A stretch of 64,000 bases of DNA. Origin: Apibacter mensalis (GTDB taxonomy: Bacteria > Bacteroidota > Bacteroidia > Flavobacteriales > Weeksellaceae). Of the stretch, positions 1 through 64,000 are shown piece by piece. Positions within the stretch are counted from its first letter, which is position 1. Each line of letters starts with the position of its first letter. The position numbers and the translations under genes are program-made. The stretch covers positions 186,001 to 250,000 of the forward strand of contig NZ_LIVM01000001.1 of NCBI RefSeq assembly GCF_001418685.1. Reading direction: 5' to 3'. A model generated the notes under the pieces. It saw only the letters and a program-made list of their open reading frames with translations. It searched no databases and was not told the origin of the DNA.

Positions 1-245
1 AAAATACGTTAATTTAAATTTCCATTTTTGAAAAAAATCTTTATATGATTACTTTTAAGTTTTTAAATACTTATTTATTCACCGATATTTTAATACCCTA
101 TATACACAAGTATAAATGTTTACCAATTAGATTTTTAATTGGCTATTTAAATGACTAAAGACTTCAATTATATTGCCGTCAGATGCTTTTTTTATTTATA
201 TCCTGATAAGCCATTGATAAATAAAATTAATTTTTACCTAAAAAC

Positions 246-277
246 AAAGAGCACCTGATTAAAATCAGGTGCTCTTT
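246..277 (-). terminator. Rho-independent terminator after the HlyD-family adaptor gene
   Basis: A near-perfect inverted repeat has its arms at 246-260 and 263-277, with GC-rich core GAGCACCTGAT. On the minus strand it is followed by a T-rich stretch, and it begins 21 bases past the stop codon of the adaptor gene. It implies that the adaptor gene is the last gene of its transcript. The remaining bases 1-245 are AT-rich and show no gene or clear structure. Confidence 0.85.
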
Positions 278-297
278 TAAAATTATATTTTTTTAAA

Positions 298-1425
298 CTA
301 CTTTTTTCTTGATGATTTATCTTCATCTGAAGAATTCCAAATCTTGATTTTATCCTTTTTAGAAATACCTTCAACTTCAACATATATTCCGTCTGAAAGT
401 CCCGGCTTTACATAAACTTTTTTGAAACTACCGTCAGATTGCTGAACTTCAACAAAAGATTTCTCCCCATCATACTGCATTAAAGCTTCTCTCATTGCTA
501 GAATATCCTTTCTTTCACTTAGAATTACTTCAGCATTGGCACTATATCCTGCACGAATGTAAACTCCCTCAGGAATAATAATATCTGCTTTAATTTCGTA
601 CTTAACAGCTCCATTTTCTTCTTTACCTTGAGGTGAAATAAAAGTTAACACACCGTTTATATCTTTATCTTGAAGGGCACCGATAATTATTTTTAATTTC
701 ATTCCTTCATGCATTTTTCCTGCATCAGACTCATCCACCTTACCTTCAAATATCATCTTACTAACATCTGCAATACTTGCAATAGTTGTTCCTGCGTTAA
801 AAGTATTGGCTTCAATTACTTGATCTCCTATTTCTACAGGCACCTCTAGAGCTTGACCGTTTGCGGTAGAACGAACTTGGATACTGGCTAAATCTTCTAA
901 CCCCGAAGTTATACCTGTTTTAGCAATATCGTAATCTTTCTGTGCCTGATTCAAATTTTGTTTTGCAATTTTATATTCTGTTTCTGCACTTTCGTAATCC
1001 TGCTTAGATATTACTCCTTGTTCAAATAATAATTTTTGACGATCGAAAACTCTTTTCTGATTGGATAGTTTAATTTCAGCAGAATTTATATTCTGCATGG
1101 CAGTATTTACCGTTGATACTACAGGTACAACTTTAATCGTAGCCAATAATTGCCCTATTTTTACTTCATCGCCTTCTTTAATATAAATCTCTTTTATAAT
1201 CCCAGAAATATTAGGTTTGATTTCTATCTTTTCTTTGGGATTAATTTTTCCGGTTGCCACAGCTTTTTGCTGAATAGTCATAGTAACCGGAGACTCTGTC
1301 TCAAACTTATCATTAGATCGTGTATTAGTTATTATTACATACCATATACAATACAACAAAAGTGCAATAAAAGCAACAGATAAAACTATTTTTAGAACCT
1401 TATTATTCATGACAACTAATTTCAT
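298..1425 (-). CDS. HlyD/MacA-type periplasmic adaptor (membrane fusion) protein
   Basis: This is the periplasmic adaptor subunit of a tripartite export pump, linking an inner-membrane transporter to an outer-membrane channel. The 375-residue product has one N-terminal membrane anchor (about residues 10-32) and the first half of a lipoyl-like domain (about 62-100, with the GDEVKIGQLLA turn). A coiled-coil hairpin (about 103-172) is followed by the second lipoyl half and a beta-barrel domain (about 225-300). This order and the alanine/glutamine-rich hairpin resemble MacA-like adaptors. An alternative ATG lies at 1410. No MacB or RND pump gene is adjacent: a terminator follows directly and recQ lies divergently upstream. 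Its partner transporter therefore sits elsewhere or upstream in another unit, and the substrate cannot be read from the sequence. Confidence 0.88.
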   Translation of the reverse strand: MKLVVMNNKVLKIVLSVAFIALLLYCIWYVIITNTRSNDKFETESPVTMTIQQKAVATGKINPKEKIEIKPNISGIIKEIYIKEGDEVKIGQLLATIKVVPVVSTVNTAMQNINSAEIKLSNQKRVFDRQKLLFEQGVISKQDYESAETEYKIAKQNLNQAQKDYDIAKTGITSGLEDLASIQVRSTANGQALEVPVEIGDQVIEANTFNAGTTIASIADVSKMIFEGKVDESDAGKMHEGMKLKIIIGALQDKDINGVLTFISPQGKEENGAVKYEIKADIIIPEGVYIRAGYSANAEVILSERKDILAMREALMQYDGEKSFVEVQQSDGSFKKVYVKPGLSDGIYVEVEGISKKDKIKIWNSSDEDKSSRKK

Positions 1426-1597
1426 TATAATTTGTATTATGATAACAAATTTTGTTACGTAAAAATCACTTTTTTTATGTATTTTTTTTATTCCTCGTTT
1501 ATCTTAACTGTAAATATATAATTTTTTTTCATTTATCTTACATAAAATCAATACCAAACAAGTAAGCCATTTTAAATTCGAATAACTTTTTCTTTTA

Positions 1598-1605
1598 TAT
1601 ATTTG
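1598..1605 (+). promoter_or_regulatory. Bacteroidota-type -7 box upstream of recQ
   Basis: An exact TAnnTTTG box (TATATTTG) lies 28 bases before the recQ start codon. No good -33 TTG is seen at the usual distance, so this is a probable rather than proven promoter. Confidence 0.5.
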
Positions 1606-1633
1606 TTATTTACCAATAATAATTCTAGTCTAA

Positions 1634-3514
1634 ATGGATTTCTCATTACCAAATAAAATTCTTGAATCTTATTGGGGGTATAAAGAATTCAGACCTCTTC
1701 AAAAAGAGATTATTCTTACTATATTAGAGAGCCATGATACTATTGCTCTTTTACCTACCGGAGCAGGAAAATCTATTTGTTATCAAATCCCTTCGATTTT
1801 AGCTCAAGGTACCTGCATTGTTATCTCTCCATTATTAGCCCTTATTAAAGATCAGGTTAATTTATTAAAAAAGAAATTGATTCCTGCAGAGTATATTTCT
1901 TCTGATCAAACAGCGGATCAACAAATATCTGTATTTAATAAGTTGCGAAATAATGAATTGAAATTATTATATGTATCTCCGGAAAGATTATTAAATAAAA
2001 CCTTTTTAGAGATTATAAAAGATATAAAGATTTCGTTTATCGCCGTTGATGAAGCTCATTGTATTTCTGAATGGGGTAATGATTTTCGCCCATCCTATCA
2101 ACAAATTATAAAGTTCAGAGAATATATCGGTATTCAAATTCCATGTATGGCACTTACAGCAACGGCGACCGATAAGGTCCTATTTGAAATTATAAAAAAG
2201 TTAGACTTAAAGAATGTTCAGGTATTTAAAAAATCTTTTAAAAGAGAAAATCTTTCTTTACAAATATTACACGTAGGTGACAAATTTGGAGAAATTGAAA
2301 GGATATTACATAGATATAAGGGCTCTGGGATTATTTATTGTAGGACTAGAAATGAAACTAAAAATTTATCCGAAACTCTAAAAAGAAAAGGATTCGATGT
2401 TGAATTCTTTCATGCAGGATTATCAGCGCAGGAAAAAATTCAAAGACAAAGAGATTGGATGGAAAGCAATACCCAAGTCCTTATCTCAACTAATGCTTTT
2501 GGAATGGGTATTGATAAAAAAAATGTTCGTTTAATAATTCATCTTTCTCCTCCCTATTCATTAGAAAATTATTATCAAGAAGTTGGTCGTGCAGGAAGGG
2601 ACGGACTTTTGGCACATACATTTTTACTGTGGAATGAAGCAGAGCTTACAGATATCTATTCTTCGCTAACTCAAACCCTATCTTCAAAGTCTGAATATGA
2701 TAAAATTATTAGATATTTATTTTCAATGTATAGTATTGTTCCTAATGAACTACCGGATGCTATTTTTGACCTTGATTTGAAATCATTCCAACAACGTACA
2801 AAAATTAATAAAAGTAAAATTATTCCTATTTTGGAATTTCTTCATAACAGCTCAATACTTCAATGGAAATACGAACCTTCGGATAGTTTACTTAAAATAA
2901 ACTTCCCAATTGAAAGACTTGATACCAATTTTTATGGTAAAGATTCTATAATATTTGAAAAAATTGCCAGAAAAATAACCGGTGTTTTTTCTTATCAAAT
3001 AAAATTTGATGAAAGGAAATTAGCTGATAATCTTTTAATACCTCTTTCCGTGTTACATACAATACTTATAAAATATAATCAATCCGGAGATATTTCTTAT
3101 GTCGATGGAAATAAGCAAAAAATTCTTTTTTTAGAACCACGGAACGATCAAAAACTCTTAGGCATATATTGGAATGAATTTCAACTTATACAACAAAATA
3201 AATTAGTTAAATATAAGGAATTGGAATTTTTTATTAAAAATAAAAAATATTGCAGGATGAAATTAATTCTTGGATATTTCGGCGAAAAATCTAACCATAC
3301 ATGCGGAATGTGTGATGTATGTTGTAAATCCAAATTAGATGAACAATCTTATTTAAAAGATATTTTTACTTTTATAAAACAACAACCTAGAAGTAGAGAG
3401 GACATTTATGCTGAATTTCGAAATATTTCTTTTGAGAAAATTCATGAATGTTTACAGGATTTAATCTCAGAAAATAAGATTAAAGTATTAAATTTCAATA
3501 CCTATTCAGCTTAA
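1634..3514 (+). CDS. recQ: RecQ-family ATP-dependent DNA helicase
   Basis: This 3'-5' superfamily 2 DNA helicase acts in recombination and replication-fork repair. The 626-residue protein has the Walker A motif TGAGKS near residue 42, the DEAH box at 139-142 (DEAHCISEWG), the helicase C domain with the arginine-finger motif QEVGRAGRDG, and the RecQ zinc-binding cysteines C540, C557, C560 and C563. The region after the zinc domain carries a winged-helix-like stretch, but no recognisable HRDC domain can be seen, so this is the short RecQ form common in Bacteroidota. The ATG start at 1634 sits 28 bases after a -7 box. It is followed at 50 bases by ung, another DNA-repair gene in the same direction, so the pair may be cotranscribed. 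Confidence 0.95.
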   Translation: MDFSLPNKILESYWGYKEFRPLQKEIILTILESHDTIALLPTGAGKSICYQIPSILAQGTCIVISPLLALIKDQVNLLKKKLIPAEYISSDQTADQQISVFNKLRNNELKLLYVSPERLLNKTFLEIIKDIKISFIAVDEAHCISEWGNDFRPSYQQIIKFREYIGIQIPCMALTATATDKVLFEIIKKLDLKNVQVFKKSFKRENLSLQILHVGDKFGEIERILHRYKGSGIIYCRTRNETKNLSETLKRKGFDVEFFHAGLSAQEKIQRQRDWMESNTQVLISTNAFGMGIDKKNVRLIIHLSPPYSLENYYQEVGRAGRDGLLAHTFLLWNEAELTDIYSSLTQTLSSKSEYDKIIRYLFSMYSIVPNELPDAIFDLDLKSFQQRTKINKSKIIPILEFLHNSSILQWKYEPSDSLLKINFPIERLDTNFYGKDSIIFEKIARKITGVFSYQIKFDERKLADNLLIPLSVLHTILIKYNQSGDISYVDGNKQKILFLEPRNDQKLLGIYWNEFQLIQQNKLVKYKELEFFIKNKKYCRMKLILGYFGEKSNHTCGMCDVCCKSKLDEQSYLKDIFTFIKQQPRSREDIYAEFRNISFEKIHECLQDLISENKIKVLNFNTYSA

Positions 3515-3564
3515 TATACATTTTTATTTATAATATTTTTTTTATTTATTTTTACCTTTACCGA

Positions 3565-4224
3565 ATGAATATAGATATTGAAGTATCATGGAAAAATTTA
3601 TTAAAGACTGAATTTGAAAAACCATATTTTTCTTCTTTAATAAATTTCGTAAAACAAGAATATAAAGAACATACCTGTTATCCAAAAGGAAAAAACATTT
3701 TTAAAGCTTTTGAATTAACTCCATTTGATCAGGTAAAAGTAGTACTTTTAGGACAAGATCCTTATCATGGAGCAGGACAAGCTATGGGTTTATGTTTTTC
3801 TGTGCCCAATGGAATTGTATATCCTCCTTCTCTAAGGAATATTATTGTTGAATTAAAAAATGATACCGGTATAGAATTAAAGTCCGGGGATTTAACACCG
3901 TGGGCAAAACAGGGTGTTTTTTTGCTTAATGCTACTTTAACGGTGCGAGCACACCAAGCAGGTTCACACCAAAAAAAAGGATGGGAAACTTTCACTGATT
4001 CTATAATATATAAAATATCTGAAGAAAAAGAACACATTGTATTTATCTTATGGGGAAGTTACGCGCATCAAAAAATAAATTTAATTGATACTCGCAAACA
4101 TTTCATAATAAAATCCGTTCATCCTTCTCCTTTATCTGCGCATAGAGGCTTTTTCGGTTCAAAACCTTTTACTCGCACTAATGAATATTTAACTTCAAAA
4201 AAAATTGAGCCTATTCAGTGGTAA
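3565..4224 (+). CDS. ung: Uracil-DNA glycosylase (family 1, UNG)
   Basis: This enzyme removes uracil from DNA, which starts base-excision repair of deaminated cytosine or misincorporated dUMP. The 219 residues match the usual family length. The water-activating loop GQDPYHG carries catalytic Asp65. The DNA-intercalation and active-site loop HPSPLSAHRGFFG contains His186, which stabilises the leaving group. The uracil-binding block LLNATLTV is also present. Every family signature is intact. The stop codon lies inside the loop of the downstream terminator hairpin. It is probably cotranscribed with recQ. Confidence 0.97.
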   Translation: MNIDIEVSWKNLLKTEFEKPYFSSLINFVKQEYKEHTCYPKGKNIFKAFELTPFDQVKVVLLGQDPYHGAGQAMGLCFSVPNGIVYPPSLRNIIVELKNDTGIELKSGDLTPWAKQGVFLLNATLTVRAHQAGSHQKKGWETFTDSIIYKISEEKEHIVFILWGSYAHQKINLIDTRKHFIIKSVHPSPLSAHRGFFGSKPFTRTNEYLTSKKIEPIQW

Positions 4225-4245
4225 ACCGAATAGGCTCAATTTTTT
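4201..4245. terminator. Bidirectional terminator between ung and the acidic secreted protein gene
   Basis: A 16-bp perfect stem (4201-4216 with 4228-4243, core TTGAGCCTATTC) has an 11-base loop and is flanked by A and T runs on both sides. It can therefore serve the two convergent genes. The stem's left arm encodes the last residues of Ung (KIEPIQW) and the stop codon lies in the loop. Confidence 0.9.
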
Positions 4246-4262
4246 ATATTAAATTTTATCAA

Positions 4263-5276
4263 CTAATTTTTAAGCTCTTTTTCTAATTGCTTCATTAACT
4301 TTTTTTCATTCTTTTTATACAATTTCTTCTCCTTTCTAGACATATCTTCATAATTTTTTTCAAACATATCAGATACATCTCCTACTTCTTCATCTATAAC
4401 TTGAATTTCTTCAATTCCATCTTTCCCTATAGTAGAAATTATTGTTTTATCTTCTTTAGGAGCATCTGCTTCTGAAGGATTAGACACCTCAGAATTAACA
4501 TCTGAACTAGAAACAGAATCAACTTCGACGGTTTTTACTTCTTCTTGTTGAGGGGTTGGATTTGCTTCTACATTTTTTGATTCATCTTCTTCCATATACG
4601 GAATTGGAGTAGTTTCAACTTCGGTTTTTTCAATTTCTTCTGTAGATGTAGACGGAATAGGAGCAGCTGTAGATTCAGTTTTTTCTGATTCTATAATTTC
4701 ATTTAAGTTCTGCTCATTTTCTAATTGAACTTCCGGAGCTTGTGTTTCTACTTCAGATTTTTCTTCTGCCACATTCGCTTCTTCTATTTCTATTTCCATT
4801 TCTTTTTCCGGTAAAGCAATTTCTTTTTCTGGTATGACAATCTCATTCTTTTTTTCTTCAATAATTTTTATAGGAACTTCATGAACCGTACTATTTTCTT
4901 CTTCTTTTTTAATTATAGAAGCTTCCTTAGCTGCCGGTAAAGTAGAAACTTCTCCTGCTGATTCTGTTTTTACAATAGTTCCATCTATCAATTTCCAATA
5001 TCGATTTCCAGCAGCATCTTGAACTATTACCACTTCATTGGGTGATTTAAAGGTAGGAACTGATGCTTTTCCTTTTAATTCTATTGTTCCATCTTTTCCA
5101 TAGGAGAATATATAACCACTATTAGCTTTACCATCCCTTGCCCCCCTATAAACTAAAATCATTTCTCCATTCTGTTCAAAATAAACTCCTTTTTCAGAAG
5201 TTTCTTTTATCTTTCCCTTTTGAGCATAAACAGAAAGCGTAAGTAATAAAAGAAAAACAGTATACTTTTTTTTCAT
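4263..5276 (-). CDS. Secreted acidic low-complexity protein of unknown function
   Basis: I do not recognise a family. The 337-residue product starts with a signal peptide (hydrophobic core at about residues 5-18, likely cleavage after VYAQ). A small domain of about 90 residues follows, with short repeating strand-like units (EQNGEMILVYRG, YGKDGTIELKG, DAAGNRYWKLIDG). Next comes a long acidic Glu/Val/Pro/Ser-rich linker (about 120-305) and a strongly basic, probably helical tail (about 313-337, rich in KK and EKK). The charge layout suggests an extended periplasmic or surface spacer whose basic tail could bind a negatively charged partner; that is inference. It is convergent with ung and lies upstream of nothing obvious; lptC, on the same strand, ends 120 bases before its start. 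Confidence 0.7.
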   Translation of the reverse strand: MKKKYTVFLLLLTLSVYAQKGKIKETSEKGVYFEQNGEMILVYRGARDGKANSGYIFSYGKDGTIELKGKASVPTFKSPNEVVIVQDAAGNRYWKLIDGTIVKTESAGEVSTLPAAKEASIIKKEEENSTVHEVPIKIIEEKKNEIVIPEKEIALPEKEMEIEIEEANVAEEKSEVETQAPEVQLENEQNLNEIIESEKTESTAAPIPSTSTEEIEKTEVETTPIPYMEEDESKNVEANPTPQQEEVKTVEVDSVSSSDVNSEVSNPSEADAPKEDKTIISTIGKDGIEEIQVIDEEVGDVSDMFEKNYEDMSRKEKKLYKKNEKKLMKQLEKELKN

Positions 5277-5395
5277 TGTTCGCTATTTTGATTAAAAATA
5301 TAAATTTTCAAGCTACTAATATACGTTTTTTTTATTTAATAATTTCATATTTTATTAGTCATGAATATTTATATTATTTTTACCAGAAATAAAAT

Positions 5396-5974
5396 TTATT
5401 TACTATCTATTTTTAAATCATTATTATAGGGCAGAGTACCCTTATTTTTTTTCAATTTAAAATTCTTAAAGTCTTCTGAAGATTCGATTCCATTAACTGA
5501 AATATTGGTGGTTATTCCATCTGCTCTATAAATTTTAACGGTATCCTTAGAAAAAATTTTTCTTTCTTTTTTATTCCAAAAAATTTGATTGGTTTTTAAT
5601 GTATCTTTATCTGAATTGATAATAACAACATTCTTCCTTGCTTCATACCACCCTATTGTTTCAATTATTTTGGCATAATCTGCTTTTAAATGTCCCGGAT
5701 CTTTACCTTTTTGATAAAAATCCATATCCAAACCTTTAGGAAAAACCGTATATGGAGTTTGAACAAATTCATATTCATCCATAACAGGCGTTCTTAATTT
5801 AATAATTGCATATATCGAATCAGTCAAAGTTATAGTTGCATTATATATTCTTCTAGAGGCAAAATTGGTATTTTTTTCTCCTAAATCTCCCCCCTTTTCA
5901 TCCGAACATGATATAAAAATAACTAAAAAAAGTATAAAATAAAACCACCTTCTATTTTTTTTAATTTTTACCAT
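5396..5974 (-). CDS. lptC: LptC-like lipopolysaccharide export lipoprotein
   Basis: This is the membrane-anchored periplasmic component of the LPS transport bridge, passing LPS from the LptBFG ABC transporter to LptA. The 192-residue product has a basic N-terminus, a hydrophobic stretch (about 10-21) and a lipobox ending ISC (Cys23), so it is probably a lipoprotein, as is usual for the Bacteroidota form. The body contains the beta-strand repeats typical of LptC/OstA folds (ITLTDSIYAIIKL, ADYAKIIETIGWYEARKNVVI). It lies 41 bases downstream of the outer membrane barrel gene on the same strand. That barrel-lptC pairing is common in Flavobacteriia. Confidence 0.85.
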   Translation of the reverse strand: MVKIKKNRRWFYFILFLVIFISCSDEKGGDLGEKNTNFASRRIYNATITLTDSIYAIIKLRTPVMDEYEFVQTPYTVFPKGLDMDFYQKGKDPGHLKADYAKIIETIGWYEARKNVVIINSDKDTLKTNQIFWNKKERKIFSKDTVKIYRADGITTNISVNGIESSEDFKNFKLKKNKGTLPYNNDLKIDSK

Positions 5975-6015
5975 CTTTCAATAATTAAAAAAAATGACAG
6001 TTATATTTATTAATT

Positions 6016-7287
6016 TTAATCATACTGCCTCTTTCTGAACCAAAGATCATCAAAATTAAATCCAACTTTAAAATTCACAAAATTTTCTTTAATTAAACCA
6101 TTAGATTTTGATCCTCTTTGCCCTAACTCTATCCCCAAATTAAGCATTGAGGGATCATGTTTTCCTGCTTTTCCTAAAGGAAGACCTAATCCTGCAGTAA
6201 GTCCATATTGATCAATAGTTTTATTACTTACATTTAGACCTGTATTTTCATAATACAACCCATATCGATAAATGATCTTTTCAAAATAAGACCTAAAACC
6301 GTTTATATTAGGCAAATACCATCCCCCTACCGCTATACGGTACTTATTTTTATAATCAAAATTTTCTTCCGGTATTTTTAATTTGAACTGGTTTGTAAAT
6401 TTAAGATCTGCTCCTAATGACCATTTATGTTCTTTTCCATAAGCAACTCCAATAGAGTATGAAGAAGGTAATTTTGCATCATGAGTTCCTTTAACATAGT
6501 TTAACGTATCTATTGATACTTTTTCATTATTATTATTATAATAATATGTTGAATATAAATAATTTATATCAGCATCTACGGTATGACCTATAGTATAGGT
6601 GGCCCCAATTTTTAGTAAGTGATTAGTACTTAATTTTTTGCGATAAGCAACTCCCAAGGTATAATCGAAAAAACCATATTCTTGCTTATTAAAAATACCG
6701 GAAATCAAATTTGCATTTTGTAATGATGCTTCTTGATCTTTTTTTAAATCTCCCCAAACATAACCGATTTTAGCTCCTAAAGAAAATTCATCGGATATAT
6801 TATATGAATACATACCACTGAATGCATTGAGTCCTCCTCTTCCCTTAAATAAGGATCTTTGATTTACTGATTCAGAATTTTCAGTATTTATATCATATCC
6901 TATGTTGGTGTAAGGTTGTAAGTTTACTCCTAATCTAGACTTAGTACCAACAGGAAAGGCTAGCGATAAATTAGCTAGATAAGTAGTGGATCGATCACTG
7001 CTTATGTCAGAAGTTTTAGCATGGGTATAATCTGTATTAATTACAATATTATAGCTGGTATATCTTAAGTTTCTGTTAGCTGCCGGATTTACAAAATTTG
7101 CTTCATTGATAAAATCTGAAATATATGAGGTTCCAATTCCCCCCATGGAAGAGATCATAATATCAGAATTAGTTTTACTCTCTCCTAAACCAAATGAGGA
7201 ATAAGGGGAGGTAGAAGTTTGTTGACTATAAGCTGCACTCAGAAAAAAGATAAATGATGATAATATTGAGAAAAATTTAATTTTCAT
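6016..7287 (-). CDS. Outer membrane beta-barrel protein (FadL/OmpP1-like hypothetical)
   Basis: The 423-residue product has a clear signal peptide ending YSQQ, then the N-terminal stretch TSPYSSFGLGES and a conserved VNPA block (NEANFVNPAANRNLRY). This arrangement is seen in flavobacterial outer membrane barrels related to OmpP1/FadL. Alternating Gly/Tyr-rich strands follow (for example GVAYRKKLS, SLGADLKFTNQFKLKI). The product is expected to sit in the outer membrane, with ligand unknown. In many Flavobacteriia this barrel gene lies between coaX and lptC. Here lptC follows, but coaX is about 26 kb away, so the group has been broken up. Confidence 0.75.
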   Translation of the reverse strand: MKIKFFSILSSFIFFLSAAYSQQTSTSPYSSFGLGESKTNSDIMISSMGGIGTSYISDFINEANFVNPAANRNLRYTSYNIVINTDYTHAKTSDISSDRSTTYLANLSLAFPVGTKSRLGVNLQPYTNIGYDINTENSESVNQRSLFKGRGGLNAFSGMYSYNISDEFSLGAKIGYVWGDLKKDQEASLQNANLISGIFNKQEYGFFDYTLGVAYRKKLSTNHLLKIGATYTIGHTVDADINYLYSTYYYNNNNEKVSIDTLNYVKGTHDAKLPSSYSIGVAYGKEHKWSLGADLKFTNQFKLKIPEENFDYKNKYRIAVGGWYLPNINGFRSYFEKIIYRYGLYYENTGLNVSNKTIDQYGLTAGLGLPLGKAGKHDPSMLNLGIELGQRGSKSNGLIKENFVNFKVGFNFDDLWFRKRQYD

Positions 7288-7412
7288 TCAGTGTGTTTTA
7301 TATACAAAGTACAAATATGTTAATTCTGTACCGATTATAAAAATAATTGTAAGTAAAAATTCTTTGTAAAATATTTAGATCATTAAAAAAATTGATTTTT
7401 TTTTTTAAAATG

Positions 7413-7443
7413 TTTTGTCATTAAAAAATATACCTTATATTTG
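7413..7443 (+). promoter_or_regulatory. Promoter of tRNA-Phe (Bacteroidota consensus)
   Basis: A -33 element TTTTG at 7413-7417 is separated by 18 bases from an exact TAnnTTTG -7 box (TATATTTG) at 7436-7443. Spacing and sequence match the Bacteroidota housekeeping promoter. Transcription would begin a few bases before the tRNA at 7459. Confidence 0.8.
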
Positions 7444-7458
7444 CAATCCCAAACAAAG

Positions 7459-7531
7459 GGTACCTTAGCTCAGTTGGTAGAGCAAAGGACTGAAAATCCT
7501 TGTGTCCTTGGTTCGATTCCAAGAGGTACCA
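7459..7531 (+). tRNA. tRNA-Phe (anticodon GAA)
   Basis: A complete 73-base cloverleaf can be drawn. The acceptor arms are 7459-7465 and 7524-7530 (GGTACCT with AGGTACC) with discriminator A7531. The D stem is GCTC/GAGC, the anticodon stem AAGGA/TCCTT encloses loop CTGAAAA with anticodon GAA at 7492-7494, and the T stem CTTGG/CCAAG encloses TTCGATT. The 3' CCA is not encoded and must be added after transcription. It is a single tRNA gene with its own promoter and terminator. Confidence 0.98.
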
Positions 7532-7535
7532 CTTT

Positions 7536-7579
7536 AAAAATCCATAATCAAATATACAAGATAAGGTTATGGATTTTTT
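7536..7579 (+). terminator. Terminator of tRNA-Phe
   Basis: A 12-bp stem (7536-7547 with 7567-7578, core AATCCATAA) has a 19-base loop and a run of T directly after it, starting 5 bases past the tRNA. Confidence 0.8.
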
Positions 7580-8100
7580 GTTATTTTATATTAAAAGTAT
7601 TACAACAAGTCTTTATTTAACAAATTACTTTTAATCATCATATTACAATACCAGTTATTAAATACAGATCAGATTTATTTGCTTTAGTTCATTCTTCAAT
7701 TCCAAACCGGTATGAATTAGGTTTATGTAAATTCCTGATAAAAATCAAATAAATGAAAAAATCGTTATTAATATGTCCTTTTTGAATATAGAATATTATA
7801 TCAATAAGTTGTCATCCTATATTTTTTTATTATCTCCTTTTGGTGAATTTTGTGGATAAAAAATTAAATTATTAATTATAGTATGAGATCATATTTAAAA
7901 TGTAATAAATTGTTTTTTTTTAATAAATGTTCTTTCAATAACTGATTGTTCCTCCTTTATGATTATTAAAAATTTCCTCAGTAGAAAAATGTTAATGTTA
8001 CTTATTTATAAAACACTTCCTCATTACTTAGCTGATTTGCTAAATTTTGAAGTAAAATTAGATTAAATGTATAAATCATTGATTTCTTTTACTTACTAAA

Positions 8101-8403
8101 TTGGGTAAATAAATTAAAGATTGTATCTTTTCTAGATAACTTTTTAACTTAAATAAATTAGGAATAAGATCGGTTATTTTCGTATTTTTTATAGGAATAC
8201 TTATTTTAAATCTACTAGCTTTTTGTTAGGAAATTTATTTTGTTTTATTTTATCTTAGCTAAATTACAATTCTGCTAGGATTTAATTATTGGGTCTTTTG
8301 CTTAGCCGTTGTACCTATGTTTAAGAATTTAAAAATGATTCTGTAGAAATTATATTTAATGTTTTTCATACCTTTTACTGGTTTGTCATATGATATTATT
8401 TAA
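8101..8403 (+). pseudogene. Eroded membrane-protein gene remnant
   Basis: One plus-strand frame (the frame of 8173) reads as a strongly hydrophobic protein interrupted by about five stop codons. Recognisable pieces include VIFVFFIGILILNLLAF at about 8173-8223, LLGFNYWVFCLAVVPMF and FIPFTGLSYDII, ending at a stop at 8401-8403. Several membrane-helix-like blocks staying in one frame across stops is more than chance AT-rich sequence usually gives. This suggests a decayed inner-membrane protein gene. I cannot name the family. Confidence 0.4.
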
Positions 8404-8453
8404 ATCTTCATACTAAAACTCAAATTGACCTTTATAAAATAATTTAGAAAGCG

Positions 8454-8461
8454 TATTTTTG
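8454..8461 (+). promoter_or_regulatory. -7 box of the ABC-F gene
   Basis: An exact TAnnTTTG (TATTTTTG) ends 18 bases before the ATG at 8480. It overlaps a TTG at 8459 that could be taken as an earlier start. Its position argues that the ATG at 8480 is the true start. Confidence 0.5.
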
Positions 8462-8479
8462 CCTTTCTATTATTATCCT

Positions 8480-10363
8480 ATGAATTATCTTTCAGTAGAA
8501 AACATCAGCAAGTCTTTTGGAATAAGAACGTTATTTTCCAATGTTTCCTTTCATATAAATGAAGGGGATCAAATTGCTTTAGTTGCCAAAAACGGAAGTG
8601 GAAAAACTACATTATTAAAAATCTTATCCGGAATGGAATCTCCTGATTCAGGTAAGGTGATATTCAATAAAGACATAAAAGTTGTTATGTTTGAACAATC
8701 TGAAACGTTTAATCAAGATGTAACCGCTGAAGAATACATTTTCACCCATTCCAATCCGGTATTAGATATCGTTCATCAATACGATACCATGGTACAGAAT
8801 GCCCCTACCCATCCTGAATTGCTAAGTCTTATTGAAAAAATGGATCAATGGGATGGATGGAAAGTTGAACCGATAATTCAAGAAATTATAACTAAACTAA
8901 AAATAGATTTTCTTGATCAAAAGATAAAGAACTTATCAGGAGGACAACAAAAAAGGATTTCACTTGCTAAATTTCTGATCGATATAAGTTTTGAAAAAGG
9001 GACTGTTTTGTTGATCCTTGATGAACCTACCAATCATTTAGATATTGAAATGGTAGAATGGTTGGAATTTTTTCTTAATAAAGAAAACAAAACGCTTATT
9101 TTAGTTACACACGACCGTTATTTTTTGGATGCGATTTGCACCAGAATTTTAGAACTGGAAGGCGGAACCCTATATTCCCATAATGGAGATTATGAAACCT
9201 ATGTCACCAATAAATCTTCAAGAATTGAAAATCAAATAGCTCAAACCGATAAAGCTAAGAACTTATATAGAAAGGAGTTAGAATGGATGAGAAGACAACC
9301 CCAGGCTAGAACATCTAAATCAAAAAGTAGAATTGAAAGTTTTTACAAAACGGAAGAAATTGCTAAAAAAAGTACTTCTGATGCTCAAGTTCAATTAGAC
9401 ATGCAAATGACTCGTTTGGGAAAAAAAGTTATTGAAATGGAACATGTTTTTAAGTATTTTGGAAATAAAATAATTCTGGACAACTTTTCCCATACTTTTG
9501 CCAGAGGATCAAAAATTGGGATTATTGGTAAAAACGGAGTGGGTAAAACCACTTTTTTAAAGATCCTTGAAAAAAAGGAAGAATTTGATTCCGGGACTAT
9601 CGAATGGGGCGAAACTTTACAAATAGGACATTTTAAACAAGAAGGTCTTTCATTTAATGAAGACCAACGAGTTATTGATTTTGTAAAAGAAATAGCAGAT
9701 TATTTCCCTTTATCTAATGGCAAACAAATTACAGCCGGTCAATTTTTAGAAATGTTTCTTTTTTCTCCGGAAGCTCAATATACTTACATATCCAAGTTAA
9801 GCGGTGGAGAGAAAAAGAGATTACAATTACTTTCTATTTTATTCCGAAATCCAAATTTTTTAATACTTGATGAGCCTACTAATGACCTGGATTTACCTAC
9901 ATTAACTGTTCTTGAAAATTTCTTAGACGAATACCAAGGCTGTTTATTGATTGTAAGCCATGATAGATATTTCATGGACAAAGTAGTAGATGAATTAATG
10001 ATTTTTGAAGGTAATGGTAAAATATCCTGGTTTATAGGAAATTATACAGATTATTATTTAAAATCAAAAGAAAAAGAAATCGTACCCACTAAGGATGTTT
10101 CTAAAAAAGAGATAAAAAATATAAATCCAACTGTTGTTAACAAAGTTCCCAAACTATCTTTCAAAGAAAAAAGGGAATTAGAAAAGTTGGAAAAAGAAAT
10201 TCCTCAATTAGAAGAAGAAAAAATCAAATTAACTGAAAAATTATCTTCTTCAAGTTTAAGTTTTGATGAAATTCAAGAAATTAGCAACAAGTTAGAAAAT
10301 CTTATAAAAAGTTTAGATCTTAAAGAATCAAGATGGCTGGAACTCAGTGAACTTAAATCTTAA
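8480..10363 (+). CDS. ABC-F family ATPase (Uup/EttA-like, ribosome-associated)
   Basis: This soluble protein has two ATP-binding cassettes and no membrane segments. Such ABC-F proteins act on ribosomes or in rRNA/translation quality control. Each half has a Walker A motif (KNGSGKTT; KNGVGKTT), a signature (LSGGQQKR; LSGGEKKR) and a Walker B motif (LLILDEPTNHLD; FLILDEPTNDLD). Between the halves is the charged linker with the RRQPQARTSKSKSR stretch. After the second cassette a lysine/glutamate-rich coiled coil of about 80 residues resembles the Uup C-terminal domain. The ATG at 8480 is chosen over the TTG at 8459 because MNYLSVENISKSFG matches the family start and because of the promoter position. 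The length is 627 residues, typical for the family. It is a single gene, convergent with the Crp regulator. Confidence 0.93.
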   Translation: MNYLSVENISKSFGIRTLFSNVSFHINEGDQIALVAKNGSGKTTLLKILSGMESPDSGKVIFNKDIKVVMFEQSETFNQDVTAEEYIFTHSNPVLDIVHQYDTMVQNAPTHPELLSLIEKMDQWDGWKVEPIIQEIITKLKIDFLDQKIKNLSGGQQKRISLAKFLIDISFEKGTVLLILDEPTNHLDIEMVEWLEFFLNKENKTLILVTHDRYFLDAICTRILELEGGTLYSHNGDYETYVTNKSSRIENQIAQTDKAKNLYRKELEWMRRQPQARTSKSKSRIESFYKTEEIAKKSTSDAQVQLDMQMTRLGKKVIEMEHVFKYFGNKIILDNFSHTFARGSKIGIIGKNGVGKTTFLKILEKKEEFDSGTIEWGETLQIGHFKQEGLSFNEDQRVIDFVKEIADYFPLSNGKQITAGQFLEMFLFSPEAQYTYISKLSGGEKKRLQLLSILFRNPNFLILDEPTNDLDLPTLTVLENFLDEYQGCLLIVSHDRYFMDKVVDELMIFEGNGKISWFIGNYTDYYLKSKEKEIVPTKDVSKKEIKNINPTVVNKVPKLSFKEKRELEKLEKEIPQLEEEKIKLTEKLSSSSLSFDEIQEISNKLENLIKSLDLKESRWLELSELKS

Positions 10364-10387
10364 AAAATAAATTTCTTTTTTCATTTT

Positions 10388-11101
10388 TTACGACATTACA
10401 TGTCCTAATCGGGATAATTTTTGATGGTTTAGAATTTTTATTCTTCTCCCCTCTACTTCTATTAGCTCATCATTTTTAAATTCTGAAATTAGTCGTATTG
10501 CACTTTCTGTAGCAGTACCGATTAAATTTGCCATTTCTTCACGAGTAAGAGTGATTTTGATAAAACCTTCATGATCAACATCAAGTTTTTTCTCTAAAAA
10601 AAGTAGAATTTCTGCCAATCTTTCTCGAACCGTTTTTTGTGCTAACAGCGTAATAGTTCTTCCTGCTTCACCTAAATGTTGAGATATCTTCTTTAATACA
10701 TCGAATGAAACCTTAGAGCTTACTTCTAACAAACGATGAAAAATAATCTCAGGAATGTATACAGCAGTAATATCCTCTATAACCGTACAAGATGCACTAA
10801 AAGTTTCTCCTCCCAATAAAGAACGATATCCAACTATTTCCCCTTTTTTTACGAAACGTAATATTTGTTCTTTACCGTTAAACCCCCTTCTATAAATTTT
10901 ACCTGTACCGCTTAAAATTCCATATATTCCGGTAGGTTTATAACCTTCATGTATTATTTCTTGGCCTTTCTCATAACGAATCTCCTTCATTTCTTTATCC
11001 AATATATGATGTTCTTCTTTAGTAAATTGGCTTAAAACATCTTTATTTTTTAATTCTGATATTAGTATATCAACTGAATTTTTAGACATGATATTACTCA
11101 T
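10388..11101 (-). CDS. Crp/Fnr-family transcriptional regulator
   Basis: This DNA-binding regulator has an N-terminal cyclic-nucleotide-type effector domain (about residues 25-145; motifs GIYGILSGTGKIYRRG, GEIVGYRSLLGGE) and a C-terminal Crp helix-turn-helix (TREEMANLIGTATESAIRLISEF, about 185-207). The N-terminal cysteines that hold the oxygen-sensing iron-sulfur cluster of true FNR are absent; only one cysteine is present, in SASC. Sensing must therefore differ, or oxygen may be read indirectly. It diverges from ccoI, the first gene of the cbb3 oxidase module, with 82 bases between. This arrangement strongly suggests, but does not prove, that it controls the oxidase genes. An alternative ATG lies at 11089. 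Confidence 0.9.
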   Translation of the reverse strand: MSNIMSKNSVDILISELKNKDVLSQFTKEEHHILDKEMKEIRYEKGQEIIHEGYKPTGIYGILSGTGKIYRRGFNGKEQILRFVKKGEIVGYRSLLGGETFSASCTVIEDITAVYIPEIIFHRLLEVSSKVSFDVLKKISQHLGEAGRTITLLAQKTVRERLAEILLFLEKKLDVDHEGFIKITLTREEMANLIGTATESAIRLISEFKNDELIEVEGRRIKILNHQKLSRLGHVMS

Positions 11102-11120
11102 ATTTTTAATAATTTACGAA

Positions 11121-11161
11121 CAAAAATAATACTTTATTTTAAATAAAAGGATATAACTTTG
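11121..11161. promoter_or_regulatory. Divergent promoter region between crp-type regulator and ccoI
   Basis: Two exact TAnnTTTG boxes face away from each other: TATTTTTG on the minus strand at 11121-11128 for the regulator gene and TAACTTTG on the plus strand at 11154-11161 for ccoI. The -33 elements are weak on both sides, which would suit activator-dependent promoters. No clear TTGAT-type FNR palindrome is seen in the gap. Confidence 0.55.
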
Positions 11162-11183
11162 TACGTTTAGTAACAGCATATCT

Positions 11184-13574
11184 ATGAGTGAGCATTGTTT
11201 TCATTGCGGACAGATCATTGAGGACACTCAAATTGATTTTGATAATAAATTATTTTGTTGCAAGGGATGTAAATCTGTATACGAAATTTTAAATCAAAAT
11301 AAACTGGAAAATTACTATAGCCTAAATTCTAAAGCAGGAATAAAACCCGAAAAAAGACAGAATTACTTTGAATTTTTGGATACTCAACAAGTTTTTGATA
11401 AAATTATTGATTATTCAGAAGATGGACTAATACTTGTTACTTTTAAGATACCTGTTATTCATTGCAGCGCTTGTATATGGTTGTTGGAAAGTATAAAAAA
11501 TATTAATAAAAATATTATATATTCCACTGTTAATTTCTCATCAAAAACGGTTCAGATTGCTTATAAAAATGAATCCTTCAAGCTAAGTGAATTAGCTAAC
11601 TTTCTTACAGATTTAGGATATAAACCTGTAATTAATTTTGAAACTACTGAAAAAAAACCTGAAAAAGTAGACCATTCTTTGCTTGTTAAAATAGGTATTG
11701 CCGGATTTGCCTTTGGAAACATTATGCTATTTGCCTTTCCCGAATTTTTCGAAAACGAAAAAGACCTTTGGCTGCAACAATACAACTATTTTTTCAGAAT
11801 TCTTATGTTTCTTTTTTCTTTGCCCGTTGTTTTTTATTGTGCTTCAGATTATTATAAATCTGCATGGGGAGCTTTAAAACATGGAGTTTTAAATATAGAC
11901 TTGCCCATTGTTATCGGAATATTTGCCTTATTTTTTCGTAGCTGCTTTGAAGCTTATACAGGAATAAGTAATGGTTACTTTGATTCTTTAAGTGGGCTTT
12001 TATTTTTTATGCTCCTTGGTAAGTATTTTCAGCAAAGAACTTATAAAACCCTAGCATTCGATAGAGATTATAAATCCTTTTACCCCATCGCCGTAACCAA
12101 AATTACTTCTAATAAGATCCATGAAAATATTCTTATCTCAAATTTAAAAATTGGCGACAGAATATTAATACGGAATCAGGAAATAATTCCTGCCGATTCT
12201 GTTCTCATACATGGAGAAGCATTCATCGATAATAGCTTTATTACCGGAGAATCCAAACTTGTGGAAAAGAAGGTAGGAGAAAAAATATATGCCGGCGGAA
12301 AACAATCCGGTACCACTATAGAGCTTGAGATCATTAAAGAGGTTAATCAAAGCTATCTTACTCGTTTATGGAACAATGAAGCTTTCAAAAAAGACACTTC
12401 TACTATCGATTCAATTACTAATAACATAAGTAAATATTTTGTTATGGTAATTCTGATCATCACTATTCTAAGCGGTTTATATTGGTATTTCATTGAAAAA
12501 AACACATCTCAAATGTATCAAGTAATCACTTCCATACTGATAGTTGCCTGTCCTTGTGCATTAGCCCTTTCCGCACCTTTTACATTGGGAAATATAATGA
12601 GGATTTTTGGTCGAGAAAAATTTTATGTAAAGGATGCTCTCACAGTTGAAAAGCTGGCAAAAATTAATCATATAGTTTTTGATAAAACAGGTACTCTAAC
12701 TATTAATAAAGCCAGTAAGATCAGCTATGAAGGTGAAAAACTTACCCCTGAAGAGTTAAAAAATTTAAAAGCCCTACTTCAAAATTCCAATCATCCGTTA
12801 AGCAGATCACTTTATGAAACTATACCAATGACTACAGAGTATGTACCTATTAAAGTTAAAGATTATGAAGAAATTATAGGAAAAGGAATTAAAGGGGTCG
12901 TTAAAGAAGTTGAATATAAAATAGGCTCATCCAACTTTGTAGGAAATGAGAAAAATATAAGTTCCAATACTTCCGTCCATATCTCTATTAATGGCATATA
13001 CAAAGGTCATTATATATTTAAAAACCAGTATAGAAAAGATTTAAAAGAAATTATAAGCTCTCTTAAAAATTATAAAATATCTTTATTAAGTGGAGATAAT
13101 GATTCAGAAAAGCTTAGTTTAGAAAAAATATTTTCTACAGATACTGTTATTAAGTTTAACCAGTCTCCCCAAGATAAACTGGATTATATAAAAAACTTAC
13201 AAGACAAAGGACATAATGTATTGATGCTTGGTGATGGTCTTAATGATGCAGGAGCTTTAAAGCAATCTAACGTAGGTGTTGCTATATCAGATGATATTAA
13301 CAGCTTTACTCCTTCATCAGATGCTATCTTAGATGGAAATAATTTTGCTTATCTGCCTCTATATCTAAAATTATCAAAAAAAGCATTAGCTATTGTTTCT
13401 ATTTGTTTTATTATAAGTTTCTGCTATAATATTATCGGATTAAGTTTTGCAGTCTCCAATAGGCTTTCCCCTTTAGTTGCAGCCATACTTATGCCCGTAA
13501 GTTCAATCTCTGTCGTACTATTAACAACTTTAGTAAGTAAAATTATCGGTTATCAAACATTTAAAAGTAGATAA
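11184..13574 (+). CDS. ccoI: Copper-translocating P1B-type ATPase of the CcoI/FixI type
   Basis: This pump exports Cu(I) across the inner membrane, in the CcoI subgroup for delivery to cbb3 oxidase. The 796-residue protein begins with the CcoI-type cysteine domain (CFHCG and CCKGCKSVYEIL, residues 5-32). A heavy-metal-associated domain follows with C94-S-A-C97. It then has membrane helices, the ion-binding CPC motif at 456-458 (ACPCALALSAP), the phosphorylation site D500 in DKTGTLT, and the hinge GDGLNDAG near 683. All catalytic elements are present. The N-terminal cysteine domain plus the position directly ahead of ccoS and ccoNO identify it as CcoI rather than a detoxification CopA. Confidence 0.94.
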   Translation: MSEHCFHCGQIIEDTQIDFDNKLFCCKGCKSVYEILNQNKLENYYSLNSKAGIKPEKRQNYFEFLDTQQVFDKIIDYSEDGLILVTFKIPVIHCSACIWLLESIKNINKNIIYSTVNFSSKTVQIAYKNESFKLSELANFLTDLGYKPVINFETTEKKPEKVDHSLLVKIGIAGFAFGNIMLFAFPEFFENEKDLWLQQYNYFFRILMFLFSLPVVFYCASDYYKSAWGALKHGVLNIDLPIVIGIFALFFRSCFEAYTGISNGYFDSLSGLLFFMLLGKYFQQRTYKTLAFDRDYKSFYPIAVTKITSNKIHENILISNLKIGDRILIRNQEIIPADSVLIHGEAFIDNSFITGESKLVEKKVGEKIYAGGKQSGTTIELEIIKEVNQSYLTRLWNNEAFKKDTSTIDSITNNISKYFVMVILIITILSGLYWYFIEKNTSQMYQVITSILIVACPCALALSAPFTLGNIMRIFGREKFYVKDALTVEKLAKINHIVFDKTGTLTINKASKISYEGEKLTPEELKNLKALLQNSNHPLSRSLYETIPMTTEYVPIKVKDYEEIIGKGIKGVVKEVEYKIGSSNFVGNEKNISSNTSVHISINGIYKGHYIFKNQYRKDLKEIISSLKNYKISLLSGDNDSEKLSLEKIFSTDTVIKFNQSPQDKLDYIKNLQDKGHNVLMLGDGLNDAGALKQSNVGVAISDDINSFTPSSDAILDGNNFAYLPLYLKLSKKALAIVSICFIISFCYNIIGLSFAVSNRLSPLVAAILMPVSSISVVLLTTLVSKIIGYQTFKSR

Positions 13575-13699
13575 AATAAATTTTTAACATTATAATTTAC
13601 CTATTGATAGAATTTATATCTAACTTTAGAAATATTCTAAATTAAAGATGCAAAGTAAAAATATATTACAAATCATTATCATTCAAATCAAATAAAATG

Positions 13700-13707
13700 T
13701 ATTTTTG
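13700..13707 (+). promoter_or_regulatory. Possible internal -7 box ahead of ccoS
   Basis: An exact TAnnTTTG match (TATTTTTG) lies 10 bases before the preferred ccoS start. If used, it gives the oxidase genes a promoter separate from ccoI, but with a very short leader. No TTG stands at the usual -33 distance, so support is modest. Confidence 0.3.
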
Positions 13708-13717
13708 TTCAGTCAGT

Positions 13718-13900
13718 ATGGAAATATTATATTTAATGATATTATGCAGTGTTTCATTAGCTGTTATATTTTTGATCCTTTTTATCTATGGGATTATGAA
13801 GGGCCAATTTGATGACGATGAATCACCTGCAGTAAGAATTTTATTTGATTCCAACGAAGATATTTCAAAAGAATCGAAAAACGATAATAAAGAAAAATAA
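13718..13900 (+). CDS. ccoS: cbb3 oxidase maturation protein CcoS
   Basis: This small single-span membrane protein is needed to insert cofactors into cbb3 oxidase. It has one hydrophobic helix (about residues 4-24 from the chosen start) followed by the family signature GQFDDDESPAVRILFD. I prefer the ATG at 13718 (60 residues, MEILYLMIL). The upstream ATG at 13697 would add MYFCSVS, unlike the family, and a TAnnTTTG box at 13700-13707 overlaps that extension. It lies between ccoI and ccoN, the usual place. Confidence 0.92.
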   Translation: MEILYLMILCSVSLAVIFLILFIYGIMKGQFDDDESPAVRILFDSNEDISKESKNDNKEK

Positions 13901-13921
13901 TAAAGTAACTACATAACACAA

Positions 13922-16153
13922 ATGGAAACACAAAAATTTTCATATGATAATAAAATTACTAGAGCATTTGCCTATGCAACCATACTTTGGGGGGTTGTTG
14001 GTTTCATAGTCGGATTAACTGTAGCCTCATTATTGTTCATTCCTACATTACCTGAATTTTTCTTTGGAAATGAAGGAGTCGACTTAGCCAGGTCACAAGG
14101 CTTTATGGGATATGGAAGATTAAGAATGCTACACACTAGCGCTGTAATTTACGCATTTGTAGGCAATGGATTTTTTACAGGTTTTTATTATGCCACCCAA
14201 CGATTATTAAAATCTCGAACCAATAACCTATTAAGCTGGATTCATTTTTGGGGATGGCAATTAATTATTGTATCTGTGGTAATAACCTTCTTAATGGGAA
14301 TAAATACTTCTAAAGAATATGCAGAACATGAATGGCCAATAGATATTATGGTAGCCATTATCTGGATATTATTCGGATTAAATATGTTTATTACCATTGC
14401 CAAAAGGAGAATCAGTCATATGTATGTTGCCATTTGGTTTTTTATAGCTACCTGGGGAGGTATCACCCTATTATGGGTATTTAATAACCTTGCAATTCCT
14501 TTAGATTCAAATATTTTACGAGCAAAAAGTTATTCCATATATTCGGGTGTTCAGGATGCCATGGTGCAATGGTGGTTTGGTCATAATGCGGTTGCATTCT
14601 TCTTAACCACTCCTATCTTAGGGTTAATGTATTACTATTTACCCAAAGCTGCAAACAGACCAGTATTCTCGTACAAATTATCTATTATACATTTCTGGTC
14701 TTTAATATTTGTATATATGTGGGCAGGTCCTCACCACCTATTATATACTTCATTGCCTGCATGGGCACAAATGTTAGGAACGGCATTTTCCATCATGCTA
14801 ATAGCTCCATCATGGGGAGGCATGCTAAATGGATTATTAACTTTACGAGGAGCATGGGACAAAGTACGAGAAGATCCAATACTTAAAATGTTTGTAGTGG
14901 CAGTAACCTGCTATGGTATGGCAACTTTTGAAGGACCATTATTAGCTACTAAAACTTTAAACAAAATCGGACACTTTACCGATTGGGTAATAGGACACGT
15001 ACATTTAGGAGCTTTAGGTTGGAATGGATTCATGATTTTTGGAGTTATTTATTATATCGTCCCAAGAATTTATAAAACTGATTTATATTCTGTAAAATTA
15101 GCAAACTGGCACTTCTGGTTAGGCACTATGGGTATCATTTTATATGTTATTCCTATGTACATGAGCGGTTTTACTCAAGGTTTAATGTGGAAACAATTTA
15201 ATCCTGACGGAACCCTTGTTACTAAAAATTTTCTTGAAACAGTTACTTCGTTAAGATATTTTTTCATTTTTAGATTTATCGGTGGAATATTTTATTTATC
15301 TGGCGCCATATTATTAGTTATAAACATTATTGGAACGGTTAGAAAAGGTACGTTTGTAGCTAATGAAGAAACTGAAGCACCTGCATTACGTGTTTCTCCT
15401 GCAAAAGGCGCTAATGAAAAAACTCATTCCTGGTTAGAAAGAATGCCTCTTTTCTTCTCTATTTTGGCAATAATTGCTTTAGCAATTGGAGGAGCAGTCG
15501 AAATATTACCTACTATTTTCGTGAAATCCAATATACCACAAATTACAAGTGTAAAACCTTATACACCACTAGAATTAGAAGGAAGAGATTTATACATCCG
15601 TGAAGGTTGTAATGCTTGTCATTCACAAATGATACGTCCATTTAGAGATGAAGTGGTCCGATACGGTGAATATTCTAAAGCAGGTGAGTATATATATGAT
15701 AGACCTTTCCTTTGGGGTTCTAAAAGAACTGGGCCAGATTTACACAGAGAAGGAGGAAAAAATCCAGACTCATGGCATTTCACTCACTTATTTGATCCTA
15801 GAGAAACTTCTCCAGGATCCATAATGCCACGCTATCCATGGTTAATTTATAATGAACTAAATATATCTAAAACCAAAGAGAAATTGGAGTTAATGAAAAA
15901 TTGGTTTAATGTTCCTTATGAACAAAAGGATATTGACAATTATAGAGCAAATATGGATGCACAAGCTAAAGAAATTGCAGCCAGCATATTTACAGACAGG
16001 CCCGACTATAAGGCAGGATTTGAAACCTCTGCAAAGGCCGAAGGCGCTAAGTTTGTTCCACTGGAAAAAAGAGAAATCGTAGCAATAATTGCTTACTTAC
16101 AAAGACTTGGTGTTGACATTAAAAAAACACAAGTAGAAACGGCAAATAACTAG
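13922..16153 (+). CDS. ccoN: Fused cbb3-type cytochrome c oxidase subunits I and II (CcoNO)
   Basis: This is the catalytic subunit of the high-affinity terminal oxidase, reducing oxygen to water in the inner membrane. The 743 residues combine two proteins. The CcoN part (about 1-480) has many membrane helices and the haem/CuB histidines (RMLHTSAVIYA, WFGHNAVAFF, GPHHLLYTSLP, GHVHLGALGWNGF). The CcoO part (about 500-743) has one anchor helix and a c-type haem site C563-N-A-C566-H567 (EGCNACHSQMIRPFRDE). The N-O fusion is typical of Bacteroidota. The gene follows ccoS by 21 bases and precedes ccoQ by 5, clearly one operon. Confidence 0.97.
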   Translation: METQKFSYDNKITRAFAYATILWGVVGFIVGLTVASLLFIPTLPEFFFGNEGVDLARSQGFMGYGRLRMLHTSAVIYAFVGNGFFTGFYYATQRLLKSRTNNLLSWIHFWGWQLIIVSVVITFLMGINTSKEYAEHEWPIDIMVAIIWILFGLNMFITIAKRRISHMYVAIWFFIATWGGITLLWVFNNLAIPLDSNILRAKSYSIYSGVQDAMVQWWFGHNAVAFFLTTPILGLMYYYLPKAANRPVFSYKLSIIHFWSLIFVYMWAGPHHLLYTSLPAWAQMLGTAFSIMLIAPSWGGMLNGLLTLRGAWDKVREDPILKMFVVAVTCYGMATFEGPLLATKTLNKIGHFTDWVIGHVHLGALGWNGFMIFGVIYYIVPRIYKTDLYSVKLANWHFWLGTMGIILYVIPMYMSGFTQGLMWKQFNPDGTLVTKNFLETVTSLRYFFIFRFIGGIFYLSGAILLVINIIGTVRKGTFVANEETEAPALRVSPAKGANEKTHSWLERMPLFFSILAIIALAIGGAVEILPTIFVKSNIPQITSVKPYTPLELEGRDLYIREGCNACHSQMIRPFRDEVVRYGEYSKAGEYIYDRPFLWGSKRTGPDLHREGGKNPDSWHFTHLFDPRETSPGSIMPRYPWLIYNELNISKTKEKLELMKNWFNVPYEQKDIDNYRANMDAQAKEIAASIFTDRPDYKAGFETSAKAEGAKFVPLEKREIVAIIAYLQRLGVDIKKTQVETANN

Positions 16154-16158
16154 AAAAA

Positions 16159-16359
16159 ATGCTCAAATTTTATACCAAAATAATTGCAGGAGTAGATAAT
16201 GCTATAATTTATCAAAGCTTAGCTCTTCTGCTTTTTGTCCTATTTTTTCTAGGAGTAATATTTATAGTAATGAATAAACCTAAAAATTACTATAGCGATA
16301 TGAGCAATCTCCCCTTAGAAGATAATCAACAAAGAACTAATAATATAAATACTAAATGA
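16159..16359 (+). CDS. ccoQ: CcoQ-like small subunit of cbb3 oxidase
   Basis: The 66-residue protein has a single membrane helix (about 17-39, ALLLFVLFFLGVIFIV) followed by the short motif MNKPKNYYSDMSNLPLEDN, which fits CcoQ/FixQ proteins that stabilise the oxidase complex. The start is 6 bases after the ccoNO stop, and ccoP follows by 7 bases. Sequence conservation in this family is low, so the call relies strongly on position. Confidence 0.85.
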   Translation: MLKFYTKIIAGVDNAIIYQSLALLLFVLFFLGVIFIVMNKPKNYYSDMSNLPLEDNQQRTNNINTK

Positions 16360-16366
16360 TCATCAT

Positions 16367-17341
16367 ATGAAACCTAGAACACCTTTTGTCATAAATGCTA
16401 TCTTATCGGTATTTTTAATTACCGGAGCATTTTATATGTTCTTGCAAAACTTTGATTTCATCACAAATCCTATATTTTTAGCCACTATTGCCATTTCATT
16501 TGTGTTATTACTTATTAACAATTCATTAAATGCTTTAATAGATGCTGAAAAATTTAGGTTGCTTTCAGATAAAGAAAAAAAAGAATATTTAGAACTAGTA
16601 AAAACACCTTTTTTAACCAGAATTTGGAGAGATGCATTTAAACAAAGCAAAGCAGAAGAAGCCGGTGAAATTAAATTAATAGATCATGGCTATGATAATA
16701 TAAAAGAGTTGGATAATCAATTACCCAGATGGTATATCGGTTTATTTGCCGTAACTATTACATACGGATTAGTATATCTCTTCTCCTATGCATTTACTAG
16801 TTTTGCACATCCGGATGTTGAATATGAAGAAGAATATAAAACTCAGCTAGCTGAAATAGCCGAATATGAAAAAATTGCTCCTCAAGCCACTATCGAGACC
16901 GCTCAATTTAATCCGGATGCGGTAGCAGACGGAAAGGTAATCTATGAACAAATATGTAAAACCTGTCATGGTGATGGCGCTAAAGGACTTTCAGGCCCTA
17001 ACCAAACAGATGATTATTGGATTAATATTCAAGAAGAATATAATAACGCAAAAGAAGATTCTGAATTTAAAAATATATTTTATACAGTATGGAACGGTAG
17101 TAAAAATAATCCTACTATGAGAGCATTTGGAGCTACCGGAGAAATAAAAGGTAATGATATTGTTAAAGTTGCCAGTTATCTATACCAACTTAATAAGAAT
17201 TCACCTAAAGATTCTGAAGGTCGATCTGTTGATAAAACCGCTAAAGAACCACAAGGAAATTTAGCCCCTTGGTCTAAAGCATATAAAGGTGGATCTGCTC
17301 CTGCAGAAGGTACACGAACATCATCAAACTCAGTAAAGTAA
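16367..17341 (+). CDS. ccoP: cbb3 oxidase subunit III (CcoP), single-haem form
   Basis: This membrane-bound c-type cytochrome subunit passes electrons to CcoO/CcoN. The 324-residue protein has two N-terminal hydrophobic stretches (about 8-26 and 32-50), a cytosolic-type charged segment, a third helix (about 122-145), and a periplasmic cytochrome c domain with one haem site C197-K-T-C200-H201 (YEQICKTCHGDGAKG). The classical proteobacterial CcoP carries two CxxCH sites; only one is present here. The tail after the haem domain is rich in Pro, Gly and Lys. It is the last gene before a terminator hairpin. Confidence 0.93.
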   Translation: MKPRTPFVINAILSVFLITGAFYMFLQNFDFITNPIFLATIAISFVLLLINNSLNALIDAEKFRLLSDKEKKEYLELVKTPFLTRIWRDAFKQSKAEEAGEIKLIDHGYDNIKELDNQLPRWYIGLFAVTITYGLVYLFSYAFTSFAHPDVEYEEEYKTQLAEIAEYEKIAPQATIETAQFNPDAVADGKVIYEQICKTCHGDGAKGLSGPNQTDDYWINIQEEYNNAKEDSEFKNIFYTVWNGSKNNPTMRAFGATGEIKGNDIVKVASYLYQLNKNSPKDSEGRSVDKTAKEPQGNLAPWSKAYKGGSAPAEGTRTSSNSVK

Positions 17342-17357
17342 AAATAAAAATTATATC

Positions 17358-17400
17358 AAAGTCTGCTTAGTTTCAATCAAAAAATTGACAGACTTTTTCT
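17358..17400 (+). terminator. Terminator after ccoP
   Basis: An outer stem (17358-17365 with 17389-17396, AAAGTCTG/CAGACTTT) and an inner stem (17373-17377 with 17384-17388, TCAAT/ATTGA) are followed by TTTTTC and more T. It closes the oxidase structural-gene transcript, at least partly, before ccoG. Confidence 0.75.
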
Positions 17401-17500
17401 TTTTAAATATAATTTTACTTTTTTATAAATGTATAATTTAATAAAATAAAGTATAATTATAGATACAAAACTTAATAATCAACTAAATAAATAAAATACC

Positions 17501-18961
17501 ATGTCTCAGGAAACGGATGTTAAAAAAATTCCTGATCTAAAACAGCAAAAAGTTGAATTTAGAGAGAATCTTGCAACAGCAGATGTATCTGGAGAAAGAA
17601 TATGGGTCTATGCTAGAAAACCTCATGGTAAATTCACTAAATACAGGAATATAGTCAGTGCTTTCCTTCTCATAATTATGTTTATATTTCCTTTTATAAA
17701 AATCAATGGAAATCCCATCTTTCTTTTTGATATACTAAATAGGCAATTTTATATATTCGGAGCTTATTTTTCCCCATCTGATTTTTATCTTTTCGGAATA
17801 GGTTTAATTACAACTACTGTATTCATCATTGTTTTTACCGTAACATATGGTAGAATTTTTTGTGGTTGGATATGCCCACAAACCATATTCATGGAACATG
17901 TTTTCAGAAAAATTGAATTTCTTATTGATGGAGACAGAAATATGCAAATACGTCTTGATAAACAAGAATGGAACAGTCAAAAAATTAAAAAAAGGATTTT
18001 AAAATGGTCCATTTTTCTTATAGCCTCCCTGATTATATGTGCCGTACTATTTTCTTATATTGTAGGAACAGATGAAATTATAAAAATATGTAAAGAAGGA
18101 ATTTCAAAAAATATAACTTTAGTTATTGTTTATATTATATTTACTGCTTTATTTTATTTTGTATTTGCATGGTTTAGAGAACAGGCCTGTACCTTTGTAT
18201 GCCCATACGGTAGACTTCAAGGAGTTCTTATTGATAAAGATACCATCAATATTGCTTATGATTTTGTGAGAGGAGAAGGAACTGCCGGTAGAGCAAGCTG
18301 GAGAAAGAATGAAGATAGAAAAGCTTTAGGTAAAGGTGATTGTATAGATTGCAAACAATGTGTTGAAGTTTGTCCAACAGGTATTGATATAAGAAACGGA
18401 AGTCAATTGGAATGCGTTAATTGTACCGCCTGTATTGATGCATGTGATATGGTAATGTCCAAAATGAAAATGCCGACAGGGCTAATCAGATATGCTTCGG
18501 AAAATATGATTGAAAAAAGAACAGATTTAAAATTTACTCCGAGACTAATTGCATATACCTTAGCTTTATTTGTATTACTATCTATTTGTATATCAATGTT
18601 TTTCATTAGATCAAACGTGGAAACGAAATTTTTAAAGATTGTAGGTACTCAATTTACTATCGAAAATCAATTAGTTGTTGACGAATATCAATTTATATTT
18701 ATCAATAAAACTACAGAAAAGAAAAAATTAAATGTAAAAATACTTAAACCTAATCATGCCACCATAACATTAGTAGGATATGGTACACAATTTACAATTC
18801 AACCTAAACAAACTCTCAAAGGTACTGCTACAATTAAAATTCCTCAATCTGATTTAGTTAAAACAAAAGAAGAAATTATTATTGGTATATTTGACGAAAA
18901 CGGTAAAAAAGTAAATGAGTATAAAACCAATTTTATAGGTCCTTCCAAAATACGATTTTAA
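17501..18961 (+). CDS. ccoG: Cytochrome c oxidase accessory protein CcoG (FixG/RdxA)
   Basis: This membrane iron-sulfur protein is thought to reduce Cu(II) to Cu(I) for cbb3 oxidase assembly. The 486 residues contain four to five membrane helices, the cysteine motifs CGWICPQ (C121) and CTFVCPYGRLQG, and a two-cluster ferredoxin domain starting at C281 (CIDCKQCVEVCPTGID then CVNCTACIDACD). The C-terminal third has another helix and an immunoglobulin-like periplasmic domain. It lies 160 bases after ccoP and 2 bases before ccoH, the order found in other Flavobacteriia. Confidence 0.95.
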   Translation: MSQETDVKKIPDLKQQKVEFRENLATADVSGERIWVYARKPHGKFTKYRNIVSAFLLIIMFIFPFIKINGNPIFLFDILNRQFYIFGAYFSPSDFYLFGIGLITTTVFIIVFTVTYGRIFCGWICPQTIFMEHVFRKIEFLIDGDRNMQIRLDKQEWNSQKIKKRILKWSIFLIASLIICAVLFSYIVGTDEIIKICKEGISKNITLVIVYIIFTALFYFVFAWFREQACTFVCPYGRLQGVLIDKDTINIAYDFVRGEGTAGRASWRKNEDRKALGKGDCIDCKQCVEVCPTGIDIRNGSQLECVNCTACIDACDMVMSKMKMPTGLIRYASENMIEKRTDLKFTPRLIAYTLALFVLLSICISMFFIRSNVETKFLKIVGTQFTIENQLVVDEYQFIFINKTTEKKKLNVKILKPNHATITLVGYGTQFTIQPKQTLKGTATIKIPQSDLVKTKEEIIIGIFDENGKKVNEYKTNFIGPSKIRF

Positions 18962-18963
18962 AT

Positions 18964-19425
18964 ATGAAATTCAAATTTACTTGGGGGCATGGAGTAATTT
19001 TAGCTCTGTCCTGCTTTATCATATTTATATGTACATTGATATTCACCATTGAATTTTCAAAAAATACTTTTGATCTTGTAACTGATAATTATTATGAAGA
19101 GGAAATAAATTATCAAAAGGAAATAGATGCTACCCATAATGCAGCTTTACTAAAAGAAAAACCTAAAATTGAAATAATTTCTGAATCCGGAATTAAAATA
19201 ATTTTTCCCAAAGAATTTAATTATACAAATACCACCGGAAAATTTAAACTTTTTAGAGCCAATTCTCAGGCTTTGGATATTAACAAGAATGAACTTGATT
19301 TATCTCCTTCTAATACATTATTAATACCGTCTAAAGTTTTAGTGAATGGAAATTATACATTGAAATTATATTGGAAAAAAGATAAAATTAACTATCAGAT
19401 GGAAATACCTATAACATGGAATTAG
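18964..19425 (+). CDS. ccoH: FixH family protein (CcoH-like oxidase assembly factor)
   Basis: The 153-residue protein has one N-terminal membrane helix (about 10-30, GVILALSCFIIFICTLIFTI). The FixH motif for the periplasmic side follows (DLVTDNYYEEEINYQKEIDA), and then a beta-rich domain. FixH/CcoH proteins work with CcoI and CcoG in copper insertion and stability of cbb3 oxidase. It starts 2 bases after the ccoG stop and overlaps the next gene by 10 bases, so translation is probably coupled. Confidence 0.9.
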   Translation: MKFKFTWGHGVILALSCFIIFICTLIFTIEFSKNTFDLVTDNYYEEEINYQKEIDATHNAALLKEKPKIEIISESGIKIIFPKEFNYTNTTGKFKLFRANSQALDINKNELDLSPSNTLLIPSKVLVNGNYTLKLYWKKDKINYQMEIPITWN

Positions 19426-20147
19426 ATATTGTTTACTTATATACAGCACTCAGCTTAGGATTATTAGGAGGATTCCATTGCATAGGAATGTGCGGTCCTA
19501 TAGCTTTTTCTATTGGACTGGATGCCAACAGTAAATTTAAATTTTACTCACAAAATATTTTATATCAATTAGGTAGAATAACTACTTATTCATTATTAGG
19601 TGGTATTTTGGGAATAGTAGGTAAAAGTTTTAATATAGCCGGATATCAAAAATACATATCCATCTTTGCAGGTATTCTTTTAATTCTTATGGTATTACTA
19701 CCGGGAAAAACAACTGAGATAGGTGATAATTTCAAACCGGTAAATAAGCTTATGATAAAAGTTAAAATATTTTTAGGTAGATTTCTTCAAAGAAAAGACA
19801 ATACTTCTCGATATCTTACCGGAATACTTAATGGATTTCTCCCTTGTGGCGCCGTGTATGTGGCATTAACTTCCTCAATAGCTGCAGGTGGAATCCTTCA
19901 AGGAATGCTTTTTATGGCTGTTTTTGGATTAGGGACATTTCCATTCATGTTTATAACAACATTGACCGGTAAATTCATTGGAGCTAAAGTTAGATTCAAA
20001 ATCCTAAAAATTTTCCCCTATTTTATAATTTTAATCGGTATTTTATTTATACTAAGAGGACTAGGCTTAGGCATTCATATGCTATCTCCCTCAGATAAAG
20101 CTTTAAAACTGGAACCAAGATCACACACTAAAAGTTGTTGCCATTAA
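19416..20147 (+). CDS. TauE/SafE (UreH-like) family membrane protein of the cbb3 module
   Basis: The 243-residue integral membrane protein has about six helices and the conserved CIGMCGPIAFS motif near residues 27-37, plus a GFLPCGAVYVAL block. Both are hallmarks of the COG2836-type proteins found beside ccoGH. The paired cysteines in a membrane motif and a C-terminal SCCH suggest metal or thiol handling; a role in copper supply to the oxidase is inferred from context. Automated labels of sulfite exporter are probably wrong here. Its ATG overlaps the ccoH end by 10 bases. Confidence 0.85.
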   Translation: MELDIVYLYTALSLGLLGGFHCIGMCGPIAFSIGLDANSKFKFYSQNILYQLGRITTYSLLGGILGIVGKSFNIAGYQKYISIFAGILLILMVLLPGKTTEIGDNFKPVNKLMIKVKIFLGRFLQRKDNTSRYLTGILNGFLPCGAVYVALTSSIAAGGILQGMLFMAVFGLGTFPFMFITTLTGKFIGAKVRFKILKIFPYFIILIGILFILRGLGLGIHMLSPSDKALKLEPRSHTKSCCH

Positions 20148-20212
20148 AACAGCTTCCTTTAAAAATAATCTTTCTTTTTTTAAAAATAAAAAAATAGTAA
20201 CTTCGCACCATT

Positions 20213-20959
20213 ATGGGGATGATTTCGAATATTGGAGCTTACTCTTTCTTAATGTCCAGGGTTTTTAAAAAACCCCAAAAAAGAAAAATTTTCATAAAAA
20301 GCTTACTTAGGGAAATAAATGATTTAGGAGTTAATTCAGTCGGATTAATTGCTTTTACATCATTTTTTGTTGGTGCAGTAGTTGCCATCCAAATGTATAA
20401 TAATTTTAAAACTTCAGCTTTCCCTATTCCCGATTATTATGTAGGATATGCAACCAAAGTTGTGCTTATATTGGAGTTCTGTCCTACAATCATCAGTGTC
20501 GTATTAGCCGGAAAAGTTGGATCTTTTATTGCATCCAGTATTGGTACTATGAGAGTGACAGAACAAATTGATGCTCTAGAAATTATGGGGGTAAACAGTC
20601 CTTCGTATCTGATTCTTCCCAAAGTGGTGGCTTCTTTATTCTTTAATGTTATTTTAATCATGATTAGTCTTTTGATGGGTATACTTGGAGGTTATTTTGC
20701 GGGAAGTTTTTCAGGAAGCTGGGCTCCAGTAGATTATGTTCAAGGGCTGCAAATGGCTTCACCTGATTTCTTTATTTACTATTGTTTTATAAAAACTATC
20801 GTATTTGCCTTTATCATATCAACTGTACCTTCTTACTACGGTTATACAGTAAAAGGCGGATCATTGGAAGTTGGGCGTAATAGTACTTCAGCTGTGGTAT
20901 GGACAACAGTCCTTATCATAATTACAAATTTAATGTTAACTCAACTTTTACTAGATTAA
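20213..20959 (+). CDS. mlaE: MlaE-type ABC permease (phospholipid transport)
   Basis: This permease belongs to the MlaE/YrbE family, which with MlaF moves phospholipids between the inner and outer membranes to keep the outer leaflet asymmetric. The 248 residues carry five to six hydrophobic segments and the family signature around VAGKVGSFIASSIGTMRVTEQIDALEIMGVN. A short start option exists two codons downstream. It is followed after 3 bases by the ATPase gene. No MCE-domain (MlaD) gene is adjacent, so the substrate-binding partner must be elsewhere. Confidence 0.93.
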   Translation: MGMISNIGAYSFLMSRVFKKPQKRKIFIKSLLREINDLGVNSVGLIAFTSFFVGAVVAIQMYNNFKTSAFPIPDYYVGYATKVVLILEFCPTIISVVLAGKVGSFIASSIGTMRVTEQIDALEIMGVNSPSYLILPKVVASLFFNVILIMISLLMGILGGYFAGSFSGSWAPVDYVQGLQMASPDFFIYYCFIKTIVFAFIISTVPSYYGYTVKGGSLEVGRNSTSAVVWTTVLIIITNLMLTQLLLD

Positions 20960-20962
20960 ACG

Positions 20963-21736
20963 ATGATCTCAGCAATAAACGTTACTAAATCATTTGATGG
21001 AGTAGAAGTCCTCAAAGGGATTACTACCAATTTTAAAAAAGGAAAAACAAATTTAATTATTGGACAAAGTGGTTCCGGAAAAACCGTTTTTCTTAAATGT
21101 CTTCTTGGACTGTTTGAACCTACTTCCGGACAAATATTGTACGAAAATACTGAAGCTTCTAAATTATCTGTATCTGAAAAGCAAAATTTAAGAAGTGAAA
21201 TAGGAACTGTATTTCAAGGAAGTGCCTTATTTGATTCCATGACAGTAGAACAAAATGTAAAGTTTCCTCTTGAAATGTTTGCAAACATATCAGAAAAGGA
21301 TATGAGAGAGCGTGTAGACCAAGTATTAGAACGTGTAAATCTTACGAATGCACGTAAAAAATTCCCATCTGAAATTTCCGGAGGAATGCAAAAAAGAGTA
21401 GCTATTGCTCGTGCTATAGTTAATAATCCAAAATATTTATTTTGCGATGAACCTAATTCAGGATTAGATCCTCAAACTTCTCTAATCATAGATAAGCTTA
21501 TTCATGAAATCACACGTGAGTACAACACAACTACTATCATAAATACGCATGATATGAATTCTGTTCTTGAAATAGGTGAAAATATAGTCTACTTAAAAAA
21601 CGGAATAAAAGAATGGGAAGGGGATAAAAATTCCATAGTAACCTCTGATAATCAGGCATTATTAGATTTTGTGTTCTCTTCTAAAATATATAAAATGGCC
21701 CGTGAAGCCATGTTATATTATCAAAATAAAAAATAG
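20963..21736 (+). CDS. mlaF: MlaF-type ABC ATPase
   Basis: This is the ATP-binding subunit partnering the MlaE permease. The 257 residues show Walker A GQSGSGKT, Q-loop FQGSALFDSM, signature ISGGMQKRVAIARA, and Walker B YLFCDEPNSGLDPQ. The FD-S/AL-FDSMTV region typical of MlaF follows the Q-loop. The gene starts 3 bases after mlaE and ends just before a terminator that lies inside the 3' end of the convergent manC gene. Confidence 0.93.
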   Translation: MISAINVTKSFDGVEVLKGITTNFKKGKTNLIIGQSGSGKTVFLKCLLGLFEPTSGQILYENTEASKLSVSEKQNLRSEIGTVFQGSALFDSMTVEQNVKFPLEMFANISEKDMRERVDQVLERVNLTNARKKFPSEISGGMQKRVAIARAIVNNPKYLFCDEPNSGLDPQTSLIIDKLIHEITREYNTTTIINTHDMNSVLEIGENIVYLKNGIKEWEGDKNSIVTSDNQALLDFVFSSKIYKMAREAMLYYQNKK

Positions 21737-21747
21737 GAAATTTATTA

Positions 21748-22842
21748 TTAATTGGAAGACTTCTTATTTTCTTCCAATTTTTTAATATTTTCTAAATAAT
21801 CCTTAATTTTTTGATCATTATTTCGAGGACATACCAATAATGCTTCAGAAGTATCCACTATAATAAAATCCGTAAGCCCATCAATAATATATATTTTATT
21901 AGAGAGATCTGTTTTTATAATGGTATTACTCGTATCGTATGTATAAATATTATTACCATGAACCGCATTTCCTTCTTCATTTTTATTAAAATTTTCATAC
22001 AATGCACTCCATGTACCTAAATCACTCCAACCAAAAGTAGAGGGGATCACCCAAACATTATCAGATTTTTCTAAAATGCCATAATCAATTGAAATTTTTT
22101 CTATATTCGAATAAATCTTTTCTACTGCATTTGATTCTTTATCTGTATTATATTCAGGAATTACGGATTCAAATGTTTGATACATATCCGGGAGATATTT
22201 TTGATACGAACTTAAAATGCTTTGACTTGACCAAATGAAAATTCCTGAATTCCATAAAAAATTCTTACTTTTTAAGAATTCTTTTGCTGTTTCAAGATTC
22301 GGTTTTTCTTTAAAAGATTTTACTTGGTATAAGCCTTCTTTTGCTTCCTTAGCATACTCAATATACCCATATCCTGTGTCAGGTCTAGTAGGAGCAATAC
22401 CCAGCGTAACCAATATATTTTCATGGTTAGCTTGTTTTAAAGCTGTTAACACATAGTTAATGAATTGTCCTTCATTAATAATTAAGTGATCTGACGGAGC
22501 TACAATAATACTCGCATCTGGATTTAATTTATGTATTTTCTCTGCCATATAAATATTACAGGCAGCTGTATTCATCATTTTAGGTTCACCAATAATTTGA
22601 TCAATTGAAATATCAGGTAATTGACTCAAAGTAAGACCTACATATTCCTTATTGGTAATAACAAAAATATTTTCCTTTAAGATAATCTTACTTATTCTTT
22701 CAAATGTCTGCTGAATTAATGTCTTCCCTGTACCTAAAATATCATGAAACTGCTTCGGGAATTTTGTCGTGCTTATAGGCCAAAAACGACTTCCTATTCC
22801 TCCGGCCATAATTACACAATAATAGTTCTTATTCTTTGTCAT
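21748..22842 (-). CDS. manC: Mannose-1-phosphate guanylyltransferase
   Basis: This enzyme makes GDP-mannose from mannose-1-phosphate and GTP for cell-surface polysaccharides and GDP-sugar derivatives. The 364 residues begin with the nucleotidyltransferase signature (AGGIGSRFWPISTTKFPKQF) and contain the GMP motif FKEKPNLETAKEF and the metal-binding VAPSDHLI. The C-terminal isomerase/cupin domain of bifunctional enzymes is missing, so this is the monofunctional form. Its ATG overlaps the stop of the SprT-like gene by 4 bases (ATGA), so the two are cotranscribed. Confidence 0.95.
   Translation of the reverse strand: MTKNKNYYCVIMAGGIGSRFWPISTTKFPKQFHDILGTGKTLIQQTFERISKIILKENIFVITNKEYVGLTLSQLPDISIDQIIGEPKMMNTAACNIYMAEKIHKLNPDASIIVAPSDHLIINEGQFINYVLTALKQANHENILVTLGIAPTRPDTGYGYIEYAKEAKEGLYQVKSFKEKPNLETAKEFLKSKNFLWNSGIFIWSSQSILSSYQKYLPDMYQTFESVIPEYNTDKESNAVEKIYSNIEKISIDYGILEKSDNVWVIPSTFGWSDLGTWSALYENFNKNEEGNAVHGNNIYTYDTSNTIIKTDLSNKIYIIDGLTDFIIVDTSEALLVCPRNNDQKIKDYLENIKKLEENKKSSN
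21750..21783 (+). terminator. Terminator of mlaEF, inside the manC 3' end
   Basis: A 9-bp stem (21750-21758 with 21771-21779, AATTGGAAG/CTTCCAATT) has a 12-base loop and T6 after it on the plus strand. It lies 13 bases past the mlaF stop and overlaps the last codons of manC, which runs the other way. Confidence 0.7.
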
Positions 22843-23453
22843 AAAACATCTATTTCAATAACTGGAGCATTTTCCGCTATCAAATATTTTCTACCTGTAT
22901 TTTTTTCAATGCAAATATAGCGAGTTTTTGATTTTTTTGATTTATAAAAACATTTATTATTAATTTTAAATAAAGTATTTAATTTTAAATCTTTCAATAA
23001 CAACGCATTCGGATTCTGTTTTTTTATAAAATATTCAGATAATTTTCTATCCGCATAAAAACTTGCTTTGGGATTCAGCATATAATCAGCCAATAATAAT
23101 TTTAATTCTTCTTCATATACATCAATACTTTCAAAAATCATCTCGGAAAAAATTTTTTTCCACTCTTTACCATGAGGTAATATTCTTTTTGAATATATAT
23201 CAAATGCTTTTAAATGTGCTATTTCATGAGTTAAGGTTAAAAAGCATAAAGATTTTGACATCCCCGAATTTACTGTAATTATATGAGGCTTACCTTCTAT
23301 TGGAACCTTATAATCACCTAATTTACTTGAACGAGGCTTTTTTATAACCAAATGAAACCAATAGGGATTTAACCATTTTTCAATATAAACGATAGCATCC
23401 TTGGGTATATGGGAAATTAATTTTGAATAATCAACTTTCTTGGGAGTTTCCAC
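22839..23453 (-). CDS. SprT-like zinc metallopeptidase-domain protein
   Basis: The 204-residue protein has the SprT-like HExxH zinc motif (LTHEIAHLKAF, about residues 78-88) with a further histidine in PHGKEWKKIF. The C-terminal section KLNTLFKINNKCFYKSKKSKTRYIC resembles the zinc-ribbon-like tail of SprT proteins but has only two cysteines. Bacterial function is not settled; the related SPRTN in eukaryotes cleaves DNA-protein crosslinks. Translation probably starts at GTG 23453, because no ATG occurs before the conserved core. The coupling with manC by a 4-base overlap is frequent in Flavobacteriia. Confidence 0.85.
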   Translation of the reverse strand: METPKKVDYSKLISHIPKDAIVYIEKWLNPYWFHLVIKKPRSSKLGDYKVPIEGKPHIITVNSGMSKSLCFLTLTHEIAHLKAFDIYSKRILPHGKEWKKIFSEMIFESIDVYEEELKLLLADYMLNPKASFYADRKLSEYFIKKQNPNALLLKDLKLNTLFKINNKCFYKSKKSKTRYICIEKNTGRKYLIAENAPVIEIDVL

Positions 23454-23581
23454 AATATTTGTAAATATTTCTGTAAATTTTATTCAAAAATAAGTCTTTT
23501 CTATTAAATAATTGAATAAGCGCCTTATATAAGAATGGTAATAGTAATAATATTTTTAAGACTTATAACTTTAAAAATATC

Positions 23582-23589
23582 TATCTTTG
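23582..23589 (+). promoter_or_regulatory. -7 box of the ricT-gldH-pbp operon
   Basis: An exact TAnnTTTG box (TATCTTTG) lies 22 bases before the ricT ATG. No TTG stands at the normal -33 distance. Confidence 0.5.
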
Positions 23590-23611
23590 CAAATTATATT
23601 AATATCAATAT

Positions 23612-24838
23612 ATGGAAACATGCAGTTCTTGTAGTTCAGAAGAACTACCTAAAGGATGTAAAAATAATGGAGCTTGTGGAACTGGAAATTGCAACAGTAA
23701 GCTTTCTGTATTCAATTGGTTATCCGACATACACCCCCCTAGCATAAAAAATGAGCCACAATATATTGAAGTACGATTTAAAGATGATAGAAAAGATTTT
23801 TATATAAATGATTCAGAATTATCTCTTTGCATAGGAGATATCGTTGCTGTAGAAGCTAATTCAGGGCATGATGTAGGAATTATATCCTTAACCGGAGAAT
23901 TGGTCAAAATTCAAATGAGAAAAAAAAGAGCAAAAATCGATGAGTTGTTTAAAGTGTACAGAAAGGCTTCACATAAAGATATTGAAATTTGGCAAAACTA
24001 TAAAAATAAAGAGCATACTGTTATGCTTGATGCAAGAAAAATTGCCAGGAGTTTGGGATTACAAATGAAGATTTGTGATGTGGAATACCAAGGTGACGGA
24101 TCTAAAGTTACCTTGTATTATACTGCAGAAGGAAGAGTTGATTTTCGACAGCTGATTAAAGATTACGCCATGGCATTTCGCTCAAAAATTGATATGCGGC
24201 AAATTGGATATAGGCAGGAAAGTGCAAAAGTTGGGGGAATAGGATCTTGTGGAAGAGAGTTATGTTGTTCAACTTGGTTAACAGACTTTAGGTCCGTTAA
24301 CACTGCTGCGGCAAGATATCAACAATTATCTATTAACCCGCAAAAATTAGCAGGGCAATGTGGTAAATTAAAATGCTGCCTTAATTTTGAATTAGATACT
24401 TACGTGGATGCATTAGCTGAATTCCCTTCCAGCCAAACTGTTTTAGAAACCGAGAAAGGAAAAGCATATTGTATTAAAGTGGATGTTTTCAGAAATCAAA
24501 TGTGGTTTACTTATACAGACAATCCGATATCTTGGCATCCCATAAATATTTATGAAGTTAAAAGATTAATTGATCTCAATAAAAAAGGTATAAATATAAA
24601 ACCATTAGATGAACTACAGCAAAAAGAAGAATTGAAAGTTGACTTAATTGAAGAAAATAATTTACATAGGTTTGAAAAAAGATCTAAATCTAATACAAAT
24701 ACAAAACGGAAAAGCAAAAATAAAAATCAACAACGAACCAATTTAAAAAATACAGCTGAGAAGCCTAAACCAAAAGCTAAAGCTAATAATGCCAATTCTA
24801 ATCAACAAAAGAAAAGACCTCCTAAAAAAAATAAATAA
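23612..24838 (+). CDS. ricT: PSP1-domain protein, RicT/YaaT-like
   Basis: The 408-residue protein belongs to the PSP1 C-terminal domain family (RicT in Bacillus, where it forms the RicAFT iron-sulfur complex acting with RNase Y). Conserved features are the cysteine motifs GSCGRELCCSTWLTDF and GQCGKLKCCLNFELDTY and the helix IARSLGLQMKICDVEYQGDG. The N-terminus has an extra cysteine-rich stretch (CSSCSSEELPKGCKNNGACG). The tail from about residue 350 is Lys/Asn/Gln-rich and probably disordered. In Flavobacteriia this gene regularly precedes gldH and the penicillin-binding protein, as here, with a 20-base gap to gldH. Its job in this phylum is unproven. Confidence 0.9.
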   Translation: METCSSCSSEELPKGCKNNGACGTGNCNSKLSVFNWLSDIHPPSIKNEPQYIEVRFKDDRKDFYINDSELSLCIGDIVAVEANSGHDVGIISLTGELVKIQMRKKRAKIDELFKVYRKASHKDIEIWQNYKNKEHTVMLDARKIARSLGLQMKICDVEYQGDGSKVTLYYTAEGRVDFRQLIKDYAMAFRSKIDMRQIGYRQESAKVGGIGSCGRELCCSTWLTDFRSVNTAAARYQQLSINPQKLAGQCGKLKCCLNFELDTYVDALAEFPSSQTVLETEKGKAYCIKVDVFRNQMWFTYTDNPISWHPINIYEVKRLIDLNKKGINIKPLDELQQKEELKVDLIEENNLHRFEKRSKSNTNTKRKSKNKNQQRTNLKNTAEKPKPKAKANNANSNQQKKRPPKKNK

Positions 24839-24858
24839 TTTTTTAGATCTGTTTTTAA

Positions 24859-25311
24859 ATGAAAAAATTCTTTTTTATACCTCTTTGCTTACTTCTCCTT
24901 TTTACTAATTGTAATCATAAATATGAATACTCACAAATGAAAAGTATCTCTAATACATGGAGTAAAAAAGATACCTTAAATTTTAATTTTAAAATTGAAA
25001 ATACTTCTGTCAAAAAAAATATAAATTTTGTGGTAAGAAATAATGAGGACTATCAATTTAGTAATCTCTATTTATTTATTAAACTAAAACAAGGGAAAAA
25101 AGTGATCAGCACCGATACTTTAAATTATAAATTAGCAGATAAAACAGGAAAATGGCTCGGCTCAGGCGTGGGTTCCATTAAAGAAATTTATTTTCAATAT
25201 AAAAGAAATTTTTTATTTTCTAAAACCGGAGATTATACTCTTTCCATTGTGCAAGGTATGAGAAAAGATACATTAAAAGGAATTATAGACTTTGGAGTAA
25301 ATATTGAATAA
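24859..25311 (+). CDS. gldH: GldH lipoprotein
   Basis: The 150-residue protein has a signal peptide with lipobox FTNC (Cys19) and the GldH body (KYEYSQMKSISNTWSKKDTL, TLNYKLADKTGKWLGSGVGSI, IVQGMRKDTL). GldH was found as an essential gliding-motility lipoprotein in Flavobacterium, but it is also kept in many non-gliding relatives and in species using only type IX secretion. No other gld, spr or por gene lies in this window. It is placed between ricT and the penicillin-binding protein, the standard order. Confidence 0.92.
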   Translation: MKKFFFIPLCLLLLFTNCNHKYEYSQMKSISNTWSKKDTLNFNFKIENTSVKKNINFVVRNNEDYQFSNLYLFIKLKQGKKVISTDTLNYKLADKTGKWLGSGVGSIKEIYFQYKRNFLFSKTGDYTLSIVQGMRKDTLKGIIDFGVNIE

Positions 25312-25332
25312 ATTTACCATAGAATACTAAAT

Positions 25333-27729
25333 ATGGCATCAACGAATAAAAATAAGACTAGTACTATAAATAAAATAAAGAAGTTCAATTCTTATAAAAA
25401 ATTTATTAGAAAATTTCTTATATTCTTTTGGGGAATATTTTTTGCCGGGATTTCATCATTTTTTTTACTTTTCCTATTAACAATTTATGGTTTTTTTGGT
25501 GAAATGCCTAACGTTAGAGATTTGGAAAATCCGGATATATTTGTTGCTTCTGAAATTATATCCGCAGATGGTGTTGTAATTCAAAAGTTTGAAAAAGAAA
25601 AAAGAATACCGGTAGAATATCAGGATTTACCACCCTACCTTATCTATGCTTTAATGTCTAAAGAGGACGAACGCTTCCCTTATCATTCAGGAGTTGATAA
25701 AAAAGCCCTATTCAGAGCAGTTTTTTATGGAGGAAAAAGGGGGGGAGGAAGTACTATTACCCAGCAATTAGCTAAACTTCTTTTTACACAAAAAGATGAT
25801 GATGAGGGTAACTTTTCTTACAAAGGGGTTTCACAAAATAAATTCCAACGTTCTTTTCAAAAAATAAAGGAAATTATAATTGCTGTTCAGCTAGAAAAAT
25901 TATATACTAAAGATGAAATTATAACTCTTTATTTGAATAAATTTGATTTTCTATATAATGCAAATGGTATTGCAACCGCTTCAAAAGTATATTTTAATAA
26001 GAATGTAAAAGATCTTGATTTATTGCAAAGCGCAACTCTGGTCGCAATGTTAGAAAATCCGGTGGTAAATAATCCTAAAATTAATCCTGAAAATGCTAAA
26101 AGAAGAAGAAATGTTGTTTTAAGTTTAATGAAAGACCAGGGTTATATTTCTGAAACAGAATTCAATTCGATAAAAAATATCTCTATTGAGCTTAACTACA
26201 AACCCGTAAAAGAAATAGGTGAAGGATATTCGGCTTATTTCAAACATGCTTTAAAAAAAGAAGTAAATGCCATCTTAAGCGATTATGAAAACCAAACTGG
26301 GAAAAAATATAATCTTTATAAAGACGGATTAAAAATATATGTAACCTTAGATTCAAGAATGCAAAAGTATGCTGAAGAATCCATTGAAAAACATTTAAAA
26401 AATCTTCAAAAATCATTCTTCCTGGAACAAAAACACAGGAAATATGCACCATTTTACACCTATCCGGGTGACCCTAAGATTGATGTTTTATACAATAAGC
26501 TTATGACAGATGCGATGAAAAGGACCGGAAGGTATAAAAATTTAAAAAATAAAGGGTTGTCGGATGAGGAAATTTTAACGGAATTCAAAAAACCAATTAC
26601 TTTACAAATTTTCACCTGGAAAGGCGACAAGGATACTCTACTATCTCCTTGGGATTCCATTAGATACCATAAGTATATTATTCAATCCGGTCTTATGGCA
26701 ATGGAGCCTCATTCAGGAAATATAAAAGCCTGGGTAGGGGGTATAAATTGGAAACATTTTCAATACGACCATGTTAAACAAGCTCGAAGACAGGTTGGTT
26801 CCACATTCAAACCTTTCGTATACGCTACTGCTATTAAAAACCTTAATTATACACCTTGTACTCAGGTTTCAAACGCAACCTATACCAAAGGGAAATGGAC
26901 AGTTTCAGGTAATGGTGCTACCATGCCCTTAAAATCAGCACTTGCGTATTCCAAAAATGCTGTTACAGCAAGACTCATTGATGCTACCGGATATGATGCA
27001 GTAATAAAAATGGCCAGAGATTTAGGGGTTGAAAGTCCCATTCCCAGAAATAATACTATAGCTTTAGGTTCTGCAGACTTAACTATTTATGAAATGGTAG
27101 GAGCGTATAGTACTTTTGCGAATTTTGGAAATTATACAAAACCGGAAATGATCTGGCGTATTGAAGATAGCAATAATAAAGTAATTAAAGAATATGAACC
27201 TCAGGTTAGAGAAGTTATGAATGAAATATATTCTTATACCATGATTGAATTAATGAAAGGAGTTATTGACCAAGGTACAGGTCGAAGAATTAGGAACATG
27301 GGGATAGATGCTGAAATAGCAGGTAAAACAGGAACTACCAATAAAAATGCTGACGGATGGTTTATAGGTATTGCTCCAAAATTAGCAACCGGCATATGGG
27401 TTGGATGGGAAGACAGATATGCGCATTTTGAATCTACTTCTATAGGACAAGGAGCTAGTATGGCTTTACCTATATGGGCTTATTTTATGCAAAAAATATA
27501 TGCTGATCCTAAATTGGAAATAACTCAAAAAGACAAGTTTGTTAGGCCGGAAACTATGAAAAATAATTTTAGTTGTGACGATTTAGCATCTTATGGAACC
27601 TATGATGGAGGTTATTCTTCAGATGATGATGGATACTATAATACACCCCATGAAGGCGACATTTCTCATAAACAGGAAAACATAAATCAGAATCTTATAA
27701 AAAGAGATTCCATAAATTTTGATAAATAA
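25333..27729 (+). CDS. Class A penicillin-binding protein (PBP1A-like)
   Basis: This bifunctional peptidoglycan synthase is anchored by one N-terminal helix (about 31-55). The glycosyltransferase family 51 domain carries catalytic Glu111 (KEDERFPYHSGVD) and GGSTITQQLAKLLF. The transpeptidase domain has the active serine S490 in GSTFKPF, the SKN motif (SKNAVTARL) and KTG at about 665 (GKTGTTNKNADGWF). The 798 residues and motif order are normal for PBP1A. It ends with a low-complexity acidic tail (GGYSSDDDGYY). It is the third gene of the ricT-gldH operon (21-base gap) and is followed by a terminator. Confidence 0.96.
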   Translation: MASTNKNKTSTINKIKKFNSYKKFIRKFLIFFWGIFFAGISSFFLLFLLTIYGFFGEMPNVRDLENPDIFVASEIISADGVVIQKFEKEKRIPVEYQDLPPYLIYALMSKEDERFPYHSGVDKKALFRAVFYGGKRGGGSTITQQLAKLLFTQKDDDEGNFSYKGVSQNKFQRSFQKIKEIIIAVQLEKLYTKDEIITLYLNKFDFLYNANGIATASKVYFNKNVKDLDLLQSATLVAMLENPVVNNPKINPENAKRRRNVVLSLMKDQGYISETEFNSIKNISIELNYKPVKEIGEGYSAYFKHALKKEVNAILSDYENQTGKKYNLYKDGLKIYVTLDSRMQKYAEESIEKHLKNLQKSFFLEQKHRKYAPFYTYPGDPKIDVLYNKLMTDAMKRTGRYKNLKNKGLSDEEILTEFKKPITLQIFTWKGDKDTLLSPWDSIRYHKYIIQSGLMAMEPHSGNIKAWVGGINWKHFQYDHVKQARRQVGSTFKPFVYATAIKNLNYTPCTQVSNATYTKGKWTVSGNGATMPLKSALAYSKNAVTARLIDATGYDAVIKMARDLGVESPIPRNNTIALGSADLTIYEMVGAYSTFANFGNYTKPEMIWRIEDSNNKVIKEYEPQVREVMNEIYSYTMIELMKGVIDQGTGRRIRNMGIDAEIAGKTGTTNKNADGWFIGIAPKLATGIWVGWEDRYAHFESTSIGQGASMALPIWAYFMQKIYADPKLEITQKDKFVRPETMKNNFSCDDLASYGTYDGGYSSDDDGYYNTPHEGDISHKQENINQNLIKRDSINFDK

Positions 27730-27731
27730 AT

Positions 27732-27760
27732 AATAAAGGGGAAAAAACCCTTTATTTTAT
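27732..27760 (+). terminator. Terminator after the penicillin-binding protein gene
   Basis: A 9-bp stem (27732-27740 with 27748-27756, AATAAAGGG/CCCTTTATT) has loop GAAAAAA and is followed by TTTAT. Confidence 0.75.
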
Positions 27761-27952
27761 ATTAAAAACAACTAAATAAATTTTATTATTATAAAGAATA
27801 ATTTTTTCTATTTTTTAACATATAGAATAAAATAAGACGATTCATCATAAATTAATATAATAATATATGATTAAAATAATCTCTACTAGCTAATATCAAT
27901 CACGCTATATTAACACAAAATTACGTACCTTGCAGTTTATTATAATAATTTA

Positions 27953-28630
27953 ATGATTTCTCTCATAACATCTGCAATTTTACTTGGACTAATTCTGAGT
28001 CTCGTATTAATAGGTCCCGTATTTTTTCTACTGATTGAAACCAGTCTTACTAAAGGTATAAAACCTTCAATAGCTCTCGAAGCCGGTGTAATTTCTGCAG
28101 ATATACTTTGTATATATGTGTCACATACAGGAAGTAAAGGATTATTAAAATTTATAGATACTCATCCGTCGGTATATATGATTGCCGGTTTCGTAATATT
28201 TATTTATGGACTGTATAATACCCTTTCTAAAGGCAACTTACACATTAAGACAGATGCCAATATTGCAACAACTAACTATTTTAAAACCTACATGAATGGT
28301 TTTTTACTTAATTTGGTTAACATTGGAGTCATAGTTTTTTGGTTAACAACTGTTGTATTGATCTCAGCACAATATTCTAAACCATCAGATTTTTATTTAT
28401 ATATAACCATATTATTAATTACTATGGTTTCTGTTGATTTATTAAAAATATTTTTGGCTTCTAAATTTAAGCATCAACTTACGGATAAACTTGCCTATAA
28501 AATAAAAAAAATAGTTGGTATTACCCTTATCATATTTGGCATTATTATTTTTGGCAAGAGCTTTATAAAAACCAAAACAGAAAATCCTTTCGAATTAATT
28601 GAAAATAATAATTTTCGAATCAGAAAATAA
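27953..28630 (+). CDS. LysE-family amino-acid/metabolite exporter
   Basis: The 225-residue integral membrane protein has about six helices and the family pattern GLILSLVLIGPVFFLLIETSLTKG in helix 1 and the region after it. A conserved NLVNIGVIVFWL block sits in helix 4. LysE proteins export amino acids or related small molecules; the substrate cannot be read here. It stands alone, with a weak TAnnTTG box (TACCTTG) about 25 bases upstream. The short C-terminal tail is charged and cytoplasmic. Confidence 0.85.
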   Translation: MISLITSAILLGLILSLVLIGPVFFLLIETSLTKGIKPSIALEAGVISADILCIYVSHTGSKGLLKFIDTHPSVYMIAGFVIFIYGLYNTLSKGNLHIKTDANIATTNYFKTYMNGFLLNLVNIGVIVFWLTTVVLISAQYSKPSDFYLYITILLITMVSVDLLKIFLASKFKHQLTDKLAYKIKKIVGITLIIFGIIIFGKSFIKTKTENPFELIENNNFRIRK

Positions 28631-28715
28631 CACTAAAAATAATAATTCATATTATTAACTTTATCGTGTAACCTTTCAGTTTTGGTCTTGTCTATACTGA
28701 AAATAAACTTTTTAA

Positions 28716-31145
28716 ATGTCTTCAAGTAAAAATTTACTATCTATATTTTATTTAGTACTAGGTACATTTATGTTTTCACAAAACATTGTTATAACCGGAA
28801 CTATAACTACAGATAATAATCGCCCAATTCCCTACAGTAGTATTTCTTTCACCAATTTAGAAGATACCTCTCAAATATTTGGAGGATTAACCGACGAGAA
28901 AGGTAAATTCAATATTAAAATAATACCGGGGGAATATGAATTGGAAGTAAATCAGGCCGGATTTGATTCGTATATCTATCGAAAATTGCTTTTTCAATCT
29001 ACTTCTTTAGGAAATATAAAAATAGAACAAGCTGCTAAAGAGCTGGAAGGAATTATCGTAGAGGGGAAAAAACCATTATATAAAGTTGAGTTAGATAAAA
29101 AAATATACGACGTTACTCAAGATATAACCGCAAAATCCGGAACTCTTTCGGATGTAATGCAAAATGTACCCTCTGTTAATGTAGATGTAGACGGAACAGT
29201 CAGTTTAAGAGGAAATGAAAATGTTAAAATTTTGCTGGACGGGAAACCCTCTGCCATGCTGGGAATTAATGATACTGCCGAAGCATTAAAATCCATACCT
29301 GCCGATATGGTTGAAAAAATCGAAGTGGTTACCAATGCTTCTGCTCGGTATGAATCTTCCGGAACAGCAGGAATTATTAATATTATCACCAAAAAAAATA
29401 GAAAAAAAGGGTTAACCGGAAGCATTCTGGTATCTGGGGGATCACCGCAATCGTATGGTACTTCCATTAATCTGGGTTATGGGAAAAAAAAATGGAATTG
29501 GTTTACTAATGTAAGTTTTAGATATGGTAAAAATAAAGGTAAAGAGAAAAAAAATTATATCGGTTATGATATAAACAAGATAATGGATGAAAACTCCTTA
29601 CAAGATTCTAAAAGGAATAGAGAAAGAACTTCCATAAATGCAAGTACGGGATTTAACTTTACTTTTGATGAACAAAACTCATTATCTACATCTATAGGTT
29701 ATAATTATAATACCAGCAACAATTTAAGTACCACTCACTATAATACTACCGTATATCCTTCGCTTATTCAAAGCCTTACAGAAAGAAAAGAACGAGAAAA
29801 CAAAAATAATTACGGAATCGACGGAAACCTAAATTTTACGCATAATTTTCTAAAAAAAGGGAATGTACTAACGGTTGACGGATTCTACTCCTATAATCTT
29901 AAAGACTCAGATTCTAAAATTTTTGACCGAATTCCTGGTTTAAATACCAACGACAATACGCAAACTAAAATAATGTTGAAGTCTGATTATGTACTGCCTT
30001 TTGAAGAAGGTTCTCAATTAGAAGCCGGAATGAGAGCAGATTATTCTAAAATTAAATCAGATTTTTCTCTAAATGAATTTAAAAATAATTCATGGATAAT
30101 GAACCCGAACCAAACAGACAATACAGTATATCAAGAAAACATTTTGTCTTCTTATTTGCAATATGGAAATAAATGGAGGGGATTTTCATTTTTAGCCGGA
30201 TTAAGAGAAGAAACGTCAATTATCAAAGTTGTTTCTCGTCAAGCTAATTCAACCACTACTAAAAATTATACGGATTTTTTCCCTACTCTTCACCTTACTT
30301 ATGATATAACAGAAAAAAGCCAATTGCAAATCAGTTACAGCAGAAGGATTTTTCGACCAGACAGCAGAATGCTTATCCCGTATAAAAACATTTCTGATGA
30401 CAGAAATACTCGTCAAGGAAATCCTGATTTAGACCCTTCTTATACCAATTCTTTCGAAATTGGTTACAACCTTCAACACAGTAATTGGGACATAACTCCT
30501 TCCTTATATTATCAGCGAACCCAAGACCCATTACAATTTGTAACTACCTCAGATCCGTTAGGGAATTTAAATACAATACCTACCAACTTAGGCCATGAAA
30601 ATCGCTATGGGGGAGAATTGTCTTATTCCGTAAACCCATACAAATGGTGGAGAATTTTTGGAAATGTAAATCTTTTCCAATACGAGAGCTATGGAAATTA
30701 TAGGTATGAAAAAATAAATTCATTAACTGAGAATACAACTTTGATCACTGAGAATTTAGATAAGAAAGGATTTACATGGAGAACTCGTATGAATATGACA
30801 TTAAAACTCCCTGAAAACTTCAATTTTCAATTACAAGGAAATTATATGGCTCCTTTTAAAAGTGGGCAAAATAAACGTAAAGAAATGTACGGAATGGATT
30901 TAGGCCTCAGTAAAGATATATTAAAAGGTCAAGGTACTTTTCTCTTTAACGTACAGGATATTTTCAATTCTAAAAAAAGAAAAACCAATACGTACGGAGA
31001 CAATTTCTACAGATATTCAGAAATGCAATGGAGACCAAGACAATTTACCTTATCATTTACATACAGGTTAAACAAGGAAAAAAGAAATGAAAAAAAGAAT
31101 CGATCCCTAAATAATAATTCTGATTCTGAATTTATGGATTTATAA
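28716..31145 (+). CDS. Outer membrane beta-barrel receptor with carboxypeptidase-regulatory N-domain
   Basis: The 809-residue protein has a signal peptide, then a CarboxypepD_reg-like domain (about 25-105; ITGTITTDNNRPIPYSSISF, GEYELEVNQAGFD). A plug domain follows (about 115-225; SGTLSDVMQNVPSVNVDVDG, KILLDGKPSAML, IEVVTNASARYESSGTAGIINIIT). The large barrel ends in FTLSFTYRL plus a short polar tail. This is the TonB-dependent-receptor-like outer membrane beta-barrel family common in Flavobacteriia. No SusD partner or transport gene is adjacent, so the cargo is unknown. The missing SusD argues against a polysaccharide-uptake locus. Confidence 0.88.
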   Translation: MSSSKNLLSIFYLVLGTFMFSQNIVITGTITTDNNRPIPYSSISFTNLEDTSQIFGGLTDEKGKFNIKIIPGEYELEVNQAGFDSYIYRKLLFQSTSLGNIKIEQAAKELEGIIVEGKKPLYKVELDKKIYDVTQDITAKSGTLSDVMQNVPSVNVDVDGTVSLRGNENVKILLDGKPSAMLGINDTAEALKSIPADMVEKIEVVTNASARYESSGTAGIINIITKKNRKKGLTGSILVSGGSPQSYGTSINLGYGKKKWNWFTNVSFRYGKNKGKEKKNYIGYDINKIMDENSLQDSKRNRERTSINASTGFNFTFDEQNSLSTSIGYNYNTSNNLSTTHYNTTVYPSLIQSLTERKERENKNNYGIDGNLNFTHNFLKKGNVLTVDGFYSYNLKDSDSKIFDRIPGLNTNDNTQTKIMLKSDYVLPFEEGSQLEAGMRADYSKIKSDFSLNEFKNNSWIMNPNQTDNTVYQENILSSYLQYGNKWRGFSFLAGLREETSIIKVVSRQANSTTTKNYTDFFPTLHLTYDITEKSQLQISYSRRIFRPDSRMLIPYKNISDDRNTRQGNPDLDPSYTNSFEIGYNLQHSNWDITPSLYYQRTQDPLQFVTTSDPLGNLNTIPTNLGHENRYGGELSYSVNPYKWWRIFGNVNLFQYESYGNYRYEKINSLTENTTLITENLDKKGFTWRTRMNMTLKLPENFNFQLQGNYMAPFKSGQNKRKEMYGMDLGLSKDILKGQGTFLFNVQDIFNSKKRKTNTYGDNFYRYSEMQWRPRQFTLSFTYRLNKEKRNEKKNRSLNNNSDSEFMDL

Positions 31146-31965
31146 ATATGTATTAATAATTTATTATAAACTATTATTTTAATTTTCTCATAAATCATTA
31201 TTAACAAGTCAATAAATTTATTTAATATAATTAAAATGAATTAAAATCTATCCATACACTCAATCATCAATTCGTTAAGTTTATCCCCGTTATATATTAA
31301 AACTCATCCCAATTTTAACTATAGGTGGATCTACATTTAATAGTTTTTAATTTAAGTATAAAACCGAAATTACTGTATTAGTTGGATTCCCCTTTACTAT
31401 AAACTAATAATTGATATCGAATAAACACATATTTTTACAATATAAAATAATCATATAACCATTTACCATGAATAAATAAAAGTAACAAGCTGTGTTAAAA
31501 TATAAAAAATAAATACAAGAAGAAAGGCATTAACCGGTTATACTCAAAAATATAAAAAAGTTTTCCGAATTAAAATAAAAGAAATTATTAATCCTACCAA
31601 TGAAAAAGTTGAATTCTATTTTCCCCCTTTCCTGTTATAAGAAATGTAATTTCCGAAATGATATTATTTCCAACACTAGATTTAGAATTTAATAACCAAA
31701 CAATTAAATATTTCAAAGCACCAAAAAATGCGGCTTTTATATTCATTGATTATCATTGGTGGTAAGATCAAGAAATATTAGCTGTATTTTATGAAAGTAT
31801 TTACTTTCTGAATTAAATATTCTCTGATTATTAAAAAATACATCTACAATAAAATTTCAAATATCTATGCATAAATTTAATTTATATTTATTTGAAAAAC
31901 AATTCAATAGTATTTATTATTACCAATAATGAAATTAATCTTTAACTTGCGTTAAATTTATTTTA
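31146..31965. other. Gene-free 0.8 kb region with decayed coding DNA
   Basis: There is no intact gene between the receptor and the M1 peptidase. The left half is AT-rich, with one short readable piece (LIPILTIGGSTFN at about 31300-31340). The right half holds two adjacent open segments in different frames, described separately as a gene remnant. A TAACTTGC box at about 31938-31945 may be part of the promoter of the M1 peptidase gene. Confidence 0.55.
31511..31766 (+). pseudogene. Frameshifted remnant of an unknown gene
   Basis: Two neighbouring plus-strand segments look protein-coding but are in different frames. The first runs to a stop at 31638-31640 (contains KVFRIKIKEIINPTNEKVEF and YFPPF). 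The second continues from about 31631 to a stop at 31763-31765 (contains EMILFPTLDLEFNNQTIKYF and AFIFIDYHWW). Residue composition is protein-like (Pro, Trp, Asp, Glu) compared with the AT-rich surroundings. This is best read as a decayed gene with a frameshift. I cannot assign a family. Confidence 0.4.
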
Positions 31966-33810
31966 ATGAAAAAAATATTTTTTATTTACTTCCTAACTTT
32001 AGGAATATTATCTAATTCACAAATAAATAAATACTATCAACAACAGGCAGATTATAAAATGAATATTGATGTTGATGTTAAAAATTATCAATATACGGGG
32101 CATCAAAAAATTACCTATACTAATAATTCTCCGGATACTCTTTCTGTTTTTTATTTCCATCTGTATTGGAATGCATTTCAACCTAACTCAATGATGGATC
32201 AGAAATTACAAGAGTTAAGTAAAACTGCTGATAAAAGAATGATTACACCTGAAGGAACTTCACGAATTTCACTATTGAAAAATAATGAAATAGGATATCA
32301 AAAAATAAAATCTTTAAAGCAAGAGGGTATTCCAGTGAAGTACACAGTAGAAGAGACTATTTTAAAAGTACAACCGGCAAAACCTATACTACCCTATACA
32401 ACCACTCAATTTGAAATGGAATGGACGTCTCAAATTCCAACAATCATAAGGAGGGCAGGTAGAAACAATGTAGAAGGAGTTGACCTGACCATGACTCAAT
32501 GGTATCCGAAAGTAGTTGAATACGACTATGAAGGTTGGCATACCTTTGATTATATATCAAGAGAATTTCAAGGCGTTTTTGGAAATTATCATGTAACGAT
32601 AGCTATTGATCAAAACTATATAATAGGAGCTAGTGGGGTCCTCCAAAACCCAAAAGATGTCAAAGGGTATCTTACAGATGCTAAACCGATGGTAAAAAAA
32701 AATAAGACTCAATGGATTTTTAAAGCTGAAAATATTCATGATTTTGCATGGGCCGCCGATCCTGATTATTCGGTTGATTCAATATCTATATCAAACGGTC
32801 CTTTAGTGTATCTAATTTATCAAAATAACGGGCAAACAAAATACTGGCATCAAGCTAAGCCTTATATCAAAAAATACTTTGCTCTTATGAAGGAAAACTT
32901 CGGAGCATACCCATATCCCACTTATTCTTTTATTCAAAGCGGAGATGGTGGCATGGAATATGGAATGTGCAGCATGATATTAGGCAATGCAAAATCTCTT
33001 GAATCACTTATAGGGTTGATGTTCCATGAAGCTTCTCATTCCTGGTTTCAGCATATACTTGCCAGTAATGAAAGTATGAGAGCTTGGTTGGATGAGGGAT
33101 TTACATCTTATGCAGAACATAGGATGATGGCAAAAATACTTCCTGAAAGTGCAAAAAATTATCCTAACCCACACATTAACAGTGTTGAACTATATACTGT
33201 TTTCAACAAATCCGGACAAGAGGAAGTGATGGGAATATTTTCCGATCATTTTAAAACCAATAAAGGCTATAGTACTGCTGCATATATAAAAGGAGAGTTA
33301 TTTTTATTGCAATTGGAATATATAGTAGGTAAACAAACTTTTTCTAAAATAATGAAAAATTATTTTGATACATGGAAATTTAAACATCCTACCGACAGAG
33401 ATTTTATACACATTGCTCAAAAAATATCCGGAATGGATTTAAAATGGTATTGGAATTATATGACTTATACCACAAGATCCATTGATTATGCTATTAAAAG
33501 TGTAGAAAAAAAAGGAGAAAACACAAAGGTAACACTTGAAAATCTTGGTAATTTCCCAATGCCAATAGATGTTTATGTAACATATACGGATGGATCCAAA
33601 CAAATATATAATATTCCTTTAAATATGATGCATAATTACAAGAAACAAGAATCTGATCTTAATCAAATAAATTTACCTTACTGGAAATGGACGCAAAAGG
33701 AATATGAATTTAGTCTTAATGTATCTCCTGAAAACATTAAAACTATTGAAATTGATGCTACCTATCGCATGGCAGACATCAACAGAGAAAACAATATTTA
33801 TCCTAAATAA
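31966..33810 (+). CDS. M1-family zinc metallopeptidase, secreted
   Basis: This gluzincin aminopeptidase-type protein of 614 residues has a signal peptide (cleavage near LSNSQ). The N-terminal beta domain (about 25-230) is followed by the catalytic domain with the substrate motif GGMEYGM and the zinc site H354-E355-A-S-H358 plus E377, exactly 18 residues later. The GxMEN motif is altered to GGMEY, which also occurs in secreted Bacteroidota M1 peptidases. It probably trims peptides in the periplasm or outside the cell. coaX follows after 9 bases on the same strand, so the two may share a transcript. Confidence 0.93.
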   Translation: MKKIFFIYFLTLGILSNSQINKYYQQQADYKMNIDVDVKNYQYTGHQKITYTNNSPDTLSVFYFHLYWNAFQPNSMMDQKLQELSKTADKRMITPEGTSRISLLKNNEIGYQKIKSLKQEGIPVKYTVEETILKVQPAKPILPYTTTQFEMEWTSQIPTIIRRAGRNNVEGVDLTMTQWYPKVVEYDYEGWHTFDYISREFQGVFGNYHVTIAIDQNYIIGASGVLQNPKDVKGYLTDAKPMVKKNKTQWIFKAENIHDFAWAADPDYSVDSISISNGPLVYLIYQNNGQTKYWHQAKPYIKKYFALMKENFGAYPYPTYSFIQSGDGGMEYGMCSMILGNAKSLESLIGLMFHEASHSWFQHILASNESMRAWLDEGFTSYAEHRMMAKILPESAKNYPNPHINSVELYTVFNKSGQEEVMGIFSDHFKTNKGYSTAAYIKGELFLLQLEYIVGKQTFSKIMKNYFDTWKFKHPTDRDFIHIAQKISGMDLKWYWNYMTYTTRSIDYAIKSVEKKGENTKVTLENLGNFPMPIDVYVTYTDGSKQIYNIPLNMMHNYKKQESDLNQINLPYWKWTQKEYEFSLNVSPENIKTIEIDATYRMADINRENNIYPK

Positions 33811-33819
33811 TATACAAGT

Positions 33820-34596
33820 ATGCTTTTAGTCGTGAACATTGGAAATAGTAATATTCGTTTTGGAATATTTCAGGGTGAAGAGTGTATTAATTCCTGGGTA
33901 ATGAATACCAAACCCTATAAAAGTGAAGATGAGCTATTTTCTCAATTTAAAATGACTTATCAAAACTATGGAATTAATCCTAACGATATTACAAAAATAG
34001 CAGTAGGTTCCGTAGTACCACATCTTACATATCCCGTAAGAAAATCGTTAACCCGTTTACATAATATAAAAACAGTTCAAGTTAACAGAAATACCCCTAC
34101 TGAATTAACTTCAAGTACTCCGCAAATGGGTACCGATCTATATGCTAATGCATACTATGCTTATAAAAAATATAAAGGCACTAAAATCATTGTTGATTTT
34201 GGGACTGCTCTAACTTTAACCTGTGTTGATAAAAACGGAGATATTAAAGGCGTTATTATTGCTGCAGGTGTCATCACTTCTTTAAATTCTTTAATAGGAG
34301 CGACCGCTCAGCTTTCTGATATTGAAATGAGGACCCCTAAAAGTGTTCTTGGAAAAACAACGGAAGAGTCTATGCAAAGCGGAATGGTATTTGGCTTTTT
34401 AAGTATGGTGGAAGGCTTAATTGACCGTATAAACAAAGAACTTGGAGAAGACACTTTTGTAATAGCAACCGGTGGGCTCGGTCATCTATTCGCACCACTA
34501 ACAACTAAAATTCATATATATGATCGTTTTCACACCATAAAAGGCTTACGGGAACTATACTTAAAACAAACATTTGAAAATCAGAATTCTAAATAA
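33820..34596 (+). CDS. coaX: Type III pantothenate kinase (CoaX)
   Basis: This enzyme catalyses the first step of coenzyme A synthesis, phosphorylating pantothenate. The 258 residues have the ASKHA-fold motifs. The phosphate-1 motif at the N-terminus reads VNIGNSNIRFG, with Asn6 where the family normally has Asp (DxGNT). The catalytic GTDLYANA carries Asp106, and DFGTALT carries Asp126. An adenosine-binding GG block (ATGGLGHLF) is also present. Two of the three key aspartates are intact. The gene is tightly behind the M1 peptidase gene. In many relatives it sits next to an outer membrane barrel gene and lptC, which here are about 26 kb away. Confidence 0.93.
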   Translation: MLLVVNIGNSNIRFGIFQGEECINSWVMNTKPYKSEDELFSQFKMTYQNYGINPNDITKIAVGSVVPHLTYPVRKSLTRLHNIKTVQVNRNTPTELTSSTPQMGTDLYANAYYAYKKYKGTKIIVDFGTALTLTCVDKNGDIKGVIIAAGVITSLNSLIGATAQLSDIEMRTPKSVLGKTTEESMQSGMVFGFLSMVEGLIDRINKELGEDTFVIATGGLGHLFAPLTTKIHIYDRFHTIKGLRELYLKQTFENQNSK

Positions 34597-34660
34597 TATT
34601 TAATTGTTATACATTAATAAATAAACAAAAACGTTTTTTTGCTATCATAACCACAGTTAT

Positions 34661-34697
34661 ACTACCGTAGTTCAAAGCATACGCCAAACGTTAGCGT
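34661..34697. repeat. Short structured element resembling flavobacterial intergenic repeats
   Basis: In the coaX downstream gap, a perfect small inverted repeat ACTAC-C-GTAGT (34661-34671) is followed by a second imperfect palindrome at 34681-34697 (ACGC...GCGT enclosing AAACGTT). GC content is locally higher than in surrounding DNA. The second half resembles, from memory, the CGCTAACG-type repeats scattered in Bacteroidota intergenic regions, some of which resemble integron attachment sites. Only one copy was noticed in this window. Confidence 0.35.
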
Positions 34698-34782
34698 AAA
34701 AAAATTGATATCATACTTAAAACATCATCGAAGATAAAATTTGAAAAAAGGACTTTATATTTTATCCTGTATCTATTTTTGA

Positions 34783-35658
34783 TTAATTTATCCTTACAAT
34801 ATCGATAATTTTTACCCCAACGTTACCGGCCATTACGGGCAAAGCCGTATCGGCACGAAACATAATCTTATATCCCTGATTTATTGATTCACTGTCAGAA
34901 AGTGTAGGAAAAGCTATTTGAAATTTTACATTACTTCCGACATTGGTTCCGGAGGGAACAATAACTGCATCTGAATAAATAGTTTCTTGCGTAGCATTAG
35001 AAACAATGGAAACATAAAAAATACCGTTTGAAATCGGTTGTCTGTTCAAAATTACATATTCAAAATTAATTCGAAAAAAGTTAGCTTGTTGTGATACTTT
35101 ATTTTCTAAAAGTAGATTTCCTGAATCACCGTTTCCAGGACTAAGTATATCCGATGGCGAACTTGATTGAGGAGGCCAAATACCGTTTGCATACTGGGGA
35201 TTTACTGTGACTAAATTATTTTGAAGTAATAATCCATAAGATTGAAATCCTGAAAGAGGAATATAACCCGACTGATTAACTCTTATTTTTACCCCAACTA
35301 AGTTTTTTCCATCAGAAGGTGAAATACTATCAATACTATTACTGGTATTACTGGCATAAAGACGTTGCCATTCATGCCCATTAAACATATATACTCCTGC
35401 CTCTCTAGTATAAGCTTTATTATTTATCATTTCTGTAAATCCATCAGGTTCATAAATGATCAAACCGGTTGCCGGATTTTTAATTGTAACGGTATCAATA
35501 ATAGACTTAATATTTACTCGAGGAGGTAAAAAACCTTTATTACTTGATTTTATTTCTAAAATTGATGAACTATCCGGATTTTCTGTTCCTATACCTACTT
35601 GTCCAAAAAGGATAACTGCATGTATAACAAAAACAAAAATTGATACCATTCTCTTCAT
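34783..35658 (-). CDS. Secreted surface protein with flavobacterial GIGTxNP motif, function unknown
   Basis: The 291-residue product has a signal peptide (cleavage near ILFGQ), then VGIGTENPDSSSILEIKSSNKGFLPPRV. This motif opens many Flavobacteriia surface or tail-fibre-like proteins and resembles the head of trimeric adhesin-type repeats. The middle carries a short GVYMFNGHEWQRLY block, again typical of this group. The rest is Ser/Asn/Ile-rich and beta-predicted. It stands alone, convergent with coaX. Function is unknown. No sorting domain is evident at the C-terminus, so surface location is inferred only from the signal and motif. Confidence 0.65.
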   Translation of the reverse strand: MKRMVSIFVFVIHAVILFGQVGIGTENPDSSSILEIKSSNKGFLPPRVNIKSIIDTVTIKNPATGLIIYEPDGFTEMINNKAYTREAGVYMFNGHEWQRLYASNTSNSIDSISPSDGKNLVGVKIRVNQSGYIPLSGFQSYGLLLQNNLVTVNPQYANGIWPPQSSSPSDILSPGNGDSGNLLLENKVSQQANFFRINFEYVILNRQPISNGIFYVSIVSNATQETIYSDAVIVPSGTNVGSNVKFQIAFPTLSDSESINQGYKIMFRADTALPVMAGNVGVKIIDIVRIN

Positions 35659-35952
35659 AATGTTAAATTTAAATATGCTATTGTAGATAAAAGTAGAAAG
35701 TCTTAAAACTTTCCAGACAGATAATTTAGATGTAGGGGGTTATAAAATAAGTTACAAATATTGTACCCTTAATTACTATGTATAAATTATTTACGACCAA
35801 TTAAATAAATAATATGAAGTATAAATAAAAAATTATTACTATAATTTGTAATCCAAATAATTATTTTTTATTTGATGTTTGATTTATCTATTCCTGAACA
35901 ATAAATATAGTTAAAAACAATATTTAGATAACATAAGAATTTCAGCTGATTT

Positions 35953-36978
35953 CTATTCTTTAAATTCCACTATTGCTTTAATAAAAGCTTCAGCATTTTG
36001 CAATGGAACGTTCGGTAAAATTCCGTGGCCTAAATTGGCTATATATCGTTGAACACCAAAATCGCGAATCATTTGTTGAGCTTCAGAATAAATTATTTCA
36101 GGAGTAGATAACAACTTAGCCGGATCAAAATTTCCTTGCAGTGTAATGATGTCTCCTGTAAACTCTCTAGCTTGTTGCGGAGTGATTGTCCAATCTACAC
36201 CTATAGCAGAAGCTTTTGAGCGGGACATCATTTGCAATGCATACCAACACCCTTTTCCAAAAACTATCACCGGAACTTTGGGTGCTAATGATTCAACAAT
36301 CTGATCTATATATTTCCATGAGAATTTTTCATAGTCTTTAGGTGATAGCAAACCTCCCCAACTATCAAAAATTTGTATGGCATCTACTCCATACTCTACC
36401 TTTTTTAACAAATATTGAATAGTATAATCGGTAATCTTTTGCAGTAATAAATGAGCCTTTTCCGGGGTTTTAAAGCAAAAAGATTTTGCTTTATCAAAAG
36501 TTTTAGAGCCTTTTCCTTCTATTGCATAACATAAAATCGTCCATGGAGCTCCGGAAAAGCCAATCAAGGGAATTTCATCATTCAATGACTTTTTAGTAAT
36601 AGTAATGGCTTCTAATACATACCCTAAACTTTCTTCTATCGGGGGGGTTATCAATTTATCAATATCTGATTGAGAAGTTATAGGATTTTGCAAATAAGGT
36701 CCTATGGATTCCTTCATTTCAAAATTTAATCCCATAGCTTGGGGAACAACTAAAATATCTGAAAATAAAATAGCCGAATCAATAGGAAATCTTTTTACCG
36801 GCATTAGAGTAATTTCTGCTGCCAATTCCGGATTTTGACAACGGGTAAAAAAATCATACTTATCTCGCAATGCTCTAAATTCAGGTAAAAATCTTCCTGC
36901 CTGGCGCATCATCCATACCGGTGGACGTTCAACATGTTTACCTTTTAAAGCATCTAGAAATAAAGTATTTTTAATCAT
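35953..36978 (-). CDS. hemE: Uroporphyrinogen decarboxylase
   Basis: This cytosolic haem-pathway enzyme converts uroporphyrinogen III to coproporphyrinogen III. The 341 residues start with the signature [17 protein letters not shown], which holds the substrate-binding arginines, followed by [14 protein letters not shown] with the key aspartate. The second signature [16 protein letters not shown] and the terminal [11 protein letters not shown] are present. It overlaps hemD by 8 bases, so the pair is translated from one message. The other haem genes are not in this window. Haem is needed by the cbb3 oxidase encoded at 11-20 kb. Confidence 0.97.
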
Positions 36979-37624
36979 TTATTATCTTTTTTATTAGTTC
37001 AAGTATGGATTCCTTAGTGGAATCTTCCGGATAATATATTTTGTATTCTCCCAATGTTCTAACAGTTGCTGCTGTTGTTTTACCGCTTGTAAATATAATG
37101 GTTTCCTTTGGAATCTCATTCATGGAACTAAAAGATCTTACTGCAGAGGGACTTGTAAAAACAATAGCATCATATATTTTATCTATTTTATGGGGAGTCA
37201 AAATTGTTTTATAACTTTCAATTCCGATAACTTCCACTCCATTCTTTCGTAAAGTATCCGGTAAAATAGTAAGTGACAAGTTTCCTTTAAAGAATACATA
37301 TTTTTTTATATCAGTTTCAAGCATTCTCTCCAACAAATCCTCAGCATAATTCGATATAAATGTAATCTCCCTATTCTGTCCGTATAATTCTTTTGCAGTA
37401 CTTTTCCCTACCACAAAAAATTTTCCTTCCAACTTTATATCCTTTATCGCTTTTGCAGAATTTTTACTGGTTACAATAAACGAATCTACATCGAGAGGAA
37501 TATATTTAATGATTTCATAATAAGGATATATCTCTACATATATAAAAGGAATATAATCAATTTCATATTCCTGATCATAATCATCCGGAATTGAAAAAGA
37601 AGAAGTAAATAATATTCTTTTCAT
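36971..37624 (-). CDS. hemD: Uroporphyrinogen-III synthase
   Basis: This enzyme closes and flips ring D of hydroxymethylbilane to give uroporphyrinogen III. The 217-residue protein is divergent, as usual for HemD. It keeps the two-lobe pattern with [12 protein letters not shown] in the first lobe and [14 protein letters not shown] and [12 protein letters not shown] in the second. Its assignment is strengthened by the 8-base overlap with hemE. A TATATTTG -7 box lies on the minus strand at 37641-37648, 17 bases before the start. Confidence 0.88.
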
Positions 37625-37640
37625 ATTAATTTGATTTATA

Positions 37641-37648
37641 CAAATATA
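37641..37648 (-). promoter_or_regulatory. -7 box of hemD-hemE
   Basis: An exact TAnnTTTG (TATATTTG on the minus strand) lies 17 bases from the hemD ATG. A TTG at the minus-strand equivalent of 37674-37676 is 25 bases away, slightly too far for a classical -33 element. Confidence 0.5.
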
Positions 37649-37903
37649 CTGCTATTAAATGCACATAAAAAATCAATAGCAAAAATATCATTGTTTTTTT
37701 AGCAAAATTGTTACATTTTATATTTTTTTATCCTTATTAATAAGTTTAAAAAACATAAATGCTCAAGAATCACTTTTCTTGCTATATATGACTGAAATTG
37801 AAATTTAAGCTGAATGAGGCTTGTGATTACTTTGGATAAAAATATTAGTTTTTTTAGGGTAAATGATTAAAACTATTAGAAATTATATTAAAAAAAATTC
37901 AGC

Positions 37904-38872
37904 CTAAGAAAGTTTCTGATATTCATAAAGTTGTAGGAAACATTCTTTTCCTATTGAAAACGATTCATCACTAACGAACCAAAACCTTTTAAATTGAGAA
38001 ATACTTTCCACCAGATAATGACTACCCAGAAAATAGCTTCTTATAACTTTAACGGGTATTCCCGTTTGAGATATTATAAATTGGTGGGGATAGACTAAAA
38101 TTTTATCTGTTTCTATATCTTCAAATATTTCCGGAAAATCTCGTCTTGTTAAAATGGTATTTTCACCAAATAAATTTGCAACATATGTATTTTGAGGATC
38201 TCGATATATTTGATAAGGATTACCGCGTCGTATAATTTTCCCTTCTTTTACAATCATCATTTCATCTGCATAAGCTAGAGCATCTTCTATTTCATGAGTT
38301 GCTAAAATAATGGAAATATTATTTTCTTTGGCAAAATCTAGAACCGCTCTTTTTAGGATATTTTTCTTAAAGGTATCGACTTGAGAAAAGGGTTCATCCA
38401 ACAATAACACAGAAGGAGTTTGAGCTAAAGCTTTAGCCAACGCTACTCTTTGTTTTTGTCCTCCGCTTAATGATATAGGTTTTTTATCAATATAATTCGC
38501 CATACCTACTAAATCAAGCAAGAACATAATTCGGTTTAGCTTTTCTGTTAAATCAATATTGGAGAGAAATTTTCCTACATTTTCTCCAACTGTAGCATAA
38601 GGCATAAGTCCAAAATCTTGCTCCAAATACTTAAATTCGGGCTCACCCGGAACTAAATTTCCTTTAAATCCCTCTAATTTTCTTCCTTTATAAAAAACTT
38701 CTCCACTCTCCCATTCTAATAAACCGTAAACTAACTTTAAAATGGTGCTTTTACCACTTCCACTTTCGCCTACTAAAGCTAACATATTCCCTTGCTTTAA
38801 GGTAAAAGACAAAGACTCAATTATTTTTTTATCTGTTGTATATGAAAAAAATAGATTTTTAACTTCTAACAT
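37904..38872 (-). CDS. ABC transporter ATP-binding protein (PotA/FbpC-like), orphan
   Basis: The 322-residue ATPase has Walker A GESGSGKST, signature LSGGQKQRVALAKAL, Walker B VLLLDEPFSQVD and H-loop ILATHEIEDALAYAD. After about residue 230 an extra C-terminal domain (NPYQIYRDPQNTYVANLFGE and following) resembles the TOBE-like extension of CUT1/iron/polyamine importers. No permease or binding-protein gene is nearby; topB diverges upstream and hemD lies upstream of its 3' end. Its transporter partner is unknown. Similar stand-alone ATPases occur in other Flavobacteriia, so this is not necessarily a remnant. Confidence 0.85.
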   Translation of the reverse strand: MLEVKNLFFSYTTDKKIIESLSFTLKQGNMLALVGESGSGKSTILKLVYGLLEWESGEVFYKGRKLEGFKGNLVPGEPEFKYLEQDFGLMPYATVGENVGKFLSNIDLTEKLNRIMFLLDLVGMANYIDKKPISLSGGQKQRVALAKALAQTPSVLLLDEPFSQVDTFKKNILKRAVLDFAKENNISIILATHEIEDALAYADEMMIVKEGKIIRRGNPYQIYRDPQNTYVANLFGENTILTRRDFPEIFEDIETDKILVYPHQFIISQTGIPVKVIRSYFLGSHYLVESISQFKRFWFVSDESFSIGKECFLQLYEYQKLS

Positions 38873-39151
38873 ATAGATTTGTTTGTAAAATTCTTAAGTA
38901 TGCTCAAATGATTTTAAAACTTACTTATTATAATAGGTTAAGCATAATTACACAAATTTAAAATATTAATACTAAAAAAATCTTTAAAACTCTTATTTAT
39001 TTTTTTAATGTAAATTTAAAGTGGATTCTACTATGATTTAGGCAAAATTTTATGTATAATTTTTTCAAATTTTAAACAGACTATTTTTAAAATATTTATT
39101 ACATATTATATACTAAAATTGCAATTTTGCAGGTAAAAATTTCCATAATTA

Positions 39152-41257
39152 ATGATTGTATGTATAGCTGAAAAACCAAGCGTCGCCAAAGATATTGCTC
39201 AAATAGTAGGTGCTCAAGAAAGAAAAGACGGATACTACCAAGGTAATGGATATCAGGTTACCTGGACTTTTGGCCATTTGTTTACCTTGAAAGAACCTCA
39301 TGATTATAACCCAAACTGGAAATACTGGTATTTGGAAGACCTTCCTATCATCCCTGCCAATTTTGGAATTAAACTTATTTCTAACAAAGGAGTGGAAAAA
39401 CAATTTAAAGTGATAGAAAGTTTGATTGCTGAATGTGAAGAGGTTATCAATTGCGGGGATGCCGGTCAGGAAGGAGAACTGATTCAACGGTGGGTATTGC
39501 TTAAAGCGAAATGTAAAGTTCCTGTAAAACGATTATGGATATCATCCCTGACCGAAGAATCGATAAAAGAAGGTTTTGAAAATCTCAAAGATTCTTCACA
39601 CTATGAAAATCTATATGTTGCGGGAAGTGCTCGTGCCATAGGTGATTGGCTTTTGGGAATAAATGCTACCCGACTTTTTACAAAAAAATTTGCCACAAAT
39701 AAAACTTTATTATCAATTGGTAGAGTTCAAACGCCTACGTTAGCAATGATTGTACAACGTCAGAAAGAAATTGATTCTTTTGTAACGGAAGAATATTGGG
39801 AATTAAAAACCATTTACAAAAATGTAGAATTTACTGCAGATATGGACCGTTTGAAAAGCGAGGAAAGAGCTAAAAAAGGGCTAGAATATTTACAGAACTA
39901 TTCTTTTGAAATTATATCTTTTGAAAAGAAAGAAGGAAAAGAAAAGAATCCCCGCTTATTCGATCTAACATCTTTACAGGTAGAGGCAAATAAGAAATAC
40001 GGCTATTCCGCTGATAATACTTTAAAATATATTCAACACCTGTATGAAAAGAAATACGTTACCTATCCAAGGGTAGATACTACCTATCTTTCTGAAGATC
40101 TGTATCCAAAAATATATGGAATTCTTTCCAGTATGAAATATTATGAAAATCTTATCTCTCCCCTTTTAGAAAATCCAATTCCCAAATCAAAAGCAGTTTT
40201 TGACGATTCTAAAGTCACAGACCATCATGCTATTATACCCACCGATATACTTCCGGAAAGTCTTTCGTCCGATGAAAAAAAGATTTATGATTTAGTAGCC
40301 CGAAGATTTATCGCCGTATTTTATCCTGAATGTAAAATTTCCAATACATTCGTAACTTCGAAAGTTGGTGAAATTATCTTTAAAGCAAGTGGTAAACAAA
40401 TTTTGGAACCAGGATGGAAAACAATATATGAACAAGATAAAAAAAATGAAAAAGAGGAAAATTTAATTCCAATTTTTGAATCTGGAGAAGTTGGCCCTCA
40501 TGATCCATTCATACATCAAGGAAAAACTACCCCTCCTAAATATTTTACCGAAGCCACACTACTAAGAAGCATGGAAACAGCCGGTAAACATGTGGAAGAT
40601 GAAGAAATGAGAGAATTATTAAAAGATAATGGAATTGGACGTCCCTCTACTCGAGCAAATATTATTGAAACTTTACTTCATCGAAAGTACATTGAGAAAA
40701 AAAGAAAACATATTTACGCCACTTCAACCGGAATAGATTTAATAGATATTATACCAAGTGAAATTTTGAAAAGTGTTGAGCTTACAGGCCTGTGGGAAAA
40801 AAAGCTCAGACTTATTGAAAAAGGAGAATATTCTTATGAGCTTTTTAAAAAAGAGCTTATTGAAATGGTAACAGGTCTTATCCAAGAAGTAAAAAATAGT
40901 CAATACAGGCGAATCTCTATCCAGGAGAAAAAAAATATGGAAATAAGCGATAACTCTAAAAAGCAAAGCCAAAGTTTACGGTCTGTGGAAGATCTATTCT
41001 GTCCTAAATGCAAAACTCATAAGTTATTAAAAGGAAAATCTGCTTATGGTTGTTCAGATTTTAAAAATTGCAACTTCACTATTCCTTTCGAAGTTTATGG
41101 TAAAAAATTAACCTTCAAACAAATATCCGATATAATAGGTAAAGGTAAAACATCCAAAATAAAAGGTTTTATATTTCCGGAATCTAATGAGAAAAGGGAG
41201 GGTAGTTTATTATTTAATGAAAATTTCGGAATAGTATTTGAAAATTCACCTAGTTAG
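39152..41257 (+). CDS. topB: DNA topoisomerase III (type IA)
   Basis: This enzyme relaxes or decatenates DNA through a transient 5'-phosphotyrosine. The 701 residues start with the Toprim domain (IVCIAEKPSVAKDIA; acidic GDAGQEGELI) and continue with the type IA core. The catalytic-tyrosine block is YVTYPRVDTTYL, and GIGRPSTRANIIETL is present. After about residue 610 a cysteine segment (CPKCKTHKLLKGKSAYGCSD) resembles a degenerate zinc ribbon. The length and start (MIVCIAEKPSVA) match TopB. It is a single gene with mscL 61 bases downstream. Confidence 0.94.
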   Translation: MIVCIAEKPSVAKDIAQIVGAQERKDGYYQGNGYQVTWTFGHLFTLKEPHDYNPNWKYWYLEDLPIIPANFGIKLISNKGVEKQFKVIESLIAECEEVINCGDAGQEGELIQRWVLLKAKCKVPVKRLWISSLTEESIKEGFENLKDSSHYENLYVAGSARAIGDWLLGINATRLFTKKFATNKTLLSIGRVQTPTLAMIVQRQKEIDSFVTEEYWELKTIYKNVEFTADMDRLKSEERAKKGLEYLQNYSFEIISFEKKEGKEKNPRLFDLTSLQVEANKKYGYSADNTLKYIQHLYEKKYVTYPRVDTTYLSEDLYPKIYGILSSMKYYENLISPLLENPIPKSKAVFDDSKVTDHHAIIPTDILPESLSSDEKKIYDLVARRFIAVFYPECKISNTFVTSKVGEIIFKASGKQILEPGWKTIYEQDKKNEKEENLIPIFESGEVGPHDPFIHQGKTTPPKYFTEATLLRSMETAGKHVEDEEMRELLKDNGIGRPSTRANIIETLLHRKYIEKKRKHIYATSTGIDLIDIIPSEILKSVELTGLWEKKLRLIEKGEYSYELFKKELIEMVTGLIQEVKNSQYRRISIQEKKNMEISDNSKKQSQSLRSVEDLFCPKCKTHKLLKGKSAYGCSDFKNCNFTIPFEVYGKKLTFKQISDIIGKGKTSKIKGFIFPESNEKREGSLLFNENFGIVFENSPS

Positions 41258-41286
41258 CATTTATAATGTTATTTTGAAATTTAATT

Positions 41287-41294
41287 TATTTTTG
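41287..41294 (+). promoter_or_regulatory. -7 box of mscL
   Basis: An exact TAnnTTTG (TATTTTTG) lies 24 bases before the mscL ATG. A TTTTG at 41272-41276 is only 10 bases upstream of the box, too close for a normal -33 element. Confidence 0.5.
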
Positions 41295-41318
41295 CAATCG
41301 TAATTAAAATTATTATTT

Positions 41319-41711
41319 ATGAGTTTAATAAAAGAATTTAAGGAATTTGCCCTGAGAGGAAATGTCGTTGACATGGCAGTCGGTGTGATTATCGGTGGTG
41401 CATTTAATCAAATTATCACATCTTTAGTGGAAGATATTATTACCCCTCTTGTTCTCAATCCTGCACTTAAAATGGCAGATTTAACTGATTTGGCTAAATT
41501 GACAATTCCCGGAACAGCTATTAAATATGGAAACTTTTTATCCACTTGTATTTCATTTTTAATTATAGCTTTTTGTTTATTTATGATGATCAAAATTATC
41601 AATAAACTTAATAAGAAAGATAAAGATGAAAAAGAACAAGATAGTACCCCTAAACCACCTTCTCAAGAAGAGCTATTAACCGAAATCAGAGATTTACTTA
41701 AAAATAAATAA
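41319..41711 (+). CDS. mscL: Large-conductance mechanosensitive channel MscL
   Basis: This channel opens under membrane tension to release solutes during osmotic downshock. The 130 residues follow the family layout: N-terminal amphipathic helix (SLIKEFKEFALRGNVVDMAVGVIIGGAFNQI split at the pore helix), pore-lining TM1 (about 14-40), periplasmic loop, TM2 (about 68-92), and the C-terminal helical bundle (EELLTEIRDLLKN). It is a single gene with its own -7 box and a strong terminator. Confidence 0.97.
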   Translation: MSLIKEFKEFALRGNVVDMAVGVIIGGAFNQIITSLVEDIITPLVLNPALKMADLTDLAKLTIPGTAIKYGNFLSTCISFLIIAFCLFMMIKIINKLNKKDKDEKEQDSTPKPPSQEELLTEIRDLLKNK

Positions 41712-41714
41712 ATA

Positions 41715-41746
41715 AAAAATCCTAACAGAAGTTAGGATTTTTTTTA
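41715..41746. terminator. Bidirectional terminator between mscL and the OmpP1-like gene
   Basis: A 13-bp stem (41715-41727 with 41732-41744, core AATCCTAAC/GTTAGGATT) has a four-base AGAA loop and A and T runs on the two flanks. It lies between convergent genes. Confidence 0.9.
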
Positions 41747-41758
41747 TGTAAATATTTT

Positions 41759-43195
41759 TTAAAACCTCATACCCAAGGTTAATATAAAATTATTCTGTAT
41801 GTTATTAACTTTTCCAAAGTAAGGCTTATCTAAGCTGATCGTAAGATTTGAGCCATCCATAGTATAAAAGTCTCCTGATAAAGTGGTGCGATAATCAGTC
41901 TTCATATATTGATATCCTAAATCTACAAAAAATTGTCCTATATCATATCCAGCTCCAAATGATAACTTATTTTTTTCTCCGACTAAGTAATTTTTAACAT
42001 ATACAGGATTAGCATCTGTATCCCATATTCCTGCTATAGAGTTATTTTTTACAGGAGAAGAGGCATAGGCATATCCTGCCCTTAATTTAAGCTCTTTAAA
42101 TCTATATTCAATACCTGCGCGATACTCTTGAGAATTTCTTACATAGTCATTTACAAAGTTATTATTTAACCTATAGTCAACATCACCTTTAAATTCCATA
42201 TCTTTATTGAAGTAATTAATGAAATCGAAATTAAATGCCAATGAATTGTCGTCATCCATAATATTGGATGCAAATGCCCCACTCAGTACTAATTTTCCGG
42301 GAGATACATTTTTATAATGGTCGTAATATACATAATCTTTTACAAATTGTCCTTTATCATTATAACCATATATCCATCTGTAATCTTCCATATCTGACCA
42401 CCAAATAGGTGAATGATATGCTGCCCCTAAACGAATTTCAGGTGTAATTTTACCAATTACCCCAACATTTAATCCAAAACCGTTGGCTTCTTGACTATAA
42501 GGTGTTAATTGCTCGTTAAATCTCATATATTCCCCATCCATTGTGTTTCTATGACCATACTCAGAATTTCGATCAATATTCAAATAATGCCAATCTAAAC
42601 CAATACCGAAATATAATCTGTCCATGTAATTTGTGGCAAGACTAAATTTCATTTTTGATTTATATCCATTGGTATATTGATCATAATTGACCATTTCATA
42701 CATTTGATCTACTTTATCTTTATTAGGGTATAAATAATTTAATTGGGTATTTCTAGAGAAGTTTACGTCATTATCGACTCTTTGATAAGAAAAATTTACT
42801 CCAACATTTACTTTAAACATATCCGATTCATCACCTAAGGCTAATGCTACACCTGCTCCGGGTATATTAAAGTTGGTATCGGTATTGGAATTTACCCCAT
42901 TACCCATAGTAGCTTTATTTTTATTTGACAAAACACTCATAGAAATATTTGCTACGGAGTTTCTAAAAATACCCAAACCGGCTGGATTTGTCTCTACGGC
43001 ACTTAAATCACCCCCTAAAGCTCCCATAGATCCACCCATTCCAATATATCGAGCTGTACCTGATGTATTATTAGAATTATCACCAAATATATTAAAAGCA
43101 TCGAATACATCATTGGGATAAAATCTGCTTGTTTGAGATTTACCTATCAAAACTATTGATGAAAGGATAAATCCGTATAACAATTTCTTGTTCAT
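41759..43195 (-). CDS. OmpP1/FadL-family outer membrane transport protein
   Basis: The 478-residue barrel protein has a signal peptide (cleavage near GKSQ) and the FadL-type opening (NDVFDAFNIFGDN; GTARYIGMGGSMGALGGDLSAVETNPAGLGIF). The GG-S-GALGGD and NPAG blocks mark the OmpP1/FadL family, which imports hydrophobic compounds across the outer membrane. It ends with an aromatic-final strand (ILTLGMRF) as barrels do. It lies 23 bases downstream of the aromatic lipoprotein gene on the same strand; the two are probably cotranscribed. The substrate is unknown. Confidence 0.9.
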   Translation of the reverse strand: MNKKLLYGFILSSIVLIGKSQTSRFYPNDVFDAFNIFGDNSNNTSGTARYIGMGGSMGALGGDLSAVETNPAGLGIFRNSVANISMSVLSNKNKATMGNGVNSNTDTNFNIPGAGVALALGDESDMFKVNVGVNFSYQRVDNDVNFSRNTQLNYLYPNKDKVDQMYEMVNYDQYTNGYKSKMKFSLATNYMDRLYFGIGLDWHYLNIDRNSEYGHRNTMDGEYMRFNEQLTPYSQEANGFGLNVGVIGKITPEIRLGAAYHSPIWWSDMEDYRWIYGYNDKGQFVKDYVYYDHYKNVSPGKLVLSGAFASNIMDDDNSLAFNFDFINYFNKDMEFKGDVDYRLNNNFVNDYVRNSQEYRAGIEYRFKELKLRAGYAYASSPVKNNSIAGIWDTDANPVYVKNYLVGEKNKLSFGAGYDIGQFFVDLGYQYMKTDYRTTLSGDFYTMDGSNLTISLDKPYFGKVNNIQNNFILTLGMRF

Positions 43196-43218
43196 AATTT
43201 AAGTTTTATTATTATATA

Positions 43219-44574
43219 TTATCTTCTACCACCTATAGAGCCACCGCGACTTCCTCCAATGGAGCCTCCTCCAAAGCCGCCACGACTACTTCCTCCAATT
43301 ATGGATCCGCGAGAACTTTCGCGGTTACCTGATTGGTAATTTGGAGAAGATATTCTAGAAGATCCTGATTTATAATTCCTTGATCCACCAAAAATTCCGG
43401 TGCTATTTCTTGATCCTCTTATTGTACCGGTATTATTATTAGTTGACTCTCTGCTAACTCCAGAGTTTTCAATACCCACCTGATTTCTTGATCCCCCTTG
43501 TATCCCGACATTATTTCTAGAACCTCTTATTATTCCACCGGATCTTGATCCATCAGTATTAGCCACATTATTGTTTCTTGAGCCTCCAATTACTGCCCCT
43601 GAATTGTTTCTTGAGTTATCAGTAGTAATTATCCTTGAATTAGCTCTCGAACCGCCTATAATTGCACCGTTCCTTCTTCCTTCGTTATTTCTTGAAATAT
43701 TAGATACAGACCCATTATTTATTCTTGAATTACCGATAACAGTGTTTCGACTTCCGGAAATAATGGCATTTCTACTATTTTGTCTTTGAATTTCTTGCAT
43801 CTGTCTTGAACGAGAAGTACCATATGATCTTGATATATATGAATTTCCTCTTGAACTATTCAAGTACGCAGATCTTGATCCGTAATTGGCATAATATCTT
43901 GGGCAACACCAACCATTATCCCAATAATGATGATGAGGTCTCCAATAACCAGGATAGTTCCAACCCCAGGAAGGTCCCCAATATGAAGGATAATCCCAGC
44001 CCCAACCGGACCAACCCCAGCCCCATCCTGCTGAAACGCCCCAATTCCAGCCGTAATAAGGGCTCCAATAACTTCTCCATCCCCAGTATGGGGTTCCCCA
44101 ATAATAGGAATAATAGGGACTATAGCCTCCGTAATAATAATTATTAATTACAGTTCCTCCATCCTCTCCCCATCCATCTCTATTATAATTGTAAGTATAC
44201 GATTGATTGTCATCAGCCTTGTAACGATTAACATTATTGGAAGAATTGATACTATTATTATCAGTAGTTTTTTCATCCTCATATAATAAATCACTTGCAT
44301 TAGCAGTTGGGTCAATATATTTTTTGCCTATTCTTACCTTGTTTTGACCCTGACTTTCATTGTATGAATTGGATGAGCTTGTAGTCTGATCATAGATATA
44401 ACCATAAGAATTTTGTTTATTACTGCTTTTTCGAATTTTATCTGAATAATATACACTATCTTCACCGGCATAAGAAGTTTGGCCAACATAACATGATGTT
44501 AAAAAACCCGACACCCATAACAGAGCACCAACCTTCATGAAAACTCGTCCTAAATTACAACTGATATTCTTCAT
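43219..44574 (-). CDS. Lipoprotein with Tyr/Trp/Gly-rich block and GSR repeats, unknown function
   Basis: I know of no assigned function. The 451-residue product has a lipobox LTSC (Cys28), so it should be a lipoprotein; the ATG at 44538 would give a more usual 15-residue signal (MKVGALLWVSGF). Residues 145-228 are extremely rich in Tyr, Trp, Gly and Pro (for example GWNWGVSAGWGWGWSGWGWD), followed by a HHH and CC patch. From about 250 to the end there are at least nine GSR units, often as GGSRN or RGSRN, in a Ser/Asn/Gly/Arg-rich tail ending GGSIGGRR. Such composition is typical of sticky or phase-separating surface proteins, which is inference. It precedes an OmpP1-like gene by 23 bases and diverges from proS. 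Confidence 0.75.
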   Translation of the reverse strand: MKNISCNLGRVFMKVGALLWVSGFLTSCYVGQTSYAGEDSVYYSDKIRKSSNKQNSYGYIYDQTTSSSNSYNESQGQNKVRIGKKYIDPTANASDLLYEDEKTTDNNSINSSNNVNRYKADDNQSYTYNYNRDGWGEDGGTVINNYYYGGYSPYYSYYWGTPYWGWRSYWSPYYGWNWGVSAGWGWGWSGWGWDYPSYWGPSWGWNYPGYWRPHHHYWDNGWCCPRYYANYGSRSAYLNSSRGNSYISRSYGTSRSRQMQEIQRQNSRNAIISGSRNTVIGNSRINNGSVSNISRNNEGRRNGAIIGGSRANSRIITTDNSRNNSGAVIGGSRNNNVANTDGSRSGGIIRGSRNNVGIQGGSRNQVGIENSGVSRESTNNNTGTIRGSRNSTGIFGGSRNYKSGSSRISSPNYQSGNRESSRGSIIGGSSRGGFGGGSIGGSRGGSIGGRR

Positions 44575-44747
44575 GATATTTTTTTAGTAGTTTATATATT
44601 TATTATATTTTTGTTCTTAAAACATTTTAAATTCGCAAAAGTCATACCAATTAAGAAATATTTATTTGTAGCAACAGCAAGGTGACAAAGTATCTTAAAA
44701 ATATGGCAGTAAATTATAGAAAAAGTTAAAAAACAGTAGAAAGCATT

Positions 44748-46220
44748 ATGGCAACACTTACATCAAGAGAAGAAGATTACAGTAAATGGTATAACGAACT
44801 GGTAATAAAAGCTGATATGGCTGAAAATTCCGGGGTTAGAGGATGTATGGTTATAAAACCTTATGGTTATGCTATCTGGGAAAAAATGCAACGGCAATTG
44901 GATCAGATGTTTAAAGACACCGGACATGAAAATGCTTATTTTCCGTTATTTATTCCCAAATCATATTTATCTAAAGAATCAGATCATGTGGAAGGATTTG
45001 CCAAAGAATGTGCTGTGGTTACTCATTACAGATTAAAAAATTCTCCTGACGGGAATGGTGTACAAGTGGATCCGAATGCTAAATTGGAAGAGGAATTGAT
45101 TGTTCGGCCTACCTCGGAAACTATAATATGGAACACTTATAAAAACTGGATAAAATCTCATAGAGATCTGCCTATTTTGATTAATCAATGGGCTAATGTA
45201 GTTCGTTGGGAAATGAGAACCCGATTATTTTTGAGAACTGCTGAATTTTTATGGCAAGAAGGCCACACCGCACATGTATCCAGAGAAGAAGCTATTGATG
45301 AAGCTGAAAAAATGTTAAAAGTTTATACCGAATTTGTTGAAAATTTTATGGCAATCCCAGTAATTCAAGGGGTAAAATCTCCTGCAGAAAGATTTGCAGG
45401 TGCTGAAGAAACTTATTGCATTGAGGCAATGATGCAAGATGGTAAAGCTTTACAGGCCGGAACTTCTCATTTTTTGGGTCAAAATTTTGCCAAAGCATTC
45501 GATGTAAAATATCAATCTAAAGAGGGTAAACAAGAATATGTTTGGGCCACTTCATGGGGAGTATCAACACGTCTTATTGGTGCATTAATCATGTCTCACT
45601 CTGATAATAATGGCTTAGTATTACCTCCAAATATCGCTCCTATACAAGTAGTAATTGTGCCAATACATAGAAATGAAGAACAACTAAAAGCTATTTCTGA
45701 ATTAGCGGTTATTCTTACATCCCAGCTAAAAAAAATGGGAATCAGCGTAAAATTTGACGATAGAATTGAATATAAACCGGGATGGAAATTTAATGAATAT
45801 GAGTTAAAAGGCATACCTGTTCGAGTTACAATAGGCCCTAAGGATCTTGAAAATAAACAAGTCGAAATAGCTCGAAGAGATAAGTTAGAAAAACATCAAC
45901 ATTCTATAGATAGATTAGCTGAACACATTCAAAATTTATTGCTAGATATTCAACAAAATATTTTCAATAAAGCTAAATTGCACAGAGACTCATTAATAAC
46001 TGAAGTAAATTCATATGAGGAATTTAAAAAAATATTAGATGAAAAAGGTGGATTTATCTCTGCACATTGGGACGGTTCTGTGGAGGTTGAAGAAAAAATA
46101 AAAGCTGAAACGAAAGCAACTATTCGTTGCATACCTCTTGATGCTAAAGAAGAAAATGGTATATGTATATATTCCGGAAATCCTTCCAAAAGAAGAGTGT
46201 TATTTGCCAGGGCTTATTAA
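44748..46220 (+). CDS. proS: Prolyl-tRNA synthetase (short, archaeal/eukaryotic-type)
   Basis: This enzyme charges tRNA-Pro with proline. The 490-residue enzyme is class II: motif 2 area [18 protein letters not shown] and [29 protein letters not shown], motif 3 [26 protein letters not shown]. It then has the anticodon-binding domain and a C-terminal zinc-like domain ending in the typical terminal Tyr (FARAY). It lacks the editing insertion found in the longer bacterial ProS. Most Bacteroidota carry this short form. It is a single gene, with the aromatic lipoprotein gene diverging upstream. Confidence 0.96.
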
Positions 46221-46270
46221 AAATGACTTTAGTACTTTAGCTAACTCATATTTTAATCAATAGAATCGAA

Positions 46271-46360
46271 CTAAAATTTCACCGTCAGACCAAGTATAAA
46301 TGCAGTTGGCTTTAATTGTATAAAGGTAATTCTTTTTTCAACTACTTCATTGAAAAAGAG
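46271..46360 (-). pseudogene. C-terminal stub of an outer membrane protein gene
   Basis: On the minus strand a short open segment runs from an upstream stop to TAG at 46271-46273. It encodes about 29 residues including NEVVEKRITFIQ and PTAFILGLTVKF, with a final Phe. The alternating strand and C-terminal aromatic are the hallmark of an outer membrane beta-barrel end strand. No start codon or body precedes it; the rest of the gene is gone and a stop blocks the frame at 46361-46363. It sits in the short gap between proS and waaA. I read it as the last piece of a deleted barrel gene. Confidence 0.45.
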
Positions 46361-46390
46361 TTAAATATATAAAAAAGTTACAAATAAATT

Positions 46391-47635
46391 TTGAATTCAT
46401 TTTTCTATACATTGGGTATTCACCTTATGGGAGCAGGTATGAAGATTGCTTCTTTTTTTCATCCCAAAGCGAAGCTTTGGATACAAGGAAGAGTACAGGT
46501 CTTTGCGGAGATACAAAATAGAATTTCTCCAACTGATTCAGTTATTTGGATGCATGTATCTTCTCTTGGTGAATATGAGCAAGGACTTCCTTTGCTTATA
46601 GCTTTAAAGAAAAAATTTCCTGAACATAAATTGGCTCTTAGTTTTTTTTCTCCTTCAGGATATGAGGTTGTTAAAAATAATTGCATGGCAGATCTTTTAT
46701 TTTATATTCCCTTAGATACACCTTCTAATGCAAATAAATTAATTGAACTTTTACATCCTGATTATGCAATTTTTGTAAAATATGATTTTTGGTACCATAT
46801 ATTACAAACTCTCGCTCTCAAAAAAATACCCACATTATTTATTTCGTGCATTTTTCGTCAAAACCAAATATATTTTAAGCCTAGCGGAAAATGGTTTGTA
46901 TCGATTTTGACTAAAGTAACTCATTTTTTTGTACAGGATGAGAATTCTAAAAAATTGTTAAACTTCATTGGTATTCAACAGGTAACAGTGTCCGGGGACA
47001 CTCGTTTTGACAGAGTTAAAATGCTAATTAAACAAAATAACCAATTAAACTGGTTGTCTCTCTTTAAAGGTACTAGTACCTTAATAGTTGCCGGAAGTAC
47101 CTGGAAAGAAGATAATATTCTTTTAAAAAACTTCATTAATTCTTCTTTTTTTATAAATTGTAAGCTAGTTATAGCTCCTCATAACATGAATTCAGATTAT
47201 TTCCGGAAGCTAAAAGGCGAATTAATGCCAAAAACTTTATTATTTTCTGAATTAAACCACACAAATCCCACTGATTATCAAGTTATTATTTTAGACACGG
47301 TTGGAATATTGACTAAAGTTTATTCCTATTCGGACATTTCTTATGTAGGGGGGGCATTTGGAAAAGATGGGGTTCATAATGTCTTGGAACCTGCAGTTTT
47401 TGCCTCTCCTGTGGTTTACGGACCTATTTATGATAAATTTATTGAGGCGGTAGAACTAATTCAATTCGGCGGTGCAAAAGTTATTCATAATCAAAATGAG
47501 TTTAATGAAGCACTCGTTGAGTTACTTACTGATAAAAATAAAAGGCATAAAATGGGCAAAAAGGCTCAAGAATATATTTTGAGTAAACCCAATACTGTAC
47601 AACTTATTATTGATTATTTTGATAAATTACAATAA
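46391..47635 (+). CDS. waaA: 3-deoxy-D-manno-octulosonic-acid (Kdo) transferase
   Basis: This membrane-associated GT-B glycosyltransferase adds Kdo to lipid A, a core step of LPS assembly. The 414 residues contain the family blocks IWMHVSSLGEYEQGLPL, DYAIFVKYDFWYHIL, the GDTRFDRV motif, and the C-terminal donor-site SYVGGAFGKDGVHNVLEPAVF. Translation appears to begin with TTG at 46391, because NSFFYTLGIHLMGAGMKIASFF aligns with the usual family N-terminus. The first ATG (46427) would cut part of the membrane anchor. It is convergent with rsmE. Together with lptC at 5.4 kb it shows that this organism makes LPS or lipooligosaccharide. Confidence 0.93.
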   Translation: MNSFFYTLGIHLMGAGMKIASFFHPKAKLWIQGRVQVFAEIQNRISPTDSVIWMHVSSLGEYEQGLPLLIALKKKFPEHKLALSFFSPSGYEVVKNNCMADLLFYIPLDTPSNANKLIELLHPDYAIFVKYDFWYHILQTLALKKIPTLFISCIFRQNQIYFKPSGKWFVSILTKVTHFFVQDENSKKLLNFIGIQQVTVSGDTRFDRVKMLIKQNNQLNWLSLFKGTSTLIVAGSTWKEDNILLKNFINSSFFINCKLVIAPHNMNSDYFRKLKGELMPKTLLFSELNHTNPTDYQVIILDTVGILTKVYSYSDISYVGGAFGKDGVHNVLEPAVFASPVVYGPIYDKFIEAVELIQFGGAKVIHNQNEFNEALVELLTDKNKRHKMGKKAQEYILSKPNTVQLIIDYFDKLQ

Positions 47636-47731
47636 GGAGAGAAATTGGTTATGCAATCTAACTTAATTCTTGTTAAACGAAATAGGTATATAAATTTGAA
47701 ATGTGCATTGTAAAGCTTTGTTTGATTTACT

Positions 47732-48433
47732 TTACTCATTATTTTGATAAAAATAATAACTGGAAGCTATAAAAATTCCGGCAGTTTCTGTTCTCAATCT
47801 ATTTTCTCCTAAGCTCACTCCTATAGAACCTAAGGAATAGAGTTCCTCCACTTCTTTTTTAGAAAAATCACCTTCAGGTCCCACTAATATGGTTATTTCT
47901 TTTTCTCTTTTAAAAGTCTCTTTTAAAGAAATTTTTTCATATTCTTTATAACAATGGGTTAGATATAATTGGGTTTGCGTGGATTGTATAAAATCCTTTA
48001 AATGTGTTAATGGACATATTTCAGGAAAATAGGTCCTCAGTGATTGTTTGCATGCAGTTTCAATTTGCTTTTTAATCTTTTCTATATTTAAAATTTTCCT
48101 TTCTGAATTGGTACATAATAATGGGGTTATTTTGGATATTCCTAATTCAACCGCTTTTTCCACAAATAACTCAAATCTATCTATATTTTTGGTTGGAGCA
48201 ATAGCAATATGTAACCCATTATGGGTATTAGATGAATTGGAAAGGAATTCTATAATTTGTACCTTAACTTTTTTTCCGTTTATCAACAATTTCCCCTTTA
48301 TTAATGCACCTTTTCCATTGGTCACATAGACAATATCTCCTTCTTTCATTCGCAGCACTCTTACTATATGGTGGTGTTCTTCTTCTTTTAACAGTACTTC
48401 ATTCTGATATATTTCTCCTATAAATAACCTCAT
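47732..48433 (-). CDS. rsmE: 16S rRNA (uracil-1498 N3) methyltransferase
   Basis: This SPOUT-fold methyltransferase modifies U1498 of 16S rRNA near the decoding centre. The 233 residues have the N-terminal PUA-like domain (HHIVRVLRMKEGDIVYVTNGKG) and the knotted C-terminal domain with ILVGPEGDFSKKEV and the SAM-binding VSLGENRLRTETAG. All hallmarks are present. It is a single gene with no close neighbour in the same direction. Confidence 0.96.
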   Translation of the reverse strand: MRLFIGEIYQNEVLLKEEEHHHIVRVLRMKEGDIVYVTNGKGALIKGKLLINGKKVKVQIIEFLSNSSNTHNGLHIAIAPTKNIDRFELFVEKAVELGISKITPLLCTNSERKILNIEKIKKQIETACKQSLRTYFPEICPLTHLKDFIQSTQTQLYLTHCYKEYEKISLKETFKREKEITILVGPEGDFSKKEVEELYSLGSIGVSLGENRLRTETAGIFIASSYYFYQNNE

Positions 48434-48618
48434 GAGATCATACTTATATTGAACAAATTTAATTATTTAATAATGTAATTGACTGGTTGATAAATTAATA
48501 CATTTTGTTTTAAATTCCATATGTTTTAGTTACATTTTCCTTATTTTTCTCAAATTACATCTTTGATAATATAATTTATATTTGAATCAATATACTTTAT
48601 TATATTATTTAAAAAAAT

Positions 48619-48648
48619 GACAGGCTTATTGAGTCAAACCTGTCCTTT
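48619..48648. terminator. Terminator after the SufT-like gene
   Basis: A 6-bp stem GACAGG/CCTGTC (48619-48624 with 48639-48644) has T runs on both sides. On the minus strand the T run follows the stem about 76 bases past the sufT-like stop codon. It probably ends the bacilliredoxin-SufT transcript. The rest of the 48434-48694 gap shows no gene. Confidence 0.55.
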
Positions 48649-48694
48649 TTATAATTTACTTTAACTCTAGTTAATCACCCAATACATCCTATTG

Positions 48695-49021
48695 CTATAA
48701 AAGCCCTAAGTTAAATTTAGCTTCTTCACTCATCATATCTTTATCCCAAGATGGTTCGAATGTAATTTTCACATTTACTTCTTTTACTTCATCAATAGTA
48801 CCAATTTTTTCTTCAACTTCCATAGGTAGTGTTTCGGCCACCGGACAGTTAGGGGTAGTCAAGGTCATCAAGATCTCTACATCTCCTTCGGTACTGATTT
48901 GTATATCGTATATCAAACCCAATTCATAAATATCAACGGGAATTTCTGGATCGTATACTGTCTTTAATTTTTCTACGATTTTTTCTGATAAGGATTGTAC
49001 TTGTTCTTCGTTTAAAGTCAT
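48695..49021 (-). CDS. DUF59/MIP18-family iron-sulfur assembly protein (SufT/PaaD-like)
   Basis: This 108-residue single-domain protein has the signature TVYDPEIPVDIYELGLIYDI and the conserved cysteine block TTPNCPVAETLP (Cys at about 71). The terminal FEPSWDKDMMSEEAKFNLG is standard for Bacteroidota members near the SUF system. It is implied in maturation of Fe-S proteins. The gene begins 1 base after the bacilliredoxin stop, so both are cotranscribed. Fe-S client proteins in this window include LipA, CcoG and the ferredoxin. Confidence 0.9.
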   Translation of the reverse strand: MTLNEEQVQSLSEKIVEKLKTVYDPEIPVDIYELGLIYDIQISTEGDVEILMTLTTPNCPVAETLPMEVEEKIGTIDEVKEVNVKITFEPSWDKDMMSEEAKFNLGLL

Positions 49022-49022
49022 G

Positions 49023-49436
49023 TTAACAGAATTCAGCGTACGCTTGTTTCAAATTTTCAGCAATCATTTCCGGTGAGTGACCTTCAATATGATGTCTTTC
49101 TAGAAAATGAACTAATTCTCCATCTTTAAATAGTGCTATGGATGGTGATGAAGGTGGAAAAGGTGCTAAGTGTTCTCTGGCTGTTTTAACGGCGTCTACA
49201 TCAAACCCTGCAAATGTAGTGGTAAGATGGTCCGGTTTTTTTCCTTCACCTTCAACAGACAATAATACACCCGGACGAGCTCCTCCGGCTGCACATCCAC
49301 AAACTGAATTGATTATAAGTAAAGTTGTTCCTGATTGTTTTATTGCTTTAAGTACTTTCTCTGAAGTATTTAAGTCTTCAAAACCTTTATTCGTTAATTG
49401 CGCTTTCATTGGCGCTACCATTTCTTCTGGATACAT
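49023..49436 (-). CDS. Bacilliredoxin BrxA/BrxB-family protein
   Basis: The 137-residue thioredoxin-fold protein has the diagnostic CGC motif (SVCGCAAGGARPGVL; Cys46, Cys48), not the usual CxxC. It also has the start MYPEEMVAPMKAQLTNKGF and the VDAVKTAREHLAPFPPSSPSIALF block. Bacilliredoxins reverse bacillithiol-mixed disulfides on proteins, or act as thiol isomerases. Many Bacteroidota carry them, and some make bacillithiol. It leads the two-gene operon with the SufT-like gene; its promoter is well formed (see 49464-49495). Confidence 0.92.
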   Translation of the reverse strand: MYPEEMVAPMKAQLTNKGFEDLNTSEKVLKAIKQSGTTLLIINSVCGCAAGGARPGVLLSVEGEGKKPDHLTTTFAGFDVDAVKTAREHLAPFPPSSPSIALFKDGELVHFLERHHIEGHSPEMIAENLKQAYAEFC

Positions 49437-49463
49437 ATTTTTATATTAGTATTTATTATTATA

Positions 49464-49495
49464 CAAAAATAATTAATGTTAATGATTATTACAAA
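49464..49495 (-). promoter_or_regulatory. Promoter of the bacilliredoxin-SufT operon
   Basis: Read on the minus strand, TTTG (49492-49495) is followed after 20 bases by an exact TAnnTTTG box (TATTTTTG, 49464-49471), about 28 bases before the bacilliredoxin ATG. This matches the Bacteroidota TTTG-N19-TAnnTTTG promoter very closely. Confidence 0.75.
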
Positions 49496-49500
49496 TGTCC

Positions 49501-49508
49501 TATCTTTG
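49501..49508 (+). promoter_or_regulatory. -7 box of rnpA
   Basis: An exact TAnnTTTG (TATCTTTG) lies on the plus strand, back to back with the bacilliredoxin promoter. It gives a leader of about 80 bases to the preferred rnpA start at 49595. Confidence 0.45.
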
Positions 49509-49594
49509 ACAAAACATTTCTTGAAATTTTATGTAATAAAAAGTATTAATAATATCTGCTAATGATAGTGGTATGGTTGCGAAATGCATTTTAT

Positions 49595-49966
49595 ATGAAC
49601 CAAAGGTATACAAAGGAAGAGCATTTAAAAGGGTATAAGCTAATTAAATATCTGTTTGAAAACGGGAAATGGGATAAAAAACATTCTCTTAAAATTATTT
49701 ATTGTCCTTCCCCAAAAGCGTTGAAAGCTCACAAGGTGGGAGTGTCCGTTTCTAAAAAGATTTTTAAACATGCTGTAGACCGGAATCGAGTTAAAAGACT
49801 TTTGCGTGAATGCTACCGCTTACATAAATATGAATTATATAATACTTTTGCAATTCCCCACCTAATAATGATAGTATATACCGGTAAAAACCAAGAAATC
49901 CCATCACTTAAAAAATTAATCAATAACTACTTACGAATACTTGAAAAAGTAAAGTCTTCTCGCTAA
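49595..49966 (+). CDS. rnpA: Ribonuclease P protein component
   Basis: This basic protein partners the RNase P RNA in tRNA 5'-end maturation. The conserved RNR signature is clear (KHAVDRNRVKRLLRECYRLH), as is VGVSVSKKIF. I choose the ATG at 49595 (MNQRYTKEEHLKGYKLI, 123 residues), because this matches the family N-terminus. The ATG at 49562 would add an unlikely MIVVWLRNAFY. The ribosomal protein L34 gene rpmH, often just upstream in other bacteria, is not present here. It is convergent with a small membrane-protein gene. Confidence 0.92.
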   Translation: MNQRYTKEEHLKGYKLIKYLFENGKWDKKHSLKIIYCPSPKALKAHKVGVSVSKKIFKHAVDRNRVKRLLRECYRLHKYELYNTFAIPHLIMIVYTGKNQEIPSLKKLINNYLRILEKVKSSR

Positions 49967-49967
49967 T

Positions 49968-50162
49968 TTATTTAGTTTGCGATAGATTCTTTAGTCCTTT
50001 CATAATAAATATTAGTAAAATACCTAATGTAGCAAATAAAATTGAATAAAAATATTTATCATTGGGATCTGTAGTCAATCCATAATTATAATTAATCCTC
50101 GTTATGTTAAAAATAATTAGTAGTATAAAAGCTAAAAGAGTAAGATTTAAAAAATATTTCAT
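49968..50162 (-). CDS. Small two-helix membrane protein, unknown function
   Basis: The 64-residue product has two hydrophobic helices (about 4-21 and 40-57) joined by a polar loop (TRINYNYGLTTDPNDKY) and ends with a short positive tail. A real gene is supported by the helix-loop-helix pattern, an ATG, and its position filling the space exactly between rnpA (1 base away) and the MarC gene. I do not recognise a family. Confidence 0.6.
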   Translation of the reverse strand: MKYFLNLTLLAFILLIIFNITRINYNYGLTTDPNDKYFYSILFATLGILLIFIMKGLKNLSQTK

Positions 50163-50202
50163 CTGTATGTTTTTACAAATATACTAAATGCTATCTTATT
50201 TT

Positions 50203-50796
50203 TTAATGGGATACTTTTTCTAACAAAGAAGTTATGTTTGCGGTAAATAGCTTAATGGAAATGGCTAATAAGATAATTCCAAATACTTTTTTCATGACTG
50301 AAATTACTCCTTTTCCTAAAATTTGTTCCAATTTACCTGAATATTTTAATACTAAATATACTACTGCCATATTAAGGAGTATCGCTATTATAATATTTTC
50401 TGTATGATATTCTGCCTTTAAAGCCAACACAGCGGTTAATGAGCCAGCGCCTGCAATTAAGGGAAATGCCAAGGGAACTATCGATGCAGATTGTGGTTCA
50501 TCAATTTTGTTAATTTCAATACCTAAAATCATTTCCAATGCAATCACAAATAAGACTAATGCTCCTGCCACTGCAAATGAATAAACATCGATTCCTATAA
50601 GTTTTAATAATTTATCTCCGACAAATAAAAATGATATCATGATTGCACAAGCTACTAAAGTTGTTTTTTTGGCTTGCAGATAACCAATTTTATTTTTTAT
50701 GCTTACTATTATAGGTACACTACCAAAAATATCTATAATAGCAAATAAAACCATAAAGCAACTCGCTATTTCCTGAATAGAAAAATGTAAAGGCAT
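50203..50796 (-). CDS. MarC-family integral membrane protein
   Basis: The 197-residue protein has about six helices and the MarC/UPF0056 pattern (ALVLFVIALEMILG; SIVPLAFPLIAGAGSLTAVLAL). These proteins are widespread. The Escherichia coli name refers to the mar locus, but no antibiotic-resistance role has been shown and the transport substrate is unknown. It lies 62 bases downstream of batD on the same strand but is probably a separate unit. Confidence 0.9.
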   Translation of the reverse strand: MPLHFSIQEIASCFMVLFAIIDIFGSVPIIVSIKNKIGYLQAKKTTLVACAIMISFLFVGDKLLKLIGIDVYSFAVAGALVLFVIALEMILGIEINKIDEPQSASIVPLAFPLIAGAGSLTAVLALKAEYHTENIIIAILLNMAVVYLVLKYSGKLEQILGKGVISVMKKVFGIILLAISIKLFTANITSLLEKVSH

Positions 50797-50857
50797 ATTA
50801 AATCTATTATTTTAAAGAATTTTGTTTTTAAATTATCCTAAATAAATTTTAGGAAAT

Positions 50858-52687
50858 CTACAAATTTTTATATAATTTATTAATTAATTCTTTAGCTTTT
50901 GAATAAACAGATAATAATGATTCTTGTTCTGTTATGCTTGAATATCGTTCAATTTGAGATTGGATAACCATACTCTTCCATTCCTCTGATATTTCATCAC
51001 CTAATTTCTGAGCTAATTCATCTTCCAAGTCTGAAGCAGAAACAAAGCTTCCCTTTTCTAAATTTAAAAGTTGCCTAGCTGCTTCCATCAATGTTTTTTC
51101 TAGAAGAATGTAAAATTCTTTTTTATCCGCTCCTTCATAAGCTAAGTGATTTAATTCTGATAATTCGCTTTTAAAATCGGTAGTATTTGAACTTATATAT
51201 GTATTGTCTAAAGTACTTGATGTTAATTTTTTTTCTTTATTTAAGTGGTATAAAGAGTATTTTTCTTCGTGTTTTTTTAACCGGTGTTTCTTATTTCTCT
51301 TAAATACAAACATGATAATTCCGATGATAATGATAATTGCTGAAATTACTACCATTAATATAATTATCAATATCTTTCTTAACCTGTTATGATCTTTCTT
51401 AAATACTTCGGTAACTTTATTTTTAATAATAAATTTTGGCTCATAATGGTTAATCTCCCCAGAATCTTTATTGAATACTTTGTAAGAATCCTCCTCATTT
51501 TTAGCTATGTTATTAGCTGATACTTGAATGGAAATCGGTTGAACAGCTAAACTTTTATATTTTTCCTCTTTAGGATCGAAATAGGTTATTGATTCTACAT
51601 TTATATTATAGTTACCTGCCTTTTGAGGAACCAATATGGTGGATGTATTTAACGTTCCTCTTATCCCATTCATGGTTGCTTCAGATTCAAGTTTACTTTT
51701 AGGGGTATATTGTTCAATATCATCGGATAAAGTTAGCCCCGGAGATTTAAGAAGTGTAATATTCCCCTTACCATTAATTTCAACATTTATTGTAACTGCT
51801 TCTTCTGTCTGTAATTCTTTTTTATTTGCAGAAGCCTTCATTGAAAATTGACCCACAAGTCCATGAAAATTTTTGGGGGGATCTTCCGGTAATTTTTTTA
51901 CTTGCAAAGTAACCGGAGCCGATTTTATGTTAAAATCATGTTCGTCAAAAAAACCATCCGGAATTCGTAATGTTAATGTAAACGGGTTTATAACGATGCT
52001 TCCTGATTGAGTCGGGAATATAATATAAGATCCAATTATTCTTGAAAAATAGGAGTTTCCATTAATTATTTCTTGTTCATAGGTATGGCTTCTTTCTTTT
52101 ATTGGTTGTACAAACAAACCTTGCCAATCCGGGGAAACCAGATTGGTCAAACTGTTTAGTAATTCAATTCTTCGTGTATAAAATTTTAAGCTTGCAACAA
52201 TTCCTTCATTTTGATAAGGATTCTTTTCTGAAACTTTTAATTTAAGAAAAACTTCTCCCAATTTTGAATTTAAGGAGGTACTTTCTTCAATAGTATTAGG
52301 ATTTCCCGAAACTGTAATTATTATTGGTTTAGTCTCATACATTTTATTATTTACAGTTACTTGAGCGGGATCTATACGAATATTCCCTTTTTTAACAGCC
52401 CTTAGTATAATTTCAATCCCATATTCAAAAATATTATTGCCTTCTTCATCTATGCTTTGGTTCTGAATTACCTGTCTGCCTGTCACTTGTGTATTGGTAA
52501 ATGAGGGTAATTTTAAACGTCCAATATTTTTAATTTCTTCATTTTTTATGGAAAGTAAAAACTGTATGCGTACAGATTCATTTATCCCTACCTCATTCTT
52601 TTGCGGTATAATTTGAAAAGAAACTTGAGCATTTGCCCAAACTCCTCCTAAAAAGATAAGTAAAAAGATTACTAAATATTTCTTCAT
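50858..52687 (-). CDS. batD: BatD protein (aerotolerance operon)
   Basis: The last gene of the Bat operon codes for a 609-residue protein. It has a signal peptide (cleavage near VWANAQ), tandem immunoglobulin-like beta domains (about 25-420; VSFQIIPQKNEVGINESVRI), one membrane helix (about 440-465, IIILMVVISAIIIIIGIIMFVF), and a cytoplasmic tail of about 140 residues. The tail contains the BatD-type EKTLMEAARQLLNLEKGSF segment. The start is the ATG at 52687, which overlaps the batC stop in TGATG; the upstream TTG at 52693 is unlikely. Bat proteins were linked to oxygen tolerance in Bacteroides; their biochemical job remains unclear. Confidence 0.9.
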   Translation of the reverse strand: MKKYLVIFLLIFLGGVWANAQVSFQIIPQKNEVGINESVRIQFLLSIKNEEIKNIGRLKLPSFTNTQVTGRQVIQNQSIDEEGNNIFEYGIEIILRAVKKGNIRIDPAQVTVNNKMYETKPIIITVSGNPNTIEESTSLNSKLGEVFLKLKVSEKNPYQNEGIVASLKFYTRRIELLNSLTNLVSPDWQGLFVQPIKERSHTYEQEIINGNSYFSRIIGSYIIFPTQSGSIVINPFTLTLRIPDGFFDEHDFNIKSAPVTLQVKKLPEDPPKNFHGLVGQFSMKASANKKELQTEEAVTINVEINGKGNITLLKSPGLTLSDDIEQYTPKSKLESEATMNGIRGTLNTSTILVPQKAGNYNINVESITYFDPKEEKYKSLAVQPISIQVSANNIAKNEEDSYKVFNKDSGEINHYEPKFIIKNKVTEVFKKDHNRLRKILIIILMVVISAIIIIIGIIMFVFKRNKKHRLKKHEEKYSLYHLNKEKKLTSSTLDNTYISSNTTDFKSELSELNHLAYEGADKKEFYILLEKTLMEAARQLLNLEKGSFVSASDLEDELAQKLGDEISEEWKSMVIQSQIERYSSITEQESLLSVYSKAKELINKLYKNL

Positions 52688-53511
52688 CACCAATCTTTGT
52701 TTCTTTGTACTTGATATGGAATTGCTCTTTTGTTTAAAATCTTTTGATGTGCTCTTTTTTCTTGTTCTTCCATGGCTCTTAAAATATTTTCATAATATGA
52801 TTTACGAGACGCCTCTGATAGATTAGATTTATGATTATCAGCCTGAAATTTTTGATTATTTACGGGATTAATTTTGTTTTCTTGAGTATCCTTATTATTT
52901 ACAGTGTTATCTTTATTATTTGGATTGTTATGATTGTTTGGATCATTAGTTTTATCTTCTTTATCATTAGCTGATTCATACGGATTATTTCCATTTTGCT
53001 GAGAATTATTCTTTTTATTTTCCAGCTCTTTCTCTTGATTTTTTTTATTCTGTTCTTCTTGTTTTTGTTGGATTTCTTTTACTTTTTGTTTTGACATAGT
53101 ATAGTTATACCTGGCATTATCATCTTTGGGATTTAATTTCAAGGCATTCTTAAATGCTTCAACTGCTTTATCATATTCACCTTTTTGGTAATGGCTGTCA
53201 CCTATATTGAAATAAGCATGAGCTCTTTCCGAGTTGTTGGTTGCTAATTTGAGAGATTTTTCATATTGAATCAATGCATCATCATATTTTTTCAACTTAT
53301 ACATGGCATTTCCTAAATTGAAATTAGATCTATATGAATTTTCGCCTTCTTGTATTGAAATCAAATAATTAGCAGCCGCATCTTTATAAGATTCAGCTAT
53401 ATATTTATTATTACCCTCCAACAAATGTTTTCTTGAAGCAACTGTTTGTGCTTGTAAAATATTTATTAGTGATATAAAAATTACAACTAAATATTTTCTT
53501 TTTAAATACAT
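52687..53511 (-). CDS. batC: BatC-like TPR protein of the Bat operon
   Basis: The 274-residue protein has a signal peptide (cleavage near LQAQ) and about three TPR units (about 30-140; for example YRSNFNLGNAMYKLKKYDDAL, AHAYFNIGDSHYQKGEYDKAV). A Gln/Asn/Lys-rich, probably disordered C-terminal part (about 150-240) and a short charged tail follow. In Bacteroidota BatC supplies TPR scaffolding to the periplasmic side of the Bat complex. It sits between batB (19 bases) and batD (1-base overlap in TGATG). Confidence 0.85.
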   Translation of the reverse strand: MYLKRKYLVVIFISLINILQAQTVASRKHLLEGNNKYIAESYKDAAANYLISIQEGENSYRSNFNLGNAMYKLKKYDDALIQYEKSLKLATNNSERAHAYFNIGDSHYQKGEYDKAVEAFKNALKLNPKDDNARYNYTMSKQKVKEIQQKQEEQNKKNQEKELENKKNNSQQNGNNPYESANDKEDKTNDPNNHNNPNNKDNTVNNKDTQENKINPVNNQKFQADNHKSNLSEASRKSYYENILRAMEEQEKRAHQKILNKRAIPYQVQRNKDW

Positions 53512-53530
53512 TTTAACAAAGATACTAAGA

Positions 53531-54544
53531 TTAAACTATAAAATCCCTTTTATAATTTGTTAAAGAAACAATAAAAATTACTAAAAATGCAGCTCCAATA
53601 AAATAATTAAAATATTGTTTGATGTCATAATTAATACTTACGGATTGATTGTTTCTTTCTAAGGTTGAAAAGGATTTAAATAGTTTTATGACAACATCTT
53701 TTGTATTATAACCTCCATAGAAATATTTACCCCCGGTTCCTGCAGCTAATTGTTTTAATGAACTATCTTGCAATTTAGTCAATACAATATCTCCATTTTC
53801 ATCCTTTTTATATTCTGAATAATTACCTTCATAAAATAAAGGTATAGGTGCTCCTTGAGTGGTACCTATTCCTACGGAAAATATAGATATTTTATTTTTC
53901 TTTGCCATAGTAATGGCTCTCTTAACTTCTCCTTCGTGAGCTTCCCCATCGGATATTATAAACATTACTTTGGATGTGTTGGAAGTTTGAGATAACATGG
54001 TTGAAGCTTCTAATACTGCATCTGCAATATTAGTTCCTTGTGTCGTAATAAAATTTGTATCAATTCCATTCAGATAGAGCTCAGCAACGTTATAGTCTCT
54101 TGTTAATGGCATAATCGGATAAGCATTTCCTGCAAAAGCTACTATTCCTACCCGGTCCCCTCCTAATTTAGATAAAAAATCACGAACAATTTTTTTGGCT
54201 TTTTCCATCCTAGATGGAGCTACGTCTTCTGCATTCATAGATTTTGAAACATCGATTACGAATACTAAATCAATTCCTTCACTTTTAACTTCTTTCTTGT
54301 CGGGTCCTCCTAACAAGTTAGCTAATCCAAAAATCATCAAAATATAGGCTATAATTATTCCTATATTACTTAAAATAAATTTCGAAAAATTAAGCTTACC
54401 GAAAATCATTTTCTGAAAATTCGGCTCTGCAAATTGATTTATTTTAGACTTTTTCCACTTAATGAGATATAACAACCTCCAAAATAAAAAGGGTATGAAT
54501 AACAATAAATAAAAATATGATATTTTCTCAAACTGCCAATTCAT
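53531..54544 (-). CDS. batB: BatB VWA-domain membrane protein
   Basis: The 337-residue protein has two N-terminal helices (about 8-25 and 55-77), a von Willebrand A domain and a C-terminal helix (about 312-330). The metal-ion-dependent adhesion site is complete: DVSKS (VFVIDVSKSMNAED), the Thr in TTQGTNIADAV, and the Asp in IISDGEAHEGE. It is cotranscribed with batA (6-base gap). BatA and BatB are thought to form a paired surface on the membrane complex. Confidence 0.92.
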   Translation of the reverse strand: MNWQFEKISYFYLLLFIPFLFWRLLYLIKWKKSKINQFAEPNFQKMIFGKLNFSKFILSNIGIIIAYILMIFGLANLLGGPDKKEVKSEGIDLVFVIDVSKSMNAEDVAPSRMEKAKKIVRDFLSKLGGDRVGIVAFAGNAYPIMPLTRDYNVAELYLNGIDTNFITTQGTNIADAVLEASTMLSQTSNTSKVMFIISDGEAHEGEVKRAITMAKKNKISIFSVGIGTTQGAPIPLFYEGNYSEYKKDENGDIVLTKLQDSSLKQLAAGTGGKYFYGGYNTKDVVIKLFKSFSTLERNNQSVSINYDIKQYFNYFIGAAFLVIFIVSLTNYKRDFIV

Positions 54545-54550
54545 AATATT

Positions 54551-55552
54551 TTAATTTATACTTCTAAATACAAATCCTCTTAAAAATAATTCTATCAATA
54601 AAAGTATTAATGCAGGAAAAAGAAACATTCTATATTTCTCTTTATAATTATAATATTTTAAATCATTAATATCGGATTTTTCTAATTTGTTTATTCTATT
54701 GTATATATTTTGAAGACTTTCAGCATCGGTAGCTCTAAAATATTCTCCTCCGGTTTTTTGTGCAATATGTTTTAATAAATTTTCATCTATTTCCACTTTT
54801 TGTTTTTCAAAATATAACTTTCCGGTAAATCGGTCTATTTGAGTGGGAAATAAAGCATAACCATTAGTTCCAATTCCAATAGTATAAACTTTAATCCTTT
54901 CTTCTGCTGCAATATCTGCAGCTACAGTAGGATCTACATATCCGTCGTTATTTACTCCATCTGTCATTAAAATAACTACTTTACTTTTAGCCTTACTTTT
55001 TTTAAGATGATTTACTGCTGTAGTTAATCCAACTCCTATGGCAGTTCCCCCTTCTAGAGTCTGTGTTTTTAAATTTTCAATCTGTTGAATTAATATATTT
55101 CTATCTACAGTCAGAGGAACTAAGGTAAGTGCTTCTCCAGAATAAGCAATCAATCCAATCCGGTCAACCAATCTTTCTAAAGCAAATTTCTGTGCCACTT
55201 TTTTAAGTGCTGATAGCCTATCCGGATTCAAATCTTTTGCCAACATGCTTAATGATACATCTACTGTCAGCATTATATCAATACCTTTATTACTTTGATA
55301 TATTTGGGAAGTAGCTATAACTTTAGGTCTGGCCATTGCGAATATTAATAAAGCTAGTATAAGCAGACGCATCCAAAACAATAAGGGTCTTAAGAAAATT
55401 TTGTAATTATTTTCAGACTTAAAAGCTGAGACATTGGGTATTGATACTGCCTCTGTCTTAGCTTTAGTTTTAAATTTAAGATAAATAAACATCGGTATTA
55501 TTAGCAATAAAACCAACATCCAAGGATATCCGAACACTATATTATGATTCAT
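54551..55552 (-). CDS. batA: BatA VWA-domain membrane protein
   Basis: The 333-residue protein has N-terminal helices (about 8-25 and 56-75), a VWA domain and a final helix (about 310-330). Its metal site is intact: DVSLS (MLTVDVSLSMLAKDL), the Thr in LEGGTAIGVGL, and the Asp in LMTDGVNNDGYVD. It differs from BatB mainly in surface loops. It starts 10 bases inside the end of the BatD-like anchor gene, so translation is coupled. Confidence 0.92.
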   Translation of the reverse strand: MNHNIVFGYPWMLVLLLIIPMFIYLKFKTKAKTEAVSIPNVSAFKSENNYKIFLRPLLFWMRLLILALLIFAMARPKVIATSQIYQSNKGIDIMLTVDVSLSMLAKDLNPDRLSALKKVAQKFALERLVDRIGLIAYSGEALTLVPLTVDRNILIQQIENLKTQTLEGGTAIGVGLTTAVNHLKKSKAKSKVVILMTDGVNNDGYVDPTVAADIAAEERIKVYTIGIGTNGYALFPTQIDRFTGKLYFEKQKVEIDENLLKHIAQKTGGEYFRATDAESLQNIYNRINKLEKSDINDLKYYNYKEKYRMFLFPALILLLIELFLRGFVFRSIN

Positions 55553-56453
55553 CTTGCAGCTTTATTTTAGGTGAATCGGTTTTTGTTTGATTTATGAAAT
55601 TTATTGCCTTATCCATATGTATTTTCGTTTCTTCCGGAGTAGGCTTGAATTTCGCAAACTTTGCCAGATCTGCAGTTTTGAAAATTGCACTAAGATTTTC
55701 TGCTTCTTGCCCATCTATCCATCTTTCTTTTTTTAAACATTCCAATAAATCATCAGACAAAAGTTTGGTTGCGGGGAAATCCCAACGAGCTTCCATATAT
55801 TCTTTTAAAATAGACGCTAACTCTGAATAATATTTTTTATATAAATTTTTATCTAAATAATTAGATTTATTCAACTTTTTCAACCGATTTATTGCCAGTA
55901 CATCAGGATATGTTTTATGGATTACCGATTTTTTCTTCTTTCTTCTCACTATATAGATAATTATAGCCACTATGAAGATAATTAGTACAATATACTGCCA
56001 ATAATTCTGTAAATAATCCCAACTATTCTTAGGTACCTTTACAATAGTCTTTATATCGAATAAAGGAGTCCGAATACTATCGGTGGAAACCGGAATTACC
56101 GTTACCTTATAGGACGGAGTATAATATTCTCTTGAATTTATTAGAATTCTTTGAGAAGGTACAGTAAATGTTCCTTCTTCATATGCCGAAAAAATTATAC
56201 TGTCACTTATAAATCGAATATTGTCCTTATATAATGTATCTTTTTTTTGTCTTAAAACTTCTAATTTTGCACTAAGTGTGTCTTTAACTGTTGGAAAAAT
56301 TATAGTATCATTATGATTAGATTTAACTGTAACTTTTAAAGTAACCGGCTCTCCAAATTTTATATAATCTGTTGAAATAGTGGAAACAGGTGCTTGAGCA
56401 TGAATAAATATTGATACTATAGAAAAATATACTATGAAAATTTTAAACTTCAC
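55542..56453 (-). CDS. BatD-like anchor protein (DUF4381-type) of the Bat operon
   Basis: The 303-residue product has a signal peptide (cleavage near IHAQ), a beta-rich periplasmic domain (about 20-140) and one membrane helix (about 152-170). A basic cytoplasmic domain (about 175-303) follows with YKKYYSELASILKEYMEARWDF, a block resembling DUF4381 proteins. It probably ties the MoxR/DUF58 pair to the VWA proteins. The start codon is GTG at 56453, 2 bases after the DUF58 stop; no ATG is available before the signal peptide. It overlaps batA by 11 bases. Confidence 0.75.
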   Translation of the reverse strand: MKFKIFIVYFSIVSIFIHAQAPVSTISTDYIKFGEPVTLKVTVKSNHNDTIIFPTVKDTLSAKLEVLRQKKDTLYKDNIRFISDSIIFSAYEEGTFTVPSQRILINSREYYTPSYKVTVIPVSTDSIRTPLFDIKTIVKVPKNSWDYLQNYWQYIVLIIFIVAIIIYIVRRKKKKSVIHKTYPDVLAINRLKKLNKSNYLDKNLYKKYYSELASILKEYMEARWDFPATKLLSDDLLECLKKERWIDGQEAENLSAIFKTADLAKFAKFKPTPEETKIHMDKAINFINQTKTDSPKIKLQDES

Positions 56454-56455
56454 AA

Positions 56456-57322
56456 TTAATGATGTCCTCTAAAATAATTAAACAATATTTTTATATAATC
56501 ACCATGAGCAGGTATATTTAGAAAACCGGCACCGTTTTTAATGAATACATTTTCTGTTATATTCATTAATCGTTGATAATATTCTGAATATTTATCCCGA
56601 ACTACTTTTGAAGAAGTATCTACCCATTGCAATTTTCCGGTTTCTAAATCTTCAAGATAAATCAAGCCCATATCCGGAAATATTTTTTCAATACGATCGT
56701 AAACGCGAATCCCGGTTATGTCATGCTTTTTTGTTAATATTCGTAAATTTCTTTCAAAATAGGTGACATCAAAATCTGATATTAAAAAAATGGTAGATTT
56801 TCTTTTTATGGTTTTTATTATAAAATCAAAAACTACTGATAAATCTGTTCTGGTATGTTTGGGCTCTGCTTCTAAAATCTTTTTTATTATTCTAACTATA
56901 TGAGCATTTCCCTTTTTAGGAGCAATAAAAAATTCTATTTTATCCGAAAATAATACTAACCCTACCTTATCGTTGTTTTTAACAGCAGAAAGAGCAAGAG
57001 TTGCTCCAATTTCAGCAACCATCTCTTTTTTTAATTGTTTTTTTGTACCAAAATTCATAGATGCACTGATATCTATTAATATCATAGACACCATTTCTCT
57101 TTCTTCCTCGAATATTTTTACAAAAGGCTCATTATATCTAGCTGTTTTATTCCAATCGATTTTTCTGACATCATCCCCAAATTGGTATTGACGAACTTCC
57201 GAAAATGTCATTCCTATACCTTTAAAAGAACTATGATATTCTCCTAAAAACATAGAATTAATTCTTCTTTTAGATTTTAGCTCGATAAGTCTTACCTTTT
57301 TTAAAAGCTCTTCTGTCGTCAA
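56456..57322 (-). CDS. DUF58 VWA-like protein of the MoxR/Bat operon
   Basis: The 288-residue cytoplasmic protein has the DUF58 opening (FLGEYHSSFKGIGMTFSEVRQYQFGDDVRKIDWNKTARY read in parts) and a VWA-like fold with a DISAS metal-site motif (ILIDISASMNFG). The only plausible start is TTG at 57322, since MTTEELLKKVRLIELKSKRR aligns with the family N-terminus and no ATG precedes the core. It follows moxR after 23 bases. DUF58 proteins act with MoxR ATPases; the client is unknown. Confidence 0.9.
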   Translation of the reverse strand: MTTEELLKKVRLIELKSKRRINSMFLGEYHSSFKGIGMTFSEVRQYQFGDDVRKIDWNKTARYNEPFVKIFEEEREMVSMILIDISASMNFGTKKQLKKEMVAEIGATLALSAVKNNDKVGLVLFSDKIEFFIAPKKGNAHIVRIIKKILEAEPKHTRTDLSVVFDFIIKTIKRKSTIFLISDFDVTYFERNLRILTKKHDITGIRVYDRIEKIFPDMGLIYLEDLETGKLQWVDTSSKVVRDKYSEYYQRLMNITENVFIKNGAGFLNIPAHGDYIKILFNYFRGHH

Positions 57323-57345
57323 CTTTCTTATTTATTTAATAATTA

Positions 57346-58350
57346 CTACGGTGCTTTTACAGAATTTAGAATTTGATCAATTATATCCTCTGAAGATATA
57401 TTTTCTGCTTCTGCTTCATAGGTAATTCCTACACGATGACGAAGTACATCCTTGGCAACAGATTTAACGTCTTCAGGAATAACAAATCCTCTCTGGTTTA
57501 GGAATGCATTTGCCTTAGCTGCCAATGCCATACTTATGCTACCTCTTGGAGAAGAACCGAATAATATATATGGCTTTAAATTAGGTATATTATATTTTTC
57601 TGGATAACGCGTAGCGAATACCACATTAAGAATATAACTTTCTATCTTTTCATCCATGTATATTTCTTTTATTAACTCTCTTGCTTGAAAAATTTTATCC
57701 AAAGTTATTATTTTTTTAACTTGATATTTTTCACCGGAAATATTTTGCCTAAGAATCGTCCTTTCTTGCTCAAAATCAGGATAAGAAATCACACATTTAA
57801 GCATAAATCTGTCAACTTGAGCTTCCGGGAGTGGATATGTTCCTTCTTGATCGATAGGATTTTGTGTTGCCAATACTAAGAAAGGTTCTTTCAACCTAAA
57901 TGTTTTATCCCCAATGGTTACCTGTTTTTCCTGCATGGCCTCCAATAACGCAGATTGGACTTTAGCCGGGGAACGATTAATTTCATCTGCCAAGATAAAG
58001 TTAGCAAAGATAGGTCCCTTTTTTATAGAAAAATCATTATCTTTCATATTATATATTAGGGTACCTAATACATCTGCCGGTAATAAGTCAGGTGTAAATT
58101 GAATACGAGAAAATTCTCCATCAAGAGCCTCAGCAAGGGTTTTTATTGCCAAAGTCTTTGCCAATCCAGGAACACCTTCCAACAAAACATGACCGTTACT
58201 TAATAAACCTATTAACAGACGGTTAATCATATATTTTTGCCCAACAATAACCTGATTTATCTCTTTACTAAGTAAAGTAAAATCCTTGCTTTTTTCTCGT
58301 ACTTTTTCAATAATAATTTTTATATCTTCGGAAGTTGATGTATACTCCAT
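57346..58350 (-). CDS. moxR: MoxR-family AAA+ ATPase
   Basis: This chaperone-type AAA+ ATPase leads the Bat operon. The 334 residues contain Walker A GVPGLAKT (about 59-66) and Walker B FILADEINRSP, then sensor 1 LATQNPIDQEG, and the second-half motif GSSPRGSISMALAAKA. Length and motif order are normal for MoxR. MoxR proteins are thought to load cofactors or metals or to remodel VWA-domain partners; here six partners follow on the same transcript. No exact -7 box was found before it. Confidence 0.96.
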   Translation of the reverse strand: MEYTSTSEDIKIIIEKVREKSKDFTLLSKEINQVIVGQKYMINRLLIGLLSNGHVLLEGVPGLAKTLAIKTLAEALDGEFSRIQFTPDLLPADVLGTLIYNMKDNDFSIKKGPIFANFILADEINRSPAKVQSALLEAMQEKQVTIGDKTFRLKEPFLVLATQNPIDQEGTYPLPEAQVDRFMLKCVISYPDFEQERTILRQNISGEKYQVKKIITLDKIFQARELIKEIYMDEKIESYILNVVFATRYPEKYNIPNLKPYILFGSSPRGSISMALAAKANAFLNQRGFVIPEDVKSVAKDVLRHRVGITYEAEAENISSEDIIDQILNSVKAP

Positions 58351-58522
58351 TTTTTCTAAAAATTAACTTGCAGCAAAGTTCAATATTTTATTCTAATTGC
58401 GTTGCTAATAAATCGTTAAAATTTGTAGTAAATCATCTAATTTTATATATTTCTGGCAGTATAATTTGATTATTATATTTTTTTTATATTTATAAATTAG
58501 GCAATCTCAATAATAAACTTAC

Positions 58523-58530
58523 TAACTTTG
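58523..58530 (+). promoter_or_regulatory. -7 box of lipA
   Basis: An exact TAnnTTTG (TAACTTTG) lies 19 bases before the lipA ATG. The -33 region is weak. Confidence 0.5.
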
Positions 58531-58549
58531 TACAATAAAAATTTGTTTT

Positions 58550-59404
58550 ATGGACTCCTCAACATCAAAACCTAAATGGATTCGGGTAAAGCTACCCTCC
58601 GGAAAAAATTATAAGGAGCTTAGGGGAATCGTTGATAAGTATAAGCTAAACACTATTTGCCAAAGCGGAAGTTGTCCTAATATGGGCGAATGTTGGGGAG
58701 AGGGTACGGCTACTTTTATGATTCTGGGTAATATTTGTACCAGGAGCTGTGGATTTTGTGGAGTTAAAACGGGCCGTCCTGCTGAAATCGATTGGGAAGA
58801 ACCGGAAAAAGTTGCGCGTTCTATCAAATTAATGAAAATTAAACATGCTGTTTTAACATCTGTAGATCGTGATGATCTAAAAGATATGGGATCCATTATT
58901 TGGGCTGAAACTATCAAGGCGGTGCGCAGAATTAGTCCTGGCACAACCATGGAAACATTAATTCCCGATTTTCAAGGAATTCACAGGCATATAAATAGAA
59001 TTCTGGAAGCCGCCCCTGAAGTCATTTCGCATAATATGGAAACGGTTAGACGTTTAACCCGTGAAGTACGTATCCAGGCAAAATATGATAGAAGCTTGGA
59101 AGTTCTCCGATATATAAAAGAACAAGGGCAACGAAGGACTAAAACTGGAATTATGCTTGGTCTCGGTGAAAAACCGTCGGAAGTTTATGAGTCTATCAAA
59201 GAAATACATGATGCTCATGTTGACGTTATAACTATTGGACAATATTTACAACCTAGTAAAAAGCACCTTCCTGTAAAGGAATTTATTCCCTTAAAACAAT
59301 TTAAAGATTATGAAGATTATGCTAGGAGCTTGGGAAATTTCAGGCATATTGAAAGTAGCCCATTGGTTCGTTCATCTTATCATGCAGAAAAACATGTCAA
59401 TTAA
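58550..59404 (+). CDS. lipA: Lipoyl synthase
   Basis: This radical SAM enzyme inserts two sulfurs into octanoyl-protein to make lipoyl cofactors for 2-oxo-acid dehydrogenases. The 284 residues hold the auxiliary cluster cysteines C37, C42 and C48 (CQSGSCPNMGEC) and the radical SAM motif C63-T-R-S-C67-G-F-C70. The RSSYH segment ends the chain (S275) and provides the auxiliary-cluster serine. All required residues are present. It is a single gene, convergent with the glutaminyl cyclase gene. Confidence 0.97.
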   Translation: MDSSTSKPKWIRVKLPSGKNYKELRGIVDKYKLNTICQSGSCPNMGECWGEGTATFMILGNICTRSCGFCGVKTGRPAEIDWEEPEKVARSIKLMKIKHAVLTSVDRDDLKDMGSIIWAETIKAVRRISPGTTMETLIPDFQGIHRHINRILEAAPEVISHNMETVRRLTREVRIQAKYDRSLEVLRYIKEQGQRRTKTGIMLGLGEKPSEVYESIKEIHDAHVDVITIGQYLQPSKKHLPVKEFIPLKQFKDYEDYARSLGNFRHIESSPLVRSSYHAEKHVN

Positions 59405-59496
59405 AACTATCAATTTAAATAGTATAAATAGTAAGTGAAATCATGTTTTTGGTGTTACATACAGTTTATCACATTTATATCATGAACAACTAAAAA

Positions 59497-60534
59497 TTAT
59501 TGCACTGTAAACTCCACTTTATAAATTTTAGACCACAGTTTCCCCGTAATTAAAAATACGTTTCCACTTACATAGGAAATACCATTCAAAACAGCCTCTT
59601 CATTGGATTTATTCAATTTTACTAATTCCGAAAAATCTGCTTTTGCAACCACAATTCCAGTATTAGGATCAATAACCAGAATTATGGGTTCATCAAAAAC
59701 ATTGGCATAAATATAGCCGTTAGCGTATTCTAATTCATTAATTCTAGAATAGATAGTTTCATACCCAATAACCGAAATGCTCTTTTTTAAATTAAAATCT
59801 TTATCATAGAATTTTAATTCTGAGGATCCGTCTGAAATAACCATTTCATCCCCTATGGTTGTCGCTCCCCATCCCTCAAATAAAGTGCCGGGATAATTAA
59901 ATTCTTTTTGAAGTTTAAAATCTGAAACATTATAAATAAATCCTTTTTTCTCCCTCCAAGTAAGTAAATACAATTTCCCGTTCAACGTAGCAAACCCTTC
60001 CGCGAAAAATTTGGGATCTATTTTAACACTTTGAGAATAAGAGGTTGATCCTAACTTATATTTTACTAATAAGGATTTTCCATATAGCCCGGAACTTTCT
60101 GTAATCCATCCGTCTTTATAGGTAAATCCTTGTGTAAATAATTCCGGGTTATGAGGGAATTCTTGAATTAATTTATACTTTAAAATCTTTTCTTTCTCTC
60201 TAGGAAATACCGTAAAAGTTGCATCTATTTTTTTTTTATATTTTCCGTTATAGTTAATTGTCAATATTATATAGTTAATTCCTAGTTTAGCATTAGACTC
60301 TTCCAATGTAATATTATTTTTATCATATGTTCTACCATTTAATTTAATACTATAAGAATCAATAATTCCATCTTGAGTATTAAATTCCAAAGGCAGCTTA
60401 TCTCCTATGTGTAATGGCTTATCATCTAATTTTTCAAAATTGGTACTGATACTTATATTCTTAGGATCTTTACATCCGATTATACTTATAAGAAACAACA
60501 AACATAGTACTAGTCTCGATATTATATTTTTCAT
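59497..60534 (-). CDS. Glutaminyl-peptide cyclotransferase lipoprotein (beta-propeller type)
   Basis: This plant/bacterial-type glutaminyl cyclase converts N-terminal Gln to pyroglutamate on exported proteins. The chosen ATG at 60534 gives 345 residues with a lipobox IIGC (Cys21); an upstream TTG would add MRLKIGFILQKQYK and overlap lgt. After an N-terminal Ig-like strand region the propeller part shows the family blocks ELFTQGFTYKDGWITES, FAEGFATLNGKLYLLTW and FEGWGATTIGDEMVISDG. In Bacteroidota this enzyme acts on Sec-exported proteins. It lies 1 base after the lgt stop codon, so lgt, which lipidates such proteins, is in the same operon. Confidence 0.88.
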   Translation of the reverse strand: MKNIISRLVLCLLFLISIIGCKDPKNISISTNFEKLDDKPLHIGDKLPLEFNTQDGIIDSYSIKLNGRTYDKNNITLEESNAKLGINYIILTINYNGKYKKKIDATFTVFPREKEKILKYKLIQEFPHNPELFTQGFTYKDGWITESSGLYGKSLLVKYKLGSTSYSQSVKIDPKFFAEGFATLNGKLYLLTWREKKGFIYNVSDFKLQKEFNYPGTLFEGWGATTIGDEMVISDGSSELKFYDKDFNLKKSISVIGYETIYSRINELEYANGYIYANVFDEPIILVIDPNTGIVVAKADFSELVKLNKSNEEAVLNGISYVSGNVFLITGKLWSKIYKVEFTVQ

Positions 60535-60535
60535 T

Positions 60536-61390
60536 TTATATTGCTTTTGAAGTATAAATCCTATTTTTAGCCGCAATTAGAATGCAAATTCCTGCAATAA
60601 TAAAGGGCACACTCAACCATTGTCCTGTATTTAATCCTAGCCAATTGATATATTCTTCTCCTTGAGGTTCTTTAAAGAATTCTACTATGAATCTTATTCC
60701 AAAAAGTACAATTAAAAAATACCCGAATATCCACCCCGAATATTTCTTTTTATCAGTTTTTAAATAAATATATATAAGGGATATAAACAATAGTAAATAT
60801 CCGAATGCTTCGTATAACTGAGAAGGATGTCGTGGAACTATATTTCCGTATTCATCTGTATCTTGTTGGATAAATAATACTGCCCACGGAAGAGAAGAAG
60901 GCTTTCCAATAATTTCTGAATTAAAAAAATTTCCAAAGCGTATAAACATCCCTCCTATAGAAACAGGAATAACAATTCTATCTAATATCCAATAAAAGGT
61001 TCGTTTCAAATATTTTCTTGTAAATAAATATAAAGAAATTAGAATTCCTATAGCAGCTCCGTGGCTGGCCAACCCTGAATAACCTGTAAATTCAAAATGA
61101 GGCTTAGTTCGTATGGGTAAGAATACAGCTAATGGATCTTGTATCAATAATTGCTTTTGATAAAACAAAACATGTCCCAACCTGGCTCCTATTATTACTG
61201 CCAGAAACATATAAATAAATAAGGGATCTAATAATTTTTTATCTTCCTTATCTTTTTTAAAAATAAATTCCATGAGATAAAAACCTAAGCCGAAAGCAAT
61301 AACATACATCAAACTGTAGTATCTTAAGGTAAAACTGCCTATGTGTATGCCTAAACTTGGATCCCAAGTAATATATAAAAGTTGATTCAT
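60536..61390 (-). CDS. lgt: Prolipoprotein diacylglyceryl transferase
   Basis: This inner-membrane enzyme transfers diacylglycerol to the lipobox cysteine of prolipoproteins. The 284 residues give about seven helices with the Lgt features IGARLGHVLFYQ, the GLASHGAAIGI stretch (a variant of the HGG block), the signature GGMFIRFGNFFNSEIIGKPSSLPWAV, and RHPSQLYEAFGY. It follows yidD by 6 bases and precedes the glutaminyl cyclase lipoprotein, a secretion-linked operon. Predicted clients in this window include LptC, GldH and the aromatic lipoprotein. Confidence 0.95.
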   Translation of the reverse strand: MNQLLYITWDPSLGIHIGSFTLRYYSLMYVIAFGLGFYLMEFIFKKDKEDKKLLDPLFIYMFLAVIIGARLGHVLFYQKQLLIQDPLAVFLPIRTKPHFEFTGYSGLASHGAAIGILISLYLFTRKYLKRTFYWILDRIVIPVSIGGMFIRFGNFFNSEIIGKPSSLPWAVLFIQQDTDEYGNIVPRHPSQLYEAFGYLLLFISLIYIYLKTDKKKYSGWIFGYFLIVLFGIRFIVEFFKEPQGEEYINWLGLNTGQWLSVPFIIAGICILIAAKNRIYTSKAI

Positions 61391-61396
61391 TTATTT

Positions 61397-61636
61397 TTAA
61401 TTATGTTTTTTTTGAGGCACCGGATCATAACCCTCTCCTCCCCAAGGATGACAACGAAAAATACGTCTACTTCCCAACCAAAAACCATAGAACAGTCCAT
61501 GAGTTTTTAATGCTTCCAACATATATGCGGAACAGGTAGGAGTATATCTGCAATGTTTTCCTAACCAAGGAGATATAGCGATCTGATAAGCGCGTATTAA
61601 TACAACCAACGGGAATATAGTTATTTTCCTTATCAT
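61397..61636 (-). CDS. yidD: YidD membrane protein insertion efficiency factor
   Basis: The 79-residue protein has one amphipathic N-terminal helix and the strict YidD signature ([43 protein letters not shown]). It supports membrane-protein insertion by YidC and is often near rnpA, yidC and rpmH; here it leads the lgt operon. A -7 box TATCTTTG lies on the minus strand at 61653-61660, 16 bases before the start. Confidence 0.96.
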
Positions 61637-61652
61637 TATATCAATTTCCTTG

Positions 61653-61660
61653 CAAAGATA
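61653..61660 (-). promoter_or_regulatory. -7 box of the yidD-lgt operon
   Basis: An exact TAnnTTTG (TATCTTTG on the minus strand) lies 16 bases from the yidD ATG. No -33 TTG at the usual distance. Confidence 0.45.
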
Positions 61661-61791
61661 CAGTTTTCTCTAAGATGACATTCTGCATTAATAAATATTT
61701 AACAGGCTAAATTAAATATTTCCAATTCAATATAATTATTAAAGGTTTACTACTCTAAATAAAGAGTTCATTTTATATAGGTTATATTTAT

Positions 61792-61799
61792 TATTTTTG
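61792..61799 (+). promoter_or_regulatory. -7 box of the U32 gene
   Basis: An exact TAnnTTTG (TATTTTTG) lies 20 bases before the ATG of the U32-family gene. -33 region weak. Confidence 0.45.
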
Positions 61800-61819
61800 C
61801 GTAAAATTTTAAATAAGTA

Positions 61820-63061
61820 ATGACAGAAAGTGGAAAGATAGAATTGATGTGTCCGGCGGGTAATTATGAATCACTACAGGCAGCCTTGGATAATGGAGCC
61901 GATTCAATTTATTTTGGAGTCGAGCAATTAAATATGCGTGCGCGTTCATCTGTTAATTTTACTTTAGAAGATCTGGAAGAGATTTCCAGAAGATGCTCTC
62001 AAAAAGGGGTACGAACCTATCTGACTTTAAACACTATTATTTATGATCACGACTTATCCATTATAAAAACAGTATTGGATAGAGCGAAATCTGCTTCTAT
62101 AACAGCAGTTATTGCTATGGATCAGGCTGTTATTGCTTATGCAAGACAAATTGGAATGGAGGTCCATATTTCAACACAAATAAACATTACCAATATTGAA
62201 ACTGTGAAATTTTATTCTTTATTTGCCGATACAATGGTTTTAAGTAGAGAATTGAGCTTAAATCAAGTAAAAAAGATTACTTCTCTAATTAATAAAGAAC
62301 AAATTAAAGGACCTAATGGAAAATTGGTTGAAATTGAGATTTTTGGACATGGTGCCTTATGCATGGCGGTATCAGGAAAATGCTATTTAAGCTTACATTC
62401 TCATAATTCTTCTGCTAATCGCGGTGCATGTAAACAAAACTGCAGAAAAAAATACACTGTTATTGATCAAGAATCCGGTTTTGAAATTGAAATTGATAAT
62501 GAATATATGATGTCTCCTAAAGACTTATGTACTATTGATTTTCTTGATCAAATAATTGATTCCGGGGTAAAAGTTCTTAAGATTGAAGGTAGAGGGCGTG
62601 CTCCTGAATATGTTGCTACTGTAACTAAGTGCTACCGAGAAGCTATTAATGCAATTGCATCCGGATCCTTTAATAATGAAGCTGTGAACGAATGGATGAA
62701 ACAATTGAAAACCGTATACAACCGTGGGTTTTGGAGCGGATATTATCTGGGACAGAAATTGGGTGAATGGTCAGATAACCCGGGTTCTAATGCAACTCAA
62801 AAAAAGGTTTATATTGGAAAAGGACGACATTTTTACCCAAAAACTAAAATCGGTGAATTTGAGATTGAAGCCTATAGCTTAACCATTGGAGATAAAATAT
62901 TAATTCAAGGACCTACCACCGGTGCTCAAGAAGCAGAAGTTATATCTATGATGGTAGATGACTTACCCGCTCAGGAAGCTAAAAAAGGAGACATACTTAC
63001 TTTACCTATTGGCTTTAAAATACGTCCGTCCGACAAATTATATAAGGTTGTCAAAGCATAA
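61820..63061 (+). CDS. Peptidase U32 family protein (TrhP/RlhA-like RNA hydroxylation factor)
   Basis: The 413-residue protein has the U32 pattern ELMCPAGNYESLQAALDNGADSIYFG (read in parts) and the four-cysteine block in GHGALCMAVSGKCYLSLHSHN and GACKQNCRKKY. IEGRGRAPEYVATVTKCYREA and a C-terminal domain for substrate binding follow. Members of this family make 5-hydroxyuridine in tRNA (TrhP) or 5-hydroxycytidine in 23S rRNA (RlhA), taking oxygen from prephenate or similar; protease activity is doubtful. The cysteines probably bind a metal or Fe-S cluster. A ferredoxin gene follows at 157 bases on the same strand. Confidence 0.88.
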   Translation: MTESGKIELMCPAGNYESLQAALDNGADSIYFGVEQLNMRARSSVNFTLEDLEEISRRCSQKGVRTYLTLNTIIYDHDLSIIKTVLDRAKSASITAVIAMDQAVIAYARQIGMEVHISTQINITNIETVKFYSLFADTMVLSRELSLNQVKKITSLINKEQIKGPNGKLVEIEIFGHGALCMAVSGKCYLSLHSHNSSANRGACKQNCRKKYTVIDQESGFEIEIDNEYMMSPKDLCTIDFLDQIIDSGVKVLKIEGRGRAPEYVATVTKCYREAINAIASGSFNNEAVNEWMKQLKTVYNRGFWSGYYLGQKLGEWSDNPGSNATQKKVYIGKGRHFYPKTKIGEFEIEAYSLTIGDKILIQGPTTGAQEAEVISMMVDDLPAQEAKKGDILTLPIGFKIRPSDKLYKVVKA

Positions 63062-63218
63062 ATTTGCACAAATTTTCTATTAAGTTTAAAATTATTAAAA
63101 AGTATTGCTGGTATCATGATAATTTATAACTTTTTTATGATCATAAATCCTTAAGTAATTCATACGTATTTATATTCGGCAAAAATCATCCTACTATAAT
63201 GAAATATTAAAATAAAAT

Positions 63219-63449
63219 ATGATAATTATTACATTACAAAGAGACAAATGTATAGGGTGCAATTATTGTTCAGAGTTTGATCCTGAAAATTTTCGTATGT
63301 CAAAGAAAGATGGGAAATCGGTTTTACTTAGATCTAAAGAAAAAAAGGGCTTTTTCACTCTTAAAAATCCGGACGATAATTGCCAGGAGGCTGCCGATAA
63401 AGCAGCAAAAGCATGTCCAGTAAAAATTATATCCGTTAAAAAAATATAA
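63219..63449 (+). CDS. 4Fe-4S ferredoxin
   Basis: The 76-residue ferredoxin has one cluster motif: CIGCNYC (Cys11, Cys14, Cys17) near the start and the final ligand in KACPVKI. An extra Cys in DDNCQEA may be structural. The FDPENFRMSKKDGKSVLL block is typical of the small Bacteroidota ferredoxin. It carries one low-potential electron. Its partner enzyme is not clear; the U32 protein upstream is a candidate by position only. Confidence 0.92.
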   Translation: MIIITLQRDKCIGCNYCSEFDPENFRMSKKDGKSVLLRSKEKKGFFTLKNPDDNCQEAADKAAKACPVKIISVKKI

Positions 63450-63454
63450 TATCA

Positions 63455-64000
63455 ATGCAAAAAAAAGAGGCTCGTAAAAAATTTTTAAAGTTAAGATCCT
63501 TACTTACAAATGATGAGATATTATACAAATCTGAGCAAATTTTTTTAGTGTGGAAAAAAACCATTTTATCTGATTACAATTCTTATCATATTTTCCTAAC
63601 TATTTCCGACAAGAATGAGATAGACACTTCTTTTATACTTAATTATTTGTGGATGAAGCAAAAAAAAGTTTATTGTTCTAAAGTAAACAATAATTCTTTA
63701 TTACATTATGAACTTACTCCTGAAACTAAACTTAAAAAGAATTGGTGGGGTATACCTGAACCTATGGATCAAAAAAATATATTGATTAAGAATATTGATT
63801 GCATTTTTACCCCTTTATTAGCCTATGATATTTTAGGAAACCGGGTAGGTTACGGCAAAGGATATTATGATAATTTTTTAAGAAACTATAACTTTTCAAC
63901 TAAAATTGGAGTTTCTTTTTTTGATCCTATTGAAGCAATTGAGGATATTACTACTTCGGATATACCTTTAGATTATATAATAACTCCCTCTTATTGTTCA
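63455..64000 (+). CDS. 5-formyltetrahydrofolate cyclo-ligase (3' end outside the window)
   Basis: A frame open from ATG 63455 to the window edge encodes 182 residues. The ATP/folate motif GYGKGYYDNFL and the block NIDCIFTPLLAYDILGNRVG match the family, as do the N-terminal charged helix and the terminal IPLDYIITP. The usual length is about 185-190 residues, so only a few codons and the stop are missing. It recycles 5-formyltetrahydrofolate to 5,10-methenyltetrahydrofolate. It starts 5 bases after the ferredoxin stop, suggesting cotranscription. Confidence 0.9.
   Translation, partial: MQKKEARKKFLKLRSLLTNDEILYKSEQIFLVWKKTILSDYNSYHIFLTISDKNEIDTSFILNYLWMKQKKVYCSKVNNNSLLHYELTPETKLKKNWWGIPEPMDQKNILIKNIDCIFTPLLAYDILGNRVGYGKGYYDNFLRNYNFSTKIGVSFFDPIEAIEDITTSDIPLDYIITPSYCS

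What the first reader, a model, noticed from the sequence alone, without database searches (positions are those of the whole stretch)
43219..44574. Aromatic/GSR-repeat lipoprotein next to a FadL-type barrel
Residues 145-228 are dominated by Tyr, Trp, Gly and Pro. A long tail then carries at least nine GSR units in a Ser/Asn/Gly/Arg-rich matrix, on a probable lipoprotein. Arg-Tyr/Trp-Gly composition of this type favours sticky or condensate-forming behaviour and could act as a surface adhesive or matrix protein. The 23-base gap to an OmpP1-like gene suggests a paired role. The repeat copy number may vary between strains.
Basis: partly seen in the sequence, partly recalled or inferred. Interest (0 to 1): 0.5.

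Follow-up and report, generated by a model that had tools for sequence, protein, structure and literature searches.

The report
Disordered lipoprotein paired with FadL-type barrel
The gene encodes a floppy, Tyr/Trp- and Arg-rich lipoprotein that is not a one-off repeat protein: nearly every relative examined pairs the same kind of protein with the same pore-like outer-membrane protein, and nothing found here gives either of them a function.

Summary
ORF 43219-44574(-) is a 451-aa probable lipoprotein with an 84-aa Tyr/Trp/Gly/Pro block and a Ser/Gly/Asn/Arg tail with 10 GSR units (shuffled mean 1.2), 23 bp from a FadL-fold gene. Genus: Apibacter.

The interpretation needs changing. The protein belongs to an unnamed family with fixed order: signal and lipid anchor, D(D/G)(V/I)Y motif about 11 residues later, aromatic block, Arg-rich tail. 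It lies upstream of one kind of FadL-type barrel, usually divergent from prolyl-tRNA synthetase: within 1 kb in 84 of 87 loci after checking by eye, and in 80 of 80 named loci. The barrel profile matches 218 of 296 genomes of the phylum. Four genomes checked that lack the barrel also lack the partner.

The barrel is not BamG; this genome's BamG is elsewhere in the window (6016-7287). The lipoprotein lacks the Bacteroidota surface-export signal (family 0 of 104, other lipobox ORFs 16 of 100 by one rule), so a surface adhesin is unlikely. Some clades lack the lipid anchor but keep the motif.

Best reading: a periplasm-facing, disordered accessory subunit of a FadL-type outer-membrane system. Pairing is shown; docking and function are inferred. 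Repeat number varies between species; strains were not tested.

The parts
43219..44574 (-). P0001, 451-aa disordered lipoprotein (partner of the FadL-type barrel)
44494..44574 (-). signal peptide, residues 1-27, followed by lipobox Cys28 (44491-44493)
   Evidence: sequence; predicted helix 5-29; Cys28 invariant in the 28 aligned homologues
44446..44463 (-). N-terminal motif EDSVYY (residues 38-43), the form here of the family motif D(D/G)(V/I)Y
   Evidence: D39, Y42, Y43 invariant in 28 homologues; motif 6-20 residues after Cys in 58 of 71 thinned lipoproteins, shuffled mean 1.6, maximum 9
44128..44178 (-). WG motif region, residues 133-149 (W135, G136 invariant in 28 homologues)
43891..44142 (-). 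aromatic Tyr/Trp/Gly/Pro block, residues 145-228; lowest dN/dS of the three parts of the protein in the pairs that could be computed
43222..43890 (-). Ser/Gly/Asn/Arg tail, residues 229-451, 10 GSR, 31 Arg and 1 Lys, ends in RR
41759..43195 (-). P0002, 478-aa FadL-fold outer-membrane barrel, second gene of the pair (gap 23 bp)
   Evidence: PF03349 34.6 bits; AlphaFold2 pLDDT 87; CymD, FadL, TodX Z about 31-33
44748..46220 (+). prolyl-tRNA synthetase, divergently transcribed conserved neighbour
   Evidence: Pfam; divergent upstream in 69 of 87 extended loci and 75 of 80 named loci
44575..44747 (.). 173-bp intergenic region between the pair and prolyl-tRNA synthetase

Best explanation
The two genes form a conserved two-gene outer-membrane module. 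The second gene is a FadL-fold barrel of its own subfamily. The first is its partner: an intrinsically disordered protein, normally held by a lipid anchor in the inner (periplasmic) leaflet of the outer membrane. Proposed mechanism: the D(D/G)(V/I)Y motif, about 11 residues from the anchor, docks on the barrel; the Tyr/Trp block takes up or presents hydrophobic cargo at the periplasmic mouth of the barrel; the Arg-rich tail binds anionic envelope polymers (peptidoglycan, lipopolysaccharide core, phospholipid head groups) and holds the complex in place. Shown by sequence: the pairing, its breadth, the fixed order of parts, the constraint on the aromatic block, the missing surface-export signal, and retention of the motif where the lipid anchor is absent. 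Predicted: disorder. Inferred: periplasmic orientation, docking, cargo binding, tail binding.
For: Adjacency: a composition rule finds a partner within 400 bp upstream of the barrel in 82 of 87 extended loci; after checking by eye the typical partner is within 1 kb in 84 of 87. Named loci 80 of 80; loci from deeper branches 18 of 20 by eye within 1.5 kb. Where separated, both genes are still present: G011 (partner on contig 82) and G075 (partner beside prolyl-tRNA synthetase). Co-absence: G047, G051, G097 and G155 lack a close barrel homologue, show no partner beside prolyl-tRNA synthetase and none in an A1 profile search. Motif: 58 of 71 thinned lipoproteins, shuffled mean 1.6, maximum 9 of 1000 rounds. 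Lipid anchor absent but motif near the mature N-terminus in 13 curated rows; 6 changes on the tree, at least 2 forced by well-supported branches. Export signal: 0 of 139; 0 of 104 against 16 of 100 other lipobox ORFs. dN/dS in the two closest species: aromatic block 0.018 and 0.032, barrel 0.042 and 0.060, tail 0.16 and 0.23, N-region 0.34 and 0.28. Last 120 residues Arg/(Arg+Lys) median 1.00 against 0.43 in the barrel of the same locus; higher in 172 of 178. Barrel fold: CymD, FadL, TodX highest in VIA-align, Foldseek agrees.
Against: No experiment and no expression data were found for this pair. FadL folds also serve in BAM (BamG) and type IX secretion (PorV), so the fold does not prove transport. 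The export-signal rule is a consensus and may miss surface proteins; the control set contains some false lipoboxes (for example barrels). In more distant species (L004, L008) the aromatic block is still the lowest part of the lipoprotein (0.18, 0.27) but above the barrel (0.086, 0.21). In the deepest branches the D(D/G)(V/I)Y motif is not recognisable: 8 of the 13 thinned misses are CYT(Q/I)-type lipoproteins. In G226 (a complete single contig) the partner's N-terminal part and its tail lie in two frames, so that copy is broken or misread. L298 and L302 gave no partner.
Confidence: 0.4

Rival explanations
1. Envelope tether or spacer: the barrel is only an anchor, and the long Arg-rich disordered tail links the outer membrane to peptidoglycan or another anionic polymer, setting periplasm width or stiffness.
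For: Arg-rich tail with Arg in the last three residues of 169 of 178 partners; periplasmic orientation suggested by the missing export signal; tail length varies between species.
Against: Does not explain why the aromatic block has the lowest dN/dS of the protein or why the partner gene is a FadL fold; no Pfam match to a peptidoglycan-binding domain in P0001 or in ten diverse partners.
Confidence: 0.2
2. Outer-membrane biogenesis accessory: the pair works like BamG-BamH, as a FadL-type barrel with a lipoprotein that helps assemble or check outer-membrane proteins.
For: BamG is a FadL-family barrel bound to the lipoprotein BamH, with an N-terminal extension relative to FadL (PMC12611786, PMC12578637, passages); FadL residues 1-2 align to P0002 model residue 34, so P0002 also carries extra residues after its signal peptide; wide conservation in the phylum.
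Against: P0002 is not BamG: a 29-sequence profile reaches no BamG chain up to E 10, and this genome has a separate BamG. The partner is predicted disordered and lacks the export signal, unlike BamH. The BAM subunits named in the passages read do not include such a protein.
Confidence: 0.2
3. Surface adhesin or matrix protein: the sticky tail is displayed outside the cell.
For: Composition suits cation-pi stickiness; predicted disorder; repeat length varies between species.
Against: Export signal in 0 of 139, and 0 of 104 against 16 of 100 other lipobox ORFs; no adhesion or secretion family above cut-off for P0001; adhesins are rarely this conserved in place and order of parts across a phylum (general knowledge).
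Confidence: 0.1
4. Chaperone or gate for its own barrel only: the partner helps fold or gate the FadL-type barrel and has no separate role.
For: Close spacing: in the 82 loci that pass the rule the gaps run from -23 to 198 bp, most under 60; co-absence in the four genomes checked.
Against: Does not explain the length and charge of the tail; no structure of the complex could be predicted here.
Confidence: 0.1

Closest known systems
BamG-BamH (and the BamG2-BamH2 gene pair) of Bacteroidota, PMC12611786 and PMC12578637
   Same: A FadL-family 14-strand barrel with a lipoprotein partner; BamG2 and BamH2 lie in a putative operon; extra N-terminal residues in the barrel relative to FadL.
   Different: P0002 is a separate subfamily by sequence. 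The partner is predicted disordered, low in complexity and without the surface-export signal.
FadL / TodX / CymD outer-membrane transport proteins (PF03349)
   Same: Fold (Z about 31-33); PF03349 above cut-off.
   Different: Low identity (about 16-18%). E. coli FadL has no known lipoprotein partner (recalled). This genome also has a closer FadL homologue on contig 8 (167 bits).
PorV of type IX secretion
   Same: FadL-like barrel in the same phylum (Z 25.9).
   Different: Only a marginal profile match (E 0.038).
Fjoh_4940-Fjoh_4941 (lipoprotein gene beside a putative FadL homologue, PMC12045153)
   Same: Lipoprotein gene near a FadL-type gene in a flavobacterium; both proteins rise in the outer membrane when TamL is depleted (2.6-fold and 5.6-fold; Fjoh_4941 falls in vesicles, 0.4).
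   Different: Whether it is the same family could not be tested: no sequence or locus tag could be matched.

Membership tests
BamG | sequence relationship to the solved BamG chains (9n2d_B, 9hiv_F, 9hjm_F) | tested here: not met
   Profile of 29 P0002 homologues finds TbuX, PorV and 3dwo but no BamG up to E 10; a BamG from G226 finds 9n2d_B at 7.7e-215 and maps to window 6016-7287, which itself matches 9n2d_B at 4.2e-48
BamG | conserved N-terminal extension of about 10-12 residues relative to FadL | tested here: inconclusive
   FadL residues 1-2 align to model residue 34 while the mature protein probably starts near 21; homologues outside the genus are shorter there
BamG | binding to BamA | not testable with these tools
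   needs pull-down
FadL/TodX outer-membrane transport protein family (PF03349) | profile score above the curated cut-off | tested here: met
   34.6 against 29.7 bits
FadL/TodX outer-membrane transport protein family (PF03349) | FadL fold | tested here: met
   AlphaFold2 pLDDT 87; Z about 31-33 over 325-362 residues with CymD and FadL; strands were not counted one by one
FadL/TodX outer-membrane transport protein family (PF03349) | uptake of hydrophobic molecules | not testable with these tools
   needs uptake assay
BamH | folded domains | tested here: not met
   P0001 pLDDT 43.5, 401 of 451 residues under 50; a prediction on a low-complexity alignment
BamH | surface lipoprotein with export signal (2 or more acidic residues in the first six after Cys) | tested here: not met
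   P0001 has none after Cys28; family 0 of 139
bacterial lipoprotein | signal peptide with lipobox cysteine | tested here: met
   FLTSC28 after a hydrophobic stretch, Cys invariant in 28 homologues; by sequence pattern, no predictor run
surface adhesin | exposure on the cell surface | not testable with these tools
   needs protease accessibility; the export signal is absent

The most novel reading that the evidence does not exclude
A phylum-wide outer-membrane machine in which a FadL-type barrel recruits an obligate, disordered aromatic-plus-arginine protein that forms a condensate-like layer on the periplasmic side of the outer membrane, serving as a sink or relay for hydrophobic molecules. 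It would be a conserved bacterial outer-membrane complex whose working part is a low-complexity sticker protein, a kind I know of no example of.
Probability: 0.12. Interest if true: 0.85.

Novelty: new variant of a known kind. Interest (0 to 1): 0.58.

Why it matters
The barrel is found in 218 of 296 sampled genomes and 127 of 140 genera of the phylum, and its partner lies beside it in nearly all loci examined. The partner matched no curated family above cut-off in the members tested, and the paper searches listed in the report found no study of the pair. Bacteroidota outer membranes are known for unusual barrel-lipoprotein complexes; this would be another one, with a disordered partner in place of a folded one. 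The fixed order of parts gives clear tests (motif, aromatic block, Arg tail).

Tried and rejected
Considered and rejected: P0002 as BamG; P0001 as BamH-like; chance repeats; a gene duplication in G008 - the two copies lie at the two ends of a single contig with the same neighbours in the same order and a broken topoisomerase gene in one copy, so an untrimmed assembly overlap is more likely.

Led nowhere: Pfam and NCBIfam for the partner. P0001 has only a sub-threshold Mre11_DNA_bind hit (E 0.37) and none in NCBIfam; ten diverse partners have no Pfam hit up to E 1; of 28 aligned members one has a weak NCBIfam hit (E 0.0054). AlphaFold2 of P0001 gave no fold, so no fold search was made with it. 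Paper searches listed no study of this pair that I recognised; the library holds only CC0, CC BY and CC BY-SA papers. I recalled that Bacteroides homologues were once annotated 'vitellogenin II precursor'; one search did not support it.

Counts and their weak points. The partner rule takes the ORF richest in S+G+R+N+Y+W within 400 bp upstream on the same strand, over 33% and at least 120 aa. The 87 extended loci are one per genome, fetched because P0002 matched; not every match was fetched so. 82 pass. Of these, L130, L131 and L134 pick a small second lipoprotein and L136 a wrong frame; that leaves 78 with the typical partner. In those four and in L138 the typical partner lies one gene further up, 435-878 bp from the barrel; in L109 it is there once the barrel's overlong start is set aside: 84 of 87. 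The other three: L108 (contig end), L114 and L069 (partner elsewhere in the genome). In L065 (G226) the partner is split over two frames. Of 28 short loci, several of them the same genomes, 27 pass and L044 is unresolved. In one search, L298 and L302 gave no partner. Prolyl-tRNA synthetase is not found next to the pair in 18 of 87 (contig ends or deep branches), 5 of 80 named and 15 of 20 deep loci. The 178 distinct partners include L130, L131, L134, L136 and fragments. The lipobox rule set aside 22 partners with missing starts and 17 without a match (10 look like true type-I signals, the rest are wrong starts, wrong frames or a missed lipobox); at least two of its 139 (L118, L129) are doubtful. 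Of the 139, 9 have one acidic residue in the first six. The motif pattern was widened by one letter (N) over that; the total, 125 of 139, is the same. In one search the 100 'others' include some barrels and other false lipoboxes, and the 104 were partly picked by tail composition. For the tree (quick method, 85 rows, 9 without a state) up to 23 rows were left out beforehand, mostly close relatives, plus the unclear L069, L108, L109, L136, L138. By my reading of the list, about 22 of the 40 rows of A3 come from genomes in the sample, and weak matches there (for example family f30, about 1e-21) may be paralogues. 78 of those 296 genomes had no match at 1e-20; of these only G097 and G155 were checked for the partner. 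The A1 profile used for absence is built from Weeksellaceae and similar sequences, so absence in G097 and G155 rests mainly on the prolyl-tRNA synthetase neighbourhood. dN/dS could not be computed for several segments because synonymous sites are saturated.

Papers, what I saw: PMC12611786, passages; PMC12578637, section 7 whole and passages; PMC12045153, passages; PMC9431301, passages (no useful link); the others, search listings only.

Full report
What is there. The reported ORF is real: 451 aa, 43219-44574 on the minus strand, with a signal peptide, a lipobox ending in Cys28, an 84-residue block of Tyr, Trp, Gly and Pro (59 of 84 residues) and a 223-residue tail of Ser, Gly, Asn and Arg. 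The tail holds 10 GSR units; shuffled tails hold 1.2 on average and never more than 6 in 5000 tries. The units are degenerate: Tandem Repeats Finder reports no array in the tail. The downstream gene starts 23 bp away, passes the Pfam cut-off for FadL-type proteins and is followed by a convergent MscL gene; upstream, prolyl-tRNA synthetase is transcribed away from the pair.

The organism. Two of the eight same-genus genomes have contigs of the same lengths as records named Apibacter muscae (G003) and A. adventoris (G002), so the genus is Apibacter. Nine genomes of it were searched, the window's own included.

A family, not an oddity. Homologues of the barrel were found in 57 of 60 relatives and 62 of 198 phylum genomes with P0002 alone, and in 218 of 296 phylum genomes, 127 of 140 genera, with a 40-sequence profile. 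Upstream lies nearly always a protein of the same build. A composition rule finds it within 400 bp in 82 of 87 extended loci. Four of these 82 are the wrong ORF (three small second lipoproteins, one wrong frame), but by eye the typical partner is within 1 kb of the barrel in 84 of 87. It is there in 80 of 80 named loci and, by eye within 1.5 kb, in 18 of 20 loci from deep branches of the phylum. Prolyl-tRNA synthetase is divergent upstream in 69 of 87, 75 of 80 and 5 of 20. The named loci include Chryseobacterium, Epilithonimonas, Flavobacterium, Maribacter and, from metagenome bins, Bacteroidales. Exceptions were followed. In G011 and G075 both genes exist but apart; in G054 contigs break at the place; in G040 the partner is there once the barrel's start is read correctly. 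G047, G051 (a 345-kb genome), G097 and G155 have no close barrel homologue, no partner beside prolyl-tRNA synthetase, and none by an A1 profile. This fits keeping or losing both, though four genomes are few and most genomes without the barrel were not checked. In G226 the partner is split over two frames, which I leave as it is.

Order of parts. Across 178 distinct partners (a few of them fragments or the wrong ORF) the strongest aromatic window lies in the first half (median relative position 0.37; median 43% Tyr+Trp+Phe over 60 residues), the last 120 residues are two-thirds Ser+Gly+Arg+Asn at the median, and Arg is in the last three residues of 169 of 178. Basic residues in the last 120 are almost only Arg: Arg/(Arg+Lys) has a median of 1.00, against 0.43 in the barrel of the same locus, and is higher in 172 of 178. 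About 11 residues after the lipobox Cys (range 10-16) lies a motif D(D/G)(V/I)Y. In 71 lipoproteins thinned for similarity 58 have it 6-20 residues after Cys, against a shuffled mean of 1.6 and a maximum of 9 in 1000 rounds. Eight of the 13 misses are CYT(Q/I)-type lipoproteins of deep branches.

Selection. Between the window species and its closest relative (G008), dN/dS is 0.018 in the aromatic block, 0.16 in the tail, 0.34 in the N-region and 0.042 in the barrel; for the next species (G004) 0.032, 0.23, 0.28 and 0.060. In L004 and L008 the aromatic block stays the lowest part of the lipoprotein (0.18 and 0.27) but lies above the barrel (0.086 and 0.21). Synonymous sites are near saturation for most pairs, and some values could not be computed.

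Location. In Bacteroidota, lipoproteins with two or more acidic residues in the first six after Cys are taken as surface exposed (rule as stated in PMC12578637, passage). None of 139 family lipoproteins meets it, and 9 have one such residue. With one stricter lipobox rule, 0 of 104 family members meet it, against 16 of 100 other ORFs in the same DNA; those 100 include some false lipoboxes. This points to the periplasmic face but is no proof. In 13 curated rows the partner has an ordinary signal peptide, and the motif falls near the mature N-terminus, as in AQ-FDDLYYDP; the tree needs 6 changes of this state, at least 2 forced by well-supported branches. So lipidation is not what the family conserves most. 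The motif is kept, which suggests that it binds something, most simply the barrel.

The barrel. AlphaFold2 gives a good model (pLDDT 87). The closest solved structures are CymD, FadL and TodX (Z about 31-33), then BamG of three species (27-30) and PorV (26); Z values within 1 are ties. By sequence it is not BamG: a profile of its relatives misses all BamG chains, and the genome's BamG lies in the same window at 6016-7287. A more typical FadL homologue lies on contig 8. This genome therefore has at least three FadL-type barrels.

The partner's fold. AlphaFold2 with 28 homologues gives pLDDT 43.5; beyond the signal helix only residues 258-266 are helical. I read this as disorder, with the caveat that low-complexity sequence is hard to align.

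How it may work. The best-supported reading is an accessory subunit of a FadL-type outer-membrane system, held at the periplasmic face, docked by the N-terminal motif, with the Tyr/Trp block in contact with hydrophobic cargo or the barrel mouth and the Arg tail in contact with anionic polymers. The pairing and the order of parts are shown; the rest is inference.

What is known. No Pfam or NCBIfam family above cut-off covers the partners tested: P0001 in both, ten diverse partners in Pfam, 28 members in NCBIfam with one weak hit. Seven paper searches listed no study of the pair that I recognised. The nearest in kind are BamG-BamH and BamG2-BamH2 (PMC12611786, PMC12578637). A lipoprotein and FadL-type pair in F. 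johnsoniae, Fjoh_4940-4941, rises in the outer membrane when TamL is depleted (2.6-fold and 5.6-fold, PMC12045153, passages); whether it is this pair I could not tell.

Repeat number. GSR counts in the tail are 10, 10, 17, 6, 5, 7, 8, 4 and 5 in nine species of the genus; in G004, with 17, a 30-residue unit is present four times in tandem. Between-strain variation remains untested.

Noticed in passing
window 6016-7287 (-): BamG, the FadL-type subunit of the Bacteroidota BAM complex (4.2e-48 to solved BamG 9n2d_B); no Pfam match up to E 0.001. An LptC-family gene (5396-5974) follows it.
   Followed up: partly
L067 and L068 (G008 contig 1, both ends): About 11 kb is repeated at the two ends of a single-contig genome, with a broken topoisomerase gene in one copy; probably an untrimmed assembly overlap, not a duplication.
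   Followed up: partly
L130, L134, L136/L278, L286: In some deep-branch loci a second small lipoprotein with a CxxC(H) sequence lies between the typical partner and the barrel, as if a heme- or metal-binding protein had joined the locus; L131, L138 and L288 have a small second lipoprotein too, without that sequence as far as seen.
   Followed up: partly
L133, L135, L137, L139, L278, L283, L284, L289, L292, L293: Deep-branch loci carry a further gene of about 255-320 aa upstream on the same strand with a shared PTAG(I/V/M) stretch near its N-terminus; a possible third member of the locus.
   Followed up: no
L031 (genome contig 8): A second, more canonical FadL homologue of the same genome (167 bits to PF03349).
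   Followed up: partly
L077 (151-942 and 943-2178): A gene of 263 aa directly before a BamG-like barrel (matches three BamG chains) in G226; it may be the BamH2-BamG2 pair.
   Followed up: no
L065 (G226), 2844-3841: The partner gene is split over two reading frames in this single-contig genome: broken or a sequencing error.
   Followed up: no
window 43936-44004: The only tandem array in the gene by Tandem Repeats Finder is a 36-bp, 1.9-copy unit in the aromatic block, not in the GSR tail.
   Followed up: no
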